DNA of 64,000 nucleotides from an uncultured Cohaesibacter sp. (GTDB lineage Bacteria; Pseudomonadota; Alphaproteobacteria; Rhizobiales; Cohaesibacteraceae). A program made the position numbers and the translations under genes. The notes below the pieces were generated by a model, which did no database searches, was not told where the DNA came from, and saw only the letters and a program-made list of their open reading frames with translations. Positions 1-64,000 of the stretch are shown piece by piece. The stretch lies in NCBI RefSeq assembly GCF_963676275.1, contig NZ_OY781091.1, forward strand, positions 3,326,775 to 3,390,774, written 5' to 3'. Numbering within the stretch: the first letter of the stretch is position 1; every line of letters begins with the position of its first letter.

Positions 1-1061
1 GGGGTCGGTTCCGTTCTGCCCAGCGCGATATTGAAACCATGCTTTTCCAACAGCTTGAGCTCACCGGCACCGTGAACCATTGAATGGCTGGAAAGGATCT
101 GCTCGACCAGCGTCGTGCCCGAGCGTGGCATGCCAACGACAAATATCGGCGTGACGCTTTCGCGCCCCGGCATGAGAGGCAGCGCATTGTCCTTCATGCC
201 CTGCGCGGTATTTCTGATGATCGAGAATAGTCGCTCATCTCTCTGAAAACTGTAGCCGATGACCTGTTGCCGCAAGGCACCCGCCGCCTCATAATGCTCC
301 ACGGCCGTTTTCAGATCACCTGTATCCTCTTTCATTCTGGCAAATGCGAAATGCAGATTTATCCGGCTTTCGATATCCTGATTCTCGTTCTTGAGAAGCT
401 GCTCCACAATCGGGATTTGCGGATCGTCAGCCTTGTATTTAACCACATAACTGAGATTCTGATGTGCAAAAGCATCGGCCGGATTGATCGAAATTGCCGT
501 TCGATAAGCCTGAGCGATCTCCTCCTTGGGAGCACCCTGCTGTAGAAGAATGATACCGAGATTTGTATAGCCCTTGTAATAATCCGGCTGAAGGCTGATA
601 GCTTTTCTCAAATATTGGCTGGCTTCTTCCAGTCTGTCCTGATCTTTCAGGATATTGCTATATTGCAGAAGATCTTCGACATTATCCGGACTGAGCAGCA
701 AAACATTCTCGAAAGCCTTTTCTGCCTGTGTCAGACGGCCGAGATTCTGCGACGCAATGCCATAGACCCGCCAAAGGTCAGCAACCAAAGGGCATTTATT
801 CAGCTGCATTTCCGCCAGGAATGTAACTTCCTTGAGCTTGTTGCTTTCAAGAAGAGACTTCAGATCCCCTATCAGTTTCTCCGGATAGGATAGGTTCGAC
901 AGAAATTTCCGCTTCACTTCAGAAACCTCCCCAAGAACGCTTTTGTTGCGCGGGAATTTGTCCAGAACTTCCTGATAAACGCGGAGCGCGCTGAGGATAT
1001 CTTTCTTTTTGACTGACGCACGCGCTCGCTTCAGCGTCAGTTCCGTTGAAATTTTTGCCAT
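1..1061 (-). CDS. TPR-repeat sulfotransferase (truncated by window edge)
   Basis: The frame starts at 1061 (MAKISTELTL) and runs open off the left edge, so the C-terminal part is missing. The first ~280 residues are helical and TPR-like (e.g. LQPDYYKGYTNLG, INPADAFAHQNL). Around residue 311 comes a PAPS 5'-phosphosulfate loop, FVVGMPRSGTT, followed by VEQIL and a conserved GAGEL, as in bacterial TPR-sulfotransferase proteins. These transfer sulfate from PAPS to an acceptor that cannot be predicted here. It is divergent from the LysR gene to its right, with about 190 bp between. Family call is firm; substrate unknown. Confidence 0.85.
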   Translation of the reverse strand, partial: MAKISTELTLKRARASVKKKDILSALRVYQEVLDKFPRNKSVLGEVSEVKRKFLSNLSYPEKLIGDLKSLLESNKLKEVTFLAEMQLNKCPLVADLWRVYGIASQNLGRLTQAEKAFENVLLLSPDNVEDLLQYSNILKDQDRLEEASQYLRKAISLQPDYYKGYTNLGIILLQQGAPKEEIAQAYRTAISINPADAFAHQNLSYVVKYKADDPQIPIVEQLLKNENQDIESRINLHFAFARMKEDTGDLKTAVEHYEAAGALRQQVIGYSFQRDERLFSIIRNTAQGMKDNALPLMPGRESVTPIFVVGMPRSGTTLVEQILSSHSMVHGAGELKLLEKHGFNIALGRTEPT

Positions 1062-1248
1062 TACAGAAACCCCGCCTTGCCCAAATCGGCTCAACGCCTT
1101 ATTGCCTCAAGGCCCACCTTAGATTAACCACACTTTTCCAAGGACATAAGATCGACCTCCTTGTCACACAAGCGACACAATTGAGCACCACATGCGCATT
1201 GGTGTTGCATTTCAGATAAAGAGAGAATGCATTTGGAGACATGCCGTC

Positions 1249-2145
1249 ATGAACAAATGGATAGAGATCCGTTCCGCCTATCAGGTGGCAAAATTGGGGA
1301 CCGTCAGTGCTGCGGCAAACAGTCTTGGCGTGCATCGTGTAACAGTCAGCCGTCACATCGATGCCCTTGAAACGGCCTTGGGCTCCAAGCTGTTCCAGCG
1401 CCACGGGCGCGGCTACACCCTGACCGAGCGCGGACGTGAATTTCTCTCCGTGGTCAGTCAGGCAGACGAACTGATACGCGACTTTGCAGGACGCTCACAA
1501 GCACTCCAGGCCGAATTGTCCGGCGAGTTGATATTGGCCTCTTCTCCCGGTTTGCACTTTCTATTCATACGCCCGGCCATAGCTCTGCGCAAAATCCATC
1601 GCAACATTCAGATCAATATCGTAAGCCAGAATGATCTGGTCAAACTGGAATATGGCGAAGCCCATGTGGCGCTGATCGCCGGCCCCAAGCCGAGCAATCC
1701 CGACTATGTCGTGACGCGGTTCAATCCCATGCATATGGCGCTCTATGCCCACAGATCCTATATCAATCGCCGGGGAATGCCCGAGAGCATAGAGGATTTC
1801 CGTCACCATGATTTCATTTGCAATCTGGATCGGGAGAGTTGCACCGAGTTTGAACGATGGCTGCTTGATAATGTGCCTGCAGAGAGCATCGTATATACGA
1901 CCTCCCAACCCAATATCGCCAATATGGCCATCATGACCGGTGCCGCCATCGGCTTCCTGCCAGATGTCTATGCCCAATGCCATGGCAACATGGAAAAAAT
2001 CACGGCCGTCGACAAAAGCTGGCATCTGCCGGTCTGGATCGTCACCCATGTCGACATGCACCGAACGGAAAAAGTCCAGTCGATACTCAAGGCAATTCGC
2101 GAAGAATATAAAGCGATCCCAAGATCCATCGATGAGTATATCTGA
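1249..2145 (+). CDS. LysR-family transcriptional regulator
   Basis: 298-residue protein. The start at 1249 (MNKWIEIRSAYQVAKLG) is preferred over an upstream ATG at 1192 because GGAGA lies about 9 bases before it and the LysR winged helix begins right there. The N-terminal helix-turn-helix (AAANSLGVHRVTVSRHIDALE, split over residues 20-41) is followed by a linker helix and a LysR substrate-binding domain from about residue 90. No metabolic operon is divergently adjacent: the left neighbour is the sulfotransferase, its only plausible target in the window. Effector unknown. Confidence 0.88.
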   Translation: MNKWIEIRSAYQVAKLGTVSAAANSLGVHRVTVSRHIDALETALGSKLFQRHGRGYTLTERGREFLSVVSQADELIRDFAGRSQALQAELSGELILASSPGLHFLFIRPAIALRKIHRNIQINIVSQNDLVKLEYGEAHVALIAGPKPSNPDYVVTRFNPMHMALYAHRSYINRRGMPESIEDFRHHDFICNLDRESCTEFERWLLDNVPAESIVYTTSQPNIANMAIMTGAAIGFLPDVYAQCHGNMEKITAVDKSWHLPVWIVTHVDMHRTEKVQSILKAIREEYKAIPRSIDEYI

Positions 2146-2199
2146 CACTCAACGGCAGCATCAAGACACTGGAATATATCGGTTTTTAAGAGAGAATTT

Positions 2200-2285
2200 T
2201 GGTACGGGCGGCGGGAATCGAACCCGCACGGCCTAGGGCCTCAGGATTTTAAGTCCTGTATGTCTACCAATTCCATCACGCCCGC
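2200..2285 (-). tRNA. tRNA-Leu (anticodon UAA)
   Basis: Reading the minus strand from 2285, a seven-base acceptor stem GCGGGCG pairs with CGCCCGU (one G-U). The anticodon stem-loop is GGACTTAAAATCC (anticodon TAA), a long variable arm follows as expected for class II tRNA-Leu, then the T loop GGTTCGATTCC and an encoded CCA end at 2200. 86 nt. No integrase or duplicated 3' end was seen nearby, so no sign of use as an attachment site. Confidence 0.95.
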
Positions 2286-2399
2286 GAAGGTTGGTCCGCT
2301 CATTGCTAATGCGCAACCGGGGCAATTGCAAGCAATGGCTTTGGCGCAATCCACAAGCCCCGCCTTCATGCCAGCAATGAAGGGCATTTGATGGCGCGG

Positions 2400-2425
2400 A
2401 AAAAAAGCAGCCCCGCAGGGCTGCT
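2400..2425 (-). terminator. Rho-independent terminator after gpt
   Basis: On the minus strand an 8-bp perfect stem (AGCAGCCC / GGGCTGCT, 2406-2413 with 2418-2425) with a 4-base loop is followed by a run of seven U (2400-2406). It lies 83 bases past the gpt stop codon and ends the cinA-like/gpt transcript before the tRNA gene. Confidence 0.85.
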
Positions 2426-2507
2426 TCTCTTCATGGTGCCAGACATTTGATGATACCAAACATTTGCGCAAACGGCATCAGGCCCGAAGTGCCCTGCCAG
2501 CTTCACG

Positions 2508-3002
2508 CTATTTGGCAATCGGAGCCTGAAACTGCAGGCCCATGTCCCACGGGAAATAGATCCACGTATCCTGCGACACTTCGGTGACGAAAGTATCCAC
2601 CAGCGGACGCCCTTTGGGCTTGGCATAAACGGTCGCAAAATGTGCCTTCGGCAGCATCGAGCGGACAACCTTGGCGGTTTTGCCCGTATCGACCAGATCG
2701 TCGATGATCAGAACGCCTTCGCCTTCCCCGCCTTCGACATCGATAACGGTCGGATCAATCGGCTTGAGCACCTGCATATCACCCTGATTTTCATAATCAT
2801 GGTAGGAAGCAACGCAGACCGTATCGATCATCCGTACTTCCAGCTCGCGGGCAATGATCGCCGCCGGAACGAGCCCGCCGCGCGTGATACAGACAATTGC
2901 CTTCCATTCGGAAACGCCTTTCAGACGCCAAGCCAGCGCGCGACAGTCCCGATGGAATTGCTCCCAATAGACCGGGAAAGCGTTTGGTGATGGTTCGGAC
3001 AT
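2508..3002 (-). CDS. gpt: Xanthine(-guanine) phosphoribosyltransferase
   Basis: 164 residues. Type I phosphoribosyltransferase that converts xanthine or guanine plus PRPP to XMP or GMP in purine salvage. The PRPP-binding motif is [13 protein letters not shown] at about residues 96-108; an early [10 protein letters not shown] loop and the C-terminal WIYFPWD segment are typical of Gpt. Length matches the family. It lies 52 bases downstream of the molybdopterin-binding-domain gene and probably shares its transcript. Confidence 0.93.
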
Positions 3003-3054
3003 ATTGGTGTTCCTTTTTCTTTTCCTTGCGAGTGCGTTTACTCTGGGGTCAGCC

Positions 3055-3813
3055 TCAGAATTGCTTCTGTGTCTGCCCTTTCAAATTTTCCAGCATGTCA
3101 TGCACGGCCTTGACCGCTTTGTCCAGATCTTCGCGCGAACGGGAGCGCATGACGATATTGGTGGCAAACAGATCTTGCCGCATATAGGGGTAGGAGCCGA
3201 TAACGACATTGGGATGATCCTTCGACAAGGCAGCCAGAGGTCCGGCAACAAGCCCTTCCCCCACGCCGCTGTCAATGGTCTCGCTGATGACCTGCGCATT
3301 GGTCTTCAGCGTCGGCGCGATTGCATCCATCATGGCCTGCATCACAGAGGGCACCCCGGCCATGACATGCACATTCTCCAGCCGGAAGCCCGGAGCGCTG
3401 GACACCTTGTTCTCGATGAGGTCAGCCCCGAAGGGAATGCGCGCCATCCGCTTGCGCGCCTCATTGAATTCCGCGTTGGGCATTTTGGCATAATGGGCCT
3501 CCAGAATGGCCATCGCCCGCGGGTCATGGTCGATACCGACACCGAAGGCAGCCGCCATTGCATCCGCCGTGATGTCATCATGGGTCGGCCCGATACCGCC
3601 ACTGGTGAAGACATAGGTACAGCGGGCCCGCAGCGCATTGACCGCCTCAACGATCGCATCCTGATCATCGGAAACGATCCGGACTTCCTTGAGGTCGATG
3701 CCCAGCTGAGTGAGATAATCTGCGATGAAACCAATATTCTTGTCCTTGGTGCGACCGGAAAGAATCTCGTCACCAATTATCAATATAGCCGCTGTAATCA
3801 AAGTCTCACTCAT
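3055..3813 (-). CDS. CinA-type molybdopterin-binding-domain protein
   Basis: 252 residues from the start at 3813 ([24 protein letters not shown]), chosen over ATGs at 3873 and 3840 because the MoaB/MogA-like fold begins at once and GAGAG lies upstream. The N-terminal ~170 residues are the CinA/MoCF-biosynthesis domain ([22 protein letters not shown], and [16 protein letters not shown]). There is no C-terminal nicotinamide-deamidase (PncC) domain, so this is the short form common in alphaproteobacteria. Enzymatic role uncertain: ADP-ribose pyrophosphatase-like activity is known for full CinA, not shown for the short form. Confidence 0.85.
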
Positions 3814-4028
3814 CGCCACATCTCTCTCATATTTACCCATTGCGCAGAGCCGGTTGGCTCCATCGCAGCGCATGGCTCCAATCGCGCCAGCCAGCTCCTT
3901 TTACAGAGCCCTTGGCGCAAGCCGATGCCTTTTTGCCACAAAGTCTGCACAGACGAGGATAGCAAAAACATCAAGCATGCTTATAGTGCGAACTGACAGA
4001 GACAGGAAGTCAAAAGCAAGGCAAAGAC

Positions 4029-4727
4029 ATGAAATTTGACAAGCCCCTCATTCCCGGCCGCCTGATAGAGCGCTACAAGCGCTTCCTTGCCGATGTGGAA
4101 CTGGAGGACGGAACCGTCATCACGGCCCATTGTGCCAATCCCGGTTCCATGCTCGGCCTCAAGGATGCCGGAAGCCGGGTCTGGCTCTCCAAATCGGACA
4201 ATCCCAAGCGCAAACTGGCCTATAGCTGGGAATTGCTTGAGCTGGATGAAGCCATGATCGGCATCAACACCGCCCATCCCAATCGCATCGTCGAGGAAGC
4301 CATTCTGGCCAGACAGATAACCGAACTGGCAGGCTATGAGCATCTCAGACGAGAAGTGAAATATGGCAAGAACAGCCGCATCGATCTGTTGTTGCAGGAT
4401 GAAGCCAAGGCCGACTGCTATGTCGAGGTCAAGAATGTGCATCTGCTACGCCAGCCCGGATTGGCCGAATTTCCCGATTCGGTCACCAAACGCGGCGCCA
4501 AGCATCTGGCAGAGCTTTCAGACATGGTCAAGGAGGGACATCGCGCCGTGATGCTCTATCTGGTGCAGCGAACCGACGCCGATCGCTTTGCTCTGGCGGG
4601 TGACATTGACCCCGCATATGCCGAAGCCTTTGCGCAGGCAACAAGTCAGGGCGTGGAAGCCATCGTCTATCTGTGCGACATATCGACAAGCGAAATCACC
4701 CTCTCCCGTCCCCTGCCTTTCGCATAG
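4029..4727 (+). CDS. sfsA: DNA/RNA nuclease SfsA
   Basis: 232 residues, the usual SfsA length. Recognised by the N-terminal RYKRFLADV segment, CANPGSMLG, SRIDLLL and the PD-(D/E)xK-like YVEVKNV followed by FPDSVTKRGAKHL. SfsA was first described as a sugar-fermentation stimulation protein and later assigned nuclease activity. AAGGC lies just upstream of the start. It is read in the same direction as map and radC but 131 bases separate it from map. Confidence 0.93.
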   Translation: MKFDKPLIPGRLIERYKRFLADVELEDGTVITAHCANPGSMLGLKDAGSRVWLSKSDNPKRKLAYSWELLELDEAMIGINTAHPNRIVEEAILARQITELAGYEHLRREVKYGKNSRIDLLLQDEAKADCYVEVKNVHLLRQPGLAEFPDSVTKRGAKHLAELSDMVKEGHRAVMLYLVQRTDADRFALAGDIDPAYAEAFAQATSQGVEAIVYLCDISTSEITLSRPLPFA

Positions 4728-4858
4728 CGGCCCGCCCCGGAGCGAAAACCGGAGGGATGGCAAAGGGGATCAACAGTCGAAATTATTGATTCCGGTTTGC
4801 ACATTTCCTCATGGGGAGATATCCATAAGGAAAGAAACGATTTCGGAAAGACCTGAGT

Positions 4859-5689
4859 ATGGTAAATTATATTGATGCCAATAGCGCGCCCTTGCGCAAC
4901 ACCGGAGACATCCGCCTTTATGACGAAGAAGCATTCGAGGGCATGCGCCGGGCCGGACAACTGGCAGCACGGGCTCTGGATGGTGTCGCCAAACTGGTCC
5001 AGCCGGGCGTTCCGACACAGGTGATCGACGATTACATTCGTGACTTTGGCGAGGAAAACAACGCCCTGCCAGCTACCCTCAACTATCGTGGCTACAGAAA
5101 ATATACCTGCACTTCGATCAATCATGTGGTCTGCCATGGTATTCCCAACGAAAAGCCGCTCAAGGAAGGCGATATCGTCAATGTCGATGTCACCTATATT
5201 CTTGATGGCTGGTATGGCGACAGCTCCCGCATGTATCCGGTCGGGGCGATCAGGCGCGCTGCCGAGCGTCTGATCGAGGTCACATATGAGTCTCTCATGA
5301 TCGGCATCGAGCAGGCCAAGCCGGGCAAGACCACTGGCGACATCGGAGCCGCCATTCAGGAATATGCCGAAAGTGAACGCTGCGGCGTGGTGCGCGATTT
5401 CTGCGGCCATGGCGTCGGCCGCCTCTTCCACGATGCCCCCAATATCCTGCATTATGGCAATTGGGGCGAAGGCATCGAGCTGAAACCGGGCATGATCTTC
5501 ACCATCGAACCGATGATCAATCTGGGCAAGCCCCATGTCAAAGTGCTCAAGGATGGCTGGACAGCCGTCACCAGAGACAAGAGCCTGTCTGCCCAGTTTG
5601 AGCATTCCATCGGCATCACCGAGACAGGCTGCGAGATCTTCACCCTGTCACCGGAAGGCCTCGACAAGCCTCCCTATACTATAGCCTGA
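4859..5689 (+). CDS. map: Type I methionine aminopeptidase
   Basis: 276 residues. Removes the initiator methionine from nascent proteins in the cytoplasm. All five metal ligands are present with the family spacing: D110, D121, H184, E217 and E248. [11 protein letters not shown] and [10 protein letters not shown] are classical type I motifs, and the second copy of the conserved glycine-rich DFCGHGVGR surrounds H184. The N-terminus is about 13 residues longer than E. coli Map. radC follows 16 bases downstream, a common alphaproteobacterial pairing. Confidence 0.95.
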
Positions 5690-5705
5690 CGGGAGTGCGA
5701 GCGAG

Positions 5706-6404
5706 ATGGGCGAGCAGAAGGAAGCATCGGGCAAGCCCCACTATGCGGGACACAGGGACAGGTTGCGGCAGAAATTCCGCGACTCCGGCGCTGATGCCCT
5801 GCATGATTATGAGTTGCTCGAACTGATCCTCTTTCGCGCCATTCCACGCAAGGATACCAAACCGCTCGCCAAGGACCTGCTGGCCCGTTTCGGCTCTTTC
5901 GCCGAAGTGATCACGGCGCCGGACCATCTGTTGATGGAATTTGCCGGCGTCAAGCAGTCGGTTGTCACCGAACTCAAGCTTATCCATGCCGCAGCGGCGA
6001 AATTTGCCGAGGACCGGGTCAAGGATCGCCCGGTGCTCTCGTCATGGAACTCGGTCATAGACTATTGCCGCACTTCGATGGCCTTCAACGATATCGAGCA
6101 GTTTCGCATCCTGTTTCTGGACAAGAAAAACGCGCTGATCACCGATGAGGTGCAACAGACAGGCACCGTCGATCATACCCCGGTCTATACAAGGGAAGTG
6201 GTCAAGCGCGCGCTGGAGCTTTCGGCAACAGCCATCATCATGGTGCACAACCATCCCAGCGGCGATCCCACCCCGTCTCGCGCCGATATCGACATGACAA
6301 AGCAGGTATCAGATGCCTGCGAGCGGCTGGGCATCACGCTGCATGATCACATCATCGTGGCACGCAATGGGCACACCAGCTTCAAGAGTCTGGGGCTGAT
6401 CTGA
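5706..6404 (+). CDS. radC: RadC-family JAB-domain protein
   Basis: 232 residues. N-terminal helix-hairpin-helix-like segment ([22 protein letters not shown], residues 35-56, broken for length) and C-terminal JAB/MPN domain with the metal motif H181-x-H183-x10-D194 inside [15 protein letters not shown]. Historically called a DNA-repair protein; the repair role is not well supported and the metalloprotease-like fold has no settled substrate. Probably co-transcribed with map. Confidence 0.9.
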
Positions 6405-6418
6405 CATCCAGCCTGCCT

Positions 6419-6811
6419 TCAGTGCGGCTCGACCAGATCCTTCAGAATGGCGCATTCCGCCCCCTCGTCCCCTTTGCAGGCAGCGACCAGCGGGGCCAGA
6501 TCCGATCGCAGGGATTGCAGCTCGGCAATCTTTTCGTCGATCTCCCGCAAATGTGCCTGTGCAATGCGCTTCACATCTGCGCTGGCCCGCTGCCTGTCGG
6601 CCTGCAAGGCCAGCAGATTGCGGCAATCCTCGATACTGAAGCCCAGTTTTCTTGCCCGACCGATCAGACGAAGCCGCGTCAGGTCTTCCTTGGCATAATC
6701 ACGATAGCCATTTTCCTTCCGCCCCGGCACCACCAGACCGATATCCTCATAATATCTCAGCGTCTTGACCGGCAACGCCGCGACTTCTGCAGCCTGACTG
6801 ATATTCACCAT
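6419..6811 (-). CDS. cueR: MerR-family copper-responsive regulator (CueR-like)
   Basis: 130 residues from the start at 6811, which has a strong GGAGG five bases upstream; an ATG at 6841 lacks one. MerR winged helix at residues 1-70 (VKTLRYYEDIGLV), dimerisation helix to ~110, then C112 and C120 in ACKGDEGAEC, the same two Cu(I)-binding positions as E. coli CueR. CueR activates copper export genes by distorting promoters with 19-base spacers. No copper ATPase or chaperone lies in the window, so its target is elsewhere. It converges on radC. Confidence 0.85.
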   Translation of the reverse strand: MVNISQAAEVAALPVKTLRYYEDIGLVVPGRKENGYRDYAKEDLTRLRLIGRARKLGFSIEDCRNLLALQADRQRASADVKRIAQAHLREIDEKIAELQSLRSDLAPLVAACKGDEGAECAILKDLVEPH

Positions 6812-7286
6812 TATGCCTCCTGATTGGAAAGCCTGCTCCAATAGACTGAAGTATTGTCAATTATAACGAGACAAAGCAGCAAAGCTGCTCCACACTTAGA
6901 TAGCAATCCATTATAAACAAAAAAGAGCATGCCCAATTTTCGAACAAAAATACAATGGGTCGACAAGTTTTTGCAGAAAACTGCTCAAAATCAGACCAGA
7001 GCCAAAGGATTATCCCACAATTTCCGACTATTATACAACCAACCCACTCATGGAGCGCAGATTTGAAGCCTAAAATTCGATCAAAAACGGCATTTTTGGT
7101 CAAAATTTCATCATTTCGTCGACCCAAGCGCAATATTGACTAATTTTCAGATAGAAGCAATTGTATCCAATCTGAGTTCTTGCTAGAAATTTAACGAGGT
7201 CAAATCTCATATAAAAACAAACAACAACATCTTCCTATCACATAAGCGGTAACAAAGCCGCAGGGAGTTCAGGAACAGCGAGTCAA
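6812..7286. other. AT-rich intergenic region upstream of livH
   Basis: 475 bases between divergent cueR and livH, clearly more AT-rich than the flanking genes and without a credible gene. A TTGACA-like hexamer pointing to cueR lies near 6855. An imperfect inverted repeat (GATCAAAAA / TTTTTGGTC, 7079-7087 with 7093-7101) sits about 190 bases before livH and may be a regulator site. No clear sigma-70 promoter for livH could be fixed by eye. Confidence 0.5.
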
Positions 7287-8201
7287 ATGGAATATTTTAT
7301 TCAACAGCTGATTAATGGCGTCACACTGGGGTCGATTTACGGCCTGATTGCCATCGGCTATACCATGGTCTATGGCATTATTGGCATGATCAACTTTGCC
7401 CATGGTGACATTTTCATGGTTGGTGCATTCATTGCACTGATCACACTGCTGGCGATTACTGCCATGGGGATCACTTTTCTTCCGGTCGTTCTGTTAATCG
7501 TCCTGATCGTTTCCATGCTGATGACTTCGGTCTGGGGCTGGAGTGTCGAGCGCATCGCCTATCGCCCTCTGCGCGGATCATTTCGCCTGGCGCCGTTGAT
7601 CACGGCGATCGGCATGTCCATCGTGCTGCAGAATTTCGTTCAGGTCGTTCAGGGCGCACGCGTAAAGCCCCTTCCTCCACAAATCACCGGTGGCATCACC
7701 ATCATGGAGAAGGATGGTTTTCTGGTTCAGCTGTCCTACATGCAGATACTGATCATCGTCACGACGGTTTTGCTGATGGCCGGTTTTACGCTTCTGATCA
7801 ACAAGACCTCGCTGGGCAGGGCGCAGCGTGCCTGTGAACAGGATCAGAAGATGGCGTCCCTGTTGGGTGTCAACGTGGATCGCACCATCTCGCTCACCTT
7901 CGTCATGGGCGCAGCGCTGGCCTCTGTCGCCGGTGTCATGTTCCTGCTCTATTATGGCGTGATCGATTTCTATATCGGCTTCCTTGCCGGTGTGAAGGCC
8001 TTCACCGCAGCCGTTCTGGGCGGCATCGGGTCACTGCCGGGTGCCATGCTGGGGGGTCTGTTGATCGGCCTCATCGAGACATTCTGGTCCGGCTATTTCT
8101 CCGTTGAATATAAAGATGTGGCAGCCTTCTCGATCCTCGCCATCGTATTGATCTTCATGCCGTCCGGCCTGCTGGGCAAGCCAGAAGTGGAGAAGGTATA
8201 A
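7287..8201 (+). CDS. livH: Branched-chain amino acid ABC transporter permease LivH
   Basis: 304 residues, polytopic inner-membrane permease of the HAAT family. Starts MEYFIQQLINGVTLGSIYGLIAIGYTMVYGIIG-type N-terminus (quoted in parts: LINGVTLGS, GMINFAHGD), typical of LivH, and carries the cytoplasmic loop GRAQRACEQDQKMASLLGV that contacts the ATPases. First gene of a six-gene set; livM begins two bases after its stop. Works with LivM, the two ATPases LivG and LivF and a periplasmic binding protein to import leucine, isoleucine, valine or related amino acids. Confidence 0.95.
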   Translation: MEYFIQQLINGVTLGSIYGLIAIGYTMVYGIIGMINFAHGDIFMVGAFIALITLLAITAMGITFLPVVLLIVLIVSMLMTSVWGWSVERIAYRPLRGSFRLAPLITAIGMSIVLQNFVQVVQGARVKPLPPQITGGITIMEKDGFLVQLSYMQILIIVTTVLLMAGFTLLINKTSLGRAQRACEQDQKMASLLGVNVDRTISLTFVMGAALASVAGVMFLLYYGVIDFYIGFLAGVKAFTAAVLGGIGSLPGAMLGGLLIGLIETFWSGYFSVEYKDVAAFSILAIVLIFMPSGLLGKPEVEKV

Positions 8202-8202
8202 T

Positions 8203-9495
8203 ATGTCAGACTTTTTGAATACGCGCGTAGGAGCGGCGTTGAAGGACGCAGCCCTCGCCGCGGTGATAACCCTTCTGCTCGCCTCCGTGCTGGTGGGACT
8301 GAAAACCAAGACCGAACAGGGCGGACTGGCCATCACTGGCAACTGGGGCCTTGTCGCATGGATGGTTGGCATCGTCTTTGTCGGTCGCCTGCTCATGAGC
8401 CTGCTGGTCTGGCGCGGTCAAAATCCGGTTGCCAACGCCATGAATTCGATCCTGCCCAAGCAGGATACCGTTGGCAAGATTGGCAAGCTGGTCGGCCCGC
8501 TGCTGCTGCTGTTTGCCCTCACCCTGCCCTTCTATGGCAGTCGTTATGCAATCGATCTGGGCATTCTGGTTCTCACCTATATCATGCTTGGCTGGGGCCT
8601 TAATATCGTGGTCGGTCTGGCCGGTCTGCTTGACCTTGGCTATGTGGCCTTCTATGCGGTGGGTGCCTATTCCTACGCCCTGCTGGCGCAATATTTCGAC
8701 CTGTCCTTCTGGGTCTGTTTGCCGCTTGCCGGTATTCTCGCCGCCTTCTGGGGCATGATCCTGGGCTTCCCGGTATTGCGTCTGCGTGGTGACTATCTGG
8801 CCATCGTGACCCTGGCATTCGGGGAAATCATCCGCGTTGTCCTGCTCAACTGGTATGAATTCACCGGTGGTCCGGACGGCATTTCCCGCATTCCACGCCC
8901 GTCCTTCTTCGGCCTCGAATTTGAACGCAAGGGTGGCTTTGCCGAATTCTTCGGACTGCAATATGACTCCATGCACCGGGTTATCTTCCTGTTCTATCTC
9001 ATTCTGGCCCTCGCGCTTCTGACCAACTTCGTGACCATGCGCATGCGCAAACTGCCGATCGGTCGTGCCTGGGAAGCCTTGCGCGAAGACGAGATCGCCT
9101 GCCGTTCACTGGGCATCAACACCACCAACACCAAACTGACAGCCTTTGCGCTGGGTGCGATGTTCGGCGGCTTTGCCGGAGCCTTCTTCGCCACCCGTCA
9201 GGGCTTCATTTCGCCTGAAAGCTTCACCTTCATGGAATCGGCCATCATTCTGGCCATCGTGGTTCTGGGTGGTCTTGGCAGCCAGCTCGGCGTTGTGGTC
9301 GCCTCCATCGTCATGATTGGCGGCTTCGAAGTCTTCCGCGATCTGGAAGATCTCCGCATGCTCGTCTTCGGCCTGCTGATGGTCGGCATCATGATCTGGA
9401 AACCGCGCGGCATTGTCTCGAGCAGAGCCCCGTCGGTCTATCTGAAAGAAAAGAAATCCGTATCTGGTGATCTTGTTGCGGAGGGAGAAGGATGA
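8203..9495 (+). CDS. livM: Branched-chain amino acid ABC transporter permease LivM
   Basis: 430 residues with an extra N-terminal ~90-residue segment bearing two membrane helices before the conserved LivM core (GLLDLGYVAFYAVGAY; FPVLRLRGDYLAIVTLAFGEI). The ATPase-contact loop is GRAWEALREDEIACRSLGIN. Long LivM forms of this kind are usual in alphaproteobacteria. Its stop overlaps the livG start by four bases, so translation is probably coupled. Confidence 0.95.
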   Translation: MSDFLNTRVGAALKDAALAAVITLLLASVLVGLKTKTEQGGLAITGNWGLVAWMVGIVFVGRLLMSLLVWRGQNPVANAMNSILPKQDTVGKIGKLVGPLLLLFALTLPFYGSRYAIDLGILVLTYIMLGWGLNIVVGLAGLLDLGYVAFYAVGAYSYALLAQYFDLSFWVCLPLAGILAAFWGMILGFPVLRLRGDYLAIVTLAFGEIIRVVLLNWYEFTGGPDGISRIPRPSFFGLEFERKGGFAEFFGLQYDSMHRVIFLFYLILALALLTNFVTMRMRKLPIGRAWEALREDEIACRSLGINTTNTKLTAFALGAMFGGFAGAFFATRQGFISPESFTFMESAIILAIVVLGGLGSQLGVVVASIVMIGGFEVFRDLEDLRMLVFGLLMVGIMIWKPRGIVSSRAPSVYLKEKKSVSGDLVAEGEG

Positions 9496-10361
9496 GCAGC
9501 TGGAAAGAAAATCCGATCCTCACCGTTGAGCATCTCACCATGCGATTCGGCGGTCTGGTTGCGGTCGACGATCTCTCCTTCGAGGTCGGACGCAGCGACA
9601 TTACGGCCCTGATCGGCCCCAATGGCGCCGGCAAGACAACCGTGTTCAACTGCGTCACCGGCTTCTACAAGCCGACCGAAGGGCGCGTCACCATGAACCG
9701 GTCAAACGGGCAGAAATATCTGCTTGAGCGCATTCCCGATTTCGAGATTGCCCATCACGCAAAGGTCGCCCGAACCTTCCAGAATATCCGCCTCTTTGGT
9801 GGCATGACGGTTCTGGAAAATCTTATGATCGCCCAGCATAACAAGCTGATGCAGGCATCTCTCTTCTCGATCGGCGGCATTTTTGGCATCAAATCCTTCC
9901 GCCAATCGGAGAAGGACTCGGTCAAGAAGGCAACCGAATGGCTCGAACGCATCGATCTGATTGATCGCGCCGACGATCCCGCAGCCGATCTGCCCTATGG
10001 TGACCAGCGTCGTCTCGAGATTGCCCGTGCCATGTGCACCAATCCCGAGCTTCTCTGCCTTGACGAACCCGCCGCAGGCCTCAACCCGCGTGAAACCAGC
10101 GACCTCAACGGTCTTCTGCGTTCCATCCGTGAAATCGACAAGACAGCCGTCCTGCTCATTGAGCATGACATGTCGATGGTGATGGAAATCTCGGACCATG
10201 TGGTCGTGCTCGATTATGGTGTCAAAATCTCCGATGGCGATGCCGATTTCGTGCAGAATGATCCTCGCGTCATTGCCGCCTATCTTGGTGTTGACGATGA
10301 CGAAGTTGACGATGCGGAAGCCGAAGCAAACGTCGCACAAGCAGAGGGAGCAAAATCATGA
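9492..10361 (+). CDS. livG: Branched-chain amino acid ABC transporter ATPase LivG
   Basis: 289 residues. Walker A GPNGAGKTT (about residues 38-46), Q-loop ARTFQNIRLF, a DLPYGDQRRLE signature that replaces the usual LSGGQ, Walker B LLCLDEPAAGLNP and switch histidine LIEHDM. The DLPYG signature and GLNP are LivG hallmarks. The C-terminal ~25 residues are acidic and alanine-rich (DDDEVDDAEAEA). Overlaps both neighbours by four bases. Confidence 0.96.
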   Translation: MSSWKENPILTVEHLTMRFGGLVAVDDLSFEVGRSDITALIGPNGAGKTTVFNCVTGFYKPTEGRVTMNRSNGQKYLLERIPDFEIAHHAKVARTFQNIRLFGGMTVLENLMIAQHNKLMQASLFSIGGIFGIKSFRQSEKDSVKKATEWLERIDLIDRADDPAADLPYGDQRRLEIARAMCTNPELLCLDEPAAGLNPRETSDLNGLLRSIREIDKTAVLLIEHDMSMVMEISDHVVVLDYGVKISDGDADFVQNDPRVIAAYLGVDDDEVDDAEAEANVAQAEGAKS

Positions 10362-11083
10362 GTGATGTCCTCCTCAGCCTGAGAGGCGTTAAAACCTACT
10401 ATGGCAAGATCGTTGCCCTGCGCGGCATCGACCTTGATGTCCACCGCGGTGAAATCGTAACGGTGATCGGCGCCAATGGTGCAGGCAAATCCACCACGAT
10501 GATGACCATCTGCGGCGTAACCCGCGCCCGTGAAGGCCAGATCGTCTATGATGGCGAAAATATCACCACCCTGCCGACCCACCAGATTGTCAGAAAAGCC
10601 ATTGCCCAGTCCCCTGAAGGACGCCGCATTTTTGGCCGCATGACGGTGTTGGAAAATCTGCAAATGGGTGCAGCAGTCATCGATTACGCGCATTTCGATG
10701 AAGATCTGCGCATGGTGTTCGATCTGTTCCCGATCCTTGAAAAGCGTCAGGGCCAGCGCGGCGGCACCCTCTCGGGTGGCGAGCAGCAAATGCTGGCAAT
10801 CGGACGCGCCCTGATGGCCCGTCCCAAGCTTCTGATGCTGGATGAACCATCTCTGGGTCTTGCCCCTCTGGTGGTCAAGCAGATCTTCGAAGTGGTCAAG
10901 GAACTGAACGAGAAACAGGGTCTTACCGTATTCCTCGTCGAACAGAACGCCTACCATGCCCTGCGGCTGGCCCATCGTGGCTATGTCATGATCAACGGCC
11001 AGATTACCATGTCGGGTGGCGGTCAGGAACTTCTCTCCAATCCGGAAGTTCAGGCAGCCTATCTCGAAGGCGGGCGGCATTAA
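10358..11083 (+). CDS. livF: Branched-chain amino acid ABC transporter ATPase LivF
   Basis: 241 residues, second ATPase of the Liv transporter. Walker A GANGAGKST, Q-loop AQSPEGRRIFGRMTV, signature TLSGGEQQMLAIGRAL and Walker B LLMLDEPSLGLAP, the last diagnostic of LivF. Start overlaps the livG stop (ATGA). A small membrane-protein gene follows after 14 bases. Confidence 0.96.
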   Translation: MSDVLLSLRGVKTYYGKIVALRGIDLDVHRGEIVTVIGANGAGKSTTMMTICGVTRAREGQIVYDGENITTLPTHQIVRKAIAQSPEGRRIFGRMTVLENLQMGAAVIDYAHFDEDLRMVFDLFPILEKRQGQRGGTLSGGEQQMLAIGRALMARPKLLMLDEPSLGLAPLVVKQIFEVVKELNEKQGLTVFLVEQNAYHALRLAHRGYVMINGQITMSGGGQELLSNPEVQAAYLEGGRH

Positions 11084-11097
11084 GAGAGGAAAGATCG

Positions 11098-11430
11098 ATG
11101 CTTTGGGAAATTTCTTTCGGAACCTTGTTGCTGGTGACGGTCTGCCTTGGTGGCGGCGCGGCATGGATGGCAGGCAGAGCCATCGCAAATACCTGGAAAC
11201 CAACATCCCAGATCGTGACTTACATGATCTTGTTGGCTGCCGCGGTGCGCTTCCTGCATTTCGCCCTGTTTCACGGCACCCTGCTGTCGCTTCACTACTA
11301 TCTTGTGGATCTGATCATTCTGTTGATCATCTGCTGGCTTGGTTACCGCGTAACCCGGACCAGCCAGATGGTGACGCAATATCATTGGCTTTATGAAAAA
11401 GTCAGCCCTCTTACATGGAAAGAGCGCTAA
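11098..11430 (+). CDS. Small membrane protein of the liv operon (DUF6867-like)
   Basis: 110 residues with three predicted membrane segments: an N-terminal helix from LWEISFGTLLLVTVCLGGG, a second from VTYMILLAAAVRFLH and a third from LVDLIILLIICWLGY. The tail ends VTRTSQMVTQYHWLYEK. It is not a standard Liv component, but small proteins of this type sit at this position in alphaproteobacterial liv operons; I recall the family label DUF6867 but cannot verify it here. GAGAGGAAAG just upstream is a good ribosome site. Role in assembly or control of the transporter is conjecture. Confidence 0.75.
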   Translation: MLWEISFGTLLLVTVCLGGGAAWMAGRAIANTWKPTSQIVTYMILLAAAVRFLHFALFHGTLLSLHYYLVDLIILLIICWLGYRVTRTSQMVTQYHWLYEKVSPLTWKER

Positions 11431-11454
11431 GGCTAAGCCAGGATTTTCAAGCTT

Positions 11455-11480
11455 GATGGTGGCGCCCTTGCGCCACCATC
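11455..11480 (+). repeat. Perfect intercistronic hairpin between permease operon and binding-protein gene
   Basis: Eleven-base perfect stem GATGGTGGCGC / GCGCCACCATC (11455-11465 with 11470-11480) with a 4-base loop. No U-run follows, so it is not a classical terminator. Its place before the highly expressed binding-protein gene suggests an mRNA-stabilising or processing element, as in other ABC operons. Confidence 0.6.
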
Positions 11481-11669
11481 CTGCCGCAGCAATATGTGGG
11501 GGTATGACATGCATTGCTGACGGCATCCGGGAGGGGGCTATTTCATTCAATTGTCAGAAGGAAATGCCACCTTCAGAAGACCGTAAGGTTCAATAAAAAT
11601 CACACCAGAATTGTTGTGCCCCCCAAAAGGCACAATGGAACAATGCAAACATCTCAATGGGAGAGTTTT

Positions 11670-12770
11670 ATGAAAAAACTACTTTTGGCAGGCGTCGCAC
11701 TCGCAGGCTCCATCGCAATGACCAGTGGCGCTTTCGCTGAAATCGTTATTGCGACCGCAGGTCCGATGACTGGCCAGTATGCTTCCTTTGGTCAGCAGAT
11801 GAAAATCGGTGCCGAGCAGGCTGTTGCCGACATCAACGCCGCTGGCGGTGTCAATGGCGAAATGCTGAAACTGGAAATCGGCGATGACGCATGCGACCCG
11901 AAACAGGCAATCACTGTTGCAAACAAATTTGCCAGTGACGGGGTTAGCTTTGTTGCAGGGCATTTTTGCTCAGGATCTTCCATTCCGGCTTCTGACACCT
12001 ATTTTGAAAACGGCATCATCCAGATCTCTCCTGCCTCCACCAACCCGAAATTCACCGACGAGCGTCCGGGACCGGGCATCTACCGCGTTTGCGGTCGTGA
12101 TGACCAGCAGGGCTCTGTAGCCGGCCAGCTTCTCTGGGACGAATATAAAGACAAGAATGTTGCCATCATTCAGGACAAGACCGCTTACGGTAAGGGCCTG
12201 GCTGACGAAACCAAGGCTGCATTTGAAGCTCTTGGCGGCAAGGTTGCCATGTATGAAGCCTATACCGCTGGTGAAAAAGACTATACCGCTCTGGTTTCCA
12301 AGCTGAAACAGGCCCAGATCGACGCTCTGTATGTTGGTGGTTACCACACCGAAGCAGGCCTGATCGTGCGTCAGATGCGTGAACAGGGCATGGACACCGT
12401 GCTGATCTCTGGTGACGCTCTGGTGACCGACGAATATTGGTCCATCACCGGCGATGCTGGCGAAGGCACCCTGATGACCTTCTCTCCTGATCCGGCTCTG
12501 AACCCGGAAGCCGCTCCGGTTGTTGAAGAATTCAAGAAAAAGGGCCTGACCACCGAAGGTTATGTTCTTTACACCTATGCTGCCATTCAGGCTTATGTTG
12601 ACGCTGTCAAAGCAGCCGGTTCCACCGACTATGATGCAGTTGTCGAAGCTCTGAATGCAGGCGAATTCCCAACCGTTCTGGGCAACCTGTCCTTCGACGA
12701 CAAGGGCGACGTCACCCTGCCAGGCTATGTCTGGTACAAATGGAGCGAAGGCAAATATGCCTACAAATAA
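11670..12770 (+). CDS. livK: Branched-chain amino acid ABC transporter substrate-binding protein
   Basis: 366 residues from ATG 11670, chosen because GGGAGAG precedes it and the product opens with a clean Sec signal peptide MKKLLLAGVALAG...GAFA cleaved before EIVIAT. Mature protein is a periplasmic-binding fold type I (Leu/Ile/Val-binding) protein: GPMTGQYASFGQQMKIG, GEMLKLEIGDDACDPKQA and GHFCSGSSIPAS, whose two cysteines likely form the conserved disulfide. Separated by 239 bases and a hairpin from the permease genes; a strong terminator follows. Confidence 0.93.
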   Translation: MKKLLLAGVALAGSIAMTSGAFAEIVIATAGPMTGQYASFGQQMKIGAEQAVADINAAGGVNGEMLKLEIGDDACDPKQAITVANKFASDGVSFVAGHFCSGSSIPASDTYFENGIIQISPASTNPKFTDERPGPGIYRVCGRDDQQGSVAGQLLWDEYKDKNVAIIQDKTAYGKGLADETKAAFEALGGKVAMYEAYTAGEKDYTALVSKLKQAQIDALYVGGYHTEAGLIVRQMREQGMDTVLISGDALVTDEYWSITGDAGEGTLMTFSPDPALNPEAAPVVEEFKKKGLTTEGYVLYTYAAIQAYVDAVKAAGSTDYDAVVEALNAGEFPTVLGNLSFDDKGDVTLPGYVWYKWSEGKYAYK

Positions 12771-12822
12771 GCTGAGGACTTTCTTATAGAAAGGACTTGC
12801 GCTTGTTAGCGTCATAAAGCTT

Positions 12823-12852
12823 GAAAGCCCCTCCCCGAGGGGCTTTCTTTTT
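12823..12852 (+). terminator. Rho-independent terminator of the liv gene set
   Basis: Ten-base perfect stem GAAAGCCCCT / AGGGGCTTTC (12823-12832 with 12838-12847), 5-base loop, then TTTTT. It lies 52 bases after the binding-protein stop codon. Confidence 0.93.
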
Positions 12853-12966
12853 GACAGGATTTCCGGCCCGATACCATTGCAGACCTTTCATCAAGGCCCG
12901 TCTTGGCCCTATACTCGCCCGCACGCATTGGCTAAAGGCCAAATCCAGCTTCCTTTCGAGAGTTCC

Positions 12967-13971
12967 ATGAAAAATCTCATCACAGACATTGATGGCTTAC
13001 TGGTAGGCAACGCCACTGACGAAGCCGTAAAGTCGGGAACCACAACCCTCATTTGCGAGAAACCGATGGTGGCGTCCTACGCGGTATTGGGTGGCGCGCC
13101 CGGCACGCGGGACACCGATCTGCTCAATCCGGATCAGACGGTTGAAGCCATTGACGCACTGGTCCTTTCGGGTGGCTCGGCTTTCGGTCTGGACGCGGCC
13201 GGAGGTGTGCAGGGCTGGCTGAAGCAACAGGGGCGTGGCTTTGCCGTCGGTCCGGTTTCCGTTCCCATCGTTCCCGGTGCAATATTGTTTGATCTGGCCA
13301 ATGGCGGCGACAAGGACTGGGGCCGCAAAAGCCCCTATTGGGATCTCGGCTGGCAGGCCGCCGAACAGGCCACAGACCGCTTCGAGCTGGGCAGTCATGG
13401 TGCAGGTGCCGGCGCCCTGATCGCAGGTCTCAAGGGAGGGTTGGGCTCTGCCTCGATGCGCATGGAAAGCGGCATCACCATCGGCGCGCTGGTCGCGGTC
13501 AATGCCCTTGGGCAGGCCACCATGGGCGACAGCGCCCATTTCTGGGCCGCCCCCTTTGAACAGACGAAAGAATTCGGCGGTCTCGGCCTGCCAGCCTTGA
13601 TGCCGCAGGATGTTGCCCTGCCCAAAAGCAAAATGGACCATATGCAACAGACTGCTGGCCAGAATGGCAACACGACCATCGGCATCATCGCCACTGACGC
13701 GCGCCTGAGCAAGGCCGCCGCCCGCCGTCTCGCCATCATGGCCCATGATGGCTTTGCCCGGGCGCTCTGGCCCTCACACACACCGATGGATGGCGATCTT
13801 GTTTTTGCGCTCTCCACGGGCGAGAAGGAACTGCCATCTCACGATGGTGCTTTCATCGAGCTGGGCGCCCATGCCGCCGCAACCATGGCCCGCGCGATCG
13901 CCCGCGGCGTCTATGAAGCGAGCCCGAGACCGCACGACATTTTCCCAACCTGGAAAGAAAAATTCGGCTGA
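12967..13971 (+). CDS. P1-family (S58, DmpA/BapA-like) aminopeptidase
   Basis: 334 residues from ATG 12967 (MKNLITDIDGLLVGNA); an in-frame ATG at 12877 would add 30 unrelated residues. Self-processing N-terminal nucleophile hydrolase family: LTDIxGLxVGNA start, VLSGGSAFGLDAAGGV, and NTTIGIIATDARL, where the second domain's N-terminal nucleophile (Ser in DmpA) would be a threonine of NTT. Such proteins cleave beta- or D-amino-acid peptides; actual substrate unknown. Monocistronic between liv genes and an Lrp-type regulator. Confidence 0.87.
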   Translation: MKNLITDIDGLLVGNATDEAVKSGTTTLICEKPMVASYAVLGGAPGTRDTDLLNPDQTVEAIDALVLSGGSAFGLDAAGGVQGWLKQQGRGFAVGPVSVPIVPGAILFDLANGGDKDWGRKSPYWDLGWQAAEQATDRFELGSHGAGAGALIAGLKGGLGSASMRMESGITIGALVAVNALGQATMGDSAHFWAAPFEQTKEFGGLGLPALMPQDVALPKSKMDHMQQTAGQNGNTTIGIIATDARLSKAAARRLAIMAHDGFARALWPSHTPMDGDLVFALSTGEKELPSHDGAFIELGAHAAATMARAIARGVYEASPRPHDIFPTWKEKFG

Positions 13972-13996
13972 TCAGCGGCACTATATTTCAAACATC

Positions 13997-14034
13997 TGAA
14001 TTCATTGCCCTTTTCAAGGGCCTTTGTGAATTCA
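13997..14034 (+). repeat. Nested hairpin after the P1 peptidase gene
   Basis: GCCCTT / AAGGGC (14007-14012 with 14016-14021, 3-base loop) nested between two copies of TGAATTCA (13997-14004 and 14027-14034), which are themselves palindromic and pair with each other. No U-run follows, so it is either a weak terminator or a structural 3' end for the peptidase mRNA, 26 bases past its stop. Confidence 0.5.
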
Positions 14035-14165
14035 CCGTCAGACAGACACCCCGGCTACTCAGAACCGGATTTTTCCCTTTTTTCGACAGTTAAACCAAAA
14101 TTGATATATACAAACCCGTATTTTCTGATTAGCTTTGGAAGAATTTCTTCTCAAGAGAGTAAATA

Positions 14166-14639
14166 ATGGAAAAAATAGCACTCGACTCCGGGGACATTCG
14201 CATTCTGAAGGTGTTGCAGGATGATGCATCCCTTTCCATCGCGGAAATAGCCAAACAATCCGGAATGTCCCAGACACCCTGCTGGCGCAGGATCAAGAAG
14301 CTGAAGGAAACCGGCGTTCTCAAGCAAATCACGGCGATTGTCGACAGGGAAGCTGTCGGTCTGGGATTTGTATCCTATGCCTTTGTCAAGCTCACCGTTC
14401 CGAGCCGCAAGAATATGGAAGAATTCGACCGACTCACCCAGATGTGGCCCGAAGTGGTCATTTGTGAGAGGATCACCGGTGCGGTGGACTATATGGTCAA
14501 GGTGGTGACAGAGGATATCAAATCCTACGACAATTTCCTGCGCAACAAGCTGCTCAATTCCGAGTTGGTATCGGATGTGCAGTCCCGCATTGTCGTATCA
14601 ACCGTCAAGGACACTGCGTCTCTTCCTCTCAATGAGTAG
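14166..14639 (+). CDS. Lrp/AsnC-family transcriptional regulator
   Basis: 157 residues. N-terminal helix-turn-helix (DIRILKVLQDDASLSIAEIAKQ; TPCWRRIKKLKETGVLK), then the RAM ligand domain with VxVxTxK-like features (FVKLTVPSRKNMEEF; ICERITGAVDYMVKVVTEDIKSYDNF). AGAGAG precedes the ATG. Lrp-family proteins usually sense amino acids; nothing in the neighbours identifies its target, though the nearby liv transporter is one possibility. Confidence 0.9.
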   Translation: MEKIALDSGDIRILKVLQDDASLSIAEIAKQSGMSQTPCWRRIKKLKETGVLKQITAIVDREAVGLGFVSYAFVKLTVPSRKNMEEFDRLTQMWPEVVICERITGAVDYMVKVVTEDIKSYDNFLRNKLLNSELVSDVQSRIVVSTVKDTASLPLNE

Positions 14640-14919
14640 CCTGCCCGACGCCTGAAATAACGATCCGTTACACCACAGGCTCGCACCGCATGCGAAGGCC
14701 TCGACAGGCTGCCTATGTGCCCCTGCCCACCGCTGGACGCAAATCTGCGCTCTGCAGTATCTTTTTGTCCGCAAATCACGCACAAGATTGAAGCCACGCG
14801 CCCTTTGCCCGCCCATCGCAGGCAGGCATAGCGAACATCTTCGGCTCGCTTCTTGCCCATATGAGCACAATGTGCTACCGCGTGGGCATCATTCAGAAAA
14901 CGCAAGGACAGCAGACATC

Positions 14920-15597
14920 ATGGTGCGACCGATCAAAATCGCCCCGTCCATTCTCGCCTCGGATTTTGCGCGGTTTGGCGAAGAAGTGCGGGCAATCGAC
15001 GAAGCTGGTTGTGACTGGATCCATGTCGACGTCATGGACGGCCATTTCGTTCCCAACATCACCTTTGGCCCCCAGGTCGTTCGAGCCATCCGGCCCCATA
15101 CGGACAAGACCATCGATACCCACCTGATGATAGCCCCTGCCGATCCCTATTTGCAGGAATTCGCAGATGCGGGCTCGGACATGATCACGGTGCATGCAGA
15201 AGCAGGGCCACATCTGGACCGCTCCCTGCAGGCCATCAAGGCCATGGGCAAGAAGGCCGGTGTTTCGCTCAATCCCGGCACCCATGAAAGCGCCATCGAA
15301 TATGTGCTGGACAAGCTGGATATGGTCCTCATCATGAGCGTCAATCCCGGCTTTGGCGGCCAGTCCTTCATCCCTTCCACCATTGACAAGATCAAGAAGG
15401 TTCGCGCCCTGATCGGCGATCGCGATATCGACATCCAGATCGATGGTGGCGTAACCCCGCAAACCGCGCCGCTCATTGCAGCAGCCGGGGCCAATGTGCT
15501 GGTTGCAGGCTCGGCCGTCTTCAAGGGCAAGGGCATTGAAGGCTACCGCGAGAATATTGCACTCATCCGCGAAGCCGCCGAAAAGGCACAGGGCTGA
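14920..15597 (+). CDS. rpe: Ribulose-phosphate 3-epimerase
   Basis: 225 residues from ATG 14920, preceded by AAGGA; an in-frame ATG at 14788 would add 44 residues of no family similarity. TIM-barrel enzyme interconverting ribulose-5-phosphate and xylulose-5-phosphate. Diagnostic motifs: [32 protein letters not shown] (two metal/catalytic residues), [19 protein letters not shown] and QIDGGV. purB follows 59 bases later on the same strand. Confidence 0.96.
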
Positions 15598-15656
15598 CCG
15601 ACATTTCTCGACGCGCCAACGAGACGCGCGCCAACTCTTGAAAACAGGCAAACGAC

Positions 15657-16985
15657 ATGATCCCTCGTTATTCCCGTTCCGAGATGACCGATATCTGGTC
15701 TCCGGAAACCAAATTCCGCATCTGGTTCGAGATTGAAGCCCATGCCTGCGATGCACTTGCAAAGCTCGGCGTCATTCCGCAAAGCGCAGCAGAGACCATT
15801 TGGGAAAAAGGCGGCTCGGCCACCTTCGACATTGACCGCATTGATGAAATCGAGCGCGAAACCAAGCATGACGTCATCGCGTTCCTCACGCATCTGGCCG
15901 AATTCATTGGTCCCGATTCCCGCTTCGTGCATCAGGGCATGACCTCATCGGACGTGCTGGACACTTGCTTCAATGTGCAATTGACCCGCGCTGCCGATCT
16001 GCTGCTGGCTGACATGGATGGCCTGCTGGCAGCCCTCAAGCGCCGCGCCATGGAGCATAAGGACACGATCTGCATCGGTCGCTCCCACGGCATTCATGCC
16101 GAGCCGGTCACCTTCGGCCTCAAGATGGCCGAAGCCTATGCCGAATTTGATCGCTGCAAGGCGCGCCTGATCGCCGCACGGGAAGAAATCGCCACCTGCG
16201 CCATTTCCGGTGCTGTTGGCACCTTCGCCAACATCGATCCGAGTGTTGAAGAGCATGTCGCCGAGGCCATGGGTCTCAAACCCGAGCCGGTTTCCACGCA
16301 GGTCATCCCGCGTGACCGTCATGCCATGTTCTTTGCCACTCTTGGCGTCGTCGCCTCTTCGATCGAGCGTGTGGCCACGGAAATCCGCCATTTGCAGCGC
16401 ACCGAGGTGCTGGAAGCGGAAGAATTCTTCTCCAAGGGCCAGAAGGGCTCTTCGGCCATGCCGCACAAGCGCAACCCAGTTCTGACCGAAAATCTCACCG
16501 GTTTGGCTCGCATCGTGCGCTCTGCCGTCACGCCTGCTCTGGAAAATGTCGCCCTCTGGCACGAGCGTGACATCTCCCATTCCTCTGTTGAACGCATGAT
16601 CGGCCCTGATGCGACGGTTACCCTCGACTTCGCTCTGGTGCGCCTGACCAATGTCATCGACAAGCTGCTGGTCTATCCCGAGCGCATGGTCGGCAACATG
16701 GACCGTCTTGGTGGTCTGGTGCATTCCCAGCGCATTCTGCTGGCCCTGACACAGGCTGGCTCTTCCCGCGAAGACGCCTACCGTCTGGTCCAGCGCAATG
16801 CCATGAAGGTCTGGGAAAGCTACCATCATGCAGGCGCCGCCGAAGTCGATTTCCTCACCGAGCTCTTGAATGACGCCGATGTGCGCCAATATCTCTCGGA
16901 AGAAGAAATCAACAGCCGGTTCGATCTGGGCTATCACACCAAGAATGTCGACGTGATCTTCAAACGCGTCTTTGGTGAAGGCTGA
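15657..16985 (+). CDS. purB: Adenylosuccinate lyase
   Basis: 442 residues. Fumarase/aspartase superfamily enzyme that acts twice in purine synthesis (SAICAR to AICAR, adenylosuccinate to AMP). The superfamily signature SSAMPHKRNP lies near residue 265; HQGMTSSDVLDT and GRSHGIHAEPVTFG supply the other two catalytic segments. It stands apart from the pur genes at 19-24 kb, as is common. Confidence 0.96.
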   Translation: MIPRYSRSEMTDIWSPETKFRIWFEIEAHACDALAKLGVIPQSAAETIWEKGGSATFDIDRIDEIERETKHDVIAFLTHLAEFIGPDSRFVHQGMTSSDVLDTCFNVQLTRAADLLLADMDGLLAALKRRAMEHKDTICIGRSHGIHAEPVTFGLKMAEAYAEFDRCKARLIAAREEIATCAISGAVGTFANIDPSVEEHVAEAMGLKPEPVSTQVIPRDRHAMFFATLGVVASSIERVATEIRHLQRTEVLEAEEFFSKGQKGSSAMPHKRNPVLTENLTGLARIVRSAVTPALENVALWHERDISHSSVERMIGPDATVTLDFALVRLTNVIDKLLVYPERMVGNMDRLGGLVHSQRILLALTQAGSSREDAYRLVQRNAMKVWESYHHAGAAEVDFLTELLNDADVRQYLSEEEINSRFDLGYHTKNVDVIFKRVFGEG

Positions 16986-17017
16986 ATCGATCGCAAGTGC
17001 GAAGGAAGGGCATTGGA

Positions 17018-17572
17018 ATGAAGGCCTCTGAAGCAGATATTTTCATCATTCCCGGGCTGGACAATTCCGGCCCGGACCATTGGCAGTCCCGCTGGGAAGA
17101 CAAGATCAGGTCCGCCCGGCGCATCGAGCAGGAAGACTGGGCCAATCCGCAGATGGAAAGCTGGATCAGCAGGATCATTGCCGATGTGGAGAAGGCAACG
17201 CGCCCTGCGGTGCTTGTCGCCCATTCTCTCGGTGTGGTGGCTACCGTCAAGGCAGCCGCCGCCTTCACCCCCGGTATCGTCAAGGGGGCCTTTCTGGTCG
17301 GCATGCCCAATGTCGAGAGCGATAAGCATGTGCCCGGCCATATTCGCCATTTTGCGCCCATTCCGGAAGAAGCCCTGCCCTTTCCATCCATTCTCGTTGC
17401 CTCGCGCAGTGATCCTTACTGCGCCTTCGAGACCGCCGTGCATTATGGCAAGAAATGGGGCTCGACCTTCGTTGATGCTGGCGATACCGGCCATATCAAC
17501 GAAAAGAGCGGACAAGGCCCATGGCCCGAAGGCCTGATGACCTTCGCCAACTTCATGAACAAGCTGTCCTGA
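17018..17572 (+). CDS. RBBP9/YdeN-type alpha/beta hydrolase
   Basis: 184 residues from ATG 17018, with GAAGGAAGGG just upstream. Short serine hydrolase: opening FIIPGLDNSGPDHWQSRWE, nucleophile elbow VAHSLGVVA, acidic residue in ASRSDPYC and histidine in DTGHINEKSG. This order and length match the RBBP9/YdeN family; no substrate known. It follows purB by 32 bases and may ride on its transcript. Confidence 0.88.
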   Translation: MKASEADIFIIPGLDNSGPDHWQSRWEDKIRSARRIEQEDWANPQMESWISRIIADVEKATRPAVLVAHSLGVVATVKAAAAFTPGIVKGAFLVGMPNVESDKHVPGHIRHFAPIPEEALPFPSILVASRSDPYCAFETAVHYGKKWGSTFVDAGDTGHINEKSGQGPWPEGLMTFANFMNKLS

Positions 17573-17598
17573 AGAATCGCCCATTAATAGAAAAAGAA

Positions 17599-17621
17599 AA
17601 GGCCTGACATAGTCAGGCCTT
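17599..17621. terminator. Bidirectional Rho-independent terminator
   Basis: Ten-base perfect stem AAGGCCTGAC / GTCAGGCCTT (17599-17608 with 17612-17621) and a 3-base loop. On the minus strand it is followed by TTCTTTTTC, on plus only by TT. It sits between the convergent hydrolase and small membrane-protein genes. Confidence 0.8.
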
Positions 17622-17672
17622 TACTGTTCGTAGCCTCTTCCTCTGCTTGCCCGAGAGCCTTCTTCGTCCCCC

Positions 17673-17894
17673 TCAGGCAGAAGCAGCTGGTCCTTTGGAA
17701 GAAATCAGCGCATCAATACGCTTGGCAACGAACCAGGACACTGGCAATGCCAGCACCGCCCCAGCGATTATGAAAGCCAAAAGAAATCCGCCATCAACAG
17801 AGAGCGTTCCGGACATGGTCAACGGAACAAGCGCGAAAATCCCCGCAAGTGTTGGCGCGATAATGATGTAGAAAATTGCCACAAGCCTGAACAT
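17673..17894 (-). CDS. Small two-helix inner-membrane protein (often mislabelled CTP synthetase)
   Basis: 73 residues from ATG 17894, which has GGGGGGAG four bases upstream; an ATG at 17960 lacks one. Two hydrophobic segments: an N-terminal one starting MFRLVAIFYIIIAPTLAGI and one at GGFLLAFIIAGAVLALP followed by SWFVAKRID. The APTLAG and PxSWxVAKR pattern recurs in small alphaproteobacterial proteins that databases sometimes call CTP synthetase; nothing here resembles that enzyme. Function unknown. Confidence 0.7.
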   Translation of the reverse strand: MFRLVAIFYIIIAPTLAGIFALVPLTMSGTLSVDGGFLLAFIIAGAVLALPVSWFVAKRIDALISSKGPAASA

Positions 17895-18302
17895 ATATCT
17901 CCCCCCGGCCAATATATCCGCAGCAAGCCAGTTCCTCCCGCCTGCCGCATTGGTCTGCACCCAGAGTAGAATGATTACAAATTTGCATATGTTCGATGAT
18001 ATGGATCAATAAAGAGGTATATATATTGCCGAATTCTAAACAACATTAGTCGAAGACAAAGGATGAATCCCGCCCTCGCTCCCGTCCTCATGCCAATATC
18101 GAGGCACAAGCTTGGCAGCTTCCTGCAACGGCAATAAAGCTGATCACCGACAGGTAGCAACCTGTCATCAAACCGAGCGCCACACCCTCAAAAACGCGGT
18201 GAGAACAATATCAGATGAGCCCCCATATCGATCATTCACATCGCCCATGGGAGCGGGCTGGCCACTCGCTATCCTTTATGTCTGTTCCCTTGCACCTCGC
18301 CG
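17895..18302. other. Intergenic region before the small membrane-protein gene
   Basis: 408 bases without a credible gene. It contains a perfect 7-bp hairpin GACAGGT / ACCTGTC (18149-18155 with 18160-18166, loop AGCA) with no U-run, and an AT-rich stretch around 17970-18050 likely to hold the promoter of the minus-strand membrane-protein gene. Confidence 0.5.
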
Positions 18303-18626
18303 TCATGCCTCGGCGGTCATTTCCACCAGTGCAACCGACATCAAACGGCTCAGTTTCTGGCGAATGCGATGCTCTGAAGAAACCAGATCATGGCTCCGGA
18401 AATCTTCCAGAATCCTGTCCACGACTGCGTCATCGTCGGCTTTTTTCAAGCAGCTGCGAACCAGATTCTCGACATAGCGCTCGGCCGCCTCTTCGGCATA
18501 GCCAAGCTCCTCGGCAACCCAATGGCCGATCATCTTGTTCCGGCGCACGGTGGCCTTGAAGATCACTTCCTGATCATGAGCAAACTTCGCTTCATATCCG
18601 GCTTCTCTATTGTCAAAAGTGGTCAT
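18303..18626 (-). CDS. F1-ATPase zeta-type inhibitor (DUF1476 protein)
   Basis: 107 residues, helical and charged: MTTFDNREAGYEAKFAHDQE opening, then RRNKMIGHWVAEELG and a C-terminal LSRLMSVALVEM helix. This is the DUF1476 family, whose Paracoccus member is the zeta subunit that blocks ATP hydrolysis by F1-ATPase through its N-terminal helix. Length fits. It is divergent from purC with 681 bases between, a pairing typical of alphaproteobacteria. Confidence 0.9.
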   Translation of the reverse strand: MTTFDNREAGYEAKFAHDQEVIFKATVRRNKMIGHWVAEELGYAEEAAERYVENLVRSCLKKADDDAVVDRILEDFRSHDLVSSEHRIRQKLSRLMSVALVEMTAEA

Positions 18627-19307
18627 AGTCCTCCCTCCTCATGACTTACCAACTTGAGTAAATTTACAAAGACCAATTGGCTTTTTTGACAATTGGAACG
18701 CCCGGGACCCTTGCCCCGGCCCAGATTACGCTCCTTCTAAATACGCAGCATTTCGTAAGTATATTCTACCATATTTTAGACCAATAACAAAGAAGACGAA
18801 TAGACGAAGACCAAAAGACGATGGCGACTCTTCGCCGCCCTTCTCCCCTCTGCTCTCCCCTTTGCCCTCGCCGCCGCGCCCCACGCTTTCCACCGTCTTT
18901 GGACGCATTTGGTTTGCTTCTCCAGCGCAACTGATGCCACCAAGTCAGCAGAGCAAAAAGATTAAGCGTAGAACGAAAAAAATCTCGCCTGAGTCGCGTT
19001 TCTGAGATTGTGTAATTGGCAGGAATTCGCTAATCAGCAGCCAAGGAAAGCACTTGTCGGCAAGATCGACTGGTAAATATCTCAAGGATGACACGGACCG
19101 GTGTCAAATAGGATATAGTGCCTCAGCATAGGGCCTGATTCTCATTGTGCAGAATGCCACCTCCCGAGAGTAGACGCTGCATCTTGGGAACCACGTGCCG
19201 CAGCAACGGAATTTCAAAGAGAGCCTCATGCAGAACGCGCGTTCTACATCGGGCTTCGCACCCCAGAAAACCGCCCGCCACGGGCAAAACGGAATGGTAA
19301 TACGCTC
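18627..19307. other. Intergenic region between zeta inhibitor and purC
   Basis: 681 bases with no credible gene. On plus it holds a pyrimidine-rich tract (about 18825-18900, CTTCTCCCC-type) that gives low-complexity reading frames on minus. The purC start is preceded by a poor ribosome site. No purine riboswitch-like fold or obvious PurR-type palindrome was found. Confidence 0.5.
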
Positions 19308-20075
19308 ATGAATCGTCGTCGCAGGATCTACGAAGGAAAGGCAAAAATTCTTTATGAAGGTCCGGAACCAGGAACCCTTGTTTGCCATTTTAAAGACGAT
19401 GCTACCGCTTTCAACGCCAAGAAGCATGAGATCATCGATGGCAAGGGTGTGCTGAACAACCGCATCTCGGAATTCATCTTCACCGCGCTCAATGATTTGG
19501 GCATCCAGACCCACTTCATCAAGCGGCTCAACATGCGCGAGCAGCTGATCAAGGAAGTGGAAATCATTCCGCTCGAGGTTATCGTCCGCAACGTCGCAGC
19601 AGGCTCCATTGCCAAGCGTCTGGGCATCGAGGAAGGCACCCAGCTGCCCCGCTCGGTTATCGAATTCTGCTACAAGAATGACAGTCTCGACGACCCGATG
19701 GTATCGGAAGAACATATCACCGCCTTTGGCTGGGCCTCTCCGCAGGAAATCGACGATATCATGGCTCTGGCCATTCGCATCAATGATTTCCTCTGCGGCA
19801 TGTTCCGCGCCGTCGGCATTCGTCTGGTCGATTTCAAGATCGAATGCGGCCGTTATTTCGAAGGCGACACCATGCGCGTCATTCTGGCCGATGAAATTTC
19901 GCCGGATTCCTGCCGCCTGTGGGATATCAACACCAATGACAAGATGGACAAGGACCGTTTCCGTCGCGACATGGGTGGCATGATCGAAGCCTATCAGGAA
20001 GTTGCAAAACGCCTTGGCATCATGATCGAGGCCGCTCCCGAGCGTAAGGGCACCGGCCCCGTTCTGGTCAAATAA
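19308..20075 (+). CDS. purC: SAICAR synthetase
   Basis: 255 residues. Joins aspartate to CAIR in step 8 of de novo purine synthesis. Typical motifs: [16 protein letters not shown] at the N-terminus, [34 protein letters not shown] and [14 protein letters not shown]. Length and sequence style match rhizobial PurC. A terminator follows its stop, splitting it from purS. Confidence 0.96.
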
Positions 20076-20084
20076 CCATTGACG

Positions 20085-20110
20085 AGGCAGGACCATGTGT
20101 CCTGCCTTTT
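20085..20110 (+). terminator. Rho-independent terminator between purC and purS
   Basis: Nine-base perfect stem AGGCAGGAC / GTCCTGCCT (20085-20093 with 20099-20107), 5-base loop CATGT, then TTTT. It lies ten bases after the purC stop and upstream of purS, so purSQL must rely on readthrough or their own promoter. Confidence 0.85.
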
Positions 20111-20161
20111 CCATTGTCTCTTCCCGGTGGGCAAAGCAGTCGACCGGAAAACAAGGATAGC

Positions 20162-20407
20162 ATGAAGATGAAAGCACGCGTCACCGTCACACTGAAAAAC
20201 GGCGTTCTGGACCCTCAGGGCAAAGCCATTGAAGGCGCTCTTGGCGGATTGGGATTTGATGGCATCAACTCCGTTCGTCAGGGCAAGGTGATTGACATCG
20301 AGCTCAGCGAAACGGACAAGACCGCCGCCGAGGCCAAACTGTCCGACATGTGCGAAAAGCTGCTGGCAAACACCGTCATCGAGAATTATCACATCGATAT
20401 TCTCTGA
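20162..20407 (+). CDS. purS: FGAM synthase subunit PurS
   Basis: 81 residues from ATG 20162 (MKMKARVTVTLKNGVLDPQG); an ATG two codons later is equally possible. PurS bridges PurQ and PurL in the three-part FGAM synthase. Motifs LKNGVLDPQGKAIEGAL and GKVIDIEL are typical. Followed by a small membrane-protein gene and purQ. Confidence 0.95.
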   Translation: MKMKARVTVTLKNGVLDPQGKAIEGALGGLGFDGINSVRQGKVIDIELSETDKTAAEAKLSDMCEKLLANTVIENYHIDIL

Positions 20408-20494
20408 CGATAGCGTCAATGGGGCATCCTTTCGCTTCTGGCAGTCAGCTCAGAGCCGCAAGGATCGCGAGGAGAAGAGGGGAAATCCGGGCCG

Positions 20495-20713
20495 ATGAGC
20501 GACACCGACGGAACCGACACCGTGGCCACATCGCATGAGCCCGAAGCCTTTCCCGCCAGACAGAGCCAGTCCCACAGAGAACAGGCTCCAGAAGCCCGCT
20601 ACAATCAGAAAGAGGAAGCTGCCAAGGCCATTCGCTTCATGCTGATAAAGGCCGCAATCTTCATTCTGATCCCGGTATTCGCCTCCGCCCTAGCCATATT
20701 TATCCTCTTGTAA
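20495..20713 (+). CDS. Small membrane protein between purS and purQ
   Basis: 72 residues. A hydrophilic N-terminal ~45 residues is followed by one membrane helix at the C-terminus ([19 protein letters not shown], then IFILL). GAGGGGAAA precedes the ATG. The [14 protein letters not shown] core resembles the very small FGAM-synthase-associated membrane proteins found at this place in Rhizobiales; here the N-terminus is longer, and the core might start at an inner ATG. Role unknown; anchoring the purine complex to the membrane is speculation. Confidence 0.7.
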
Positions 20714-20757
20714 CAGGACGCCGCCAGGCTTCCCTCTTTCGTCAAGGAGCAGGACAT

Positions 20758-21443
20758 ATGAAAACTGCGATCCTCGTATTCCCCGGAACCAACCGTGAGC
20801 ATGACATGGCCGCTGCCGTGCGCTCCGTTTCCGGCAAGGACCCGATGATGGTCTGGCATGCCGAGACCGAAATTCCTCAAGCCGACCTGATCATTCTGCC
20901 CGGCGGCTTTTCCTATGGTGACTATCTGCGCTCTGGTGCCATCGCGGCCCGCTCGCCCATCGTCGCCGACCTTCTGGAAAAGGCCAAACAGGGCGTGCGC
21001 ATTCTGGGCGTCTGCAACGGCTTCCAGATCCTCACCGAAACCGGCATCCTGCCCGGCGCGCTGATGCGCAATGCTGGCCTCACCTTCATCTGCAAGGAAA
21101 CCCTGCTGCGAGTTGAGCGCGAGGATACCATCTTCACCAGCCGCTATGCCAAGGGTCAGGTGATGCGCTGCCCGGTGGCCCATCATGACGGCAACTTCTT
21201 CGCCGATGACGACACCCTGAAGATGCTCGAAGATGACGGCCGCGTCCTGTTCCGCTATTGCGATGCCACCGGCGAAGCAACACCAGAGGCCAATATCAAC
21301 GGCTCGCGCAACAATATCGCAGGCATCATGAATGCCCGTGGCACCATCCTTGGCATGATGCCGCATCCTGAAAACCTGATCGAAGACCTGCATGGCGGCC
21401 TTGACGGTCGCGGCCTGTTTGAAAGCCTGTTGGAGAAGGTAGC

Positions 21444-21447
<4 letters not shown>
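20758..21447 (+). CDS. purQ: FGAM synthase glutaminase subunit PurQ
   Basis: 229 residues. Class I glutamine amidotransferase that supplies ammonia to PurL. Nucleophile C86 in [11 protein letters not shown], with H203 and E205 in MMPHPENL completing the triad; oxyanion region [26 protein letters not shown] precedes the start. Stop overlaps the purL start by four bases. Confidence 0.97.
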
Positions 21448-23642
<2,195 letters not shown>

Positions 23643-23643
23643 G

Positions 23644-23679
23644 GCCGGATAGAGCCAGAGAAGCCTGCCAATATCCGGC
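23644..23679 (+). repeat. Inverted repeat after purL
   Basis: GCCGGATA / TATCCGGC (23644-23651 with 23672-23679) separated by 20 bases, starting right after the purL stop. No U-run; possible 3' hairpin of the pur transcript. Confidence 0.4.
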
Positions 23680-23878
23680 ACTGGTCAAGTGCGCAAAGAT
23701 TAGACTGGTGATTGTCCGATTTTTCAACTTGACCAGACCCCGTCTGACGGAGGACGCTGATCACAGGATCATCCCGCACAAAATTGAAGCGGGATGAACC
23801 AAAGAATTGCCCGAAGCAGAAATACCAACAATTGCGTATTTCTTTCTTCTCTGACAATATGCCCTCGAGGAGACCAGC

Positions 23879-24112
23879 ATGCCAATGGAAGCGAGCGAAA
23901 TCGAAACCCTGATCAGAAAGTCACTGCCCGATGCCAAGGTTGTCATTCGCGACCTAGCTGGAGATGGCGATCATTTCGCCGCTGAAGTCGTTTCAGAAAG
24001 CTTCAGGGGAAAATCGCGCGTGCAGCAGCATCAGCTGGTTTATGAAGCTTTGAAAGGCAATATGGGCGGCGAACTGCATGCACTCGCATTGCAGACCTCC
24101 GTGCCTGACTGA
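23879..24112 (+). CDS. bolA: BolA-family protein
   Basis: 77 residues. KH-like BolA fold with the conserved core ETLIRKSLPDAKVVIRDLAG, the GDGDHFAAEVVSESFRG segment containing the Fe-S ligand histidine, and a C-terminal VYEALKG / ELHALAL. Partner of the CGFS monothiol glutaredoxin encoded 93 bases downstream; such pairs form [2Fe-2S]-bridged heterodimers in iron regulation and Fe-S trafficking. Confidence 0.92.
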   Translation: MPMEASEIETLIRKSLPDAKVVIRDLAGDGDHFAAEVVSESFRGKSRVQQHQLVYEALKGNMGGELHALALQTSVPD

Positions 24113-24205
24113 ACAGGCCCCATTCCCCATCTGGCCCCTCCACGCAATGATATTGTCATTCTGTGACAAAGCTTGCGTAAACAGCAAAGTTTGAAGGACG
24201 GACAT

Positions 24206-24526
24206 ATGAGCGAAATTCAGGATTGGATCGACAACGAAGTCAAATCCAACGAAATCGTGCTCTTCATGAAAGGCACGCCAACTTTTCCGCAATGCGGCTT
24301 TTCAGGTCAGGTGGTCCAGATTCTGGACTATCTCGATGCTCCCTACAAGGGCATCAATGTGCTTGAAAATGATGATCTGCGTCAGGGCATCAAGGATTAT
24401 TCCAACTGGCCAACCATTCCCCAGCTCTATGTAAAAGGCGAATTTGTTGGCGGCTGTGACATTGTCCGCGAAATGTTCCAGAGTCAGGAACTGCAGGAAC
24501 TGCTCGGCAAGAAGACAACAGCTTGA
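24206..24526 (+). CDS. grxD: Monothiol glutaredoxin, Grx4 family
   Basis: 106 residues from ATG 24206, with GAAGGA eight bases upstream. CGFS active site in [11 protein letters not shown], glutathione-binding [19 protein letters not shown]. Family members carry and transfer [2Fe-2S] clusters, usually with BolA, whose gene lies just upstream. A terminator follows. Confidence 0.95.
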
Positions 24527-24617
24527 TTTTGTTGTGAAAAGACAAAATATTCATATATTCACAAATATATGAATCAAAAGAATCGTTTGGCTGGAAGTCT
24601 TAAGAAAATGATTCAAG

Positions 24618-24647
24618 AAAACCCGGATCCTGGCATCCGGGTTTTCT
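24618..24647. terminator. Bidirectional terminator between grxD and ttcA
   Basis: Eleven-base perfect stem AAAACCCGGAT / ATCCGGGTTTT (24618-24628 with 24635-24645) with a 6-base loop. Runs of T follow on plus (TTTTCTATTT) and of T on minus (TTTTCTTG), so it can serve the convergent grxD and ttcA. Confidence 0.88.
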
Positions 24648-24713
24648 ATTTCAATATTTTCGAATGGAAAGAATCGCTTCAGGTCTTTTCTTGAGACACT
24701 GATTCAACAAGCC

Positions 24714-25682
24714 TCATTCCTCATGCTGGGCGAGGAAATTCTGCGAAAGCGCCGAGACCGCCGCGCAGCCTCCCGCCCCGTCGCTATCGTCCCCTGCCCT
24801 GTCATCCTCAAGCGACAGCCCCTGAAAATCAAACAGCTTGGTGTCGAGCATATGGGATGGCCGGATGTTGGACAGCGCCCTGAACATCACCTGCGTGCGC
24901 CCCTTATGCTGCGCTTCAAAGCCCTGCAACATGGCCTTGACTTCCTGTCGCTGCAAACCATCCTGCGAGCCACACAAATCGCACGGAATGATCGGGAACT
25001 GCATCAGTTCGGCAAATTTGGCCAAATCCTTTTCCTCGCAATAGGCCAACGGGCGAAACAGCATCAGATCGCCCTCTTCATTCTTGAGCTTGGGTGGCAT
25101 CGTCGCAAGGCGGCCGCCATGGAGCAGATTGAGGAAGAAGGTTTCCAGAATATCATCCCGGTGATGGCCAAGAATAACCGCGTCGCATCCATGTTCACGG
25201 GCGATGCGATAGAGGTTACCGCGCCTCAGGCGCGAGCAGAGCGAGCAATAGGTATTGCCTGCCGGGATCTTCTCCTTGACGATGGAATAGGTATCCTGCC
25301 GCTCGATATGATGAGGAATATCATGCTGCTCAAAGAAGCGGGGCAACACATCGGATGGGAAACCCGGCTGGGCCTGATCGAGATTACAGGCCAACAGCTC
25401 CACATCCAAAAGCCCGCGCCATATAAGATCGAGCAGGATCGCCAGCAGCCCGTAGGAATCCTTGCCACCAGAAAGGCAGACGAGCCATTTCTGACCCTTT
25501 GTCTGCATATTATAGTCATCGATCGCAGCGCGCACATTGCGCAGCAGCCGCTTGCGCAACTTTTTGAAAGACACCGAGCTCGGCGCATCGCGGAACATGG
25601 GATGACAAAGATCATCCGCTTCCAACGCATTCGCAGCCTCTTCTGCCACAGGCATGGCAATATCACTCATCATGTCGTTCAT
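24714..25682 (-). CDS. ttcA: tRNA 2-thiocytidine(32) synthetase TtcA
   Basis: 322 residues. ATP-dependent tRNA thiolase that makes 2-thiocytidine at position 32. PP-loop SGGKDS at 71-76; cysteine pairs CSLC (146/149) and CDLC (234/237) supply the [4Fe-4S] ligands; [14 protein letters not shown] and [10 protein letters not shown] are family motifs. C-terminal ~35 residues are low-complexity. Converges on grxD; upstream lies rpsD with its own terminator. Confidence 0.95.
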
Positions 25683-25787
25683 TCTGTCTGTTCCCGATCA
25701 TTCATGTGCCCTTGCCTTAGCAAAAGCACCGAGCAAGCTCAATGGCGCACTTGTCTTTCTTTTTAGTGCAACACTCATCCAAACGAC

Positions 25788-25813
25788 AAAAGGCTGCCAC
25801 ATGGGACAGCCTT
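25788..25813 (-). terminator. Rho-independent terminator after rpsD
   Basis: On minus, AAGGCTGTC pairs with GGCAGCCTT (one T-G pair; 25790-25813, loop of six) and is followed by TTGTCGTTT. It lies 33 bases after the rpsD stop. Confidence 0.7.
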
Positions 25814-25845
25814 CTGCATAAATTCGTCGGCAAATTCCAGTTCCC

Positions 25846-26463
25846 TTAACGGGAATAGAATTCGACCACCAGATTTGGTTCCATGACCACAGGATAAGGC
25901 ACGTCGGCCAGCTGCGGCAGGGCTTTGAAGGTGGCGGTCATTTTGTTGTGGTCAGCTTCGATGTAATCAGGAACATCGCGCTCTGCCAGCTGGGTAGCTT
26001 CCAGAACAACAGCGAGCTGCTTGGAACGATCACGAATTTCGATCACGTCGCCTGCTTTACAACGGTAGGACGGAATATTTACGCGCTGGCCGTTCACTTT
26101 CAGGTGACCATGGCTGACGAACTGGCGAGCAGCGAACACGGTAGGAACGAATTTTGCACGATAGATGATGGCGTCCAGACGGGACTCCAGCAGACCGATC
26201 AGATTTTCCGAGGTATCGCCTTTCAGACGGTTTGCTTCCTTGTAGATGCGCAGGAACTGCTTCTCGGAGATGTTGCCGTAATAGCCTTTCAGCTTCTGCT
26301 TGGCGCGCAGCTGCAGACCGAAGTCGGACAGCTTGCCCTTGCGGCGCTGACCGTGCTGGCCCGGGCCATATTCACGACGGTTGACCGGGGACTTCGGACG
26401 ACCCCAGATATTTTCGCCGAGACGGCGGTCAATTTTATACTTCTGAGAATGGCGCTTAGTCAT
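25846..26463 (-). CDS. rpsD: 30S ribosomal protein S4
   Basis: 205 residues. Primary 16S rRNA-binding protein of the small subunit. Opening [21 protein letters not shown] and [21 protein letters not shown] are alphaproteobacterial S4; the S4 RNA-binding domain is at [16 protein letters not shown] and [19 protein letters not shown]. Stands alone here instead of in the alpha operon, as is usual for this class. A hairpin lies in its leader. Confidence 0.97.
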
Positions 26464-26538
26464 TCGCGTGTTTCCTTTTTCAAGTTCTCAAGAAAACGCG
26501 CCCCTCCTGGGATAGACGGCTAAAGCCGTATCCGACAG

Positions 26539-26565
26539 AAGATAAAGGATGCGCCCCTTTATCTT
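26539..26565 (-). promoter_or_regulatory. Hairpin in the rpsD 5' leader
   Basis: Ten-base perfect stem AAGATAAAGG / CCTTTATCTT (26539-26548 with 26556-26565) with a 7-base loop, 76 bases upstream of the rpsD start codon. No U-run on minus follows (CTGTCGG). Its position suggests a cis-acting leader structure, possibly for S4 autoregulation; alternatively it could be part of the murI 3' end. Confidence 0.45.
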
Positions 26566-26572
26566 CACGGGT

Positions 26573-26604
26573 GCGTTAAAATCAAAGGGGCCAGTGGAGG
26601 CCCC
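26573..26604 (-). terminator. Terminator after murI
   Basis: On minus, GGGGCC / GGCCCC (26599-26604 with 26587-26592), 6-base loop, followed by TTTGATTTT. Lies about 84 bases past the murI stop. Confidence 0.6.
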
Positions 26605-26687
26605 GCAGAGATTGGATGGTGTTTAGAGCCTTTGTTCCGGCAAGTCAAACCGAATCCGCCGTTTCATGCAGAAAATCCGGCTTTCCC

Positions 26688-27524
26688 CTAAAGAATCCCG
26701 CCAGCACGTCCCTTTTTCTCAACAAGCGAGCGCCAGGCCCGCATCAGCCGCAACCCGTCCCCACCCGTTGCGGCAAAGCTGATGCGACCGCTTTCATCGG
26801 AAAAATCAGGCTGACCACCAGCGATGCAGTCCTGCCATTCCTGCTCTAGCAGATGCATGACCCGCCGCGCCACGGCGTGAGCCGGGTCAATCCAGAGCAC
26901 AGGGCGTGGAGCCACAGCTTCGAGCACAGGCAGCAGCAGCGGATAATGTGTGCAGCCCAGAACGATCACGTCAACCGCATCCCCCTGCCCCTTGTCGAAA
27001 GCGCTCTCGATTTCGACCAGAACCGCCGCTTCATTCCGCTCGCCATCCAGCAAATAGCTCTCGGCCAATCGCGCCAGCCTGTTGCAGGCAATCAGATCAA
27101 CCACGCAGCCAGACGCATAATCGCGAATGAGATCGCGTGTATAGGAGCGCCGTATTGTGCCCGGCGTTGCGATCACGGCGAAATGGCCCGTCCTTGTCGC
27201 GTGGGCAGCGGGCTTGATGGCCGGAACGATGCCAACAATGGGAAAGGAAAAGCGCTCTCTCAAGGCAGTAAGCGCCACCGTGGACGCTGTATTGCAGGCA
27301 ACCACCAGAAGATCCGGCGCATAATCGACGCATGTCTTCTCTATGAGGCTGATCAGCCCGTCGATCAGCTCATCGTCAGCCAGATCGCCATAGGGAAACC
27401 GGGCGTCATCGGCCAGAAACAGATAATTGGCAAAGGGCAATGTTGCCGTCAGCGCCGAAAGCACCGACAGGCCACCCAAACCGGAATCGAAAACCAGAAT
27501 ATTCGGATCTCGTTGCCTAACCAT
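26688..27524 (-). CDS. murI: Glutamate racemase
   Basis: 278 residues. Makes D-glutamate for peptidoglycan. Two catalytic cysteines: C77 in VVACNTAST and C191 in LGCTHYPLL, with H193 next to the second; N-terminal VFDSGLGGLSV and DDARFPYG are typical. Lies 66 bases downstream of the TrmJ-type gene and probably shares its transcript. Confidence 0.95.
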   Translation of the reverse strand: MVRQRDPNILVFDSGLGGLSVLSALTATLPFANYLFLADDARFPYGDLADDELIDGLISLIEKTCVDYAPDLLVVACNTASTVALTALRERFSFPIVGIVPAIKPAAHATRTGHFAVIATPGTIRRSYTRDLIRDYASGCVVDLIACNRLARLAESYLLDGERNEAAVLVEIESAFDKGQGDAVDVIVLGCTHYPLLLPVLEAVAPRPVLWIDPAHAVARRVMHLLEQEWQDCIAGGQPDFSDESGRISFAATGGDGLRLMRAWRSLVEKKGRAGGIL

Positions 27525-27590
27525 GATTATCGCTCACCCTATGACGCGCAATTTTATGCTCACCAAAACAGCCAAAGGACCGCCCGGAGC

Positions 27591-28328
27591 CTAGCGCGAG
27601 TGCCGTTCGTGTCGACGCTGCAAGGCAGCGACAACGCCGCGCAAGGTCCGAACTTCCTGCTCGGCCCAATCCCCTTTCTGGAGAATCGTGCGCAGATTCT
27701 GCACCATATGGTGACGCTTTTCAGGCGGGCGGAAGAAATTCACTTCGTCAAGCGCTTCTTCAAGATGATCAAACAGACGCACCATGTCTTCCTTGCTGGC
27801 GCGCGGCACATCAGGCGTTGCAAACGGCAGCGCCGCTTCGCGATCACTGCCCGACATGCGCCATTCATAGCAGATGATCAGCACGGCCTGAGCGATATTG
27901 AGCGAAGAAAAATCAGGATCGACCGGCAATGTCAGGATCTCGTTGGCCAGAGCGACCTCGTCATTATTGAGGCCCCAACGCTCGCGGCCAAACAGAATGC
28001 CGACCTTGCCGCCCTTATCGACCGTCTCGCGCATGATCTGCGCCGCTTGCACGGGATGACGCACTTCCTTGAGCATATCGCGCTGTCTGGCGGTTGTTGC
28101 ATAGACAAAATCCAGATCAGCAACAGCCTCTTCCACAGTCTCGAAATTCTCGGTCTTGCCGATCACATGGTCTGCCCGACTCGCTGCATTGCGCGCCTTC
28201 TCACTTGGCCAGCCATCTCTTGGCCGCACGAGCCGCAAGTCCGTAACCCCGAAATTAGCCATGGCGCGCGCCGCCATGCCGATATTCTCTCCCAATTGTG
28301 GCTCGACCAGAATGATGACCGGATCCAT
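27591..28328 (-). CDS. trmJ: TrmJ/LasT-type tRNA/rRNA 2'-O-methyltransferase
   Basis: 245 residues from ATG 28328 (MDPVIILVEPQLGENIG), preceded by GGAAAG; ATGs at 28355 and 28343 are alternatives. SPOUT-class methyltransferase with the three TrmH motifs: NIGMAARAMANFG, GILFGRERWGLNNDE and the C-terminal knot LNIAQAVLIICYE. TrmJ modifies position 32 of tRNAs, the same loop position that TtcA thiolates nearby. Family is certain, exact target RNA less so. Confidence 0.88.
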   Translation of the reverse strand: MDPVIILVEPQLGENIGMAARAMANFGVTDLRLVRPRDGWPSEKARNAASRADHVIGKTENFETVEEAVADLDFVYATTARQRDMLKEVRHPVQAAQIMRETVDKGGKVGILFGRERWGLNNDEVALANEILTLPVDPDFSSLNIAQAVLIICYEWRMSGSDREAALPFATPDVPRASKEDMVRLFDHLEEALDEVNFFRPPEKRHHMVQNLRTILQKGDWAEQEVRTLRGVVAALQRRHERHSR

Positions 28329-28741
28329 TTTTCTTCTTTCCATTATCAGCAACACGCCCCCAGAGCATCTCTGATGGACGACCTACTCTTCAACTCGACT
28401 AGAAAACAGGGCGAGTAGTGGCGCAAAGCAGATGTGAATGCAAGCCCTGAGACCCCCAAAGCACCTGCATTCCGCCTCACAACGGCTGATCTTGCGGCAG
28501 GGAACCACTCTTCTTCCGTGCGCAAACGACCGCAGCATCGGCCAGTCGGCCCAAAATGGCTTGCAGCAAGATCAGGCCGGACAACCAAGAGAACGAGAAT
28601 GTAAAAAGAAGAAAAATCGAAAATACTGATAAAATTACCTAATACCAATGATTAGAAACGATTCAGTTTCTCAAACAGTTCTACAATCAAGAGAAAATTG
28701 GAACCAAAAAACAATAAATTTCAATATTGAGAAATTCAAGG

Positions 28742-28795
28742 AGTGACTACCTAATCAATCAAGGTGGTGGGCAAGCGGGTGATTAGGTAGCCACT
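28742..28795. repeat. Long inverted repeat in AT-rich gap
   Basis: CTACCTAATCA (28747-28757) and TGATTAGGTAG (28780-28790) pair perfectly over 11 bases; beyond one mismatch the arms extend by AGTG / CACT, giving 15 of 16 paired bases around a 22-base GC-rich spacer. It is far from any start codon and lacks a U-run. Could be a cruciform, regulator site or degenerate mobile-element end; no homologous copy was seen in the window. Confidence 0.6.
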
Positions 28796-29010
28796 GGTCT
28801 CAACGACCAATTTATTGGTACCTAAAAAGTAAATTGAGGTAAATAGAAAGACTATTACTTTTGCTGCACTATTCACTTAAAAAGTGCAAAACAAATCAAA
28901 AACAACATTTATGAAAAATTTTCATCGGCGAACTAAATAGACGATAGCAAAATCCTAAGTACAAACACATACGCATACAAAGTTCAAAGCAGGGAGTTTG
29001 CACCAAGTCG

Positions 29011-29051
29011 AAAAAAGCAATGCCGCGCATTGCATTTGAACACGCGGCATT
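29011..29051 (-). terminator. Rho-independent terminator after alaS
   Basis: On minus, AATGCCGCG (29051-29043) pairs perfectly with CGCGGCATT (29027-29019) around a 15-base loop, then GC and TTTTTT (29016-29011). It lies 83 bases beyond the alaS stop. Confidence 0.8.
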
Positions 29052-29133
29052 CCACTAAATCGGTTTTCATTTTTTCAAACCTGACAGGCAAAGAGCCTGC
29101 CAGCGCTTGATCGACGGCAACCAGACAGCCCAA

Positions 29134-31785
29134 TCAGGAGATCATGGCCTCGATTGCCGCGATGGCAGCATCGGCCTTGTCGCCATCCTTGCCACCAGCC
29201 TGCGCCATGTCAGGGCGACCACCGCCGCCGCGCCCACCGAGCGCTTCGGCTGCAACCTTGACCATATCCACGGCATTGAAACGCTCTGTCAAGTCATTGG
29301 TAACGCCAACAACGACGCCTACCTTGTCATCTTCAGAGACAGCAATCATGACAACCACACCGGAACCGATGCTTTCCTTGCCCTGATCCACCATGCCTTT
29401 GAGATCCTTGGGCGAAATGCCTTCAGCAACGCGCGCAAGGAACTTGATCCCATTGACAAGCTTGACCGAATCCCCGCCGGAGCTGTCGCCCATGGCCAAT
29501 TTGCGGCGCACATCAGCTAGCTCTTTCTCCAGCTTCTTGCGATCGGCAACCAGCGCCTCGAGACGATCGAGCAGATCATTGGGTGAAACCTTGAGCAAAC
29601 CGGCCGCATCACGCACCCGACCATCCTGCTGTTGCAGATAGAGGCGCGCTTCCTTGCCCGTCAGCGCTTCAATGCGGCGGACACCCGCAGCAACAGCGCT
29701 TTCGGACACGATGGTCATCAAGCCGACGTCACCTGTACGGCTCACATGAGTACCGCCGCACAGCTCGACCGAATAGGTCTTGCCCACCTTGTCACCGCGC
29801 AAAGCCTTGCCCATCGAGACAACACGCACTTCGTCGCCATATTTTTCACCGAACAGAGCCATCGCGCCCGCTTCAATAGCGTCATCAACCGCCATGATCC
29901 GGGTTTCAACCGGGCTGTTCTGCAAGACGATTTCGTTGACCATGTCCTCGATATGCAGCATTTCATCGCCGGAAACCGGCTTCTGGTGCGAAAAGTCAAA
30001 GCGCAGACGGTCTGGCGTAACGAACGACCCCTTCTGCGCCACATGATCGCCCAATGTTTCGCGCAGTGCCTCATGCAGCAGGTGGGTTGCGGAATGGTTG
30101 GCACGAATCGCGCTGCGGCGATCATGATCTACAACGAGTTCAAGAGCATCACCAACCTTGACAGCCCCTTCGACCAGCTTGCCCAGATGAACAAACATGC
30201 CGTTATTCTTCTTGACGGTATCACTCACCTCGAAGCGCTTGCCATCAGCGATCATGACGCCCATATCGCCAACCTGACCGCCAGACTCGCCATAGAAAGG
30301 TGTCTGGTTGAGAATGATGCCAGCCTCGTCACCAGCCTTCAGGCTCTGGACTTCTGCACCATCCTTGACGAGCGCGACAACAGCCCCTTCGGTGCGTTCA
30401 CGTTCATAGCCGAGGAAATCGGTCGCACCGACCTTCTCGCTCAAATCAAACCAGATCGCGTCCGTGGCGGCCTCGCCCGAACCGGCCCAGTTGGCACGTG
30501 CTTCGGCCTTCTGGCGCGCCATGGCCTTGTCGAACCCTTCCAGGTCGACAGAAATCTTCCGGGCGCGCAGGGCATCCTGCGTCAAGTCGAGCGGGAAGCC
30601 ATAGGTATCATAGAGCTTGAAGGCGGTTTCGCCATCAAGACTATCGCCCTTGTCCATTCCATCAGTTGCATCATCCAGCAGCTGCAAACCACGGCTCAGG
30701 GTCTTGCCGAAACGGGATTCTTCAAGCTTCAGAGTTTCGGTGATCAACGCTTCGGCACGGGCCAGTTCCGGGAAGGCCTGACCCATTTCGCGCACCAGCG
30801 TTGGAACCATCTTGTAGATGATCGGATCTTGCGAGCCAAGCAGACGCGCATGACGCATAGCCCGGCGCATGATGCGGCGAAGCACATAGCCGCGGCCATC
30901 CGAAGACGGCAGCACACCATCGGCAATCAGGAAACTGGTGGAACGCAAATGGTCGGCGATCACGCGATGGCTGGCCTTGGCATCCCCAGCTTCCTCGACA
31001 CCGGTCAACTCGACGCTATTCTGAATCAGGGCGCGGAACAGATCCGTCTCGTAATTGTCGTGGGTGCCCTGCAAAACGGCAGCAATACGCTCAAGCCCCA
31101 TGCCCGTATCAATCGACGGACGCGGCAGGTCGACCCGCTCGTCCTTGCTGAGCTGCTCATATTGCATGAAAACGAGGTTCCAGATTTCGATGAAGCGGTC
31201 CCCATCCTCTTCCGGGCTACCCGGAGGGCCACCCCAGATGTGATCGCCATGATCGTAAAAAATCTCGGAACAGGGACCACATGGTCCGGTTTCACCCATT
31301 GACCAGAAATTGTCGCTGGTTGGAATGCGAATGATCTTGCTATCGGGCAGACCAGCGATCTTCTTCCACAAGTCGAATGCTTCGTCATCTTCATGAAAGA
31401 CAGTGACCAGAAGCTTGTCTTTGGGAAGGCAGAATTCCTTGGTGATCAGGTTCCAGGCAAGCTCGATTGCATTCTCCTTGAAATAATCTCCAAAGGAAAA
31501 GTTCCCCAGCATTTCAAAGAAAGTGTGATGGCGCGCCGTATAGCCGACATTGTCGAGGTCATTATGCTTGCCACCAGCGCGGACACATTTTTGCGAGGTA
31601 ACGGCGCGGCTATAATCGCGCTGTTCCAGCCCGGTGAAAACATTCTTGAACTGCACCATGCCCGCATTCGTGAACATGAGCGTCGGATCATTGCGAGGTA
31701 CCAACGGGCCTGAGTCAACAATCGAGTGACCATGGCTGCTAAAATAGTTCAAGAAGGTAGACCGAATTTCATTTACACCGCTCAT
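29134..31785 (-). CDS. alaS: Alanyl-tRNA synthetase
   Basis: 883 residues, full length. Class II synthetase with N-terminal catalytic core ([30 protein letters not shown]), an editing domain whose zinc ligands are H-x3-H in [11 protein letters not shown] and the C/H of CGGTH, and the C-terminal DHHA1-type Ala domain ending [16 protein letters not shown]. Charges tRNA-Ala and clears mischarged Ser/Gly. Downstream of recA on the same strand, as in many alphaproteobacteria. Confidence 0.97.
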
Positions 31786-32246
31786 GACACACCAATTTCT
31801 CCAGCCCTCTTAAGGCTCAGAACCTTTCGCTCATTTCACATTCTGCAATCCGGCAACGGACACAGCAACATCCCAGCCCGCAAAGAACACCCCTCAATCG
31901 AGACAATGTCGAGTATCAAAAAGGCGACGACAAACTCGCAAAGCCCGACAGGGTTTCATGCCAAGACTTCAGGATGCATGCATCCCTTTGGCAATTTGCT
32001 AACTTAATCTCTTGGCGGTTTTAGCGAGACGCAAAGCGCCTGTCTATCATTTTGCTTGGAAAGCCCAGAGCTATCATCAGCTTCTGTCAAAAATTACGGT
32101 CATTTTAAACACAAATGCCGCTTCTGTAAGCAAAAGGGCCGCCCATAGCGACCCTTCTTATGCGAAAAACAAGTCAGATACATCAAGCTGAAAACATGTT
32201 GCCCTCGGCAAGACATGCAGCCGTGCCGCGCGAATGCGGCAAGACC
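31786..32246. other. Intergenic region between recA and alaS
   Basis: 461 bases without a credible gene. It holds the recA terminator (32130-32156) and a 14-base perfect palindrome GGATGCATGCATCC (31972-31985). The alaS promoter must lie here but no convincing -35/-10 pair was identified. Confidence 0.5.
32130..32156 (-). terminator. Rho-independent terminator after recA
   Basis: On minus, AAGGGTCGC pairs with GCGGCCCTT (nine pairs, one U-G; 32148-32156 with 32134-32142), 5-base loop, followed by TTTGC. About 90 bases past the recA stop. Confidence 0.7.
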
Positions 32247-33326
32247 CTATTCCTCGTCGCTACCGCTATCGGTCTCATCATCGGATGCCAGATCGATCAA
32301 ATCGGAATTCAACCCCGCGCTCTGGCGAATACCGACTTCGATCTCGTCGGCAATCTGCGGATTTTCCTTCAGGAAATTCTTGGAATTCTCACGCCCCTGC
32401 CCCAGCCGCTGGCTGTCATAGGAGAACCAGGCACCGGACTTCTCAACAATGCCCGCCTTGACACCCAAGTCAAGCAACTCGCCCAGCTTGGAGATGCCTT
32501 CACCATAATTGATGTCGAACTCCACCTGCTTAAAGGGGGCCGCCACCTTGTTCTTGACCACCTTGACACGGGTCTGGTTACCAACCACCTCATCGCGGTC
32601 CTTGACCGATCCGATACGGCGAATATCAAGACGAACAGAGGCATAGAATTTGAGCGCGTTACCACCGGTCGTGGTTTCCGGGCTGCCAAACATCACACCG
32701 ATCTTCATGCGGATCTGGTTGATGAAGATCACCATGCAGTTGGTGCGGGAAATGGACCCCGCCAGTTTGCGCATGGCCTGGCTCATCAGCCGCGCCTGAA
32801 GGCCAGGAAGGGAATCCCCCATCTCCCCTTCAAGCTCGGCGCGCGGCGTCAACGCAGCCACGGAGTCAACCACCAGCACATCAATAGCGCCCGAACGCAC
32901 CAGAGTATCGGCAATTTCCAGCGCCTGCTCACCGGCATCAGGCTGGGAAATCAGCAGATTGTCAATATCCACCCCGAGCTTACGGGCATAGATCGGATCA
33001 AGCGCATGCTCGGCATCAACGAAAGCGCAAATGCCGCCGCGCTTCTGGGACTCGGCAATGACATGCAAAGCCAGCGTCGTTTTACCCGAAGATTCAGGAC
33101 CATAAACTTCTACGATACGCCCTTTGGGCAAACCGCCAATGCCCAACGCGATATCCAGCCCCAGAGAACCGGTCGGAATGGACTCAATTTCAACCACTTC
33201 TCTCTGGCCCAGTTTCATAACCGAACCCTTGCCGAATGCGCGGTCAATCTGCGATAGGGCGGCTTCCAATGCCTTTGTCTTGTCCATGCTGCTTCCTTCG
33301 ACCAACCGGAGACTATTTTGTGCCAT
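32247..33326 (-). CDS. recA: Recombinase RecA
   Basis: 359 residues from ATG 33326 ([13 protein letters not shown]), the usual alphaproteobacterial N-terminus; an ATG four codons earlier is possible. Walker [10 protein letters not shown], Walker B region [10 protein letters not shown], loop L2 around [14 protein letters not shown], and an acidic tail ([10 protein letters not shown]). Pairs homologous DNA strands and triggers LexA self-cleavage in the SOS response. A candidate SOS box lies 50 bases upstream. Confidence 0.98.
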
Positions 33327-33902
33327 TTTGAGTTCCATTCTTCATAGCGAGCACGCTTGTGCAACCATGATTAATGTACACACTTTGTTCTCATTTGCAA
33401 GTTCAACAACAAACAACTGATTAAAAAGAACGAATTGATTTTTGTTCCCCCCATGTTCCGGAGGGAAAACTTCTCGACATATCAGAAGCTTCGCCAGACG
33501 CAGGATACCCGGAGTTCAGTTCGCGATTCGCTGTTGATTTCGTCATCGTCAACAAACAATTCAAAATGCGATGACGCGACCGAGGTTATCTGGCGGCAAC
33601 GAGTTCGGTGCTGTAGCCTTGCTGAGTTCGGAGTATTTATTCGATTTCTATCAATAGTTTACCTGCACTTTTTAACTATCCACCGACTTACTTCAAGAAA
33701 GTTATTATTCTTTAGACTCATATTCAAAAGTAAAATTAGAATTATTTTAGACATAGACATCCATTTTTATAAACAAATCAAGACAAAACCGAGATAACAC
33801 TCTCGACCAAAATTGTGAAAACTAAACGACTTCATGTGGTTTTCCTTGTGTTTCCATTCATTTCCCTTCTATTCTGGGCCCAGCTCTTGTTTTGGGGGAA
33901 AC
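33327..33902. other. AT-rich divergent region between recA and rfbF
   Basis: 576 bases, strongly AT-rich from about 33640 to 33800, without a credible gene. It must contain the recA promoter (with a candidate SOS box at 33376-33390) and the promoter of the sugar cluster. No JUMPstart/ops element (GGCGGTAG) was found before rfbF. Confidence 0.5.
33376..33390 (-). promoter_or_regulatory. Candidate LexA (SOS) box of recA
   Basis: On minus the site reads GAAC-N7-GTAC, on plus GTAC-N7-GTTC. It differs in one base from the direct-repeat form GTTC-N7-GTTC described for alphaproteobacterial LexA and lies 50 bases before the recA start codon, the expected place. Confidence 0.55.
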
Positions 33903-34673
33903 ATGGTTAAGGCAGTCATTTTGGCGGGAGGGTTAGGCACGCGCATCAGTGAGGAATCTCACATGCGGCCAAAACCGATGATTGAAATCGGCGGCAGACC
34001 CATTCTCTGGCATATTATGAAGATCTACAGCGCTCATAATATCAGCGAGTTCATCATCTGCTGCGGCTATCGCGGCTATATGATCAAGGAATATTTCGCC
34101 AACTATTTCCTGCATATGTCGGATGTCACCTTCGATATGAATTGCAACGAGATGCAAGTGCATCGACATCATGCAGAAGACTGGAAAGTCACACTCATCG
34201 ATACCGGCGAATTGACCCAGACCGGCGGGCGTCTGAAGCGCATCCGGGACCATCTCGACAGCACATTTTGCATGACCTACGGCGATGGCGTCAGCGACAT
34301 TGACATCACCCAATTGCTCGCCTTCCACCAGCAGCATGGATGCGAGGCCACCATCTCGGCGGTTCAACCCGCAGGCCGATATGGCGCCCTGAATATCGAA
34401 GGGCATTCGGTCACCGCCTTCAACGAGAAGCCGGTTGGCGACGGCCAATGGGTCAGCGGCGGCTACATGGTTCTGGAGCCTTCCGTTCTGGAGCGAATTG
34501 AAGGGGACGAGACGGTCTTCGAACAAGAGCCGATGAAACAACTGGTCAGGGATGGCCAACTGGCGGTGAGAAAGCATAACGGCTTTTGGGCTCCCATGGA
34601 CACGCTTCGCGACAAGAATGCGCTGGATGCCTTATGGTCAAGCGGCAATGCACCATGGAGAATCTGGAATTGA
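33903..34673 (+). CDS. rfbF: Glucose-1-phosphate cytidylyltransferase
   Basis: 256 residues from ATG 33903, preceded by GGGGGAAAC; family similarity begins at MVKAVILAGGLGTRISEES. Nucleotidyltransferase that makes CDP-glucose from CTP and glucose-1-phosphate. Motifs: LAGGLGTR, RPKPMIEIGGRPILWHIMK, MTYGDGVSDID, and the C-terminal GFWAPMDTLRDK. Opens a tightly packed sugar cluster; its 3' end overlaps the next gene by 19 bases. Confidence 0.95.
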   Translation: MVKAVILAGGLGTRISEESHMRPKPMIEIGGRPILWHIMKIYSAHNISEFIICCGYRGYMIKEYFANYFLHMSDVTFDMNCNEMQVHRHHAEDWKVTLIDTGELTQTGGRLKRIRDHLDSTFCMTYGDGVSDIDITQLLAFHQQHGCEATISAVQPAGRYGALNIEGHSVTAFNEKPVGDGQWVSGGYMVLEPSVLERIEGDETVFEQEPMKQLVRDGQLAVRKHNGFWAPMDTLRDKNALDALWSSGNAPWRIWN

Positions 34674-35716
34674 TCAGCTTCTGGGGCAACAAAAAGGTGC
34701 TCGTCACCGGCCATACGGGTTTCAAGGGAAGCTGGCTTTCCCTGTGGCTTTCGGAATTGAATGCAAGGCTCTATGGCTATGCGCTGGCGCCCGAAAAGGG
34801 CCAGCCCCTGCTGGAACAGTTTCACCTGCCGGAAAGGATGTCTCACAAGACAGGCGACATCCGGGATCTGGACAGCCTTAGCGACCATATCCGGCAGATC
34901 AGACCTGATGTCATTTTCCATTTGGCTGCCCAGTCCCTTGTGTTACGCGGCTATGAGCAAACGCCGCAAACCTGGGCCACCAATCTTCTGGGAACCGTCA
35001 ATCTGCTCGAAGCCCTGCGGGATATCGATCACCCGACGGTGGTCATCATCATCACCACAGACAAGGTCTACCAGAACAGGGAATGGGTCCATCCCTATCG
35101 CGAGACCGACCGGCTGGGAGGTCTGGACCCATATAGCGCCAGCAAGGCCGGTGCAGAACTCGCTGTTGCCAGCTACCGGCATCTTCTGGCCAGAGAAGCC
35201 CCCCAAGTGAGGGTGGCATCTGCCCGGGCAGGCAATGTGATCGGCGGTGGCGACTGGTCCGACAATCGTCTCTTTCCCGACATTGCCCGAGCGCTGATCG
35301 CCCAAACGCCAATCGAAATACGCAACCCTTTTGCCATCCGGCCCTGGCAGCATGTGCTGGAACCACTGCAGGGTTATCTGATGCTGGCAGAAAAGCTTTC
35401 GCAAGATCCCGCGCTGGCGACATCCTTCAATTTCGGCCCCTATGCGGATTCGCACCGGACGGTTGAAGAGGTCATTCAAACCTGCCTGAAATACTGGCCG
35501 GGCTCATATGTCACCAATCGCGATGCAAATGCTCCGCACGAGGCGAGCATCCTCAAGCTCTCGATTGACAAGGCCATTTGCGAACTTGGATGGCACCCCA
35601 AATGGTCCTTTGAGGAGACGATCGACAAATCCATCTCCTGGTACAGGGATGTGAACAAGGGAGCGGATCCCCAGACACTGGCACTGGATCAGATCAGCGA
35701 GTATTCCTGCCGATGA
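34655..35716 (+). CDS. rfbG: CDP-glucose 4,6-dehydratase
   Basis: 353 residues from ATG 34655 (MENLELISFWGNKKVLVTG); ATGs at 34634 and 34586 are less likely. Extended SDR: NAD site VTGHTGFKGSWLSLWL, active-site TTDKVYQN and the YSASKAGAE catalytic Tyr/Lys. The GFKGSWL and AAQSLVLRGY motifs mark the CDP-glucose enzyme and not RmlB. It produces CDP-4-keto-6-deoxyglucose, the branch point for several deoxysugars. Overlaps the next start by four bases. Confidence 0.93.
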   Translation: MENLELISFWGNKKVLVTGHTGFKGSWLSLWLSELNARLYGYALAPEKGQPLLEQFHLPERMSHKTGDIRDLDSLSDHIRQIRPDVIFHLAAQSLVLRGYEQTPQTWATNLLGTVNLLEALRDIDHPTVVIIITTDKVYQNREWVHPYRETDRLGGLDPYSASKAGAELAVASYRHLLAREAPQVRVASARAGNVIGGGDWSDNRLFPDIARALIAQTPIEIRNPFAIRPWQHVLEPLQGYLMLAEKLSQDPALATSFNFGPYADSHRTVEEVIQTCLKYWPGSYVTNRDANAPHEASILKLSIDKAICELGWHPKWSFEETIDKSISWYRDVNKGADPQTLALDQISEYSCR

Positions 35717-36261
35717 AATTCGACCCTCTGACCATTGATGGCGCCTATAAAATCTCACCGAAGCTGTTGCAGGATGGGCGCGGAAGCTTTGCGCGGGTCT
35801 TTTGCTCCGATCTCTTTTCTGCCCAAGGGCTGAATTGTCACTGGAAACAGATGAATGTTTCCAGAACCGCTCAGGTAGGCACCGTCAGGGGCATGCATTT
35901 CCAGCACCCTCCCTTTTGTGAAATCAAGCTGGTCCGATGCGTTGCGGGCCTCATACTCGACGTCATCGTCGATCTGCGCAAGGGGTCGGCCAGCTTCGGA
36001 CAGGTCTGCGCGGTTGAGCTTTACGCAGACAAAATGGAAATGCTCTATGTTCCGGCCGGATGCGCGCATGGCTTCCAGACGCTGAGCGACGACGTGGAGC
36101 TGCATTATCTTCATTCTCAGGACTACCGGCCAGACCATGAGGGCGGCCTTTTGCCGACCGATCCGGAGCTAGCCATTGCGTGGCCCAGAGCCATATCCAA
36201 TTTGTCAGAACGCGATCAGAAACATCCTTTATTGAAACAAGTTGAGCCAATTATATTATGA
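35713..36261 (+). CDS. dTDP-4-dehydrorhamnose 3,5-epimerase-like protein
   Basis: 182 residues, RmlC-type cupin. Conserved RGMHFQHPP (catalytic His region), KLVRCVAGLILDVIVDLRKGS and PAGCAHGFQTLSDD. In this context it most likely epimerises C3 and/or C5 of the CDP-4-keto-6-deoxy sugar, before or after C-methylation, and not the dTDP-rhamnose intermediate, since no rmlA/B/D is present. Overlaps both neighbours by four bases. Confidence 0.87.
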   Translation: MKFDPLTIDGAYKISPKLLQDGRGSFARVFCSDLFSAQGLNCHWKQMNVSRTAQVGTVRGMHFQHPPFCEIKLVRCVAGLILDVIVDLRKGSASFGQVCAVELYADKMEMLYVPAGCAHGFQTLSDDVELHYLHSQDYRPDHEGGLLPTDPELAIAWPRAISNLSERDQKHPLLKQVEPIIL

Positions 36262-37484
36262 AATGCCGTCATTGCCAGTCAGAATTGGAGCTGCCCTTTA
36301 TCGACCTTGGCTGCGCTCCTCCCTCAAACGCCTATTTATCCGGCGACGACCTCAACAAGTCTGAGGTGACATATCCTTTGCAGGTGATGACTTGCACAAG
36401 TTGCTGGCTGGTGCAGACCCATGATTACGCCAATGCCGATGAGCTGTTCAAAGCCGACTATGCCTATTTCTCCTCGACATCCACCAGTTGGCTGGCGCAT
36501 GCGGAAAATTATTGCAACATGATCATCAAGCGACTGACGCTCACCGAGCAAAGTCATGTCGTGGAATTGGCCTCCAATGATGGCTATCTTCTCAAGAATT
36601 TCGTCGCCAAGGGCATTCCCTGTCTGGGGGTCGAACCAACCGAAGGAACAGCAGAGGCCGCAAGGGCGAAGGGCATCCCCGTAAGGCAGGATTTCTTCGG
36701 CATGGATCTGGCCAGAGACCTCGTCAGGGAAGGGCTGAAAGCCGATCTCATTCTGGGAAACAATGTCTATGCCCATGTTCCCGATATCAATGATTTCACC
36801 AGAGCGATTGCTCACCTGCTCAAGCCCGAGGGCGTCGTAACGCTGGAATTCCCGCATCTTTTGCGGCTGATCGAGCAAAATCAGTTCGACACCATCTATC
36901 ATGAGCATTTCTCCTATCTCTGCTTGCATGCTGTCAGCTCCCTTTTCGCAATGGCAGGTTTACGCATTTTCGATGTCGAGAAACTGCCCACTCATGGCGG
37001 CAGCCTGCGCGTTTACGGCTGTTTCGATGCTGCCGCCTTTGCAACAGCGAATGCGGTGAAGTCCCTTCTTGCAGAAGAAGTCGAGGCGGGCCTGCTCGAA
37101 CCGGCAACATATCGGGCATTCCAGCGCAAGGCGGAGAAGGCGAAAAACGACTTTCTGACCTTTCTGCTCGAGGCAAAATCCGAAGGCAAATCCGTAGCTG
37201 GCTATGGTGCCGCCGCCAAGGGCAACAGCCTGATGAATTTTGCCGGAATTGGGCCGGATCTGATGCCTTATGTCTGCGATGCGTCACCGTCGAAAATCGG
37301 CAAATTCCTGCCGGGAAGCCGCATCCCGATTTATGCGCCCCAAAGGCTGGAAGAAGATGTCCCGGATTATGTGGTGATCTTTCCATGGAATATCGCGACT
37401 GAAATCACGAGCCAGCTGTCCCATTTGAAAGCAAAAGGCGCGCACTTTGTCGTTGCTGTGCCGGAATTGAGAATTTTGGAATGA
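36258..37484 (+). CDS. NDP-sugar C-methyltransferase (TylC3/NovU type)
   Basis: 408 residues. Three parts: N-terminal zinc-ribbon-like C3/C6 (CRHCQ) and CTSCW with FIDLGCAPPSNAYL; a class I SAM domain (VVELASNDGYLLKNF, residues ~95-110; FEFPHL-type core); and a C-terminal domain with THGGSLRVYG and VAGYGAAAKGNSLMNF. This architecture is that of sugar C-methyltransferases that add a methyl group to C3 of a 4-keto sugar (TylC3, NovU at C5). Predicts a branched C-methyl deoxysugar as product. Confidence 0.88.
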   Translation: MKCRHCQSELELPFIDLGCAPPSNAYLSGDDLNKSEVTYPLQVMTCTSCWLVQTHDYANADELFKADYAYFSSTSTSWLAHAENYCNMIIKRLTLTEQSHVVELASNDGYLLKNFVAKGIPCLGVEPTEGTAEAARAKGIPVRQDFFGMDLARDLVREGLKADLILGNNVYAHVPDINDFTRAIAHLLKPEGVVTLEFPHLLRLIEQNQFDTIYHEHFSYLCLHAVSSLFAMAGLRIFDVEKLPTHGGSLRVYGCFDAAAFATANAVKSLLAEEVEAGLLEPATYRAFQRKAEKAKNDFLTFLLEAKSEGKSVAGYGAAAKGNSLMNFAGIGPDLMPYVCDASPSKIGKFLPGSRIPIYAPQRLEEDVPDYVVIFPWNIATEITSQLSHLKAKGAHFVVAVPELRILE

Positions 37485-38335
37485 CACGGGTGCTACTGAC
37501 AGGAGCGTCCGGTTTTGTCGGACGCAGCATAGTTGCGCAGCTCAAGCAAAGAGACTGCACCCTCACCCTGCCCCTCAGGCCCGGTTGGCAAGGCAGGCTT
37601 GAAGGATTGGCATCCGATTGCCGCATTGTTGAAACGGATGACCTGTTTGCTGAAACGAAAGACTGGTGGCTTGATGCTCTCGATGGCGTCGAATTCATCA
37701 TTCATGCCGCATGGATTGCCACCCCCGGTATCTATCTGACCTCGCCAGACAATGCCGCCTGTCTTTCCGGCAGCCTGACACTGGCCTCCGCAGCCATTGA
37801 GGCAAAGATACAGAAATTTGTCGGCCTTGGCACATGCGCCGAATATAGGCCTTCAGACAAAGCGCTTACCATAGAGAGCCCTCTGGAGCCGACCACATTA
37901 TATGCTGCAGCCAAAATCGGCACCTATTACACATTGCGGGAATGGTTCCGGCAGGCGCAGATTCCCTTCCTGTGGTGCCGCCTGTTCCATCTATATGGCG
38001 AGGGAGAGGACAAGAGGCGGCTGGTAGCCTTCCTGCATGACAGCCTTGCAAAAGGGAAACGGGTGGATTTGACGCAGGCCACCCAGTTGCGGGATTTTAT
38101 CGAGGTTTCGCAAGCTGCCGCCAGAATAGTCTCCGGAGCTCTGGGCGATTATCAGGGACCAGCCAATATTTGCTCGGGCAAGGCCCGCACCATTCGCAGC
38201 CTTGCTGAAGAGATTGCGGATTCCTATGGCCGCCGCGAGCTGTTGAATTTCGGAGCCCGCCCCAACAATCCCTTCGATCCCGCCATATTGTTCGGAGAGC
38301 CCACCTTGTTTGATGAGCCACAGGATAATGGATGA
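37481..38335 (+). CDS. NAD-dependent epimerase/dehydratase, likely 4-ketoreductase
   Basis: 284 residues, extended SDR. NAD(P) motif LLTGASGFVGRSI; active site GLGTCAEY and YAAAKIG (Tyr-x3-Lys). RDFIEVSQAA and PANICSGKARTI are typical of sugar-nucleotide SDRs. By position it should reduce the 4-keto group to finish the CDP-sugar. Overlaps the previous gene by four bases and the next by a few. Confidence 0.82.
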   Translation: MTRVLLTGASGFVGRSIVAQLKQRDCTLTLPLRPGWQGRLEGLASDCRIVETDDLFAETKDWWLDALDGVEFIIHAAWIATPGIYLTSPDNAACLSGSLTLASAAIEAKIQKFVGLGTCAEYRPSDKALTIESPLEPTTLYAAAKIGTYYTLREWFRQAQIPFLWCRLFHLYGEGEDKRRLVAFLHDSLAKGKRVDLTQATQLRDFIEVSQAAARIVSGALGDYQGPANICSGKARTIRSLAEEIADSYGRRELLNFGARPNNPFDPAILFGEPTLFDEPQDNG

Positions 38336-39560
38336 TAACAGCATGACATCCCAGCAGCCCTCCATTTGCCCGATTTGCTCAAACGGCCTTCGGAACCAGA
38401 AGATCGTCAGCCGCCCCAACGCGCCCGTCTTGCAGAATGTGACTCTGTCAGACCGCGCCAGGGCACTGGCCTTCCCGACTGGAAGACTGGAATTCATGCG
38501 CTGCGATCAATGCGGCTTCGTCTGGAATGAAGCCTTTGATCCGGATTTGATCCATTATGATTCCGGCTATAACAATGATGTTTCCAGTTCGGCCTATTAT
38601 CGCGCCCATCTGGAAGAAATGGCCGACAATATCCTTGCGGCGGTTCCCCAAGGGAAAGAAATTCACTATGTCGAAATCGGCTGTGGAGACGGCGAATTCC
38701 TCAGACTGGTGGTGGAACGCGCCAAGGGGCGGTGCGTTTCCGCCGTGGGCTTTGATCCCTCCTATAACAGCAGCAAACCCTTGCCGCAGGGCGCCAGAAT
38801 CCATCCGACCATCTTCTCGCCCGAGACATGCGCACTGGTGCCTGAGAAAACCAACATTGTCTGCTCCCGGCATACGATCGAGCATATTGCCGATGTCCAG
38901 ATGTTCGCCCGCAGCCTTTCATCCCTGATCACCAACAGCGAACGCAAATTATTCATTGAAACGCCCGATATGGACTGGATCCTTGAGCATGTGGCTTTTC
39001 AGGACTTCTTCTATGAGCATTGCGCGCTTTATACGCCACGCGCGATCGCAACATTGCTTGCGCAATATGGCATGACGGCGAAAACCAGACCGGTTTATTT
39101 CGGGCAATATATGTGGACCGAAGCCACTCTGGCCCAAGCCAAGCCCGCAGATGGCTCACCCGCCGCGCCCTCCCATCTACCAGCCGCCACCCCGGAACTT
39201 GCAGACGCCTACAGGCAGACAAGCGAACGCTCCTTGCGCCAATGGCATGATTTCATCAAGGAGCGCCGCGCCGCTGGTCCGATTGCCCTGTGGGGAGGCG
39301 CGTCCAAGGGCGTGACCTTCGCCCTGCTGATCCAGAGCCTTGCCGGACAAGAGCCGTGTCTGGACTGCGTTATTGATCTCAACAAGGCCAAGCAATCCTG
39401 TTTCCTTCCCGTAACAGGATTGCCCATCGTCTCACCCGAAACAGCCAGACAGCGCCAGATCAGCACCATCATCGTGATGAACCCCAATTATCTCGATGAA
39501 ATCAGGGATATGGTCGAAAGGATGGACTGGCCCGCCCGGATCGTCGCCTTGAATGAATGA
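38328..39560 (+). CDS. Second zinc-ribbon/SAM methyltransferase of the sugar cluster
   Basis: About 410 residues. ATG 38328 overlaps the previous stop; ATG 38343 (MTSQQPSICPIC) is an equal alternative. N-terminal CPIC and CDQC pairs, a SAM motif YVEIGCGDGEFLRL with RHTIEHI, and a C-terminal PIALWGGASKGVTFALL segment that parallels the GYGAAAKGNS block of the gene two upstream. Same architecture as the first C-methyltransferase but diverged. It may add a further methyl or act on another sugar; acceptor unknown. Confidence 0.75.
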   Translation: MDDNSMTSQQPSICPICSNGLRNQKIVSRPNAPVLQNVTLSDRARALAFPTGRLEFMRCDQCGFVWNEAFDPDLIHYDSGYNNDVSSSAYYRAHLEEMADNILAAVPQGKEIHYVEIGCGDGEFLRLVVERAKGRCVSAVGFDPSYNSSKPLPQGARIHPTIFSPETCALVPEKTNIVCSRHTIEHIADVQMFARSLSSLITNSERKLFIETPDMDWILEHVAFQDFFYEHCALYTPRAIATLLAQYGMTAKTRPVYFGQYMWTEATLAQAKPADGSPAAPSHLPAATPELADAYRQTSERSLRQWHDFIKERRAAGPIALWGGASKGVTFALLIQSLAGQEPCLDCVIDLNKAKQSCFLPVTGLPIVSPETARQRQISTIIVMNPNYLDEIRDMVERMDWPARIVALNE

Positions 39561-39632
39561 AGGCGTGGCCGGGGAATGTCTCGGCCGAATAGAATGAACT
39601 GAATGTCTCACAAATATCTTGTAGGAAGTGCG

Positions 39633-40403
39633 ATGACTGATTTTGATAATGAAGTGAAAGAGCGTATCGCCAGCTATGCTGATGAAGATGCCATGCAGGA
39701 AGCCGCCCGAACTTTCCTGCAAGCCTCGACCATGCCCAAATATAGCTACAATTTTGCATGGATGGGCAGGCCGATCATACAATATCCGCAAGACATCGTC
39801 GCCATGCAGGAATTGATCTGGCAGATCAAACCCGACCTGATTATCGAAACGGGGATCGCCCATGGCGGATCGCTCATTTTCAGCGCCTCCATGCTGGCGC
39901 TGCTGGATATGTGCGAAGCGATGGAGCAAGGCACCAGCTTTGACCCCGCACAGTCAAAGCGCAAGGTGCTCGGCGTCGACATCGACATTCGCCCCCACAA
40001 TCGCATCGCCATTGAAGCCCATCCGATGATGTCGCGCATTGAAATGATCGAAGGCTCCAGCCTCTCCGAGGAGATTGTCGCCAAGGTGCATGCCATCGCC
40101 AAAGAGCATAAGGTCATTCTGGTCTGCCTTGATAGCAACCATACCCATGATCATGTTCTGGCAGAGTTGCAGCTTTATGCCGATCTTACCTCTGTTGGCA
40201 GCTATTGTGTGGTCTTTGACACTCTGATCGAAGACATGCCCGCCGATGCCTATCCCGATCGCCCGTGGGGGCCGGGCAACAGCCCGAAATCCGCGCTTTA
40301 CCAGTTTCTTGAAAGCAATCCGGACTTCGAAATCGACAAGAGCATCGCGCAAAAACTGCTCATCACGGTGGCCCATGACGGCTTTCTGAAGCGCATCAGA
40401 TGA
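39633..40403 (+). CDS. Cephalosporin-hydroxylase/CmcI-family methyltransferase
   Basis: 256 residues from ATG 39633, which has AGGAAG six bases upstream; ATG 39603 has no ribosome site. Motifs GRPIIQYPQDIVAMQELIW, IIETGIAHGGSLIF (SAM loop), VLGVDIDIRPHNR and LVCLDSNHTHDHV match the CmcI/rhamnosyl O-methyltransferase family (PF04989). Members O-methylate sugars in glycolipids and O-antigens despite the historical name. Probably decorates the same glycan. Confidence 0.85.
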   Translation: MTDFDNEVKERIASYADEDAMQEAARTFLQASTMPKYSYNFAWMGRPIIQYPQDIVAMQELIWQIKPDLIIETGIAHGGSLIFSASMLALLDMCEAMEQGTSFDPAQSKRKVLGVDIDIRPHNRIAIEAHPMMSRIEMIEGSSLSEEIVAKVHAIAKEHKVILVCLDSNHTHDHVLAELQLYADLTSVGSYCVVFDTLIEDMPADAYPDRPWGPGNSPKSALYQFLESNPDFEIDKSIAQKLLITVAHDGFLKRIR

Positions 40404-40431
40404 CCCTTTTGCCTTTTGCGCTCTCATCAGC

Positions 40432-40464
40432 GCGGCCCGGATCATCTTGAACCCGGCCGCTTTT
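40432..40464 (+). terminator. Possible terminator within the sugar cluster
   Basis: GCGGCC / GGCCGC stem (40432-40437 with 40455-40460), extended by GG/CC past one mismatch, then TTTT. Lies 28 bases after the CmcI-type gene; the glycosyltransferase follows, so it may reduce its transcription. Confidence 0.5.
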
Positions 40465-40548
40465 GCATCAGATCCGTTTGCATGAACCCGTTTGCATCAG
40501 GCCGTCGACAAGCCCTTTCATTCACCACGCAATGACCTTGAGCCTCAC

Positions 40549-41799
40549 ATGTCCAATCCGTTATTCTCGATTGTCATACCGACCAGAAATCGCCTCGAAG
40601 CTCTCAAACACACCCTTCGCACGGTACTGCTGCAGGAGCATGAAAGCTTCGAACTTGTGATCGCTGTCAATGATTGCAAGGATGGCACCATCGACTATCT
40701 TGAGGCCATCGCAGATCCCAGATTGCGCATAACAATTTCTGATCGCCCGCTTTCGATGCATGAGAATTTCCAGCGCGGACTGGAAGCGGCGCGAGGGGAT
40801 TATCTGATCTTCATCGGCGATGACGATTTGCTGACGCCGGGCGCGCTCCGGCTACTGGATGCAGTCCTTCAAGCCACGGATGCCGACATCATAAACTGGC
40901 CGGAACCCTATTTGCTCTGGCCAGTGGATGGCGCCACTTGCGGACAGCTGACCTTCAGGAATTCCACCTTCTATGGTCCGGCGCGCGGCTTTGATCCTCA
41001 GGCAAATTTAGAGAAATTCCTCTCCGGCACCTGCCAGTCCACCCGAACCGGAGCTGATGTCTATCATGGTCTGGTGCGCCGATCCTATATCGAAAAAGTG
41101 CAAGAAAAACTGGGCTTCCCCTATTTTTACGGCCTGATACCGGATCTGTTTGTCGGCCTCATCAATCTTGTCCATTGCAGAAAAATCTACCATCTGGAAC
41201 ATGCTTGTTCGGTTTTCGGCGCCCATCAATATTCGACGGGGCACGCCATGTTTGGCGGACAACGCAAGGAGCAATCGCGCACCGAAAGCCAGAAAAAAGC
41301 CCTCGACGAGCTATACAGGCATCTGGGAAAGGATTTTCATTTTTCCTCGATCTACCGGGCAGAAGTCCCCGGAGCCTGCATTTTGGGAAGCCTGCTCGAC
41401 TGCGCCCGTCTGGGACTGTTTGAGGAGGAGAAAATTGCGCAATCGCACCATCTCGAAACGATTGCCCGCCAGCTGGTCGGCGGCGCCGAGGCCAAGAAGG
41501 AACAGTTTGTCCGCTATCTCGAGGCCCATTGCGATGACCCCGCCCCTTATCATGATCTGATCAACAGCGCTCCAAGGCAGCCCCGAAAAAAGCGCAAGAA
41601 TGCCCTTAAATTCACCACGGTCACCACAGCGAAGGCAACCGGCAATTCCGCTGCAACATATGAATTTCTCAAGGACAACATATCCCTTCCGGCGAAAATC
41701 ACGGTAACCGAGAAACGGGGAAGCTATCACTGGAACCTCTCCCCCCTCCTCCACCGCCTCCTCTCGATAACCAAAATCCATTTTGGTTTGGGTAGATAG
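40549..41799 (+). CDS. Glycosyltransferase family 2
   Basis: 416 residues from ATG 40549 (MSNPLFSIVIPTRNRLEAL); an ATG at 40492 would add 19 residues. GT-A fold: FSIVIPTRNR, LVIAVNDCKDGT, and the metal-binding DDD in FIGDDDLLTPGALRL. C-terminal ~120 residues have no assignment and end lysine-rich (PRKKRKN). Likely adds a sugar, perhaps the one made by the upstream genes, to a surface glycan. No membrane helices. Confidence 0.85.
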   Translation: MSNPLFSIVIPTRNRLEALKHTLRTVLLQEHESFELVIAVNDCKDGTIDYLEAIADPRLRITISDRPLSMHENFQRGLEAARGDYLIFIGDDDLLTPGALRLLDAVLQATDADIINWPEPYLLWPVDGATCGQLTFRNSTFYGPARGFDPQANLEKFLSGTCQSTRTGADVYHGLVRRSYIEKVQEKLGFPYFYGLIPDLFVGLINLVHCRKIYHLEHACSVFGAHQYSTGHAMFGGQRKEQSRTESQKKALDELYRHLGKDFHFSSIYRAEVPGACILGSLLDCARLGLFEEEKIAQSHHLETIARQLVGGAEAKKEQFVRYLEAHCDDPAPYHDLINSAPRQPRKKRKNALKFTTVTTAKATGNSAATYEFLKDNISLPAKITVTEKRGSYHWNLSPLLHRLLSITKIHFGLGR

Positions 41800-42161
41800 C
41801 GGCTTGGGACAAGGCGGGCGTCCCTCTATCAAATACCGAACATACAAACACAGTCATGCCTGCTGGCCCTTTTTTGAAATCCTGCAGCGGATGTCTGATC
41901 CCTGCCAGTTGACTAGAAGCCCCCCCCCTCAAGCCCGACCTCGCTTCCCGCACAAGCAGACAGGACGCCGGTTTGCCGGGCGTGCGATGATTGTTTCAAT
42001 CGCGACACTGGGGTTGAGTGGATTGTTCGCTTTGCAACAAAAATTTGCTACAATTGCGCCGTCACTTGACGAAATATCCTGAAAGACTGGCGCTTTTCCA
42101 AGTGGCATGGGAATTGCCTACTCTTCATTTCAAGCGATATGAAGTTTGGATATATAACGCA
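41800..42161. other. Intergenic region before modE
   Basis: 362 bases with no credible gene. A weak sigma-70-like -10 (TACAAT, 42049-42054) and a ModE-like operator (42134-42160) directly before the modE start are the only signals seen. Confidence 0.5.
42134..42160 (+). promoter_or_regulatory. ModE-like operator immediately before modE
   Basis: The right half TATATAACGC (42151-42160) matches the ModE half-site; the left half GCGATATGAA (42134-42143) matches its mirror in seven of ten positions, with seven bases between. The site ends one base before the preferred modE ATG and overlaps a plausible -10, so autorepression is likely. Confidence 0.6.
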
Positions 42162-42995
42162 ATGAGCAAATCGATGCCAAACCATCCTCAGTCCGTCCGG
42201 CCCGTTCTTGCCTTTCTCGACAAGGCCGGACACCGCGCCAGTGAAGAGCGCTTCAGGCTGCTGTCCGAGATCGACCGGGAAGGCTCCATCTCGGCCGCCG
42301 CCAAGGGGTTGAATATAAGCTACAAGGCCGCATGGGATGCGGTCAATGCCCTCAACAATCTCTTCAGCACGCCGCTGGTCGATGCCAAACCCGGCGGCCG
42401 CAGGGGCGGCGGAGCAATATTGACCGAGGAAGGCCGCAGAGCCCTTCAGGCACATCGTCATCTCACAGACCGGCTCAATGTCTTTCTTGCAGAAATGGAG
42501 CGGGAGCTTTCCGGCACGTCCGGCTCCGGATCAGCCGCCTCCCCCAGCCCCCTGTTATGGAGCTTTTCCATGCGCACAAGTGCCCGCAATGTCTTCCATG
42601 GCATCGTCGAGGAGATCATCCCCGGTGCCGTCAATTCCGAAATCGCCCTCAGGCTTTCCGAGCAGACAGTGCTGACCATCGTGATCACCAACAAGAGCGT
42701 GGAATCCCTTGAATTGCGGGTTGGCACGGAAGCCTTTGCCCTGATCAAGGCCTCAACACCGCTTTTGATGGCCGATGTCGAGAATATGAAGCTATCGGCG
42801 CGCAACCAGATCCACGGCACGGTCATGACCGTCGATCACGGCGCGGTCAATAGCGAGGTACAGCTCGACATTGGCAACAGCAAGACCCTGACTGTCGTCA
42901 TCACGCGACACAGCGCCCAATCCCTCGGCATCGAACCCGGAGCGCCCATGTGCGCCGTCGTCAAGGCCTCTCAGATCATCCTTGGCGTCGAGTGA
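42162..42995 (+). CDS. modE: Molybdate-responsive regulator ModE
   Basis: 277 residues from ATG 42162; ATG 42174 is an alternative and neither has a clear ribosome site, so leaderless translation is possible. N-terminal winged helix (RFRLLSEIDREGSISAAAKGLNISYKAAWDAV, given in part), RRGGGAILTEEGRR wing, then two tandem molybdate-binding Mop/TOBE domains (SARNVFHGIVEEI...GAVNSEI and SARNQIHGTVMTV...GAVNSEV). With molybdate it represses modABC-type genes. First gene of modEABC. Confidence 0.94.
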   Translation: MSKSMPNHPQSVRPVLAFLDKAGHRASEERFRLLSEIDREGSISAAAKGLNISYKAAWDAVNALNNLFSTPLVDAKPGGRRGGGAILTEEGRRALQAHRHLTDRLNVFLAEMERELSGTSGSGSAASPSPLLWSFSMRTSARNVFHGIVEEIIPGAVNSEIALRLSEQTVLTIVITNKSVESLELRVGTEAFALIKASTPLLMADVENMKLSARNQIHGTVMTVDHGAVNSEVQLDIGNSKTLTVVITRHSAQSLGIEPGAPMCAVVKASQIILGVE

Positions 42996-43056
42996 CTTGA
43001 TTTCAACAAAGCCCATTTCAAACAGGCAATTTCAAACACCAATAAGGACCTCCCAG

Positions 43057-43815
43057 ATGAAAATTTCCTTCCAGACATTTTTAGGCAGCTCGATCCTTTC
43101 CCTTCTGCTGGCAACCGCCGGAGCTGGCGCGGCAGAAACCAAGGTGGCAGTTGCCGCCAATTTCACCGCCGCCGCCAAGGAGATCGCGGCCGCCTTTGAG
43201 GCGGATACTGGCCATAGCGCCATCCTCAGCTTTGGCTCGACCGGCAAGCTCTATACCCAGATCGCCAATGGCGCGCCCTTTTCGCTGTTTCTTACTGCCG
43301 ATCAGGCCCGCCCGATCAAGGCCGAAGAGGAAGGGCTCGCAGCCCCCAACAGCCGCTTTACCTATGCCCAGGGCAAGATCGTGCTATTCAGCATGGACTC
43401 CAAGCTGGTCGATGGCGAGGGCGCGGTGCTTCAATCACCGGGGAGCTTCCACAAGCTGGCCATTGCCAACCCCAAGACCGCCCCATATGGCGCCGCCGCC
43501 ATGGAAACCCTTGCCAAGCTGAAGGTTCCCTCAGCCGTCATGGAGGCGCTGGTGCAGGGAGACAGCATTTCCCAAACCCATCAATTTGTCGTCTCCGGCA
43601 ATGCCCAGCTTGGGTTTGTCGCCCTCTCGCAGGTGGTTGACAGCAAGGAAGGCTCACAATGGATTGTTCCGGCAGAGCTTTACACCCCGATCAGGCAGGA
43701 TGTTGTTCTGCTCAAGACCGGCGTTGACGATGAAGCGGCCAAGGCCTTTCTCGCCTTTCTGAAGGGTGACAAGGCAAAGGCAATCATTCGCAAATTCGGC
43801 TATGCTGTCCAATAG
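43057..43815 (+). CDS. modA: Molybdate ABC transporter substrate-binding protein
   Basis: 252 residues from ATG 43057 with AAGGA nine bases upstream; an earlier ATG at 42982 overlaps modE. Signal peptide up to AGAGAAE, then KVAVAANFTAAAKEIAAAFE, LSFGSTGKLYTQI and FLTADQARP, standard ModA oxyanion-binding segments. Captures molybdate (or tungstate) in the periplasm for ModBC. Confidence 0.95.
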   Translation: MKISFQTFLGSSILSLLLATAGAGAAETKVAVAANFTAAAKEIAAAFEADTGHSAILSFGSTGKLYTQIANGAPFSLFLTADQARPIKAEEEGLAAPNSRFTYAQGKIVLFSMDSKLVDGEGAVLQSPGSFHKLAIANPKTAPYGAAAMETLAKLKVPSAVMEALVQGDSISQTHQFVVSGNAQLGFVALSQVVDSKEGSQWIVPAELYTPIRQDVVLLKTGVDDEAAKAFLAFLKGDKAKAIIRKFGYAVQ

Positions 43816-43865
43816 CACAGACAGCCAAGCGCGCTGCATGACAAGGCCGAGAAAGGGAGACCCCA

Positions 43866-44531
43866 GTGCTTGAAGCCATCACCCTGACCCTGAAGCTGGC
43901 GGTGACAGTCACCTTCCTGCTGCTGCTGATCGGCACCCCCATCGCATGGTGGCTGGCAAGATCGAGAAGCTGGTGGAAAGAGGCGATCGGCACACTGGTC
44001 TCCCTGCCTCTTGTGCTGCCACCAACCGTCCTTGGCTTTTACCTTCTGCTTGCGCTGGGGCCAAACAGCATGCTGGGCCGCTCGATTGCCGCGATTGTCG
44101 GCCATACCCTACCCTTCACCTTTGCCGGACTGGTGGTGGCCTCGATCATCTATTCCCTGCCCTTCATGGTGCAGCCGGTACGCAATGCCTTTGAAGCCAT
44201 CGGTGAACGGCCGCTGGAAGTCGCCTCCACCCTGCGAGCCTCGCCGCTGGATTGTTTCTTCTCGGTGGTTCTGCCGTTGGCAAGGCCGGGCCTTATCACC
44301 GGCACCATTCTCAGCTTCGCCCACACGGTGGGAGAATTCGGCGTTGTGCTGATGATTGGTGGCAACATCCCGGGTGAAACCAAGGTGCTCTCCATCGCCA
44401 TCTATGACTATGTCGAAACGCTCGAATGGAACAAGGCCCATATTCTGGCTGCCGGCATGCTGGTCTTTTCCTTCCTCGTCATTTTCAGCACCACCATCAT
44501 CGAGAAGCGCTTGAGGAGACGCATGCAATGA
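43866..44531 (+). CDS. modB: Molybdate ABC transporter permease
   Basis: 221 residues, GTG start ([17 protein letters not shown]), with GGGAGA upstream. About five membrane helices; ABC-permease EAA loop around [25 protein letters not shown] (given in part) with [11 protein letters not shown] and [20 protein letters not shown], all typical of ModB. Stop overlaps the modC ATG. Confidence 0.95.
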
Positions 44532-45703
44532 ACCAGCCTCAGGCCACCAATGCCACCAACGCGCTGACAAGCGGCAACGCCAGCGCCAGGGACAGCGAAA
44601 GGGACGTGATTGCCGCCCATTTCAAAGGCATGCAGGGCAGCTTCGAACTCGATGCCGCCTTCGAACTGTCTGCCTCGGGCGTTACCGCCCTGTTCGGTCC
44701 GTCCGGCTGCGGCAAGACCTCCATATTGCGTTGCATCGCCGGTCTCAACAGATTGCCTTTTGGCCATTTCTCCCTGAAAGGCGAAATCTGGCAGGACGAC
44801 AGCCATTTTCTGCCAGCCCACAAACGCCCCGTCGGCTATGTCTTTCAGGAAGCAAGCCTGTTTCCTCACATGTCGGTTGAGCAGAATCTGGTCTATGGCC
44901 AGAAACGCGCGCACCGGCTGGACGGCCAACAAGGCCAGCAGCTCAATCAGCGCGAGGTGACGGAACTGCTCGGCATCGGCCCGTTGCTCAAGCGTTCGAC
45001 CACCAGACTTTCAGGAGGAGAACGCCAGCGGGTTGCCATTGGCCGCGCCCTGCTCTCCCATCCCCGCATCCTGCTGATGGACGAACCCATGGCAGCCCTT
45101 GACCGCTTCAGCAAGAATGAGATCCTGCCCTATCTGGAGCGTCTGCATGATGAATTGAACATTCCGGTGCTGTATGTCAGTCATGATATTGCAGAAGTCG
45201 AGCGCCTCGCCGACCAGATGGTCCTGATGGAAAATGGCAGGGTGAAGGCTGCCGGTCCGCTTCAGGCCCTGCTTTCCGATCCTGCCCTCTCCCTTTCCCA
45301 CATGCCACAGGCAGCTTCGGTCCTTACAGGCAATCTGGTCGCCATTGATGCAGACTTCGGCATCAGCACCATCATGGTCGCGGGCATTCCCTTTCAGGTT
45401 CCCGGCGTCAAGGGACCGCTTGGTCGCCCCGTGCGCCTCAGGATAGAGGCAAGCGACGTTGCCCTCTCCCGCCATGTGCCGGAGGGCTCCTCCTCCATTC
45501 TCAACACTCCGCCAGTGGCAATCGAGACAATCCAGCCATTCGGCCAGCATATGGCCAATATCTTCCTGCGATTGGGCGATGGCCCGCATAGCCAGACCCT
45601 GATCGCCCGCATATCAAGAAAAAGCCAGCATGCGCTGGATCTCAAGCCGGGCGAAAGGATTCAGGCCATGGTCAAATCCGTCTCCATGGTCAGGGAGGTC
45701 TGA
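44528..45703 (+). CDS. modC: Molybdate ABC transporter ATPase
   Basis: 391 residues from ATG 44528, coupled to modB through ATGA. Walker [11 protein letters not shown]-loop [11 protein letters not shown], signature [17 protein letters not shown], Walker [13 protein letters not shown]-loop [13 protein letters not shown]-terminal Mop/TOBE domain (~residues 310-391). N-terminal ~30 residues are a Asn/Thr/Ala-rich extension unlike most ModC; a start further in is conceivable. Confidence 0.95.
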
Positions 45704-45752
45704 GCCAAAAGCCTGATGGCTTGGCGCCCATTTGACCCGCCATACAAACGAA

Positions 45753-45785
45753 AATGCCCGCACCTTCAAGGAAGGCGCGAGCATT
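45753..45785. terminator. Bidirectional terminator between modC and TRAP permease
   Basis: AATGC-c-CGC-a-CCTTC pairs with GAAGG-c-GCG-a-GCATT (13 pairs, two internal mismatches, 3-base loop). TTTTCG follows on minus and TCGTCTTT on plus. Serves the convergent modABC and TRAP genes. Confidence 0.75.
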
Positions 45786-45809
45786 CGTCTTTGGAAGAGA
45801 CGTTTGAGA

Positions 45810-47681
45810 TCAGAAGTAAGGCTCGGTCACCCATGGCACGCAAGCCACGATGATCACCGAGACAAGGATCGCGAACATATAAGGCCAGATCGCCTTCATG
45901 GCCTTGTCCGGCTCGATGCCACCAATCGCACAGGCCTGATAGAAGCCGATCCCCAGAGGCGGCACGAACAGACCAAGGCTCATGGACAGCACCATCATGA
46001 TGGCATAATGCACGCCACCAATGCCCAGCTCGAGAGCAATCGGGAACAGCAGCGGCGCAAACACCACGACCGCCGGAATACCCTCAAGCACACTGCCAAG
46101 GATAGCAAAGACCACGATCGACAGCGCCATATAGCCAGCCGCACCTCCGGGCATCTGCTCCATCAGCGAGGCCAGCTGATGAGAGAAGCCGGATTGCGTC
46201 AACGCCCAGGCCATCGCCGTTGCCGTTCCCAGAATGATCATGATGGCACCCGAAAGAGCCAGCGAGTTGCAGAGCATCTTCCACATTTTGCCAACCGGGA
46301 ACTTGCGATAGAGCAGGATCGAGACCAGCAGCGTATAGACGATACCCACCGTTGCCACCTCGGTTGCTGTCGCAATACCGGCCACCACGGCCACACGAAT
46401 GACCGCCAGCAGCAGGAAGGCGGGCAATGCATTGAGGATGGCAATCAGGATCTGCTTGTGACTGGCCCGTTTGGCATCGCTGACATCTTCGTCACGAGAG
46501 CGGAAATAGGCCACGATCAGCAGGCCAATCGCCCCCAGAGCCGCCGGAATGAGACCGCCGGTGAACAGCGCCGCAATCGAGACCCCCGTTACCGAGCCAA
46601 CCGTAATCAGCACGATGGAAGGAGGAATGGTTTCACCCATGGCGGCAGAAGAGGAAAGCAGGCCGATCAACTCGCCCGGCTCCTTGCCACGCTTCTGCAT
46701 TTCCGGCAACAGCACCGGCGCAATGGCAGCCATGTCGGCAGCCTTCGAGCCGGAAATACCGGACACCAGATACATTGCGCCGACAAGCACATAGGACAGG
46801 CCACCCTTAAAATGGGCAACCAGCGCCGCCAGCACATTGACCAGCGCCGCAGCCAGCCCCGTCACCTCGATCAGCAGACCAAGCAGCACGAACAGCGGAA
46901 TGGACAGCAGCACAAAGCCGGACATGCCCTCGTCCATGCGGCTGATCACGATCACCATCGGCATATAGGTCATGAATTTGAGATAGACGACCGTGGCCAG
47001 ACCAAAGGCAACGGCAATGGGTGCTCCGCCAAAGACCAGCGCCGCCAACCCGATACCAAAGAAGATGATCAGGTTGAAATTCTCCATATTCTCAAGCTGA
47101 GGCAGGAAAATGGTCAGCAACAGGCCGCAGACTGCGATCACCGCCGCCCCGAAGATCATATCGGAGATCCTTGCCTTCTGGATGAGCTGCAGGATGGCAA
47201 CGATCATCATCAGCGTCAGGCCGACAAACATCGCCCCCGAGCGCACCGTATCAGGCAACTGAAGGGCTGGTGTGGTGATCATCATCTGACCGATGGAATG
47301 TTCCAGGGCAGGATGAACGAGCAAGCCCAGGAACAGAATGACACACATGGATGCCAGCGTGTTGATACGGGATTGCCAGCGCTTGGGCGCCAATCCGACA
47401 ACCACAGTCAGATGCATGTGGCCACCCTTGTGTTGAGCCACAACGGCCCCGAACATGCTCAGCCACAAAAACAGGATGGTAGCCAATTCATCCGACCAGA
47501 CCAGTGGAGAATGCAGGGCGTAGCGAAATGCCACGCCTGCAAAGAGAACCACTACCTCCAACCCCAGAAAGATGGCTCCAGGGATTTCGACAACGAGCGC
47601 AATCCACTGTTCAAGCTTTGCGCAAAAGTCTCGAAAAGAGGACAGCCCATCTTCCGAATTCGTTTCAACGATAGTCGACAT
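45810..47681 (-). CDS. TRAP transporter fused permease (DctQ-DctM)
   Basis: 623 residues, very hydrophobic. The first ~190 residues are a DctQ-like four-helix small permease (WSDELATILFLWLSMFGAVVA); the rest is the DctM large permease (about 12 helices; GAPIAVAFGLATVVYLKF, GISGSKAADMAAIAPVLLPEM, GETIPPSIVLI, LGLFVPPLGIGFY). Fused forms are common. It imports a carboxylate-type substrate driven by a sodium or proton gradient, with the binding protein encoded just upstream. Confidence 0.93.
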   Translation of the reverse strand: MSTIVETNSEDGLSSFRDFCAKLEQWIALVVEIPGAIFLGLEVVVLFAGVAFRYALHSPLVWSDELATILFLWLSMFGAVVAQHKGGHMHLTVVVGLAPKRWQSRINTLASMCVILFLGLLVHPALEHSIGQMMITTPALQLPDTVRSGAMFVGLTLMMIVAILQLIQKARISDMIFGAAVIAVCGLLLTIFLPQLENMENFNLIIFFGIGLAALVFGGAPIAVAFGLATVVYLKFMTYMPMVIVISRMDEGMSGFVLLSIPLFVLLGLLIEVTGLAAALVNVLAALVAHFKGGLSYVLVGAMYLVSGISGSKAADMAAIAPVLLPEMQKRGKEPGELIGLLSSSAAMGETIPPSIVLITVGSVTGVSIAALFTGGLIPAALGAIGLLIVAYFRSRDEDVSDAKRASHKQILIAILNALPAFLLLAVIRVAVVAGIATATEVATVGIVYTLLVSILLYRKFPVGKMWKMLCNSLALSGAIMIILGTATAMAWALTQSGFSHQLASLMEQMPGGAAGYMALSIVVFAILGSVLEGIPAVVVFAPLLFPIALELGIGGVHYAIMMVLSMSLGLFVPPLGIGFYQACAIGGIEPDKAMKAIWPYMFAILVSVIIVACVPWVTEPYF

Positions 47682-47690
47682 AATTATTCC

Positions 47691-48710
47691 TTAGCCGAGC
47701 TTGCCAGAATATTTTTCAAGAAGGCTCCAAGCCTTGTCACCAAACTTCTCTTGCCACTTGGAATAGAAGTCGGTCTTGTTCAGAGCTTCGACGAATGGTT
47801 TCGGATCCGGCTGTGTGATGGTCATGCCCTTGGATTCGAGATCGGCCTGAACCGATGCATTCAGCTTGGAGATGTCATCGCGCTGCTTGAGGCCGCAATC
47901 ATTCAGGATGCCTTCGGCGATAGTCTGGATATCTTCCGGCAGACGCTTCCATGTCAGGCCACTGGCCACAAACAGATAGCCATCCCAGATATGGTTGGTC
48001 AGCATGGCATATTTCTGCACTTCATAAAGCTTGGCGGTCTGAATGATCGGCAGCGGATTTTCCTGTGCGTCCATAACATGGGTTTGCAGCGAGGTGTAAA
48101 CCTCGGAGAACTGCATGCTGGTTGGCGCAGCGCCGAGCGCTTCGAACAGGGAAATGGAAAGCTGGCTGACCGGCACGCGGATCTTGATGCCATGCAGATC
48201 TTCAGGCGAATTGACCGGAGCCTCGGAGGTGGTCAGCTGGCGGAAGCCATTGTCCCAGACGGTGCGCATCATGTGCAGACCGGCCTTTTCGATTTCCTCG
48301 CCGACATATCCGCCCAGATCACCGTCCATGGCAGCCCAGACATGATCATAGTCAGGGAAAGCAAAGCCAACAGCGTTGATCGGAGCAACCGGCACGAGGG
48401 TTGCGATCACCAGCGCGGAAGGCGTGAAAAAGTCGATCGCGCCAAAGCGGACCTGATTGAGCATGTCGGTATCACCACCAAGCTGGTTGCTTGGGAAGAT
48501 CTTGATATCGAGATCACCGTTGGTTTCTTCCAGAATACGCTTGGATGCTTCGGCAGCACGCACATTCAATGGATGAGACAAAGGAAGGTTGTTGCCATAT
48601 TTATAAGTGAATTTCGCTTTTGCCTCTGCACGGATATGCGGCATAGCCAATGTGGCCGGAACAGCCAGGGCTGCGGACTTCAACAGATTTCGTCTGCTTA
48701 TATTTGCCAT
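47691..48710 (-). CDS. TRAP transporter solute-binding protein (DctP family)
   Basis: 339 residues with a twin-arginine-type signal (ISRRNLLKSAALAVPATLA). DctP/TAXI-class fold: YKYGNNLPLSHPLNVRAAEAS, IFPSNQLGGDTDMLNQVRFGAID, and a conserved substrate-clamping arginine in IKIRVP. Nine bases separate it from the permease gene. The nearby sugar-acid genes suggest a four-carbon sugar acid as ligand, an inference from context. Confidence 0.92.
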   Translation of the reverse strand: MANISRRNLLKSAALAVPATLAMPHIRAEAKAKFTYKYGNNLPLSHPLNVRAAEASKRILEETNGDLDIKIFPSNQLGGDTDMLNQVRFGAIDFFTPSALVIATLVPVAPINAVGFAFPDYDHVWAAMDGDLGGYVGEEIEKAGLHMMRTVWDNGFRQLTTSEAPVNSPEDLHGIKIRVPVSQLSISLFEALGAAPTSMQFSEVYTSLQTHVMDAQENPLPIIQTAKLYEVQKYAMLTNHIWDGYLFVASGLTWKRLPEDIQTIAEGILNDCGLKQRDDISKLNASVQADLESKGMTITQPDPKPFVEALNKTDFYSKWQEKFGDKAWSLLEKYSGKLG

Positions 48711-48778
48711 GATTTCTTCTCCCTAATAAAGGCATCAAAAATGGGTTCAGTTCGCAACTGCGTGACGCCTCTAGATTT

Positions 48779-48797
48779 GTAACATAATATCTGTTAC
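48779..48797. promoter_or_regulatory. Palindromic operator candidate upstream of TRAP genes and VOC gene
   Basis: GTAACA-N7-TGTTAC (48779-48784 with 48792-48797), a perfect six-base inverted repeat in the 129-base divergent region. Its core TAATATCTGTTAC recurs as TGATATCTGTTAT near 50633, before the pdxA2/kinase pair. Proposed site for the DeoR regulator at 52118 or a distant GntR-type protein. Confidence 0.55.
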
Positions 48798-48839
48798 GTT
48801 CATTGTCTATAGATGTTTTATTCTCTCGGGAGTTAAAAA

Positions 48840-49409
48840 ATGAGTAGGTTCTTCGGTGAGGTACGCCAGATCGGCTATGTCGTCAAAAATATTGAAGAAG
48901 CAATGGAGTTCTGGTCCAAGACTCTTGGCATAGGCCCTTGGTTTTACGCAGAAAAAATCGCTGATCAGGATTTCTACTACAAAGGAGAAAAATCCCCGAT
49001 CGAGCGTTCTGTCGCGCTTGCAAATTCTGGGTATATTCAAATGGAACTTGTGCAACAACTCAATGATGCACCCTCAATGTACCTCGATTTTCTGAACAGC
49101 GGCCGAACAGGCGCGCAACATTTCGCCTACTGGACACGCAATTACACCGAAGATCTGGCGCGACTGACAGCACAGGGCCTGACCGTCGGCATGAACGGAT
49201 CCGTTGGCGACGATGGTCGCTACTGCTATTTCGAAACCGAATTCCATCCCGGCACGGTCATTGAATTATCGGAGGTAAATGGCCCAAAAGGGACACTTTT
49301 CAAGACAATCCGGGATGCCAGCATCGACTGGGACGGCACCGATCCCATCCGCCCCTTCCCCGACCTCTCCACCTTGCCGGTCATTGATCCGGCAGATTTC
49401 CCGATCTGA
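48840..49409 (+). CDS. VOC (glyoxalase-fold) family protein
   Basis: 189 residues. VOC fold with an opening GEVRQIGYVVKNIEEAMEFW and paired motifs (QIGYVV ... IQMELVQQ; GAQHFAYW ... TVIELSEV), where H, E, H and E positions form the usual metal site. Size suits a sugar or keto-acid isomerase/epimerase or a dioxygenase-like enzyme. Divergent from the TRAP genes, so likely part of the same pathway. Reaction unknown. Confidence 0.8.
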   Translation: MSRFFGEVRQIGYVVKNIEEAMEFWSKTLGIGPWFYAEKIADQDFYYKGEKSPIERSVALANSGYIQMELVQQLNDAPSMYLDFLNSGRTGAQHFAYWTRNYTEDLARLTAQGLTVGMNGSVGDDGRYCYFETEFHPGTVIELSEVNGPKGTLFKTIRDASIDWDGTDPIRPFPDLSTLPVIDPADFPI

Positions 49410-49449
49410 GAATCACCTCTCCCATCCACAAGGGACAGCCACAAAAAAG

Positions 49450-49479
49450 CCCTCTCAAACCATGTTTGAGAGGGTTATT
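49450..49479. terminator. Terminator after the VOC gene
   Basis: Eleven-base perfect stem CCCTCTCAAAC / GTTTGAGAGGG (49450-49460 with 49464-49474), 3-base loop, then TTATTTTT. The minus strand is followed by TTTTTTG, so it can also stop the convergent pdxA2 transcript. Confidence 0.93.
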
Positions 49480-49494
49480 TTTATGTCATATTCC

Positions 49495-49524
49495 GTAATA
49501 TCACATACAATTCGTGATATTTAC
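49495..49524. repeat. Inverted repeat between VOC and pdxA2 3' ends
   Basis: GTAATATCAC (49495-49504) and GTGATATTTAC (49514-49524) form eight perfect pairs AATATCAC/GTGATATT around nine bases. It lies 49 bases past the pdxA2 stop, an odd place for an operator, yet its GTGATA core resembles the motif before the kinase gene. Confidence 0.5.
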
Positions 49525-49572
49525 CAGACACAACATCACTCGAAACAGTCCCCAAACATCACTTTGCAGACA

Positions 49573-50547
49573 TCATTTCACAGGCTTCATTTTGCGCGCC
49601 ATTGCAATAGCGGCCTTCATATTGGCTGGACTAGCCAGACCGCCTTTCCAGGCGATATCAAATGCAGTGCCATGATCCACGGATGTGCGCAGGATCGGCA
49701 GTCCGGCAGTGATATTCACACAATCATGCCCACCGATAAGCTTGGCCGGAATATGCCCCTGATCATGATATTGCGCCACCACGATATCAAAGCGGCCCTC
49801 AATCGCCTGCTCAAAGACCAGATCACCCGGAATCGGGCCGGTAACATTCATTCCTTCAGCCTGTGCTGCCTTGATGGCAGGAATGACCTGCGTGTCATCT
49901 TCCTTGCCATAATGGCCGTTTTCTCCGCAATGCGGATTGATTCCCGCCACCGCGATGCGCGGCTCGGCCACACCTGTCGTCAACACATGCTGATGCGCAA
50001 TCCGGATTGTCTCAAGCACAGATTCCGTCGTGCAAAGGGTTACCGCATCGGCCAGAGAGACATGGGTCGAGACATGAATAACCGACAATTTCGGCCCGGC
50101 AAGCACGGCAAAATTCTTCTTAACGCCGGTAAAAAGCTTCAACAGACCAGCATGACCACTCAGATTATAGCCCGCCTCCCGCAGCGCCGTTTTATGCAAA
50201 GAGGCCGTGCAAACCACGTCGATTTCCTCAGCCAGCGCCATATCGACAGCCTTTTTGACACAGCGACAGGCAGCCTCACCCGCATCAGGCTGGATTTCTC
50301 CGGGCTTGATGGATGCTGCATTTGGCGCATCCACCTGCACCAGAGGCACATCCCCCTCCTCCAGATCTCCTTCCGAGACAAACCGGAAGTCTGCGCCAAT
50401 CATGTCGCGCGCCCGCTCCATGAACAAGCGATCCCCAATGACAATCACTCCGGCACGCTCCTCAGCCGCCATATCCTGCAAGGCCTTACAAATGACCTCC
50501 GGCCCGATACCCGCAGGATCCCCCATAGTCAGACCAATCTTGTTCAT
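49573..50547 (-). CDS. pdxA2: PdxA2-type 4-phospho-threonate/erythronate dehydrogenase
   Basis: 324 residues from ATG 50547, with GGAGA just upstream; an ATG at 50595 has none. PdxA family: IGLTMGDPAGIGPEV, and metal-binding histidines in VVAQYHDQGHIPAK and SVDHGTAFDIAWKG. Its place beside a four-carbon acid sugar kinase marks it as the PdxA2 branch, which oxidises 4-phospho-D-threonate (or -erythronate) with decarboxylation to DHAP, and not the vitamin B6 enzyme. Divergent from the kinase. Confidence 0.87.
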   Translation of the reverse strand: MNKIGLTMGDPAGIGPEVICKALQDMAAEERAGVIVIGDRLFMERARDMIGADFRFVSEGDLEEGDVPLVQVDAPNAASIKPGEIQPDAGEAACRCVKKAVDMALAEEIDVVCTASLHKTALREAGYNLSGHAGLLKLFTGVKKNFAVLAGPKLSVIHVSTHVSLADAVTLCTTESVLETIRIAHQHVLTTGVAEPRIAVAGINPHCGENGHYGKEDDTQVIPAIKAAQAEGMNVTGPIPGDLVFEQAIEGRFDIVVAQYHDQGHIPAKLIGGHDCVNITAGLPILRTSVDHGTAFDIAWKGGLASPANMKAAIAMARKMKPVK

Positions 50548-50628
50548 ATTCTCCACTCCATTCAATGGCCAGCCATTCGCAACAAGCGTGCTCAAACAGG
50601 ATTATGCACACCTTCGAATGATAAACAT

Positions 50629-50690
50629 CACATGATATCTGTTATATTTTACGCACACCCTGTTGTCTATCGCGAATTTTGTGATACAAA
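50629..50690. promoter_or_regulatory. Divergent operator region between pdxA2 and the kinase
   Basis: Two signals: ATCACA-N7-TGTTAT (50627-50645 region; core TGATATCTGTTAT at 50633-50645), matching the motif before the TRAP genes in 11 of 13 bases, and the palindrome TTTGT-GAT-ACAAA at 50678-50690. Likely regulator sites for both promoters. Confidence 0.5.
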
Positions 50691-50747
50691 TCAGTTATCC
50701 AAGGCGTGTAACCGCCACCAATTTGAAGCCCAGAGGCAATTCAGATC

Positions 50748-52115
50748 ATGACAGATACAGGCAAACAGCAAAATCTGCTTCTATCCTTCTATGGCGACGA
50801 CTTTACCGGCTCGACCGATGCGCTGGAATCCGTCACCATGGCAGGCATCCCGGCAATGCTGTTCCTGGCGCCGCCAACACAAGATGATCTCAAGGCCTAT
50901 CCGCATATCCGCGCAGTCGGCGTTGCTGGCACCAGCCGCAGCCAGTCTCCTGACTGGATGGACAGCCATCTGGCCGATATATTTGCCAAGCTGAAAGCGA
51001 TTGGTGCCCCGATCTGTCATTACAAGACATGCTCGACCTTCGACTCGTCTCCCTCCATCGGCAATATCGGCAAGGCCATCGAGCTGGGCCACGACATTTT
51101 CGAAGCTGCAGTTCCCGTCGTTGTCGGGGTAACGCGCCTCAAGCGTTATGTGGTCTTTTCCAACCTGTTCGCCGCAGCCAGTGTCGCCGGTGACAGCGAA
51201 GCCTTTCGCATCGACCGTCACCCCACCATGAGCAAGCATCCCTCCACCCCGATGAATGAGGCAGACCTACGCGCCCATCTGGCCCTGCAGACCAAATGCA
51301 AGATCGAGGGCATGGATTTCCGCCGCATGCTCGCTCTGGATGGCTCGGCGGCCTTTGCCCGTCTGTGCGAGGAAAATGACGCCATCATTCTCGACACTTT
51401 CGATGATGCAACAACCTACAAGACCGGACAGTTGCTTCATGAGCGCAGCCTCATCAAACCCACTTTCGTGGTTGGTTCCTCTGGTGTGGAATATGCTCTG
51501 GCCGATTATCTGACAAAAGAAGGCACCCTGCCGCTTGTCCAGCCTCCCGCACCGCGCGGGCCGGTGGATCGCACGATTGCCATTTGCGGCAGTTGCTCCC
51601 CTACGACCGACAAACAGATCGAATGGGCCAAAGCCAACGGTTTTCTCGTCAAGGCAATTGACACGGTTGCGCTGGTGGAAAAGGGCGAGCAAGAGGAAAA
51701 GCGCCTTGCCGCCGAGCTGGTGCAACTGGCTTGCGACCACAAGGGCATTGTCTTGCATACAGCCCGCGGGCCGGGCGATCCACAAATCGCCGCCACACGG
51801 GCCGCTCTTGAGCGCAAGGGCCTCACCGCAGCCGACAGCTCGCCGGTCATGGGCTCGGCAACCGGACGCATCCTCAAGCATGCCATCAAGGCAACGGGCC
51901 TTGAGCGCGCGATTTTGGCCGGAGGCGACAGCTCCAGCCACGCCGTCTCGGCCATGGGCATCACCAGTCTGGATGTTGCCGGGCCGCTCGTTCCCGGTGC
52001 GCCACTGTGTCGGGTATATTCCGCCGATAGTGCTATCGACGGGACCGAAATTTCACTTAAAGGTGGCCAGGTGGGAGAAGATGACTTCTTCGGTCGCGTG
52101 ATGAGTGGGAAATAG
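50748..52115 (+). CDS. Four-carbon acid sugar kinase (DUF1537 family)
   Basis: 455 residues. N-terminal sugar-binding domain (FYGDDFTGSTDALESVTMAG) and C-terminal nucleotide-binding domain (GGDSSSHAVSAMGI, PLVPGAPLCR). The DtnK/DenK/OtnK family phosphorylates D-threonate, D-erythronate or 3-oxo-tetronate at O4. With PdxA2 next door, a D-threonate-type kinase (DtnK) is the best guess; the substrate stereochemistry cannot be read from the sequence. Two bases separate it from the DeoR gene. Confidence 0.88.
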   Translation: MTDTGKQQNLLLSFYGDDFTGSTDALESVTMAGIPAMLFLAPPTQDDLKAYPHIRAVGVAGTSRSQSPDWMDSHLADIFAKLKAIGAPICHYKTCSTFDSSPSIGNIGKAIELGHDIFEAAVPVVVGVTRLKRYVVFSNLFAAASVAGDSEAFRIDRHPTMSKHPSTPMNEADLRAHLALQTKCKIEGMDFRRMLALDGSAAFARLCEENDAIILDTFDDATTYKTGQLLHERSLIKPTFVVGSSGVEYALADYLTKEGTLPLVQPPAPRGPVDRTIAICGSCSPTTDKQIEWAKANGFLVKAIDTVALVEKGEQEEKRLAAELVQLACDHKGIVLHTARGPGDPQIAATRAALERKGLTAADSSPVMGSATGRILKHAIKATGLERAILAGGDSSSHAVSAMGITSLDVAGPLVPGAPLCRVYSADSAIDGTEISLKGGQVGEDDFFGRVMSGK

Positions 52116-52117
52116 CC

Positions 52118-52942
52118 ATGGCCAATTCAAAAGCAAAATCCAGCCACGATGATGAACATCTGGACGCAGAACACAAGCAGCCGCTTAAGGCCGAGGAACG
52201 CCGCCAGCAGATCCTGACGATGGTCCAGAGCCAGAAGACCGTGCAGCTTGATCATCTGGCCCGGGAACTGGGCGTCAGCCGCATGACCGTGCATCGGGAT
52301 CTGGACCTTCTGGAAAGCCGCGGCCTGTTGCGCAAGGAGCGCGGTGGGGCAACCGCCGAAAGCTCGCTTCTGTTTGAAAGCAATTTCCACTATCGCAGCC
52401 AGACGGACGAAGACATCAAGAAGGAACTGGCGCGTGCGGCGGCCGAACTGGTCGAGCCGGGCAGCGCCATCATGCTTGATGACAGCACCACCACGCTGAT
52501 GATGTGCGATCATCTCGAACTGATCGAGAATATCACGGTCATCACCAATTCGCTGGCTGTCTGCGAGCGTCTGAGAGGATCATCGAATGTTCAGTTGATC
52601 GTGACTGGTGGCAATTATAGCGACACGCACAAGAGCTTTTCCGGCCTGATCTGCGAACAGGCATTGAGCCAGTTGCGCTCGGACTGGGTCTTCCTGTCCG
52701 CCTCCTCGGTCATAGACAATCGCCTGTTTCATCAGGATCAGGAAATTGTCCGCGTCAAGCGGGCCCTGATGGCCGCCTCGGAGCGCAAAGCCCTTTTATT
52801 GACATCTCGAAAATTCAAAACACGAGCTCTCACCCAATTCGCCGATCTTACCGAATTCGACAAGGTGTTCATTGATCGCCAACTGGATGAAGCATCGAAA
52901 CAGCGACTTAATCACTCGAGGATTGATTTCGACCTCGTTTAG
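52118..52942 (+). CDS. DeoR-family transcriptional regulator
   Basis: 274 residues. N-terminal winged helix (EERRQQILTMVQSQKTVQLDHLARELGVSRMTVHRDLDLL, quoted across residues ~26-65) and a DeoR C-terminal sugar-phosphate sensor domain (DDSTTTLMMCDHLE, VTGGNYSDTHKSF, LFHQDQEIVRVKRALM). DeoR regulators usually repress catabolic operons and are released by a phosphorylated sugar. The likely operators are the shared motifs at 48785 and 50633. Confidence 0.92.
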   Translation: MANSKAKSSHDDEHLDAEHKQPLKAEERRQQILTMVQSQKTVQLDHLARELGVSRMTVHRDLDLLESRGLLRKERGGATAESSLLFESNFHYRSQTDEDIKKELARAAAELVEPGSAIMLDDSTTTLMMCDHLELIENITVITNSLAVCERLRGSSNVQLIVTGGNYSDTHKSFSGLICEQALSQLRSDWVFLSASSVIDNRLFHQDQEIVRVKRALMAASERKALLLTSRKFKTRALTQFADLTEFDKVFIDRQLDEASKQRLNHSRIDFDLV

Positions 52943-52956
52943 CAAGGATAAGAGCA

Positions 52957-53814
52957 ATGCTTCAGAAACTGGGCCAACAAGTGCGCCTTTCCCGTATCCT
53001 GAATCCGAAAACGCAACGTGGCTTCTGCATCGCCTTTGACCATTCATTGCAACTGGGCACCTGCAAGGGCATGGAGCATCCGGAACAAATGCTCGACCAT
53101 ATGGCCGAAGCCGGAGTTGATGCGGTAATCCTGCCGCTTGGTTCCGCCTTGCATTTCGGCCCGCAGCTTGTCAGAAACGGTGGCCCGGACCTTATCCTGC
53201 GTCTCGACCAGACCACGATGTGGCGCGAAGGCACCCCCCTTGCCTACAAGGATGGCTATACACGCCTGATCGCAACGGTAGACGACGCGGTGGAACTGGG
53301 CGCCGAAGCCGTCATCACCTATCTGTTTGTCGGCCATAATGACCCGGATGTGGAAACCGCAGCTTTCAGAGCCAATTCCGATGTCAATATGGCAGCCCGC
53401 GAGCGCGGCATCGTCCATATCATCGAAACGATGGGCGCGCGTCATGCTCTGGCAGCAGACATCAATGACGGCGATTTCGTCGGCTTCCATGCCCGTATCG
53501 GCGTCGAAATGGGCGCAGACATCATCAAGACAGACTGGCCGGGCAGCGCCGAAGCGCTCAAGAAAATCACCGCACAGCTCCCGGTACCGATCATGCTGGC
53601 CGGTGGCCCCAAGACCAACAGCGATTATGGCACCCTTGATCTGGTTTCCCAGATCGTCAATGCCGGCGCTGCCGGTATCCTGTTCGGACGCTCGATTTTC
53701 CAGTCCGATGATCCGCTGGCCCTGATGAAGGCCTGCCGCGCTGTCATTCACGACAATATACCGGTAGAAGAAGCTGCCGAGCTTGCCAAACTGCGCCTCC
53801 CGATAGCCTCATGA
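52957..53814 (+). CDS. Class I aldolase (FbaB/DhnA/LsrF family)
   Basis: 285 residues, TIM barrel. FCIAFDHSLQLG near the N-terminus, Schiff-base lysine K191 in GADIIKTDWPGS, phosphate loop VPIMLAGGPKT and LFGRSIFQ. Family members cleave or transfer on DHAP-like or 3-hydroxy-2-keto phosphates. Since kinase plus PdxA2 already yields DHAP, the aldolase may use DHAP or handle a longer sugar acid. Follows the DeoR gene by 14 bases; a strong terminator comes next. Confidence 0.87.
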   Translation: MLQKLGQQVRLSRILNPKTQRGFCIAFDHSLQLGTCKGMEHPEQMLDHMAEAGVDAVILPLGSALHFGPQLVRNGGPDLILRLDQTTMWREGTPLAYKDGYTRLIATVDDAVELGAEAVITYLFVGHNDPDVETAAFRANSDVNMAARERGIVHIIETMGARHALAADINDGDFVGFHARIGVEMGADIIKTDWPGSAEALKKITAQLPVPIMLAGGPKTNSDYGTLDLVSQIVNAGAAGILFGRSIFQSDDPLALMKACRAVIHDNIPVEEAAELAKLRLPIAS

Positions 53815-53880
53815 TCGAGAGATTGCAGTAAATCCGGACAGCGTCCCCCCACGTTAAATATAGTTTGTCCTGATTGGCAG

Positions 53881-53914
53881 GAAACCCGCTGGCCCAACCG
53901 GCGGGTTTCTTTTT
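53881..53914 (+). terminator. Rho-independent terminator after the aldolase
   Basis: GAAACCCGC / GCGGGTTTC (53881-53889 with 53901-53909), extended by GG/CC past one mismatch, followed by TTTTT. Confidence 0.92.
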
Positions 53915-53983
53915 ATGACTTCAGCTATGGCTTCCCCTCACAAAAGCGGCCAGAAAAAGCGAGCCGAAGAAGTGGCCCGCAGA

Positions 53984-54841
53984 TCAGCCCAGTATGATCT
54001 GGTTTTCCTTCTGCCCTTCAAACGGCACTTGCACAACGAATGTCGCTCCGGCCAGTGGCTCGCGCGCCAGCTCTTCCTGCCCTGCGCCACTGCGGGCCGA
54101 GGTGACATAGAGCGTCTTGTAGTCATCGCCACCGAAAGCGGGACAGGAAACACGGGTGACCGGAAAGCGCTCTTCATGCACCATGCGCCCATCCGGACCA
54201 TAGGCCCGAACCGCATGAATGCCCCAATGGGCGATCCAGACATTGCCAGCCCTATCGAACAAGGCACCGTCGATATTGAGATCATCCTTGCGGAAATCGA
54301 GGTAGACATGTGGTTCGCCCTTCGGCCAGCCATGCTCGTCCAGAGCAACCCGCATCATCAGGCGCGTCTTGGTATCGGTAAAGCAGGCCCAAAGCCCATC
54401 GGCAGAAAAGCAGGCCCCATTGGTAACCGTGATTTCGCCAAACAGCTTGCGCAGCTCGCCGCGATAATAGCGATAATAGGCTCCGGCCTTCGGCTCGGAC
54501 TTGATCCCCATTGTACCGATCCAGAAACCGCCATGCGCATCGGCGCGCCCGTCATTGCAGCGATTCTCCGGCTTGTCGGCCTCCAGATCACACAGCTTTT
54601 CCCGCGCGCCCGTTTCCAGATTGAAAACAGACAGGGAGGTGTAACTGGCCATAAGAATGCGATCATGATCCACCCAGCCACCGGCGCTGACATATTCGTC
54701 AAAATCCCATTGCTTGATCATATCTCCCGAACGGGAAAGCAGGGCCTTGCCCATGATATCAAACCAGAAAAGCTGCTTGCGCAGAGGATGCCAGAGCGGC
54801 CCCTCGCCAAGCGTGCAAAGACGATCATCAAACAGCGCCAT
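53984..54841 (-). CDS. SMP-30/gluconolactonase family protein
   Basis: 285 residues from ATG 54841, with GGGAG upstream; ATG 54868 is less likely. Six-bladed propeller lactonase: LGEGPLWHP (metal Glu), SAGGWVDHDRILMA, NRCNDGRADAHGGFWIGTM (Asn and Asp metal ligands) and DLNIDGALFD. Hydrolyses sugar lactones to the open acids. Next to the four-carbon acid genes it could open a tetronolactone, though it is on the other strand and may be independent. Confidence 0.87.
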   Translation of the reverse strand: MALFDDRLCTLGEGPLWHPLRKQLFWFDIMGKALLSRSGDMIKQWDFDEYVSAGGWVDHDRILMASYTSLSVFNLETGAREKLCDLEADKPENRCNDGRADAHGGFWIGTMGIKSEPKAGAYYRYYRGELRKLFGEITVTNGACFSADGLWACFTDTKTRLMMRVALDEHGWPKGEPHVYLDFRKDDLNIDGALFDRAGNVWIAHWGIHAVRAYGPDGRMVHEERFPVTRVSCPAFGGDDYKTLYVTSARSGAGQEELAREPLAGATFVVQVPFEGQKENQIILG

Positions 54842-55006
54842 AGAAAACTCCCGGAAATATGGAAACAAGAAATCGAGCCGACCAGCAGCAGGGCGGCAAA
54901 AAAGGGCTCCTCCCTATAACGGAATGCCCCCTGTCTTGCCAGCCTGCAAGCGGTCTTGTTGAAAAGGAAGTCCGGATTTTGGCAGTTTTTACAAGGCCTG
55001 GCAGCC

Positions 55007-56434
55007 CTAGCTCAAGGCGTGATAGGCTTCAAGCGCGGCTTGTCGGCTGGCCTTGAGATCTACAATCGGCAGCGGATAAGTCTGCCCCAGAGTCACCCCG
55101 GCCCTCGAGAGCACCGGCTCGGGTGCCGTCCATGGCTGGAACAGATATTTATTCGGCAAGCTGGCCAGTTCAGGCACAAAGCGGCGAATATAATGCCCGT
55201 CAGGATCGAATTTCTCGGCCTGCAACACCGGATTGAAGATCCGGAAATAGGGCGCAGCATCGGCACCACAGCCAGCAACCCATTGCCAGCTTGCGGCATT
55301 GTTGGCCAGATCGGCATCCACCAGCGTATCCCAGAACCACGCTTCCCCCTTGCGCCAGTCGGTGCGCAGATTCTTGATCAGGAAGGAGGCGACAATCATC
55401 CGCACGCGGTTATGCATATAGCCGGTCTGCCAAAGCTCACGCATGCCTGCATCAACAATCGGAATGCCCGTCTTGCCTTTTTGCCATGCGGTGAGAGCAA
55501 CAGGGTCATCGCGCCATTCAAGCTGAGAAAACTTGCCCTGCAAGGGCACCGAGGCGAGATCCTGATTATAATAGAGCAGAGAGTGGGAGAATTCCCGCCA
55601 AGCCAGCTCGCTGCGGAAATGATCCATGTCGCGCGCCGGTATATCTCCCTCTTCAAGCGCTTCAAGCGCATGCCAAATCTGGTTGGGCGAGATATGCCCC
55701 CAATGCAAATAGGGCGACAGACGCGAGACATGCGGCAGAGAGGGGAAATCCCGCCCGCTCTTGTAGCCATTAAGCCCCTCTTCAACAAAGCGCTCCAGCG
55801 CCTTGCTGGCGCCCTCTTCGCCAATGTCCCAATGGGGCACCATCTGCTCATGCCACGCGATATCCGGCAGAAGGCCAAGCGCGGCAAGCGCAACGGCCCC
55901 GTCATCTGCAAGCGCGCTTGCATATTCGATCTTCTCAGGAGCAGCCATCGGCGCGGCAGGCGGGGTCGCCTGCAGGCAGCCCTTGCGGAAGAAGGGGGTG
56001 AAAACCTTGTAGGGCGTGCCATCCTGTTTTTTTATGTCCCATGGCTCCCACAGCAGCGAGCCATTCAGCCTGATGCTCTCGCTATTCTGCGCTTGCAGCC
56101 GATAAACAATCTCCTTGTCCCGCTTCACCCGCCATGGCTCATAGCAGCGCGTCCAGCTGACAGCCTGCGCACCATAGCTCTTGGCCAATGCAGGAATGAT
56201 CTGCCGCGCATCTCCCCGATAGAGACGCAAATGTCCGCCCAATTGCCGATTGAGCATCGCGAGCGCTTCATGCAGCCACCAGCGACTGGCAGCCCCCATG
56301 GCATCCGGCCCGGCATTCTCATCGTCGAGAATATAGATCGGCAGCAAGGCCCCTTTCTCGATGGCCTTGCTGAGGGCAGGATTGTCCGACAGGCGCAAAT
56401 CCTGCCGAAACCAGTGGATCGCTACATCATTCAC
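55007..56434 (-). CDS. phrB: Deoxyribodipyrimidine photolyase
   Basis: 475 residues. Light-driven repair of cyclobutane pyrimidine dimers with FADH- and an antenna cofactor. N-terminal Rossmann domain (IHWFRQDLRLSDNPAL, PIYILDDE) and C-terminal FAD domain (LSPYLHWGHISPNQIW, WREFSHSLLYYN, GIPIVDAGMRELWQTGYMHNR, WFWDTLVDADLANNAASWQW; each partial). Last gene of the rpoE-chrR-SDR-phrB operon; start overlaps the SDR stop by four bases. Confidence 0.95.
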   Translation of the reverse strand: MNDVAIHWFRQDLRLSDNPALSKAIEKGALLPIYILDDENAGPDAMGAASRWWLHEALAMLNRQLGGHLRLYRGDARQIIPALAKSYGAQAVSWTRCYEPWRVKRDKEIVYRLQAQNSESIRLNGSLLWEPWDIKKQDGTPYKVFTPFFRKGCLQATPPAAPMAAPEKIEYASALADDGAVALAALGLLPDIAWHEQMVPHWDIGEEGASKALERFVEEGLNGYKSGRDFPSLPHVSRLSPYLHWGHISPNQIWHALEALEEGDIPARDMDHFRSELAWREFSHSLLYYNQDLASVPLQGKFSQLEWRDDPVALTAWQKGKTGIPIVDAGMRELWQTGYMHNRVRMIVASFLIKNLRTDWRKGEAWFWDTLVDADLANNAASWQWVAGCGADAAPYFRIFNPVLQAEKFDPDGHYIRRFVPELASLPNKYLFQPWTAPEPVLSRAGVTLGQTYPLPIVDLKASRQAALEAYHALS

Positions 56435-57186
56435 GGTTCAATCTCCTTGCCCGCCCAATCGAAACAGAGCCCGGACTGCTCAGCACTCCGGGAGAGCAGC
56501 ACATCTATCAGACAATGGGCTGAATGGTCAGGGGAAAACAGCTTGCCATCAGGAACATTGCGCTGGAATGGCTCCGACAGCGCGCTTTCCACTGTTCCCG
56601 GATGCAGCCCGACAAGCACCGCTTCCCGATTGCGCCGCTTCAATTCGATCGCTGCACTTTTGATCATCATGTTAAGGCCTGCCTTGGAGGCGCGATAGCT
56701 GTACCAGCCTCCCAGATGATTATCCGATATCGAGCCGACGCGTGCGCTCAAAAGCCCCATCCGGAAGCCACCCTTGCGCGGTACATGGGCAAGCAGATGC
56801 TTCATGATCAGACTGGGGCCAATCAGATTGACCGCCAGCAGATGCGCCATTGCATCCTTGTCCAGTTCCTTGATGGATCGTTCGGGAAAGGCTTTCTCGT
56901 CATGCAGGATACCCGTCGCCACGACAATCAGCTCCGGTATGCCGCCCGCAACGACCCGCTCGCAGGCCGCAGCAATGCTTGCCTCATCCGTCAGATCTAG
57001 ACCGCCGATGCAATCAAGCTGCCCGCCTCCTTGCCGGAGCAATGAGGGACCATGCCGCCCGAGCGCTATCATCTCCGCTTCAGGATATTGCTCCAAGAGC
57101 CTGCGCGCGATTGCTCCGCCAACAGCACCGGTTGCGCCGAAAACGGCCACGCGCCTGATCGGCTCATTATTGCCGTAACCAGACAT
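56431..57186 (-). CDS. Short-chain dehydrogenase/reductase in the rpoE operon
   Basis: 251 residues, classical SDR with NAD(P) site VFGATGAVGGAIA and catalytic YSYRASKAGLN (Tyr-x3-Lys), similar to C-factor-like proteins. Sits between chrR (sharing its stop/start by one base) and phrB (4-base overlap). Substrate unknown; reduction of a lipid-oxidation aldehyde is plausible given the operon. Confidence 0.88.
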   Translation of the reverse strand: MSGYGNNEPIRRVAVFGATGAVGGAIARRLLEQYPEAEMIALGRHGPSLLRQGGGQLDCIGGLDLTDEASIAAACERVVAGGIPELIVVATGILHDEKAFPERSIKELDKDAMAHLLAVNLIGPSLIMKHLLAHVPRKGGFRMGLLSARVGSISDNHLGGWYSYRASKAGLNMMIKSAAIELKRRNREAVLVGLHPGTVESALSEPFQRNVPDGKLFSPDHSAHCLIDVLLSRSAEQSGLCFDWAGKEIEP

Positions 57187-57875
57187 CAGATACCGATGAT
57201 CGGCTGCAACAGGCGGGTAATCACCCCCTTAAATTCAAGCGGGGCATCGGTGCAGACAAGACAGATGCAATCCTCTTCGGTGTCGGCAATCGGTTGATGA
57301 TGCCTGTCTTCCTCGGCATCCTGAATATCGCCAGCCCGATAGCGCCCGGTCTCATCGGAAAAAGACCCCTTGAGCACGAGTGTCAACTCGCTACCGTGAT
57401 GGCTGTGATCAGGGGTAACGAAGCCGGGAGAAAGCTTGAGCAGCCGTACCTTTTCGCCCTCGGACGAGGGAACCGGCAGAAGAAACTGCTTGATTCCCGG
57501 CCCTACGGTGCGCCAGCGCACGACTCCAAAATCGCCACCGATCATTTCGGACAATAGCCGCGGCATCGAAGAGCTCTCACCAGCAACGGGCCGCTCGGGA
57601 TATCCCTCCTTTGCCTCGTCTCGCCCGATTTGCTGCACGGGAAAGCTCTGGTCTTCTTCCACATCCAGAAGGATCTGCTCAAACAGACCATCAGACAGGT
57701 CCGACGGGGCAACATCGTCGATCATGGCGCCACCGATCACTTCTGCCTCTGCAACCCGTCGGGCACAATCGGGACAAATATCCAGATGGCAGGCCACCAC
57801 CATCGACTGCCCGGCAGAAAGGCTGCCAGCAGCATAGGCCATGATCATTTCGTCGCTCAAATGATGGTGAATCAT
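57186..57875 (-). CDS. chrR: ChrR-type zinc anti-sigma factor
   Basis: 229 residues. N-terminal ZAS domain with a histidine-rich start (MIHHHLSDE) and H30-x3-C34-x2-C37 in CHLDICPDC for zinc, which holds the sigma factor; C-terminal cupin domain (PDHSHHGSELTLVLKGSFSD) with a second metal site needed for the response to singlet oxygen in Rhodobacter. Start overlaps the sigma factor stop by four bases. Confidence 0.93.
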   Translation of the reverse strand: MIHHHLSDEMIMAYAAGSLSAGQSMVVACHLDICPDCARRVAEAEVIGGAMIDDVAPSDLSDGLFEQILLDVEEDQSFPVQQIGRDEAKEGYPERPVAGESSSMPRLLSEMIGGDFGVVRWRTVGPGIKQFLLPVPSSEGEKVRLLKLSPGFVTPDHSHHGSELTLVLKGSFSDETGRYRAGDIQDAEEDRHHQPIADTEEDCICLVCTDAPLEFKGVITRLLQPIIGI

Positions 57876-58426
57876 GCTTCCACCTCCGACAAAATATTTC
57901 TCAGACGCCCGAAAGCCAGCCGCATGCGCGACTTGACCGTCCCCAGCGGCAAGGACAGCTTCTGGGCAATTTCCGCATGGGTTGCTTCATCATAAAAGGC
58001 CAGACTGACAATCTCGGCCTGATTGGAAGGCAACAGCGCCAGCGCCTTGGACACCCGCTCTACCAGTTCATTGCGATGAACCTCTGTGGTCTGTTCCTCA
58101 TCGGAAACCAGCTGCGAGGCAAAAAAGCCTTCATCTTTGTAGACAAAGCTCTTCTCCGAACGAAGACGGTCAATGCGCTGGTTGCGCGCGATGGTAAAGA
58201 TCCATGTCGAGGCGGCAGCCTTTTCCGGCTGGTAGAGATGAGCCTTGCGCCAGATCTGGGTGAAGGTTTCCTGCACCAGTTCCTCGGCCATCTGCTGGCT
58301 GGTTCCAGCCTTGAGATAAAAGCTCTTCAGGCGCGGGGCGAAATGATCGAACAACTGCCGGAAGGCATTCCGATCATGACTTTTTCCCAACGCAACAAGC
58401 ATGGCACTGAGTTGGCCAGCGGTCAT
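57872..58426 (-). CDS. rpoE: Group IV (ECF) RNA polymerase sigma factor RpoE
   Basis: 184 residues from ATG 58426, which has GGAGG seven bases upstream; an ATG at 58540 lies above the promoter and is excluded by it. Sigma-2 region FDHFAPRLKSFYLKAG and AEELVQETFTQIWRKA, then sigma-4 LPSNQAEIVSLAFYDEATHAEIA (partial) and LGTVKSRMRLAFGRLR. Partner of ChrR; directs transcription of photo-oxidative defence genes. Autoregulated through the TGATCC promoter at 58506-58535. Confidence 0.94.
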   Translation of the reverse strand: MTAGQLSAMLVALGKSHDRNAFRQLFDHFAPRLKSFYLKAGTSQQMAEELVQETFTQIWRKAHLYQPEKAAASTWIFTIARNQRIDRLRSEKSFVYKDEGFFASQLVSDEEQTTEVHRNELVERVSKALALLPSNQAEIVSLAFYDEATHAEIAQKLSLPLGTVKSRMRLAFGRLRNILSEVEA

Positions 58427-58505
58427 ACACCCGCCTCCCTTTGAGCTTTTGCAGAGAGCTTGCACCATAGTCATCTTCATTTCCATCCCAAAATGCGTTC
58501 TGATG

Positions 58506-58535
58506 CTTTTACTGGATAAGTAGAAGGACGGATCA
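58506..58535 (-). promoter_or_regulatory. RpoE-dependent promoter of the rpoE-chrR operon
   Basis: On minus: TGATCC (-35, 58535-58530), 18-base spacer, TAAAAG (-10, 58511-58506), about 80 bases before the rpoE start. TGATC is the -35 element of RpoE/ChrR promoters in Rhodobacter. Matches the facing promoter at 58600. Confidence 0.75.
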
Positions 58536-58599
58536 CACAAAGTGCGAGCCTCGGGCCAAAAAAAGTTCGCTAAAATGGAAAATCAACAATTTGAACCAG

Positions 58600-58629
58600 T
58601 GATCCATCCCCCCTGACGAAACGAATAAG
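58600..58629 (+). promoter_or_regulatory. RpoE-dependent promoter of the lipid-modification operon
   Basis: TGATCC (58600-58605), 18-base spacer, AATAAG (58624-58629), about 22 bases before the FAD oxidoreductase start. Same -35 and spacing as the divergent rpoE promoter. Confidence 0.72.
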
Positions 58630-58651
58630 GTGTAAAATCGCGGAGTTCACC

Positions 58652-60037
58652 ATGCAAATTGCAATCATCGGATCAGGTATTTCGGGCCTTTCTGCCGCCT
58701 GGCTTTTATCCAGACACCACAGCGTTGATATTTACGAAAAGGACGACCGGCTTGGCGGTCATGCCAACACCCAGAGAGTGGAAAGCTCAACCGGCCCTGT
58801 CGATGTGGATACCGGCTTCATCGTCTATAACGAGAAGACCTACCCCAATCTGACCCGTCTTTTTGCCCATCTGGAGGTGGAAACCGCCCCGTCCGACATG
58901 TCCTTCTCGGCCTGCTTGCGCGAGCGCGATCAGGAATATAGCGGTCAGGGTCTGAAGGGACTTTTTGCCAAACCGTCCAACGCCATCAATCCGCGCTTTC
59001 TGAAAATGCTGTCCGATATCCGCCGCTTCTATGCCGAAGCGCCCCGCGACATTGAAACGGTGCAGGCCCGGCAACTGACGCTGGAAGACTATCTCAAAAC
59101 CAATGGCTATAGCGAAGCTTTCATCCATGATCATCTGGTGCCCATGGGTGCGGCCATCTGGTGCATACCCTCAGAGGAAATGATGAAATTTCCCTTTGAA
59201 GCCTTCATGCGCTTTTCCATCAATCACGGTTTGGTGCAGTTTCGCGATCGGCCGCAATGGCGCACCATTGCTGGTGGCTCGCAGAATTATGTGCGCAAGA
59301 TCGTGCAGCATATTTCCGGCGAGCTTCATCTCAATCAGTCCATCTCCGCCCTTGTCCGCCGCCCCGGTTCGGTCACTCTGCGCACGCGACAGGGCCTTGA
59401 GAAGCGCTATGATCATGTGGTGCTCGCCTGCCATGCAGATCAGGCCCTGCAGATTCTGTCAGCCACAGAAGGCGATATTGATCAGGCCGAACGCGACACG
59501 CTGGCCGCTATACCCTATCACAAGAATCTTGCCATCCTGCACAAGGACCCGGCTCTGATGCCGCGCCGTCGCGCCGCATGGGCCAGTTGGAACTATATTC
59601 AGGACAGCGGCATCAAGGCCTCAGGCGATGATGGCGATCCCCGGCTCTGTGTCACCTACTGGATGAACAAGCTTCAGCCTCTGACCTGTGAGGACGATCT
59701 GTTCGTGACCCTCAATCCCATCGACCAACCGGCAGAGGGCAGCATCTTGCGTTCCCAGCTCTATCACCATCCGGTCTTTAACATGCAGGCCATAGAAGCC
59801 CAGAAGCATCTGTGGAAACTGCAGGGCAACCGACGGACATGGTTCTGCGGTGCCTATTTCGGTTATGGCTTCCATGAAGACGGCATTCAGGCAGGGCTCG
59901 CCGTGGCCGAACAGCTGGGCGGCATCAAGCGCCCATGGGCATTGGAAGAGCCCTCAAGCCGCATTCACGTCACCCCCGCAAAGACAACCAGAGACCACGC
60001 AAATGACGCGCCCCGCAAACTGGCGGTGGCAAAATGA
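58652..60037 (+). CDS. FAD-dependent oxidoreductase (amine-oxidase fold; UfaD-like)
   Basis: 461 residues. FAD-binding GSGISGLSAAWLLS at the N-terminus, HSVDIYEKDDRLGGHANT, and the C-terminal WFCGAYFGYGFHEDGIQAG typical of this flavoprotein subgroup. It is conserved beside DUF1365 and CFA-like genes in ChrR regulons. In Rhodobacter a flavoprotein of this locus (UfaD) desaturates methylated fatty acids on the way to furan fatty acids; homology by position and type only. CGGAG precedes the ATG. Confidence 0.85.
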   Translation: MQIAIIGSGISGLSAAWLLSRHHSVDIYEKDDRLGGHANTQRVESSTGPVDVDTGFIVYNEKTYPNLTRLFAHLEVETAPSDMSFSACLRERDQEYSGQGLKGLFAKPSNAINPRFLKMLSDIRRFYAEAPRDIETVQARQLTLEDYLKTNGYSEAFIHDHLVPMGAAIWCIPSEEMMKFPFEAFMRFSINHGLVQFRDRPQWRTIAGGSQNYVRKIVQHISGELHLNQSISALVRRPGSVTLRTRQGLEKRYDHVVLACHADQALQILSATEGDIDQAERDTLAAIPYHKNLAILHKDPALMPRRRAAWASWNYIQDSGIKASGDDGDPRLCVTYWMNKLQPLTCEDDLFVTLNPIDQPAEGSILRSQLYHHPVFNMQAIEAQKHLWKLQGNRRTWFCGAYFGYGFHEDGIQAGLAVAEQLGGIKRPWALEEPSSRIHVTPAKTTRDHANDAPRKLAVAK

Positions 60038-60885
60038 CAAAGAATGCTCCGTCCAAATTTGCTCCCGCGCCCTGCCTCTATGAGGGCGTCGTCACCCATA
60101 TTCGCACTGGCGCGCTGGAGCATCGCCTCGCCTACAAGGTGACCTCGCTATTGCTGCCGCTTGATCAACTCAAGCAAATCGACCGGATATCGCCGCTTTT
60201 CTCGGTCAACCGCTTCAACCTGATCAGCTTTCATGAGGCGGATTATATCGAGCCACCATTCGACAGCCTGCAAGGCTATCTCGAACATCTGATCGAGCAA
60301 TCCGGCGAATTCCCGATGGATGGAGAGCGCCCCACCCGCTTCGTGGTACTGACTTGCCCGCGCCTTCTGGGGCGGACATTCAATCCGCTGACCATCTTCT
60401 TTTGTTGCGACAGGGAGAACCGTCTTAAGGCCATTCTCTATCAGGTCAGCAACACATTCGGGCAAAGACATCACTATATCTACCGACTTGCCAACGACGA
60501 GAGCAATTTGTCACAGGATGCGCGATTAAGGCATGAAGGAAAAAAGATTTTCTATGTATCGCCCTTTCTGGACATAGCTGGAGAATACAGCTTTTCCATC
60601 CGCCTTCCACATGAAAAGCTTTCCTACCAGATAGGGCTCAGCGGCGGTCAACCTTCCGCGCTCATGGCCTCCTTCGTGGCACAAAAAAAGCCTTTCAACA
60701 CTAGAAATCTGCTTTTGACTTTTGTTAGGCTAGTGCAGAGCGGATGGAAGATCCTCGCGGCCATACATCTCGAAGCCCTGAAACTATGGCGCAAGGGCGC
60801 TCCATTTTACAAGCGCCCCGCAGCGCCGTCCGAACCCGTTTCAGCTCTTCACCGCTCGAAATTTGGGAAAGGATTGCATCAATGA
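60034..60885 (+). CDS. DUF1365 family protein
   Basis: 283 residues. Recognised by LYEGVVTHIRTGALEHRLAYKV near the N-terminus (partial), PRLLGRTFNPLTIFFC and KIFYVSPFLDIAGEYSF. No known catalytic motif. DUF1365 genes almost always sit between an FAD oxidoreductase and a CFA-type methyltransferase; one candidate role is the oxygen-inserting step of furan fatty acid synthesis. Overlaps both neighbours (ATGA at each end). Confidence 0.88.
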   Translation: MTKNAPSKFAPAPCLYEGVVTHIRTGALEHRLAYKVTSLLLPLDQLKQIDRISPLFSVNRFNLISFHEADYIEPPFDSLQGYLEHLIEQSGEFPMDGERPTRFVVLTCPRLLGRTFNPLTIFFCCDRENRLKAILYQVSNTFGQRHHYIYRLANDESNLSQDARLRHEGKKIFYVSPFLDIAGEYSFSIRLPHEKLSYQIGLSGGQPSALMASFVAQKKPFNTRNLLLTFVRLVQSGWKILAAIHLEALKLWRKGAPFYKRPAAPSEPVSALHRSKFGKGLHQ

Positions 60886-62138
60886 GTTTGCAGAAGAATA
60901 TTTCGCATTCAGAATTTGATCGCTCTGGCTCCATGACAGAGTCTGCGCACCCCACGATGCAGGGACGCATCTGGCAGCATTTTCTCGGCCCCATTTTCTC
61001 CGGGCTGCATTATGGCCATGTGGAATTCATTCTCCCCTCCGGCGGCAAGCTTGCCTTTGGCTCTGGCAATGAAAAGGATCCCCGTGTACGGGTTCATATT
61101 CACCGCCACAGGACGCTCTGGAACATCCTGACCAAAGGCATGCTCGGGGTGGCAGAAAGCTTCATGTCCGCACATTGGAGCTGTGACAATCTGGCGAGAC
61201 TGTTCGATCTCTGCCTCAAGAACCGCACGATCTACGACAATCTCTATGCCCATGGAAAACTGGCCCGCTGGATCGCCCATCTCAAGCATCTGACCCGCGC
61301 CAACAGCATCAGGGGCAGTCGCAAGAATATCTCCTTCCATTATGATTTGGGCAATGAATTCTATCAGCTCTGGCTCGATCCGACGATGACCTATTCATCG
61401 GCTTACCGGACCGCAGACAATGAGACGCTGGAACATTCCCAGATCCGCAAGCTGGACCGCGTGCTGGAATTGAGCAACGCCCGCCAAGGCGAAACGATCC
61501 TTGAGATCGGCTGCGGCTGGGGTGCCTTTGCCGAGCGCGCCGCCCATATCGGCTGCAAGGTGGAAGGGCTGACCCTGTCGACCGAACAGCTGGATTTTTC
61601 GCAGAAGCGAGCCAAGGCCAAGGGCTTTGACGAACTCGCCCGCTTTCATCTGCGCGACTATCGCCATGAGGCCGGTCAATATGACGCCATTGCTTCCATC
61701 GAGATGATAGAAGCGGTGGGAGAAGAGCATTGGCCAACCTATTTCAGACATCTGCACGACAATCTCCGCCCCGGAGGGCGGGCAGCGCTTCAGGCCATCA
61801 CCATCGATGAAAATGGCTATGCCAGATATCGCAGCGGGGCGGATTTCATCCAGACTTTCATTTTCCCCGGTGGCATGCTGCCCACCGAGGATCATCTCGA
61901 CCATCACGCCAGAAAGGCCGGTCTTGTCCCCGTCTTCAAGGAAACTTTCGCGCCCGATTATGCCAAGACACTGGCGCGCTGGAGCAAGGCTTTTCTGGCC
62001 CAGTGGCCGCAGATTGCCAAGCTTGGCTATGATGAACGCTTCAAGCGCATGTGGCTGTTTTATCTGGCCTATTGTGAGGCAGGCTTTGCCAACCGGACCA
62101 TCAATGTGGGGCATTATTGCTACGAGCGCCCCACATAG
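60882..62138 (+). CDS. Cyclopropane-fatty-acyl-phospholipid synthase family methyltransferase
   Basis: 418 residues from ATG 60882, overlapping the DUF1365 stop; an upstream ATG at 60744 lies inside that gene. SAM motif ILEIGCGWGAFAERAA, SISFHYDLGNEFYQLWLD-type N-terminal loop (partial: FHYDLGNEFY), VEGLTLSTEQ and IEMIEAVGEEHW. Transfers methyl or methylene from SAM to membrane unsaturated acyl chains. In this operon it may be a UfaM-type C-methyltransferase and not a true CFA synthase. Confidence 0.92.
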   Translation: MSLQKNISHSEFDRSGSMTESAHPTMQGRIWQHFLGPIFSGLHYGHVEFILPSGGKLAFGSGNEKDPRVRVHIHRHRTLWNILTKGMLGVAESFMSAHWSCDNLARLFDLCLKNRTIYDNLYAHGKLARWIAHLKHLTRANSIRGSRKNISFHYDLGNEFYQLWLDPTMTYSSAYRTADNETLEHSQIRKLDRVLELSNARQGETILEIGCGWGAFAERAAHIGCKVEGLTLSTEQLDFSQKRAKAKGFDELARFHLRDYRHEAGQYDAIASIEMIEAVGEEHWPTYFRHLHDNLRPGGRAALQAITIDENGYARYRSGADFIQTFIFPGGMLPTEDHLDHHARKAGLVPVFKETFAPDYAKTLARWSKAFLAQWPQIAKLGYDERFKRMWLFYLAYCEAGFANRTINVGHYCYERPT

Positions 62139-62177
62139 CAGCCCCCCGCAGGCCAGACAGTTTACATTCATAACAAC

Positions 62178-62212
62178 AAAGGCATGGAGATCAGACCTCC
62201 ATGCCTTTTTGT
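62178..62212. terminator. Bidirectional terminator between CFA-like and NTF2-like genes
   Basis: Twelve-base perfect stem AAAGGCATGGAG / CTCCATGCCTTT (62178-62189 with 62197-62208), 7-base loop, then TTTG on plus; on minus GTTGTTATG follows. Serves the convergent operons. Confidence 0.88.
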
Positions 62213-62216
62213 TGGC

Positions 62217-62666
62217 TCAGATGCTCGCCTTTTGCCGGATTTTCCGGATCATCCAGCCGACAAGCGGTAGCCGGTCATAGAAATGGCGGCTGGCGTCCCA
62301 ATAATCGAAATGGGCGCAAATCTTGCCGGCCCCGTTGAATCTGATCTCGCTCACTCCGCGCACTTTCCAGTCGCCAATATAGGCAACCGTACAGGAAAAA
62401 TCCCACCGCATCAGGCAAAGGTCCGGATCATCGGACCATGCCAGATCAAGGATCTCGAAGCGGGGCTCTTTCACATCCTCGAACATCTTGTCGACAATGC
62501 GCTGGAAATTCTCCCGCCCTCGCACATCATTGAAGGGGTCGATGAAATGGATGTCATCGGCGATCAGGCCTTGCGCATCCTGCGTTGTTTCCGGGCTGAG
62601 CGTCTCGAAATATTGCGCATAAGCACGCGCCACACCAAGCCTTTTATCACTCGGAACAAACATCAC
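62217..62666 (-). CDS. NTF2-like (SnoaL-fold) protein
   Basis: 149 residues, single cone-shaped domain: VARAYAQYFETLSPET, DDIHFIDPFNDVRGRENFQRI, MRWDFSC and a C-terminal DYWDASRHFYDRLPLVGWMIR. SnoaL-like proteins bind or isomerise small hydrophobic ligands. It follows the SDR gene through an ATGA overlap; the same SDR/NTF2 pair is found in other ChrR regulons. Function unknown. Confidence 0.83.
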   Translation of the reverse strand: MMFVPSDKRLGVARAYAQYFETLSPETTQDAQGLIADDIHFIDPFNDVRGRENFQRIVDKMFEDVKEPRFEILDLAWSDDPDLCLMRWDFSCTVAYIGDWKVRGVSEIRFNGAGKICAHFDYWDASRHFYDRLPLVGWMIRKIRQKASI

Positions 62667-63418
62667 AGCATCCTTCTCATGAGGCGGAAATAGAGACCAT
62701 AGGGAAGACGGCGCAACAGCCTGAGCACAAGCACCAGACGCAAGGGAAAGGCTATTTCGAAAGCGCGCCCCTCAAGGCCCTTGGCGATGCGCTCTGCGGC
62801 ATCTTGCGGGGACAGAAGAAACGGCATGGCAAAGCTGTTCTTCTCCGTCATCGGGGTGTCGACAAAGCCGGGATTGATCAATTGCAGCCGGATTCCCGCC
62901 GCATCAAATTCGGGCCTGATCGTTTCGCAAAGGCTGGCAAGCGCGGCCTTGGTCGGGCCATAAAGGGCGGCCAGTGGCAAGCCGCAATAGGAGGTGAGCG
63001 AGGCTACGATGGCAATCGAGCTGCCGCCCTTTGCCTTCAATCCCGGATAGAGCGCTTCAAGAACCGACACGGCACCAAGATAATTGACCTGCATATGTGC
63101 TTGGGCGGCTTTAAGGCTTAGTTGCTCTATGCCGCCGGGTTGATAAATGGCGGCACAATAGATGGTCAGATCCGGTAAGCCACCATTGGCCTCAAACCAG
63201 CGCACGGCACCAGAGACATCTTCCGGCCTGCCGACATCAAGCGGCAGAGCCCTGATCGCGGCGCATTCCTGCGCCAGCCCTTCGAGCTTTTCGATGCTGC
63301 GGGCACTGACGAAAATCTCCGGGCAGGAACGGGCAAGCAGCCGCGCCAGCTCCGCACCGATGCCCGAACTGGCACCGATGATCCAGACCCTGTTCCATAA
63401 TCGCAAATGTTGGCTCAT
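62663..63418 (-). CDS. Short-chain dehydrogenase/reductase
   Basis: 251 residues from ATG 63418, with AAGGAG about ten bases upstream; ATG 63445 overlaps the proposed -10. Classical SDR: IIGASSGIGAELARLL, catalytic Ser/Tyr/Lys in IVASLTSYCGLPLAALYGPTKAA, and NPGFVDTPMTEKN. First gene of the SDR/NTF2 pair; possible RpoE promoter at 63442-63471. Substrate unknown. Confidence 0.88.
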   Translation of the reverse strand: MSQHLRLWNRVWIIGASSGIGAELARLLARSCPEIFVSARSIEKLEGLAQECAAIRALPLDVGRPEDVSGAVRWFEANGGLPDLTIYCAAIYQPGGIEQLSLKAAQAHMQVNYLGAVSVLEALYPGLKAKGGSSIAIVASLTSYCGLPLAALYGPTKAALASLCETIRPEFDAAGIRLQLINPGFVDTPMTEKNSFAMPFLLSPQDAAERIAKGLEGRAFEIAFPLRLVLVLRLLRRLPYGLYFRLMRRML

Positions 63419-63441
63419 CCCGTTGCTTTCTCCTTTGTTAA

Positions 63442-63471
63442 GCAATACGGAATGACGGGCGCCTCAGATCA
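63442..63471 (-). promoter_or_regulatory. Possible third RpoE-dependent promoter
   Basis: On minus: TGATCT (63471-63466), 18-base spacer, TATTGC (63447-63442), about 24 bases before the SDR start. Five of six -35 bases and the spacing match the two promoters at 58.5 kb. Confidence 0.5.
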
Positions 63472-63521
63472 CTTCCTCGCCTCGTGCAAAGCCTGTTTCT
63501 CCGCCGGTTGGTAAAGATCCC

Positions 63522-63944
63522 CTAGCCAACGAGAAGCTGTTTGAGCCGAAGCGCCTCAAATTCCACTTCCTTGACCCGATGCATGACGATATCGCGAATG
63601 GAAATGACCCCTTCCAGCACATCGCCATCCACCACCGGCATATGGCGGAAGCGTCCGTCGGTCATCCGCTTCATGACATCGCCCACCTTGTCGCCTTTCG
63701 AGCAGGTCTTGGGATTGGCGGTCATGAAATCCTTCACCGGACGGGACAGGGCCTCTTCTCCCAGATCGCCCGTAGCCCGAATGACATCGCGCTCGGAAAC
63801 CACGCCCACCAGGCCGGCATTGGGGTCTACCACAGGCATATTGCCGATTTTGCGAACATTGAGTTCCGCAATCACAGAAGCAAGGCTGGCATTGACGGTC
63901 ACCGAATATAAAACACCGTGCGCCTCTTCCAGAATATCCCCCAC
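63522..63944 (-). CDS. CBS-domain pair protein (5' end possibly beyond window)
   Basis: 140 residues if the GTG at 63944 is the start, but no ribosome site precedes it and the frame stays open to the right edge, so the true start may lie outside. Two CBS motifs: IAELNVRKIGNMPVVDPNAGLVGVVSERD and MKRMTDGRFRHMPVVDGDVLEGVISIRD (each quoted in part of its ~55 residues). CBS pairs bind adenosyl nucleotides and regulate partners; no partner is visible. Ends 103 bases before the SDR gene. Confidence 0.82.
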   Translation of the reverse strand: MGDILEEAHGVLYSVTVNASLASVIAELNVRKIGNMPVVDPNAGLVGVVSERDVIRATGDLGEEALSRPVKDFMTANPKTCSKGDKVGDVMKRMTDGRFRHMPVVDGDVLEGVISIRDIVMHRVKEVEFEALRLKQLLVG

Positions 63945-64000
63945 CGTCGTGTTGGAATAAGCCTTCTCGAAAGCGATATGCGCATCTTGCGACGCACTGC

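Follow-up and report, generated by a model that had tools for sequence, protein, structure and literature searches.

A compact RpoE–ChrR (ECF11) locus with a probable furan-lipid operon in a genome without reaction-centre genes

Introduction

Regulons controlled by RpoE and ChrR have a core of approximately eight genes and occur in photosynthetic and non-photosynthetic species (PMC6852236, PMC5507510). Their promoter consensus is TGATCC-N16-CGTA (PMC5507510), and similar sites are described in PMC4336711. In Pseudomonas syringae (PSPTO_1043-1042, PSPTO_1121-1114), each of the eight core genes has a homologue and the TGATCC-N16-CGTA motif recurs (PMC5507510). In Pseudomonas mendocina, ufaM is induced by light (PMC9758184).

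The lipid branch of the regulon consists of UfaM (a SAM-dependent methylase), UfaD and UfaO, which convert vaccenoyl chains into 9M5-FuFA; UfaD, which carries an NAD-FAD-binding domain, acts as the desaturase, and UfaO belongs to the DUF1365 family and uses O2 (PMC7380195, Lemke 2020). Rhodopseudomonas palustris makes 9M5-FuFA with ufaM, ufaO and ufaD adjoining as RPA2569, 2570 and 2571 (PMC7380195), and additionally makes a dimethyl furan via FufM. In Halomonas sp. YLGW01, ufaM, ufaD and ufaO are consecutive; its UfaM expressed in E. coli yields 11-methyloctadec-12-enoate, whereas its Cfa yields cyclopropane acids, and the excerpted text does not mention a link to ChrR (PMC12089945). The core regulon, its carriage by non-phototrophs and contiguous ufaDOM genes are all already in print.

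Here we describe a locus, within a 64-kb stretch of DNA (the window), that is very probably a compact RpoE–ChrR (ECF11) photo-oxidative stress regulon with a furan-lipid operon. The regulon plus ufaDOM thereby gains a further example, both compact and complete, from a genome without reaction-centre genes.

Results and discussion

Organisation of the locus

The genes rpoE and chrR, an SDR gene and a photolyase gene follow one another on the minus strand, with overlaps of 4, 1 and 4 bases. Divergent from them, on the plus strand, genes for an FAD oxidoreductase, a DUF1365 protein and a CFA-type methyltransferase overlap by 4 and 4 bases (Table 1). The two facing, overlapping operons described in the initial annotation are present, and the Pfam and NCBIfam families agree with them. 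The span given there, 57872..62138, does hold rpoE and the ufa genes, but the SDR and photolyase genes lie to the left of 57872, and sdr2-ntf2 (62217-63418) had been missed. Gene identity, order, phylogeny, metal ligands and promoter-like sites are read directly from the locus, and chance is not an issue for the presence of the genes.

Table 1. Genes and ECF11-like sites of the locus, in window coordinates.
Feature	Coordinates	Strand	Evidence
phr, DNA photolyase	55007..56434	-	Pfam FAD_binding_7 294 bits (cut-off 27) and DNA_photolyase 156 bits, both above cut-off
sdr1, SDR	56431..57186	-	Pfam adh_short 46.6 bits
chrR, zinc-cupin anti-sigma factor	57186..57875	-	TIGR02451 204.7 bits (cut-off 124.5)
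rpoE, ECF sigma factor	57872..58426	-	Sigma70_r2 61.9 bits, r4 50.3 bits; start taken as ATG 58426
ECF11-like site before rpoE, TGATCC-N16-AGTA	58510..58535	-	one mismatch to TGATCY-N16-CGTA
ECF11-like site before ufaD, TGATCC-N16-CGAA	58600..58625	+	one mismatch to TGATCY-N16-CGTA
ufaD, predicted FAD-dependent acyl desaturase	58652..60037	+	Pfam Amino_oxidase 85.6 bits
ufaO, predicted DUF1365 furan-forming enzyme	60034..60885	+	PF07103 220.1 bits (cut-off 25)
ufaM, predicted SAM-dependent acyl methylase	60882..62138	+	PF02353 (CMAS) 263.7 bits (cut-off 27)
ntf2, SnoaL/NTF2-like, overlaps sdr2	62217..62666	-	SnoaL_2 49.5 bits
sdr2, RSP1087-like SDR	62663..63418	-	adh_short 110.7 bits
ECF11-like site before sdr2-ntf2, TGATCT-N16-CGTA	63446..63471	-	no mismatch; only exact match in the window

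Two gene starts differ from the ORF list. The rpoE frame as listed extends to TTG 58540, within the promoter-like site; ATG 58486 and ATG 58426 are possible starts, and the latter agrees with the 181-aa Cereibacter RpoE. For ufaM, whose listed frame opens at 60744, the start is most likely 60882. The photolyase reached the cut-off of no NCBIfam photolyase model, and the best NCBIfam match of sdr1, PRK09009, scored 195.7 bits where its cut-off is 330. Across the window, Rfam models reach their gathering score only once, at a tRNA gene (2203-2285, minus strand).

For comparison with R. sphaeroides (RSP1087-1091, RSP2143-2144) we used close kin, Cereibacter johrii (L034) and 'Luteovulum' azotoformans (L035), whose ChrR proteins are 96% and 89% identical, respectively, to the R. 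sphaeroides chain in the PDB. The kin share with the window the regulator pair, the promoter type, the presence of ufaD, ufaO and an SDR gene beside rpoE, and a photolyase gene, which in the kin adjoins ufaM. They differ in that ufaM lies away from the ufaD/ufaO locus and in that the operon holds MFS transporter and DUF3833 genes; in the window, ufaM is part of the operon, sdr1 and the photolyase gene accompany rpoE, and an NTF2-like gene is present. Each of the two kin genomes has one full-length CMAS, encoded beside a photolyase gene, as expected from RSP2143-2144 (PMC5507510). Over the aligned parts, identities between window and kin are 42% for RpoE, 40% for ChrR, 40% for UfaD, 32% for UfaO, 43% for UfaM and 31% for sdr2 (against the SDR encoded in the Cereibacter operon). 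The adjoining ufa genes resemble those of R. palustris and Halomonas sp. YLGW01. The pairing of an ECF sigma factor with ChrR is shared with P. syringae, whose regulon genes, unlike those of the window, are spread over three loci (PMC5507510).

The RpoE–ChrR pair and its candidate promoters

The gene adjoining that of the ECF sigma factor encodes a ChrR-family anti-sigma factor that retains all eight zinc ligands, four in each domain (H5, H30, C34 and C37; H157, H159, E163 and H193), at the positions described for R. sphaeroides ChrR (PMC6852236). Together with a TIGR02451 score above cut-off and the ECF11-like sites, this bears out the RpoE–ChrR identity proposed initially.

It is possible, though we consider it rather unlikely, that the genes are correctly identified while the usual trigger is not singlet oxygen but organic peroxide, UV or metal. 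The window ChrR matches the NCBIfam ChrR equivalog annotated as cadmium/peroxide/UV responsive, albeit at 157.3 bits against a cut-off of 300, and PufL/M were not found in the whole genome, which extends to that scale the earlier remark that no photosynthesis genes were in view. Against this, the core regulon and the zinc ligands are those of the singlet-oxygen system, and the alternative signals are not exclusive of it.

Allowing one mismatch, TGATCY-N16-CGTA occurs 10 times in the window, compared to a mean of 4.57 in 100 shuffles, two of which reach 10; the excess is modest. Three of the 10 matches, each correctly oriented, immediately precede rpoE, ufaD and sdr2. With 1, 1 and 0 mismatches to TGATCY-N16-CGTA, respectively, they are approximate matches, a measure of likeness and not of function, and the rpoE and ufaD sites are each one base off the -10 consensus. 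Of 71 named loci in which rpoE and ufaD diverge, 68 have sites in both directions by a slightly different pattern, which 3 of 1,420 base-shuffled stretches match and which the window ufaD site, ending in CGAA, would fail. The whole genome holds 17 exact sites, compared to three for the reversed pattern, and 13 of the 17 fall inside a frame of the ORF list. Elsewhere in this genome, one exact site lies approximately 200 bases before a ferrochelatase gene (L158 1501-2760) and another just before a gene for an AhpC/TSA-family peroxiredoxin (L162 1501-2084). Ferrochelatase would remove protoporphyrin, a photosensitiser.

UfaD and UfaO

The window encodes an FAD desaturase, a DUF1365 protein and a CMAS methylase together, the gene set expected of UfaMDO. 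The initial annotation was uncertain which gene corresponds to UfaO; since UfaO is a DUF1365 protein and RPA2570 is ufaO in PMC7380195, it is the DUF1365 gene. The window protein is among the more divergent members of the family, at 220 bits compared to a best score of 292 in the class sample described below. This divergence, and the low identity to Cereibacter UfaO given above, leave some room for a pathway that ends at another product (for instance the mono-ene or di-ene with its methyl group, or a positional variant of the furan acid). We regard such an outcome as improbable, as the operon is intact and the 24 alignment columns invariant in 49 UfaO sequences are kept in the window protein, although by construction. 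A furan product from UfaO remains our preferred reading.

UfaM is distinct from classical CFA synthases

Phylogeny, which the initial annotation had named as the check on the methyltransferase, places it apart from the classical CFA synthases. In a 77-row tree (bootstrap not settled), a clade of 47 rows supported at 100/100 takes in window UfaM, 43 enzymes whose genes lie next to those of UfaD or UfaO, L152 and the two Cereibacter enzymes, which stand in for R. sphaeroides. The other clade contains L001, the second full-length CMAS of the genome, and 28 of the 29 best-scoring CMAS rows from the class sample, and E. coli Cfa lies outside the 47-row clade on a long branch. In the flanking stretches of approximately 1.5 kb in each direction, neither the 28 unlinked CMAS genes of the class nor L152 has a UfaD or UfaO neighbour. 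Both trees and the residue count exclude L153, which carries the gene already represented by L011, and the count treats L152 separately.

The pocket residues tell the groups apart as well. Window UfaM carries S173, A278 and Q304 at the positions of E. coli C139, H240 and H266. Among the 43 linked enzymes, the C139 column holds 37 S, 5 A and 1 G, while the H240 column is A and the H266 column Q in 43/43; S, A and Q are also the residues of L152 and of the two Cereibacter enzymes. In contrast, C139 and H240 are kept in 28/28 unlinked class CMAS and H266 in 27/28, the exception having Q, and L001 retains all three. We take C139 of E. coli Cfa to be a ligand, and H240 serves solely as a column separating the two groups. 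In the solved mycobacterial MmaA1, whose product is presumably a trans olefin with a methyl branch, the H240 column is A, with C139 and H266 kept. E239, I268 and Y317 are common to all rows counted. In the structure of E. coli Cfa, a bicarbonate ion contacts Glu239, His266 and Tyr317 (PMC11387697), and the substitutions suggest that UfaM has lost part of the ring-closing pocket.

It is very improbable that the window methyltransferase is a conventional CFA synthase in an operon for cyclopropane lipids. The window enzyme does match the CMAS family and solved CFA synthases, and its best NCBIfam matches are CFA models, all below cut-off; however, its place in the tree, the replacement of all three residues and a second full-length CMAS in the genome that keeps them argue for a UfaM. 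The furan-pathway reading of the trio is supported by the gene set, the R. palustris-like arrangement, the tree and the loss of CFA pocket residues, and the last two disfavour the cyclopropane alternative offered beside it initially.

S/A, A and Q versus C, H and H could serve as a sequence test that tells furan-pathway methylases from classical CFA-type enzymes; with the two histidine columns counted, it separates the groups in all but one of 76 rows. A narrow literature search did not find this signature in print, and we do not claim that it is unpublished.

A model for the locus

The signal, the enzyme reactions and the lipid product are proposed by analogy with work in Rhodobacter and Rhodopseudomonas. 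ChrR would hold RpoE until singlet oxygen or organic peroxide leads to ChrR turnover, upon which RpoE would transcribe its own operon, with the SDR and photolyase genes, as well as ufaD-ufaO-ufaM and probably sdr2-ntf2. UfaM would then methylate the cis-vaccenoyl chains of phospholipids; desaturation of the product by UfaD would give a conjugated diene, from which UfaO would form the furan with oxygen derived from O2. The furan would scavenge singlet oxygen, with a possible feedback on the turnover of ChrR.

Regarding how UfaO works, structure comparison with calycin-type barrels (nitrobindin, FABP and CpcS) leaves a calycin-like barrel as a low-confidence candidate fold for UfaO. By published masses, diene plus O2 would give furan plus H2O, the basis for a reductant-free reading of UfaO. 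A joint and speculative proposal, which we hold to be doubtful as a whole, is that UfaO, folded as a lipid-binding barrel of calycin-like form and extended by a long C-terminal helix, makes the furan from the conjugated diene and O2 with no outside reductant, and that UfaM is a relative of CFA synthase that, because its pocket has lost a bicarbonate ligand, would stop at the methylated olefin and not close the ring. The UfaM active-site signature and the UfaO barrel are two modest leads, and the window example makes UfaO chemistry easier to test. With the light-stress switch and the three-gene furan-lipid set adjoining in a bacterium without photosynthesis genes, the locus is a clear further example of its kind.

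Distribution across the class

The class sample comprised 289 genomes of the same class, taken as Alphaproteobacteria from protein kinship. PufL/M occur in 20 of them, DUF1365 in 153, and ChrR over cut-off in 114 (166 at E <= 0.001). At least 108 genomes, among the 150 of the 153 DUF1365 genomes listed, have both DUF1365 and ChrR over cut-off, and in at least 62 of these 108 the two lie within 10 kb, a minimum, since many of the genomes are fragmented. ChrR over cut-off is missing from between 42 and 45 of the 153 genomes with DUF1365, and the pathway is therefore not tied to this regulator. Around the best 30 DUF1365 loci, ufaD was present in 30/30 and ufaM in 28/30 within 3.7 kb, in the order ufaD-O-M in 28/30.

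The ufaD-ufaO-ufaM genes also occur without ChrR, mostly in small genomes, as seen in regions from 20 of the 42 listed DUF1365 genomes with no ChrR over cut-off (L171-L190, with the ufa genes at approximately 1-7 kb of each); ChrR had no match in 17 of these and a weak match in three (G025, G135 and G251). Both ufaD and ufaO are present in all 20 regions, and ufaM accompanies them in 18, with the S/A/Q pattern in 16 of the 18; one of the 18 ufaO-linked methylases keeps C at C139. A second CMAS-like gene in L180 shows a different residue pattern. The sdr2-ntf2 pair adjoins the ufa genes in four of the 20 regions (L173, L183, L186 and L187), a hint that sdr2-ntf2 is part of the module. UfaD-like proteins were also seen on 126 plasmid records, 24 of them from Streptomyces.
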